DNA of 10,512 bases, taken from the NCBI GenBank assembly GCA_036939975.1, contig JALLPB010001260.1:1-10512 (forward strand), read 5' to 3'. Below the pieces are notes generated by a model. The model saw nothing but the letters and a program-made list of their open reading frames with translations. It had not been told where the DNA came from and searched no databases. A program made the translations under genes and the position numbers. Shown here piece after piece: positions 1 to 10,512 of the stretch (positions within the stretch are counted from its first letter, which is position 1; every line of letters starts with the position of its first letter). The DNA comes from Cyclostephanos tholiformis (lineage: Eukaryota > Bacillariophyta > Thalassiosirophyceae > Thalassiosirales > Thalassiosiraceae).

Positions 1-46
1 GCCACAAACACAAGACGACACACAACTAAAAAACAAAAAATACACA

Positions 47-250
47 ATGACCATGGTCTCTCCTGCTCACCATCTTACAGCAGCTTCAATTTTAAAGGTA
101 GGTAAGATCACCATATCTTGCCCAATAGTAAATGATAATCGCAACACGACGATACAATTTTTATTGGTATAACTAACTATTTCTTATCGTCTAGTCTGGG
201 CGGATGACCCCTCGTTTGTAGCCCTGTTACCCCCTCGCTGCCAACCCTAG
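47..250 (+). CDS. Doubtful short spliced ORF or remnant first exons
   Basis: A CA-rich leader (1-46), like a diatom 5' UTR, precedes ATG at 47. The frame reads 18 codons to a good donor (GTAAG at 102; another GTAGGT at 98). A pyrimidine-rich tract ending in TAG at 192-194 could be the acceptor. Joining 47-101 to 195-250 gives a peptide of about 36 residues that reads W-A-D-D-P-S-F-V-A-L-L after the junction and stops at TAG 248-250. Without splicing, the frame stops at 170-172. Nothing resembles a known domain. It could be a leftover 5' end of a gene whose body was lost to the repeats that follow, or chance. Confidence is low because only the splice signals and start context support it. Confidence 0.22.
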
Positions 251-300
251 TTTTTGCATAAAATCGCGAAAAGTGAACAAATATGACATTTTAATTCCCC

Positions 301-615
301 CGCAGAAAAAAAATATTTTTAGAGGTTGGGCTGCCAGCCCCATATCAGTGAGCTGGCGACCCTTCTTTTTCATACATTTCGAGAATTGACATCAAAAAAT
401 TTTCAACCAGTTCCTACGTTAAGACAAATTTTTTTTATGAACAGGGCTGCCAGCCCCATATCAGTGAGCTGGCGACCCTACTTTTCTCATACACTTCAAT
501 ATCGGAATCGAATTTATTAATACCAGTTCCCATGTTGAATCATAAATTTTTATTGATACGGCTGGCAGCATCATGTGACCGAGCTGGCAACACCATGTTT
601 TTTATCATATAACTA
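301..615. repeat. Degenerate tandem repeat, about 116-bp unit, three copies
   Basis: A 36-bp core is identical at 328-363 and 444-479, 116 bp apart. It begins GGGCTGCCAGCCCC and contains GAGCTGGCGACCCT. A third, diverged copy (GGCTGGCAGC then GAGCTGGCAACACC) starts near 560, again about 116 bp on. The AT-rich spacers also match: a T-rich run precedes each core, and CAGTTCC(T/C)A(C/T)GTT occurs in the first and second spacers. The core starts with GGGCT-GCC-AGCCC, which can form a short hairpin. No coding function is visible; the ORF crossing the first two copies simply reads through the repeat. Confidence 0.8.
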
Positions 616-1339
616 GTTATCCCCTGGTGCCTGAGGCACCGAAGCCTCCCCCTCCTCCCATCACCTCCCCCCTATTAAAAGTCTAAAATAGAGGAATTGG
701 CTCATCAGGCTGTGAACACCTCCTTGTACACCACGACCCGGTGCCTGAATATTGATTACTCTAGAATTTCACAAAGGAATTAATATAAAATTCTTTATTT
801 CACGTATTTTTTGGGAATACTAATGTTTTAGAAAACTCTACTTATTCCTTCACATCGGTGACATACAAACAGGTTTTGCCGCACTTTTTTTTTTGCTAGA
901 TAGTAGGTGTAGAGAGGTAAAAATTGTGAGTTGTGCGTGCATACCGACGATAGATTTAGGCGTGCCGAGTTTTTTTTTGGTTTTTGTTTTTTCGTTTCGT
1001 ACTATTCCTACGTTAAATAGAGATACGTACGTAGAAAATAACGTAGTAATTAGCTGGACAAACAGACAGACAGACAGAGTGTCGCTTTTATATAATAAGA
1101 TGGAGTTTCAAACAAGCGATTAATTTTCGTTTATTTTGAAGGTACAATTATTATTATTCGTAAAACCTGCCATTTTTGAAAGCAAACAGTTCGAATTTCA
1201 GATTGGGGAAGGCCAGACTCAACGGGCAAATTCCGTTTTCATACACCCACAAGAGAGTGAAAGAGAGAGAGAGACAGACACAAACACATCGTTTCCACAA
1301 CCATCGTGGAACTGAAACATGAAGGAATAACTGCTCACA
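616..1339. other. Upstream region of the bromodomain-HAT1 gene
   Basis: No convincing gene. It holds a perfect inverted repeat GGTGCC-TGA-GGCACC at 626-640, with GGTGCCTGA repeated at 740-748, a C-rich stretch around 645-672, T-runs near 886-895 and 968-976, a short AGAC microsatellite near 1063-1078, a TATA-like TTTATATAATAAG near 1087-1099, and a GA-rich purine tract at about 1251-1283 just before the gene. The tract from about 1087 onward is the likely promoter and 5' UTR, but no transcription start can be fixed from sequence. Confidence 0.4.
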
Positions 1340-4300
1340 ATGACGATGGACCAAATGAACATAAACGACTTGGATATCATCAGCGCCGCCGCCACGGAAG
1401 ATATCAAGGCTGTGGTGCCAAACGATGTCGAAATTGCATCAAACGATAGAAGGCAAAAGCGTTCAACAACGAGTCACCGCAGCAGCGATCAAAAGTCATT
1501 GAGAGGATCCCCCCGACAAGAGCAACTTTTTAAGACAGACCCAGATCATGATTTACTCCATACTTTTCAGCCCACGGTATCGCTTCATCGGACGCGACGA
1601 GAGTTGCTCCAACAAGATCATATAGCCTTCTCTTCCTCCATCGATCCCGCCGAATTTACTGACCAAACTTTGTTCGCGGGCGTTTCCTCGGCGGCTGCCT
1701 GCATTGTTTTTGAATTTCCCACAATGAAGCCGACACGCCTGAGTGGTGGTGGCGGATCGTCGTCGAAGGATCATCCGTCCGTGGAGTTGCTATCCTCGAA
1801 AAAAGTCAAACGACGAGGTCCCGTGTCGATGGAGGAGATGCAGAAATGGCGCGACGCAACGGGGGGAGCGTGCTACCGCTTCAAGCCGGTATACACCCAT
1901 CAATTTTTCACGGATGAGACAATCATAGGATATAGGCCAACCAACGATGCTATCGAGGAAGCTTATTCAGTGTCATCACGGGTACCCACCCCCCGCGAAA
2001 GTGACGGCGCTCATCAATCATTTTCGAGTCACGACAAGGCCGGTTACACGTTGTCGGTCCAGGTTAGGATTGCGCCCAGCTTCAAGAAGAGTTGCTTGAT
2101 ATTGGAAATCAAAAAGGTGGATGATATCGAGAACCGGCACATTCTTAACTTGGAATTGATGGCGTTGGTAAAAAAGTTGTCAGATCAGGAATTCGCGTGT
2201 TGCTTCCGTGATCCGGTCACGTCATATCTCGACGACGAGGAGGTGAAGGATTACCTAAGCGTCATTTCCGATCCAATAGATTTGAGTACCATGGAAAAAA
2301 GAATTAGAAAGGGGGACTGGTATGAGACAAAGCACATGCTGTATTCCGACATGATGAAGATGACCAATGATTGCAAGTTGTACAACGGACAGGGGACCGA
2401 GTATTATGATTGCTCGGTTGACCTCGAGAAGTACCTGGATAAAATCTTCCCCAAAAGCGTGACAGACCCATCCCCTAATGATATGCTCAAATCAGAATTA
2501 ATGACGCTTGTAAAAAAGGTGTCTAATCATGAATGCGCGTGGTGCTTCCGCGAGCCGGTCAATGTTGAGGAGGTGACAAATTACCTTGACTATATACCCG
2601 ATCCAATCGATTTGAGCACTATCGAGAAGAGAATCAGGAAGGGGAATTGGTACAAGAGCCTTTATATGCTGTATTCCGACATGTTGAAGATGGTGAATCA
2701 TTGCAAGTTTTTCAACGGGGAAGGAAACATGTTTTATGATTACGCGGTCAGTCTTGAGAAGTACATTGGTACCATCTTCCCCAAAAGCGTAACGAATGCC
2801 CCCCCCAGTGCCAATGATGCACTCAAATCAGAACTGATGAAATTGTGGAAAAATGTCTCTGATCAAGAATTCGCGTGGTGCTTTCGCGATCCGGTCAATG
2901 TCGAGGAAGTGACGGATTACCTAGACTTCATAACTGATCCAATAGATTTGAGCACCATAGAAAAGCGAATTTACAGGGGGGATTGGTATAAAAGCCAACA
3001 GATGTTATATTCCGACATGGTAAAGATGGCGAATAATTGCAAGCTGTACAATGGCGAAGGGAACGTGTATTATAATTACGCAGTCAGCCTTGAGATTTAT
3101 CTTGAAACCATCTTCCCCGAGAGCGTGACGCAACCTCCCCTGATGGGAAACGTTACGAACCTTACTGAAAACGTTCCCGCCGATGGCCTTGTCCCTGAAC
3201 ACCTGGAAAAGTCATTGAAATCATGCTATGTTGCTGGTTCTACTCCGACAACTGATGCACTATGCGATGCCCCAATTAGTGGAGGTGGTTATAGCTGTGA
3301 CGCTGACAATGAAAACGATGAAGGTGGAGACTATGAGCTGAAAGATCGTCAAGATGAGGGGAGAAAAAAGCGAGTGAGGGGCAGTTCACAGAAACATGCC
3401 TCTCTCATGTTATCAGAAAATATCACTGATCATTCTAGACGAGTCCGCCTCGAAGAATCTGCTTTGGATGTGGTTACTCCAGAAATTGGAGACAATATCG
3501 AACCAATACAATCTAATTCATCGAAAACCAATAGGGCAGAATTGTTAGGATTCGGTGGAGTAGGATTGGGACAGAGCCCAAGACGTATGCCTGTCGTGTC
3601 TGACAGTCCGTCAGTCCTTTCATCATCTGATGATTATAGCATTGAGTCCAGTAAGCCTCGCCAAGATTCTTTGACCAACAGTGTGCGCAACCCCGCTGAA
3701 TCATCAACAGAACTGAAAAAATTGAAAGTTGGAAGGATCATAGCTCAGATTTCAGGTGGCCTGCCAGAGGTCGCGGCTATTCTTCTGAAAGATGATAGCG
3801 TTGCTGGTGGAACTGGTGGTTTCAAAATAGTGCACTCGAGCGTGGGTTCATTATCAGACATTGAAAATAATTTTCTAGACCAGCCGATTGGAAAAATTGT
3901 TCGCGAGTATACACGAGAGAAAACAAACATGAGTCTCTGTGGGAGCGGTGGTATTCCTCATACGTCAGTCAAAAAAGGATCACAAAAAGTCGTCGGTCAT
4001 TTTGTTCTGACCCTAGCCGATGCGAGGACTGACAAGGAGGCACGAAAGTATCATGATGAAGTTGAGATGATTTCTCCATGGTTCATTGAAATAGCCTCTT
4101 GCGTTAGAGTTGGTAGGAACGGTGGGGTGGAGGCCACTGGAGCGTACTGGAAAGTCCTGTATCTATTTGAGAAACACAGCGATGGCGGTACAGCAAAATA
4201 TTCTCTTGTTGGTTACGTGACATTATTATACGATGAACGTCACATGTCGGTGTGCCAAGCAGTGTGCTTGCCCCCGTACCAAAGGAATGGACATGGGACA

Positions 4301-4891
4301 GAGATGTTAAAGACTGCATATGACATCTGTGGGAATAAAGAGATACTCGTTGAATCTCCAGCTCCTGCTTTTGGTGAGTATACCATCGTCAGATACATGA
4401 CAACTTATCCAGTTATGCTCAACCCCTCATTGCCATTTTTAGTTGCTTTGCGAAATAGGATAGACTACGCTCTCATGAGATCACTCATTGACAAGACTCA
4501 GATCATTCCACAAAGATTTACTGAAACATCGCAGATATTTAGCACGAAAGATACTCTGCTTCCTGATGAAGTTCTGTTGAAGGTTGGATCGACGTTGCAT
4601 ATTACAGCCCGCCAAGTTGAGATTGCATTCGATATTTGGAAGCTTGGTCAGCTAGAGATGTCTCTACGGAATACCGCCAACAGCACCATGTCTATCGCTA
4701 TGGTAAATCAGATCATCGCTTCAATGGAGGCATCCTTCAAACCACTGATGAAGAGGACTCTCCTTAAAATTGTGAGAGAAAAAGAAGACAAAGATCTGAA
4801 CTTTGACTCTATGGACAGAGAAACGCAAGCTCGTCATCTCGAGCTATGCTTTAACCGTGCAATAGTTCGTTACCGCGCTATTCTCAGATAG
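1340..4891 (+). CDS. HAT1-type histone acetyltransferase with three inserted bromodomains
   Basis: Intronless, 1183 residues. The start is ATG 1340 in context CACAATGA, with an in-frame TAA at 1328-1330. Order of parts: Ser/basic leader (1-175) with a possible nuclear signal KKVKRR (154-159); first part of the HAT1 N-terminal domain (about 181-262; Y-T-H-Q at 185-188, D-E-T-I-I-G-Y to 198); bromodomains at about 272-373, 386-483 and 498-595, each keeping the acetyl-lysine Asn (N349, N459, N571); a low-complexity linker with an acidic stretch and a second basic cluster RKKRVR (675-680); the rest of the HAT1 N-domain (about 791-910); a GNAT core with acetyl-CoA loop QRNGHG (981-986); and the helical HAT1 C-terminus ending near 1180. 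Glu917 (in W-F-I-E) and Glu1005 are the candidate catalytic acids; the usual Glu-Asp-Pro reads Glu-Ser-Pro at 1005-1007. HAT1 acetylates new histone H4 (family knowledge). Readers built into the enzyme would suggest chromatin-directed acetylation (inference). Ordinary HAT1 is about 420 residues and, as far as I know, lacks bromodomains. Confidence 0.88.
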   Translation: MTMDQMNINDLDIISAAATEDIKAVVPNDVEIASNDRRQKRSTTSHRSSDQKSLRGSPRQEQLFKTDPDHDLLHTFQPTVSLHRTRRELLQQDHIAFSSSIDPAEFTDQTLFAGVSSAAACIVFEFPTMKPTRLSGGGGSSSKDHPSVELLSSKKVKRRGPVSMEEMQKWRDATGGACYRFKPVYTHQFFTDETIIGYRPTNDAIEEAYSVSSRVPTPRESDGAHQSFSSHDKAGYTLSVQVRIAPSFKKSCLILEIKKVDDIENRHILNLELMALVKKLSDQEFACCFRDPVTSYLDDEEVKDYLSVISDPIDLSTMEKRIRKGDWYETKHMLYSDMMKMTNDCKLYNGQGTEYYDCSVDLEKYLDKIFPKSVTDPSPNDMLKSELMTLVKKVSNHECAWCFREPVNVEEVTNYLDYIPDPIDLSTIEKRIRKGNWYKSLYMLYSDMLKMVNHCKFFNGEGNMFYDYAVSLEKYIGTIFPKSVTNAPPSANDALKSELMKLWKNVSDQEFAWCFRDPVNVEEVTDYLDFITDPIDLSTIEKRIYRGDWYKSQQMLYSDMVKMANNCKLYNGEGNVYYNYAVSLEIYLETIFPESVTQPPLMGNVTNLTENVPADGLVPEHLEKSLKSCYVAGSTPTTDALCDAPISGGGYSCDADNENDEGGDYELKDRQDEGRKKRVRGSSQKHASLMLSENITDHSRRVRLEESALDVVTPEIGDNIEPIQSNSSKTNRAELLGFGGVGLGQSPRRMPVVSDSPSVLSSSDDYSIESSKPRQDSLTNSVRNPAESSTELKKLKVGRIIAQISGGLPEVAAILLKDDSVAGGTGGFKIVHSSVGSLSDIENNFLDQPIGKIVREYTREKTNMSLCGSGGIPHTSVKKGSQKVVGHFVLTLADARTDKEARKYHDEVEMISPWFIEIASCVRVGRNGGVEATGAYWKVLYLFEKHSDGGTAKYSLVGYVTLLYDERHMSVCQAVCLPPYQRNGHGTEMLKTAYDICGNKEILVESPAPAFGEYTIVRYMTTYPVMLNPSLPFLVALRNRIDYALMRSLIDKTQIIPQRFTETSQIFSTKDTLLPDEVLLKVGSTLHITARQVEIAFDIWKLGQLEMSLRNTANSTMSIAMVNQIIASMEASFKPLMKRTLLKIVREKEDKDLNFDSMDRETQARHLELCFNRAIVRYRAILR
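2153..3124 (+). repeat. In-gene triplication of a bromodomain unit
   Basis: Three consecutive bromodomain units begin at the same E-L-M motif at 2153, 2495 and 2831, so the repeat period is 342 then 336 nt (114 and 112 codons), and each ends in I-F-P-(K/E)-S. Units two and three are closest, sharing the run D-P-I-D-L-S-T-I-E-K-R-I and the P-V-N-V-E-E-V-T stretch; unit one has a slightly longer loop (Y-L-D-D-E-E). The usual W-P-F shelf reads C-C-F at 287-289, W-C-F at 401-403 and W-C-F at 513-515. The high similarity points to tandem duplication within this gene rather than capture of three different bromodomains. Confidence 0.88.
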
Positions 4892-5137
4892 TTATTATTC
4901 AACTAAACATTATATTGTGAATAAAGTAAAGTTACCCAATGAAACGACTGAAAGTGCGTGATGCACTACTGATACAAAGGCTGGACACCCCTTATAAGGA
5001 ATCATTCCATACACTTCCACCAATCGAGTTTCTCCTCTAAACCAAAATAAATTCAATAAATGATCGCGATCTGGATTAGTGATAATTCATAACCTTTAAC
5101 CCTCACGTCAATAGCGATAGAATCTAACTCTCTAAAT
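4892..5137. other. Convergent 3' flanks of the HAT1-like and cold-shock genes
   Basis: Short region between two tail-to-tail genes. AATAAA at 4920-4925, 29 bp after the upstream stop codon, is a candidate poly(A) signal for the plus-strand gene. No clear counterpart was seen for the minus-strand gene. No ORF worth reporting. Confidence 0.45.
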
Positions 5138-5607
5138 TTACCAATCCTCGAAGCCTTTGTTTGTGTTGGGGGGTGCTCCCTTTACATCGGCACCATCGGG
5201 ACCCGTGACATCCATTGCCTTTTTCTTTCCGTTCTTGTCAGTTTCGACTCTAAATTCTACGCGTTCATTTTCCGCAAGTGAACGAAATCCTTCGACCTTG
5301 ATGCTGGTCTGATGAACAAAAACGTCGCCCGACTCATCGTCCGGTACAATGAAACCATATCCCTTCGCGGTGTCAAACCTACGACACGAATTAGGGTACC
5401 GCGTCAGCAAAAGTGATTCAATGATCTAATAAATCGAACACAAAATGAGCCCCAATGCAATATAATGTCACTCCTGCCTACCTACCATTTGACAGTTCCA
5501 CTCTTGAGGTCAGCAAACAGAGGAGAAGCTTGGCGACCCACAAAGCCAGGTGCAAATCCGGCAGCAATAGCCAAAGTCGAAAGGAAGGTTAGTGCTGTTA
5601 ATTTCAT
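5138..5607 (-). CDS. Plastid-targeted cold-shock-domain protein, copy 1
   Basis: Spliced minus-strand gene: exon 1 5607-5486, intron 5485-5379, exon 2 5378-5138 (TAA 5140-5138), giving 120 residues. The splice restores K-W-F-D across a split TG|G codon. Residues 1-16 form a hydrophobic signal peptide, followed by A-G-F-A-P at 16-20 and a short basic/Ser transit segment. This is the two-part leader that sends diatom proteins through the ER into the plastid, with Phe18 at the expected cleavage site. The cold-shock domain spans about 36-103, with RNP1 K-G-Y-G-F-I at 46-51 and RNP2 V-F-V-H at 60-63, the aromatic residues that stack on single-stranded nucleic acid. A polar tail ends G-F-E-D-W. The likely role is RNA or ssDNA chaperone in the plastid (inference). 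An in-frame ATG at 5694 would add 29 residues before the signal peptide and is unlikely to be used. Confidence 0.87.
5379..5485 (-). other. Intron of cold-shock copy 1
   Basis: 107-nt GT-AG intron. The donor reads GTAGGT after AAATG and the acceptor reads TCGTAG before GTTTGAC. It splits the Trp codon of the K-W-F-D start of the cold-shock domain after its second base. The unspliced frame hits a stop at the donor itself (TGG TAG). Confidence 0.85.
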
Positions 5608-6292
5608 GGTGAGGTTATTAGGGGGAATTCGTGGTGGCTGGGTCTGCGTTTCTTCAGGGGTTGTGAGGTGGAGGCTGTCACCTTTTATGGACACGATGAG
5701 TGAGATGATTGCGGGGAGCGGAGGAAGTCTTTTTTATTTTTACATTTAGTTACAATAGTCGTACTTTTTTCATCGTATTGTGTAAGTATGTTACATGGTA
5801 TCGTACCAAACCACCGACCAACGTTGGAATAAATAATCACATTCGAATCCATCCTCAGAGGGAGGAAAAATAGAAAAAAAAAAATATCTGCTTTATGGGC
5901 TTAGCGGCTTAGCGAAGTGGGATTGTGATGCATCATAGAAGATAATACAGGAGGACCTGGACAGCACGTTGTGTGCAGCGCCAGGAGTATTGGTCCACCA
6001 TGAAATGAGTCACCATCGCAGCTGAGAATGATTGCGAGGACGAAGGGCGGGGTTGATATGGAGACGATCGTACGTTTTCCTGTCCATATCTGGGAGATCT
6101 CATAATTGTCGTGAGAAATTGTGCACTCTGGACGCTCTCAATACATGAGAAGGATTTGGCAGCAGCAGAAATGATCAGTAATTTATCGTTCATAATTATC
6201 CTCCATAAATACAAATAGATCTAGTTTGCATTAGGCATCAGGTTCAAAGATTTGGAGCAACTGCGCACATCTTGTCACGGCAGATACCGGAT
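5608..6292. other. Intergenic region between the two cold-shock genes
   Basis: Holds the upstream region of copy 1 and the 3' flank of copy 2. Visible structure: an A-rich run near 5870-5886, GCTTAGCG twice in tandem at about 5899-5914, and AT-rich DNA near 5750-5780. A 93-codon minus-strand frame (6214-5933) shows no domain or targeting signal and I do not call it a gene. Confidence 0.4.
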
Positions 6293-6718
6293 TTATACCG
6301 CCGATACGACATCCATTGCTTTCGTCTTCCCATTTTTGTCTGTTTCGACTCTGAATTCAACACGCTGATTTTCGTCAAGAGAACGGAATCCTTCGACCTT
6401 GATACTTGTCTGATGGACGAACACATCACCTGAGTCGTCGTCTGGCATGATGAACCCGTATCCTTTCGTCGAGTCGAACCTGTATTACGAAGAATTTCGA
6501 GGATTGTATTTGTGAGATGAGTGCGTTGGTGGAACGGGCGAGTAGCATCGCAATATAACGCATTCTGTGGCGCATCGCTGTCAAACCTACCATTTGACCG
6601 TACCAGTCTTGAGGTCCTCGGCCATGAAGAGAGGATTGGATTGGCGGCCCACTAAGCCCGGGGCGAAGCCGGCGGCAACTGCCAAAGTTGAAAGGAGAGT
6701 TAGTGATGCGATCTTCAT
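6293..6718 (-). CDS. Plastid-targeted cold-shock-domain protein, copy 2
   Basis: Paralogue of the neighbouring copy 1 in the same orientation. Exon 1 is 6718-6591, intron 6590-6480, exon 2 6479-6293 (TAA 6295-6293), 104 residues. The leader M-K-I-A-S-L-T-L-L-S is followed by A-G-F-A-P at 16-20 and V-G-R-Q, nearly as in copy 1, so the same plastid route is expected. Cold-shock domain from about 38, RNP1 K-G-Y-G-F-I at 48-53 and RNP2 V-F-V-H at 62-65. It stops four residues after A-M-D-V and lacks the roughly 18-residue polar tail of copy 1. The start at 6718 is chosen because it begins the signal peptide; the frame stays open much further upstream by chance and overlaps the divergent plus-strand gene. 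A shared intron position and close sequence identify a tandem duplication. Confidence 0.87.
6480..6590 (-). other. Intron of cold-shock copy 2
   Basis: 111-nt GT-AG intron at the same codon and phase as in copy 1. The donor side reads GTAGGTTTGACAG and the acceptor junction reads ACAG|GTTCGAC, so nearly the same nine bases (AGGTTTGAC / AGGTTCGAC) flank it at both ends. Parts of it resemble the copy 1 intron, such as TTATATTGC. Confidence 0.85.
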
Positions 6719-7106
6719 GGTTGATGGAAGTTTGTGTCTAAGATGACTGGTTGATGGAGGGAAGATGATATGAGAAGTAAGTGCGCGATGAAAGCGCTGG
6801 TGCGGGAGTTGCTTCGTGCCTCCGCCGTCCGCTTCGTCGCTTTTTCTACGGAAGGGAAGACTATGGGATGACGAAACAATGAGACATTTCAATTGTAAAA
6901 CCATTCTCGTACGATATACCACCCCGTACCGTACCCATGCTTGGTGAGAACTTCGGCTTGACAGCGACTTTCCCAAAACAGCATCATCTACTTTATTATC
7001 ATAAAAGCAAGGAGCAATGACGCGCTCCTCTCTCAGCCCTATCACACCGAGTCCATTTCGAGTTGATAGGACACATCGGCAGTGATTCGATTTTGACCAG
7101 GAGATA
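6719..7106. other. Divergent intergenic region
   Basis: 388 bp between the start codons of cold-shock copy 2 (-) and the HIRAN/oxygenase pseudogene (+), so it must hold both upstream regions, possibly as a bidirectional promoter (inference). I see no clear TATA box or repeated operator-like motif. A minus-strand frame is open across it, but it only continues the copy 2 exon upstream and shows no recognisable protein. Confidence 0.4.
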
Positions 7107-8712
7107 ATGTCCTGCTCGAAGAAACGCAAATCTATCCAGCAAGGGTTCTGTACCACCGAAGAAGCCACCGATGAGGTTAATGTGGTGGAGGGGACGACCG
7201 ACAAGGACCGAGTCATGTTTGGAGGATTTTCCATTGCAAAGAATGTCATGAACAAAATAAATTCAGCGGTGGATGTGGTAGGTGTTCAACAAGCCAATGC
7301 GAACAACATTATCAATGCCGTATCGGGAATGGAAGGAACCATGACATTCTCATCCAAGACAACAAACCCTGATCCTGCTGACTTACTTCGGAACCTTTTG
7401 ACTATTGATCTTATTTTCAGAGGCATCAAACACTGCAAAGAAAATATTTGATCTCTAGATGCTATTTCTCTACACAGAGAGCCTCAAAATGTCCATGGTA
7501 TGCCATTCGATTTTCATCGCAATTCTATGACATCCACTAAACCTCACTCATAAATGTTATCCACGAATAATAACTTTCTTGACCGTGAATGAAAAGATGC
7601 AAATGCAATCTGCGTGAAGAATGGCAAGAACAATACTGTTGGGTACATTTCCAAGGAGCAAGCATCCATTCTTACTGAGCCAACTGATGCAAATATCATA
7701 AGTTTGGACACGGTATATGGTATACTTGAAAGAACGACATGATTCGGCCCTTACTATTGCGGCCAAAATCAATCTAATCAACGAAGAGAAAATGGATCAG
7801 TTCAAGTTTCAGATCCTACCATAAATTTTCAGCATTCAACAGATTTCTGTCATGAAACTAAACTGCGACGTGATCAATAATATGGAAGTCCAGAGGCTTG
7901 TGAAAGGAATCGTAGCTAGAAACACAGAAACCGTATTGATGTGCCCATTTGATATCCTGCAGTCGCTTACTCTTCCTTGGACAAAAAAAATTAGATGAAA
8001 CCTCCACAGGTTGGCCTCCAAGCCAAAATATACTGGACAAGTTTGGGTACGGATCGGTGGATGACGAACAATGGTGGCAAGAAAATACAGGGCTAAGGCC
8101 TCTGTCAATGAGGAACATGACTGGTGCACTTGATATGCTGCCGGGAATTCCCATTACATCTCACCAGAAGACACGAGCAAGTGATGCACTAGATGATTCA
8201 GTCCACGGTGTGACAAATGTATGGAGCAATGCAACTGTTCAAGAAATTCGCGATCTCATGCATTCTCCCAACTTTTTGTGCTACCATAGTTCAGGTGAGT
8301 CTTCAGACTGCTATTTCTATGATTCTAGTTTCCGATTGTTAGTTTCACCTGCCATTCGATTAGATGCTTTCATTAAGACTTATGGAGACCCAATGTGCTG
8401 GGGCAGAAAGAAGGGAAACTAAAGCTCATAAGAGGTGCACCGCATATTCCTCTCACTGAAAAAGTTTCTCGGGCTCTCAACATCGTGTATGAACTTGTCT
8501 ACTTGACACAGCTGCCGAAACCCAGCTTCAACACGCTGATATTTGGGTTGAATTTAAGAGGGTCGGGCTTTCATTATCATCAAGATACAACTACTTCCTT
8601 GAAGGCAAAGAATGGTGAGTCTGGAGTAATTACCTGGTTTGTTTGTTGTCCACACAGTTCAACTATAATTTTGTTCCATCATCTTTTGCACCAGCCGCTC
8701 TAGTTAAATACC

Positions 8713-8720
8713 AACCTGTC
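8713..8720. repeat. Left target-site duplication
   Basis: AACCTGTC immediately left of the transposon, identical to 9654-9661. It lies in the oxygenase exon, 9 bp after the inferred splice acceptor at 8703. Confidence 0.87.
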
Positions 8721-8738
8721 CTTGGCTGGTAATGTCAG
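8721..8738 (+). repeat. Left terminal inverted repeat
   Basis: CTTGGCTGGTAATGTCAG, an 18/18 match to the reverse complement of 9636-9653. Confidence 0.92.
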
Positions 8739-8949
8739 AGACATGTTGGCAACAAGGCAAAATGTTGTCAATTTTTGCCCCGGCAAGCCAATTTTGGCGA
8801 CATGGTTTTGACTGTGTCGGCACACTTTTGTGTCATGTTTTTCCGACACAGATAGACCAAAGACAGATGACAAAAAAGAGCGCACTATCTAATTCCCATG
8901 TGGCGGCTCGCCAACTCAAAAAAAGAGGACCCAAACAGCACGATGAACA

Positions 8950-9400
8950 ACACCTCGAGAACGACTCCTCCCGTCGCCGCCTCCCCTGCCATGCCCCCGC
9001 TGCCACCACTGCCGCTGTTATGCTGCCGTCGGATCCGCAGCTGCTGCCACTGCCTCCGCCACTGTGCTGCTTCCATTGTCATGCCACCGCCGTCACCGTG
9101 CTGCCGCAGCTACTGTCGCCATTGCCGTGCCCCCGCCGCCACCGCCGCCGTGCCATGCCGTGCTGCTGCTGCCACCGCCCCTGCTGCCATGCTCTTAGAC
9201 GTAGTCGTAGTCTGGTAGTAGTAGAAGTGGTAGTAGTCGTCATCGTCATTGTGATTCTACTTAGTTGATTGTTGTGTGCTGTCTGTGCCTGTTGTAGTCA
9301 TCATTGTCATTGCTGTTGCCATCGCCATTGCCTACGTTGTCATCACCGTCATCGTCGCAATTGTCGTCGCTGTTACAATCCCATCTCCTCTTCCGTGTCT
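8950..9400. repeat. Trinucleotide-periodic low-complexity core of the transposon
   Basis: About 8960-9190 is C-rich and built of GCC/CCG/CTG/CCA triplets. About 9195-9400 switches to GTAGT and then (A/G)TC-ATC-GTC-ATT type triplets. Period-three repeats keep several frames open at once, giving false ORFs rich in Pro/Cys/His or Val/Ile. The composition differs sharply from the element's ends and from the host gene. Confidence 0.75.
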
Positions 9401-9635
9401 ATTTGATTGTTGTATTTCCGCTGCCACCTCTGTTGTCATTGTCCTCATCTTGTTGCCTGCACCACCGTTATGTGCCAACATGTCACAATTTACGTGAGCT
9501 GACACAACACCGACACGACGTCCGGCAAGCCAACATGGTGCAATGTTGACGACATGGTCTGTGTCGTGTCGGCAACATGGTGCCAACATGTCGGCATGTC
9601 TGTTGTTTTGGGGGGAAAAAATCTCAGACACAATG

Positions 9636-9653
9636 CTGACATTACCAGCCAAG
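9636..9653 (-). repeat. Right terminal inverted repeat
   Basis: Reverse complement of 8721-8738 without mismatch. The last three bases are AAG, directly abutting the right target duplication. Confidence 0.92.
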
Positions 9654-9661
9654 AACCTGTC
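9654..9661. repeat. Right target-site duplication
   Basis: AACCTGTC, identical to 8713-8720. The oxygenase frame resumes here as P-V-V-T-T-V-Y-Y-E. Confidence 0.87.
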
Positions 9662-9998
9662 GTCACCACAGTGTATTATGAAAAGCCTGACAAAGACAAT
9701 GGGAAGGAACTCATTCTGTGGAAACTGCTTCTAAGTTTCAATCCGCAAAATAATGATTCTTTATACATGGCAGCACGAGCGATTCAAATGACACATGGCA
9801 TGATTCATGTGCAGCAAGCTGGGCTGCAAAACTCTACCCAACATGGAATCTTTCACACCCCAATATCTGAGAATGGTAGTACTTAACCCGTTTCACGTGC
9901 ACAAAGAGGACATCAGGTTGCCATCACTGCATCCAGATGCTGAAGAATTGCTGATGCCATATTTGAATAAAGGTCATTACTGCTTTTTTGGAGTCTAA

Positions 9999-10512
9999 AG
10001 AGAAGAATTCTAGCGGGACTTTCTGGTTTTAAATTTTATTGTCATGTCATTTATTTAACCACGAGCCGAGCTGAGAGGATGGCATTATTTCGGAACCAAC
10101 CAATCAGAAAGCACTCGCCGCCCATCATCAAAACAAAGTAGAATAAAAGTAATTGAACGCATCGCATCAACAATGCTTTACAAAGACTGGAAAACTTTTT
10201 TGTGGCTAGAGCTGACAATGAACAGGGAAACAAAAACACTTCAGTTTACACAGAAGCTTGGTCACTGGAAACAAGTGACAAAACAAGTTTTCAAGCCCTC
10301 ATCTCAGGTCCAGACAACGTCCTCCTCACGACGAACAACAACAACAAATCCATGCTCTTAACAGCTTAACCGCTATGGACGCAGATCTGCATCCACTTTT
10401 TTTAGGGCTTTGTAAATGTGTTACAACTTCTCGAATTTTGTCCTCCAAGCCTGCTTGAGACATCAAAATTTAGCTGAGGTCTTCAGCTACAATCGTGGCA
10501 TCCTACTTTTGC
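9999..10512. other. Region downstream of the pseudogene, mostly unassigned
   Basis: No firm gene. A plus-strand frame without a start codon is open from 10157 to TAA 10367-10369 (70 codons; contains N-F-F-V-A-R-A-D-N-E-Q-G and W-S-L-E-T-S-D) and reads somewhat protein-like, but has no supporting splice or domain evidence. An inverted repeat AGCTGA-GGTCT-TCAGCT lies at 10472-10488. A short minus-strand ORF is listed separately. Confidence 0.35.
10326..10463 (-). CDS. Short hypothetical ORF, possibly a first exon
   Basis: Minus strand, ATG 10463-10461 to TGA 10328-10326, 45 codons. It reads M-S-Q-A-G-L-E-D-K-I-R-E-V-V-T-H-L and later S-I-A-V-K-L-L-R-A-W, a plausible amphipathic-helix composition, then degenerates into poly-Cys from a TGT triplet run. 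That run suggests the true protein, if there is one, leaves this frame earlier, for example at the GTTAAG at about 10368, which could serve as a donor. No family recognised; it may be chance. Confidence 0.25.
   Translation of the reverse strand: MSQAGLEDKIREVVTHLQSPKKSGCRSASIAVKLLRAWICCCCSS

Follow-up and report, generated by a model that had tools for sequence, protein, structure and literature searches.

The window analysed here, a stretch of 10,512 nucleotides from the diatom Cyclostephanos tholiformis, carries a gene whose product has GCN5-like readers inside the fold of another, HAT1-like, acetyltransferase. HAT1-type sequence occurs in two blocks around three bromodomains, as a sequence-only reading of the same DNA had claimed and as Pfam profiles and alignments bear out. 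Judged by its sequence, the gene is a diverged HAT1-like paralog, called HAT1L below. Its features are as follows.

1340..4891, plus strand: whole open frame, 1183 codons and a stop, one read-through intron included
1676..2125, plus strand: HAT1 block 1 (residues about 113-262), from Hat1_N positions 25-47, alignments with relatives and with the second HAT1 copy L002, and the fold of relative P0021
2144..2461, plus strand: bromodomain 1 (residues 269-374) with Asn349 and Tyr305, from Pfam and alignment
2483..2791, plus strand: bromodomain 2 (residues 382-484) with Asn459 and Tyr415, from Pfam and alignment
2819..3127, plus strand: bromodomain 3 (residues 494-596) with Asn571 and Tyr527, from Pfam and alignment
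3128..3718, plus strand: linker (residues 597-793) of low model confidence, pLDDT under 50 at 599-814
3719..4373, plus strand: HAT1 block 2, exon 1 (residues about 794-1011 and the first base of 1012), from profile matches, alignments and model
4374..4442, plus strand: intron of 69 nt, GTGAGT...TTTTTAG, in frame and stop-free, from comparison with relatives
4443..4891, plus strand: HAT1 block 2, exon 2, the helical C-terminal part, from alignment and model

Gene Structure

The assembly comprises 25 Mb in 1566 contigs, of which the window is one (C1224). The 1183-codon frame of the gene compares with 176 codons for the longest frame in 200 mononucleotide shuffles. Residues 1012-1034 of the frame (23 residues, directly after ESPAPAF) are the translated intron. 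They are missing in nine of the twelve other alignment rows, which continue uninterrupted; the remaining three, P0002, P0005 and P0011, read into the stretch. We infer from this comparison that 4374-4442 is spliced out, which would leave a protein of 1160 residues. There is no sign of two separate genes: the frame is single, and the relatives that have no bromodomains are continuous across the insert site. Three further frames of the window (7949-8419, 8395-8700 and 9554-9883) had no hit in Pfam at E values up to 0.1.

Two Blocks of HAT1 Type

On the whole frame the Pfam profile Hat1_N matches in two collinear stretches (30 bits against a cut-off of 22.9, E 7.2e-7). Scanned alone, each block stays under the cut-off, the 5′ block covering profile positions 25-47 at 18.5 bits and the 3′ block positions 114-157 of 157 at 14.6 bits. 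The GNAT match at residues 952-1000 is slightly under its own cut-off (18.7 against 20.7 bits). The Bromodomain profile matches in three stretches (E 1.6e-52).

A profile of the whole family, run on the complete set of PDB sequences with E ≤ 0.001 as threshold, matched six distinct sequences, of which five are HAT1 and one is Nop58; no GCN5 was among these matches. Human and yeast HAT1 were matched in two collinear segments, which in 2p0w are chain residues 31-55 (6.8 bits, alone not significant) and 147-275.

Block 1 contains the first strand, the YTHQ-F-DE-GY segment and the strand pair up to LILEIKK. The two blocks were recognised correctly at the outset, but block 1 starts near residue 113 rather than 181: Gly114 corresponds to Gly56 of P0021, and the P0021 model can be aligned with human HAT1 from that residue onward. 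Exon 1 of block 2 holds the end of the N-domain and the GNAT core with Glu917, QRNGHG, Glu1005 and Ser1006.

AlphaFold modelled the window protein with a mean pLDDT of 48.5, and averages over ten residues range from 30 to 69 across the bromodomains. In this low-confidence model only block 2 aligns to HAT1, and docking of block 1 is not displayed. As it was too weak for block 1, the bromodomain-less relative P0021 was modelled instead. The P0021 model suggests an overall HAT1 fold, with block 1 residues 131-171 under pLDDT 50 and a Foldseek alignment to HAT1 of 237 columns only. It was on this relative that the expected joint fold of both blocks was tested. The proposed insertion site, just past the early pair of strands in the HAT1 N-domain, agrees with the collinearity of Hat1_N, the alignment and the P0021 fold.

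The HAT1-Like Family and the Recipient Loop

Two protein database searches gave a HAT1-like family of 22 members including the window protein. Five proteins carry species names, from four species that all belong to Thalassiosirales: Discostella pseudostelligera (two), Thalassiosira profunda, Cyclotella cryptica and Cyclotella cf. meneghiniana. According to the precomputed Pfam column, only the window protein and P0002 have bromodomains; six of the 20 others (P0003, P0005, P0007, P0008, P0010 and P0012) were also rescanned, again without a Pfam bromodomain. The same architecture recurs in P0002, an ENA sequence 78% identical over 86% of the query that stands for 30 member sequences, with one contig listed. 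In the family tree (689 columns, 23 rows; long branches flagged for L002, P0025 and P0021) P0002 and the window protein form a pair (100/100) whose sister, at 96/94, is a five-row group containing Discostella. The bromodomains were therefore either gained once in this pair, or gained earlier and then lost elsewhere.

The window gene is not an ordinary canonical HAT1. The same genome has a second and more canonical copy on contig C506 (L002, 597 residues), which keeps the Glu-Asp pair. Table 2 of PMC3145265 gives a single HAT1 for each of Phaeodactylum and Ectocarpus but two for T. pseudonana; as far as this table goes, the two of T. pseudonana fit an extra copy in the thalassiosiroid diatom order.

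We measured the insert from the end of the strand pair (...LILEIK) to the helix LKVGRIIAQI, so that lengths depend on alignment A3. It has 37 residues in L002, 174-432 in the 20 bromodomain-less relatives, and 544 and 546 in the two bromodomain forms. In the 20 relatives D, E, K, R, S, T, P, G, N and Q make up 67-75% of the insert. The bromodomains occupy its front, and the rear (DYELKD...GRKKR and an SDSPS..SSDD stretch) resembles the rear of the relatives' inserts. The linker motif GRKKRVR is an NLS-like basic patch, and the pattern applied matches in 18 of 22 family members. By eye, the inserts of P0007-P0010 contain Cys/His repeats, and a pattern count finds AT-hook-like RGRP motifs in P0008-P0010. 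For the repeats of P0008, Pfam offered only a weak match to CxC6, at E 0.032 and with 14.9 bits where the cut-off asks for 27.5. Because relatives lacking bromodomains also have a long loop, it appears that the recipient loop was already long before the bromodomains arrived, and that other elements were gained in other members.

Origin of the Bromodomains

Scanned singly, the three bromodomains score 61.8, 68.6 and 70.3 bits, all over the Pfam cut-off of 21.7. The first has a four-residue insertion relative to the other two and Cys in place of their Trp (ACCF versus AWCF); the second has Phe instead of Tyr preceding the pocket Asn. The pocket residues Asn349/459/571 and Tyr305/415/527 are intact in all three and align with those of GCN5-type bromodomains, positions which we take to be acetyl-lysine contacts. 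Identity among the three is 64-73%; it is 81-84% when each is compared with the bromodomain at the same position in P0002, and 63-70% against those of five GCN5-type proteins (P0013-P0017). Among the three dN/dS is low, about 0.14-0.20, at a dS close to saturation.

A protein search with the bromodomain region alone returned 17 proteins. Besides the window protein and P0002 these were eight GCN5-type proteins at 51-65% identity and, at 24-31%, a set of seven bromodomain proteins that are fungal or unnamed. In a tree of 30 rows the window bromodomains cluster with the eight GCN5-type ones (support 99/99) and pair by position with those of P0002: BD1 with BD1 at 95/94, BD2 with BD2 at 100/98 and BD3 with BD3 at 92/82. 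BD2 and BD3 form a group at 96/91, and BD1, BD2 plus BD3, and P0013-P0017 are joined at 94/95 in a fork without internal resolution. These groupings point to a GCN5-type source and to three units before the window protein and P0002 separated. The bromodomains were thus probably copied from a GCN5-type gene. The simplest reading is one capture followed by tripling, although the fork is compatible with one capture or two. Yeast Gcn5, much more distant, has an unresolved position in this tree, outside the GCN5-type group.

Another bromodomain protein of the same genome is not supported as the donor. A scan found 22 bromodomain places besides the window's three; the 13 in the tree fall outside the GCN5 group, and nine (L026, L032, L035, L037 and five places without a locus) were left out of it. 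The GCN5-type proteins P0013-P0017 and P0035-P0037 stem, at a guess from their sequences, from diatoms or their kin. Full-length P0013 matched only bromodomains in the genome, and its catalytic segment found no match there, in a search without a positive control. A loss of GCN5 from the genome would fit these results, but the assembly may be incomplete, since chaperonin genes, usually 11-12, were located on only nine contigs.

Catalytic Residues

Counts refer to the 21 family members that cover these sites (P0029 is too short). Glu917, the equivalent of human Glu187, is kept in all 21. Glu1005, the equivalent of Glu276, is kept in 18 and replaced by Gln in P0020 and by Val in P0024 and P0026. 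In the acetyl-CoA loop, tested as Q/R-x-x-G-x-G/A, the window protein has QRNGHG and all 21 members have Q-x-x-G-H-G; the loop of L002 is HRAGHG, with H for Q. At the position of human Asp277 stands Ser1006. Asp occurs there in none of the 21 members, yet it is present in L002, and for this reason we class the window protein as HAT1-like rather than as canonical HAT1. The ESPAP sequence, counted earlier among the HAT1 matches, departs from the canonical HAT1 motif: human, yeast and L002 proteins have E-D-P.

Of the human HAT1 mutants, according to the review PMC10092946, only that of Glu276 suffered a strong drop in activity. With equivalents of Glu187, Glu276 and the loop in place, catalytic activity of the window protein is plausible, though the family tolerates loss of the Glu.

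Possible Functions

We see about an even chance that the product is a nuclear HAT1-like acetyltransferase tethered by its bromodomains to acetylated chromatin, where it would reinforce acetylation. The long loop that links the strand pair of the HAT1 N-domain to the following helix would have received GCN5-type bromodomain sequence, later multiplied to three. The two HAT1 blocks would fold as one acetyltransferase, from which the array of bromodomains would loop out. By binding acetyl-lysine, either of histones or of proteins nearby, the bromodomains may keep the catalytic unit close to nucleosomes that are already acetylated, whose acetylation would be reinforced or spread in a feed-forward manner. 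The sequence-only reading had envisaged a type B HAT1 turned into a chromatin-steered enzyme. The conversion of a type B HAT1 is not supported in that form, given a diverged paralog, a more canonical HAT1 on C506 and Ser in place of the catalytic Asp.

The main rival is a scaffold in which HAT1L catalysis is lost or reduced, histones or partners are still bound and the bromodomains do the work. We think it unlikely, if still a serious contender. Loss of the Asp277 equivalent in 21 of 21 members and of the Glu276 equivalent in three means that activity may be weak or dispensable, and a more canonical HAT1 is at hand in the same genome. However, the window protein and P0002 both keep Glu1005, Glu917 and QRNGHG and are 86% identical in block 2 up to residue 1010, and the human mutant data, as far as that review gives them, single out the Glu that both retain. 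The array is also fixed to the HAT1 fold at both ends, which would suit an internal switch: the bromodomains might bind the protein's own acetyl-lysines or cover the active site, and so regulate rather than target the enzyme. Such autoregulation seems improbable to us, as docking of this kind has no structural sign and the insert as a whole has an excess of acidic residues (K+R minus D+E = -27) and is not especially lysine-rich.

It is very improbable that the bromodomain block is an alternative exon that is spliced out or was joined by the assembly only. Around residue 600 third-position GC drops from roughly 0.6 to roughly 0.36, which would fit a junction of this kind, but the 78%-identical P0002 repeats the whole domain architecture, which speaks against an assembly chimera, and its bromodomain block is 82% identical to that of the window protein. 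The low dN/dS of the bromodomains counts against such a block too, and so do the donors of the pattern GT[AG]AG[TA], the only one considered, which occur in the frame just at 4374 and 4772, both outside the block.

Returning to the tethered acetyltransferase, a wider interpretation regards the HAT1L loop as an evolving docking site, with interchangeable readers steering one acetyltransferase to chromatin, here in feed-forward fashion on nucleosomes. Depending on the family member, the loop would contain only linker, Cys/His repeats (alone or together with AT-hook-like motifs) or a set of three GCN5-type bromodomains. We advance this tentatively and consider it somewhat doubtful.

Comparison with Known Systems

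The window protein shares with HAT1/KAT1 (human 2p0w, yeast 1bob) Hat1_N and the GNAT core, the equivalents of Glu187 and Glu276, the Q-x-x-G-x-G loop and, judging by the model of P0021, probably the overall fold. It differs in its insert of about 530 residues with three bromodomains, in Ser for Asp277 and in having a separate and more canonical copy elsewhere in its genome. HAT1 itself acetylates free H4 at K5 and K12 and binds Hat2/RbAp46. Like GCN5/PCAF (KAT2) the window protein joins a GNAT writer and bromodomain readers on one protein, but its catalytic domain is of HAT1 type and its three bromodomains are nested, in contrast to one at the C-terminus. In p300/CBP and TAF1 an acetyltransferase and bromodomain(s) also share one chain; their catalytic domains are different and there is no nesting in a HAT1 fold. 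In writer-reader fusions the reader is usually placed beside the catalytic domain. The bromodomain-less HAT1L proteins (of Discostella, Cyclotella, Thalassiosira profunda and unnamed sources) resemble the window protein in their N-terminal extension, in the HAT1 blocks, and in insert site and linker motifs, and differ in an insert without a Pfam bromodomain.

The domains and folds are known; their arrangement is without a match in the open-licence literature searched, where the passages available, those of PMC5112689, PMC10227436, PMC10092946, PMC7339932 and PMC3145265, contain no HAT1 with bromodomains. HAT1-type enzymes are described in PMC7339932 as acting on histones before deposition. If the docking-site interpretation is true, the usual division into deposition-type HAT1 on one side and chromatin-bound acetylases on the other would no longer hold. 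An active window protein would couple the reading of acetylation to a HAT1-type enzyme, and its bromodomain-less relatives, with other inserts at the same site, offer a before-and-after comparison of what a reader does to an acetyltransferase.

Composition and Repeats around the HAT1-Like Gene

The base composition is not uniform along the HAT1-like reading frame. Here, GC content at third codon positions is about 0.6 over residues 101-500 and falls to about 0.36 over residues 601-800, with a step at residue ~600 (nt ~3130), near the end of the third bromodomain. Further features of the window are:

295-600, upstream of the HAT1-like gene: three copies of a 75-nt unit, spaced 115-116 nt
4374-4442, plus strand: in-frame intron of 69 nt without a stop, which an ORF caller takes for protein
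about 5136-5608, minus strand: first cold-shock-domain gene (CSD match, E 6.6e-25)
about 6296-6719, minus strand: second cold-shock-domain gene, in tandem with the first, read by eye
8718-9656: stretch with terminal inverted repeats of 21 nt, 95% complementary

In alignment with relatives, the predicted proteins P0002, P0005 and P0011 are shortened or lengthened at the place of the intron. Compared with the first copy of the 75-nt unit, the other two show identities of 79% and 60%. The first 181 nt of 8718-9656 are matched, some partially, at 12 other genome places (73-90% identity); this stretch is a mobile-element-like repeat. The tandem cold-shock-domain genes share repeats with 79% identity across 174 nt, and each has, by eye, a signal-like N-terminal segment and an intron; the Pfam CSD scan covered the first gene only.

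Searches of the assembly with a GCN5-type protein (P0013), run without a positive control, gave no match to the GCN5 catalytic domain; the assembly is likely incomplete.

Variation within the HAT1-Like Family

In P0007-P0010, relatives without bromodomains, the bromodomain site is occupied by Cys/His repeats, as read by eye, and the insert of P0008-P0010 additionally carries AT-hook-like RGRP motifs. The catalytic Glu is replaced by Gln or Val in three members (P0020, P0024 and P0026), which may be pseudoenzymes.
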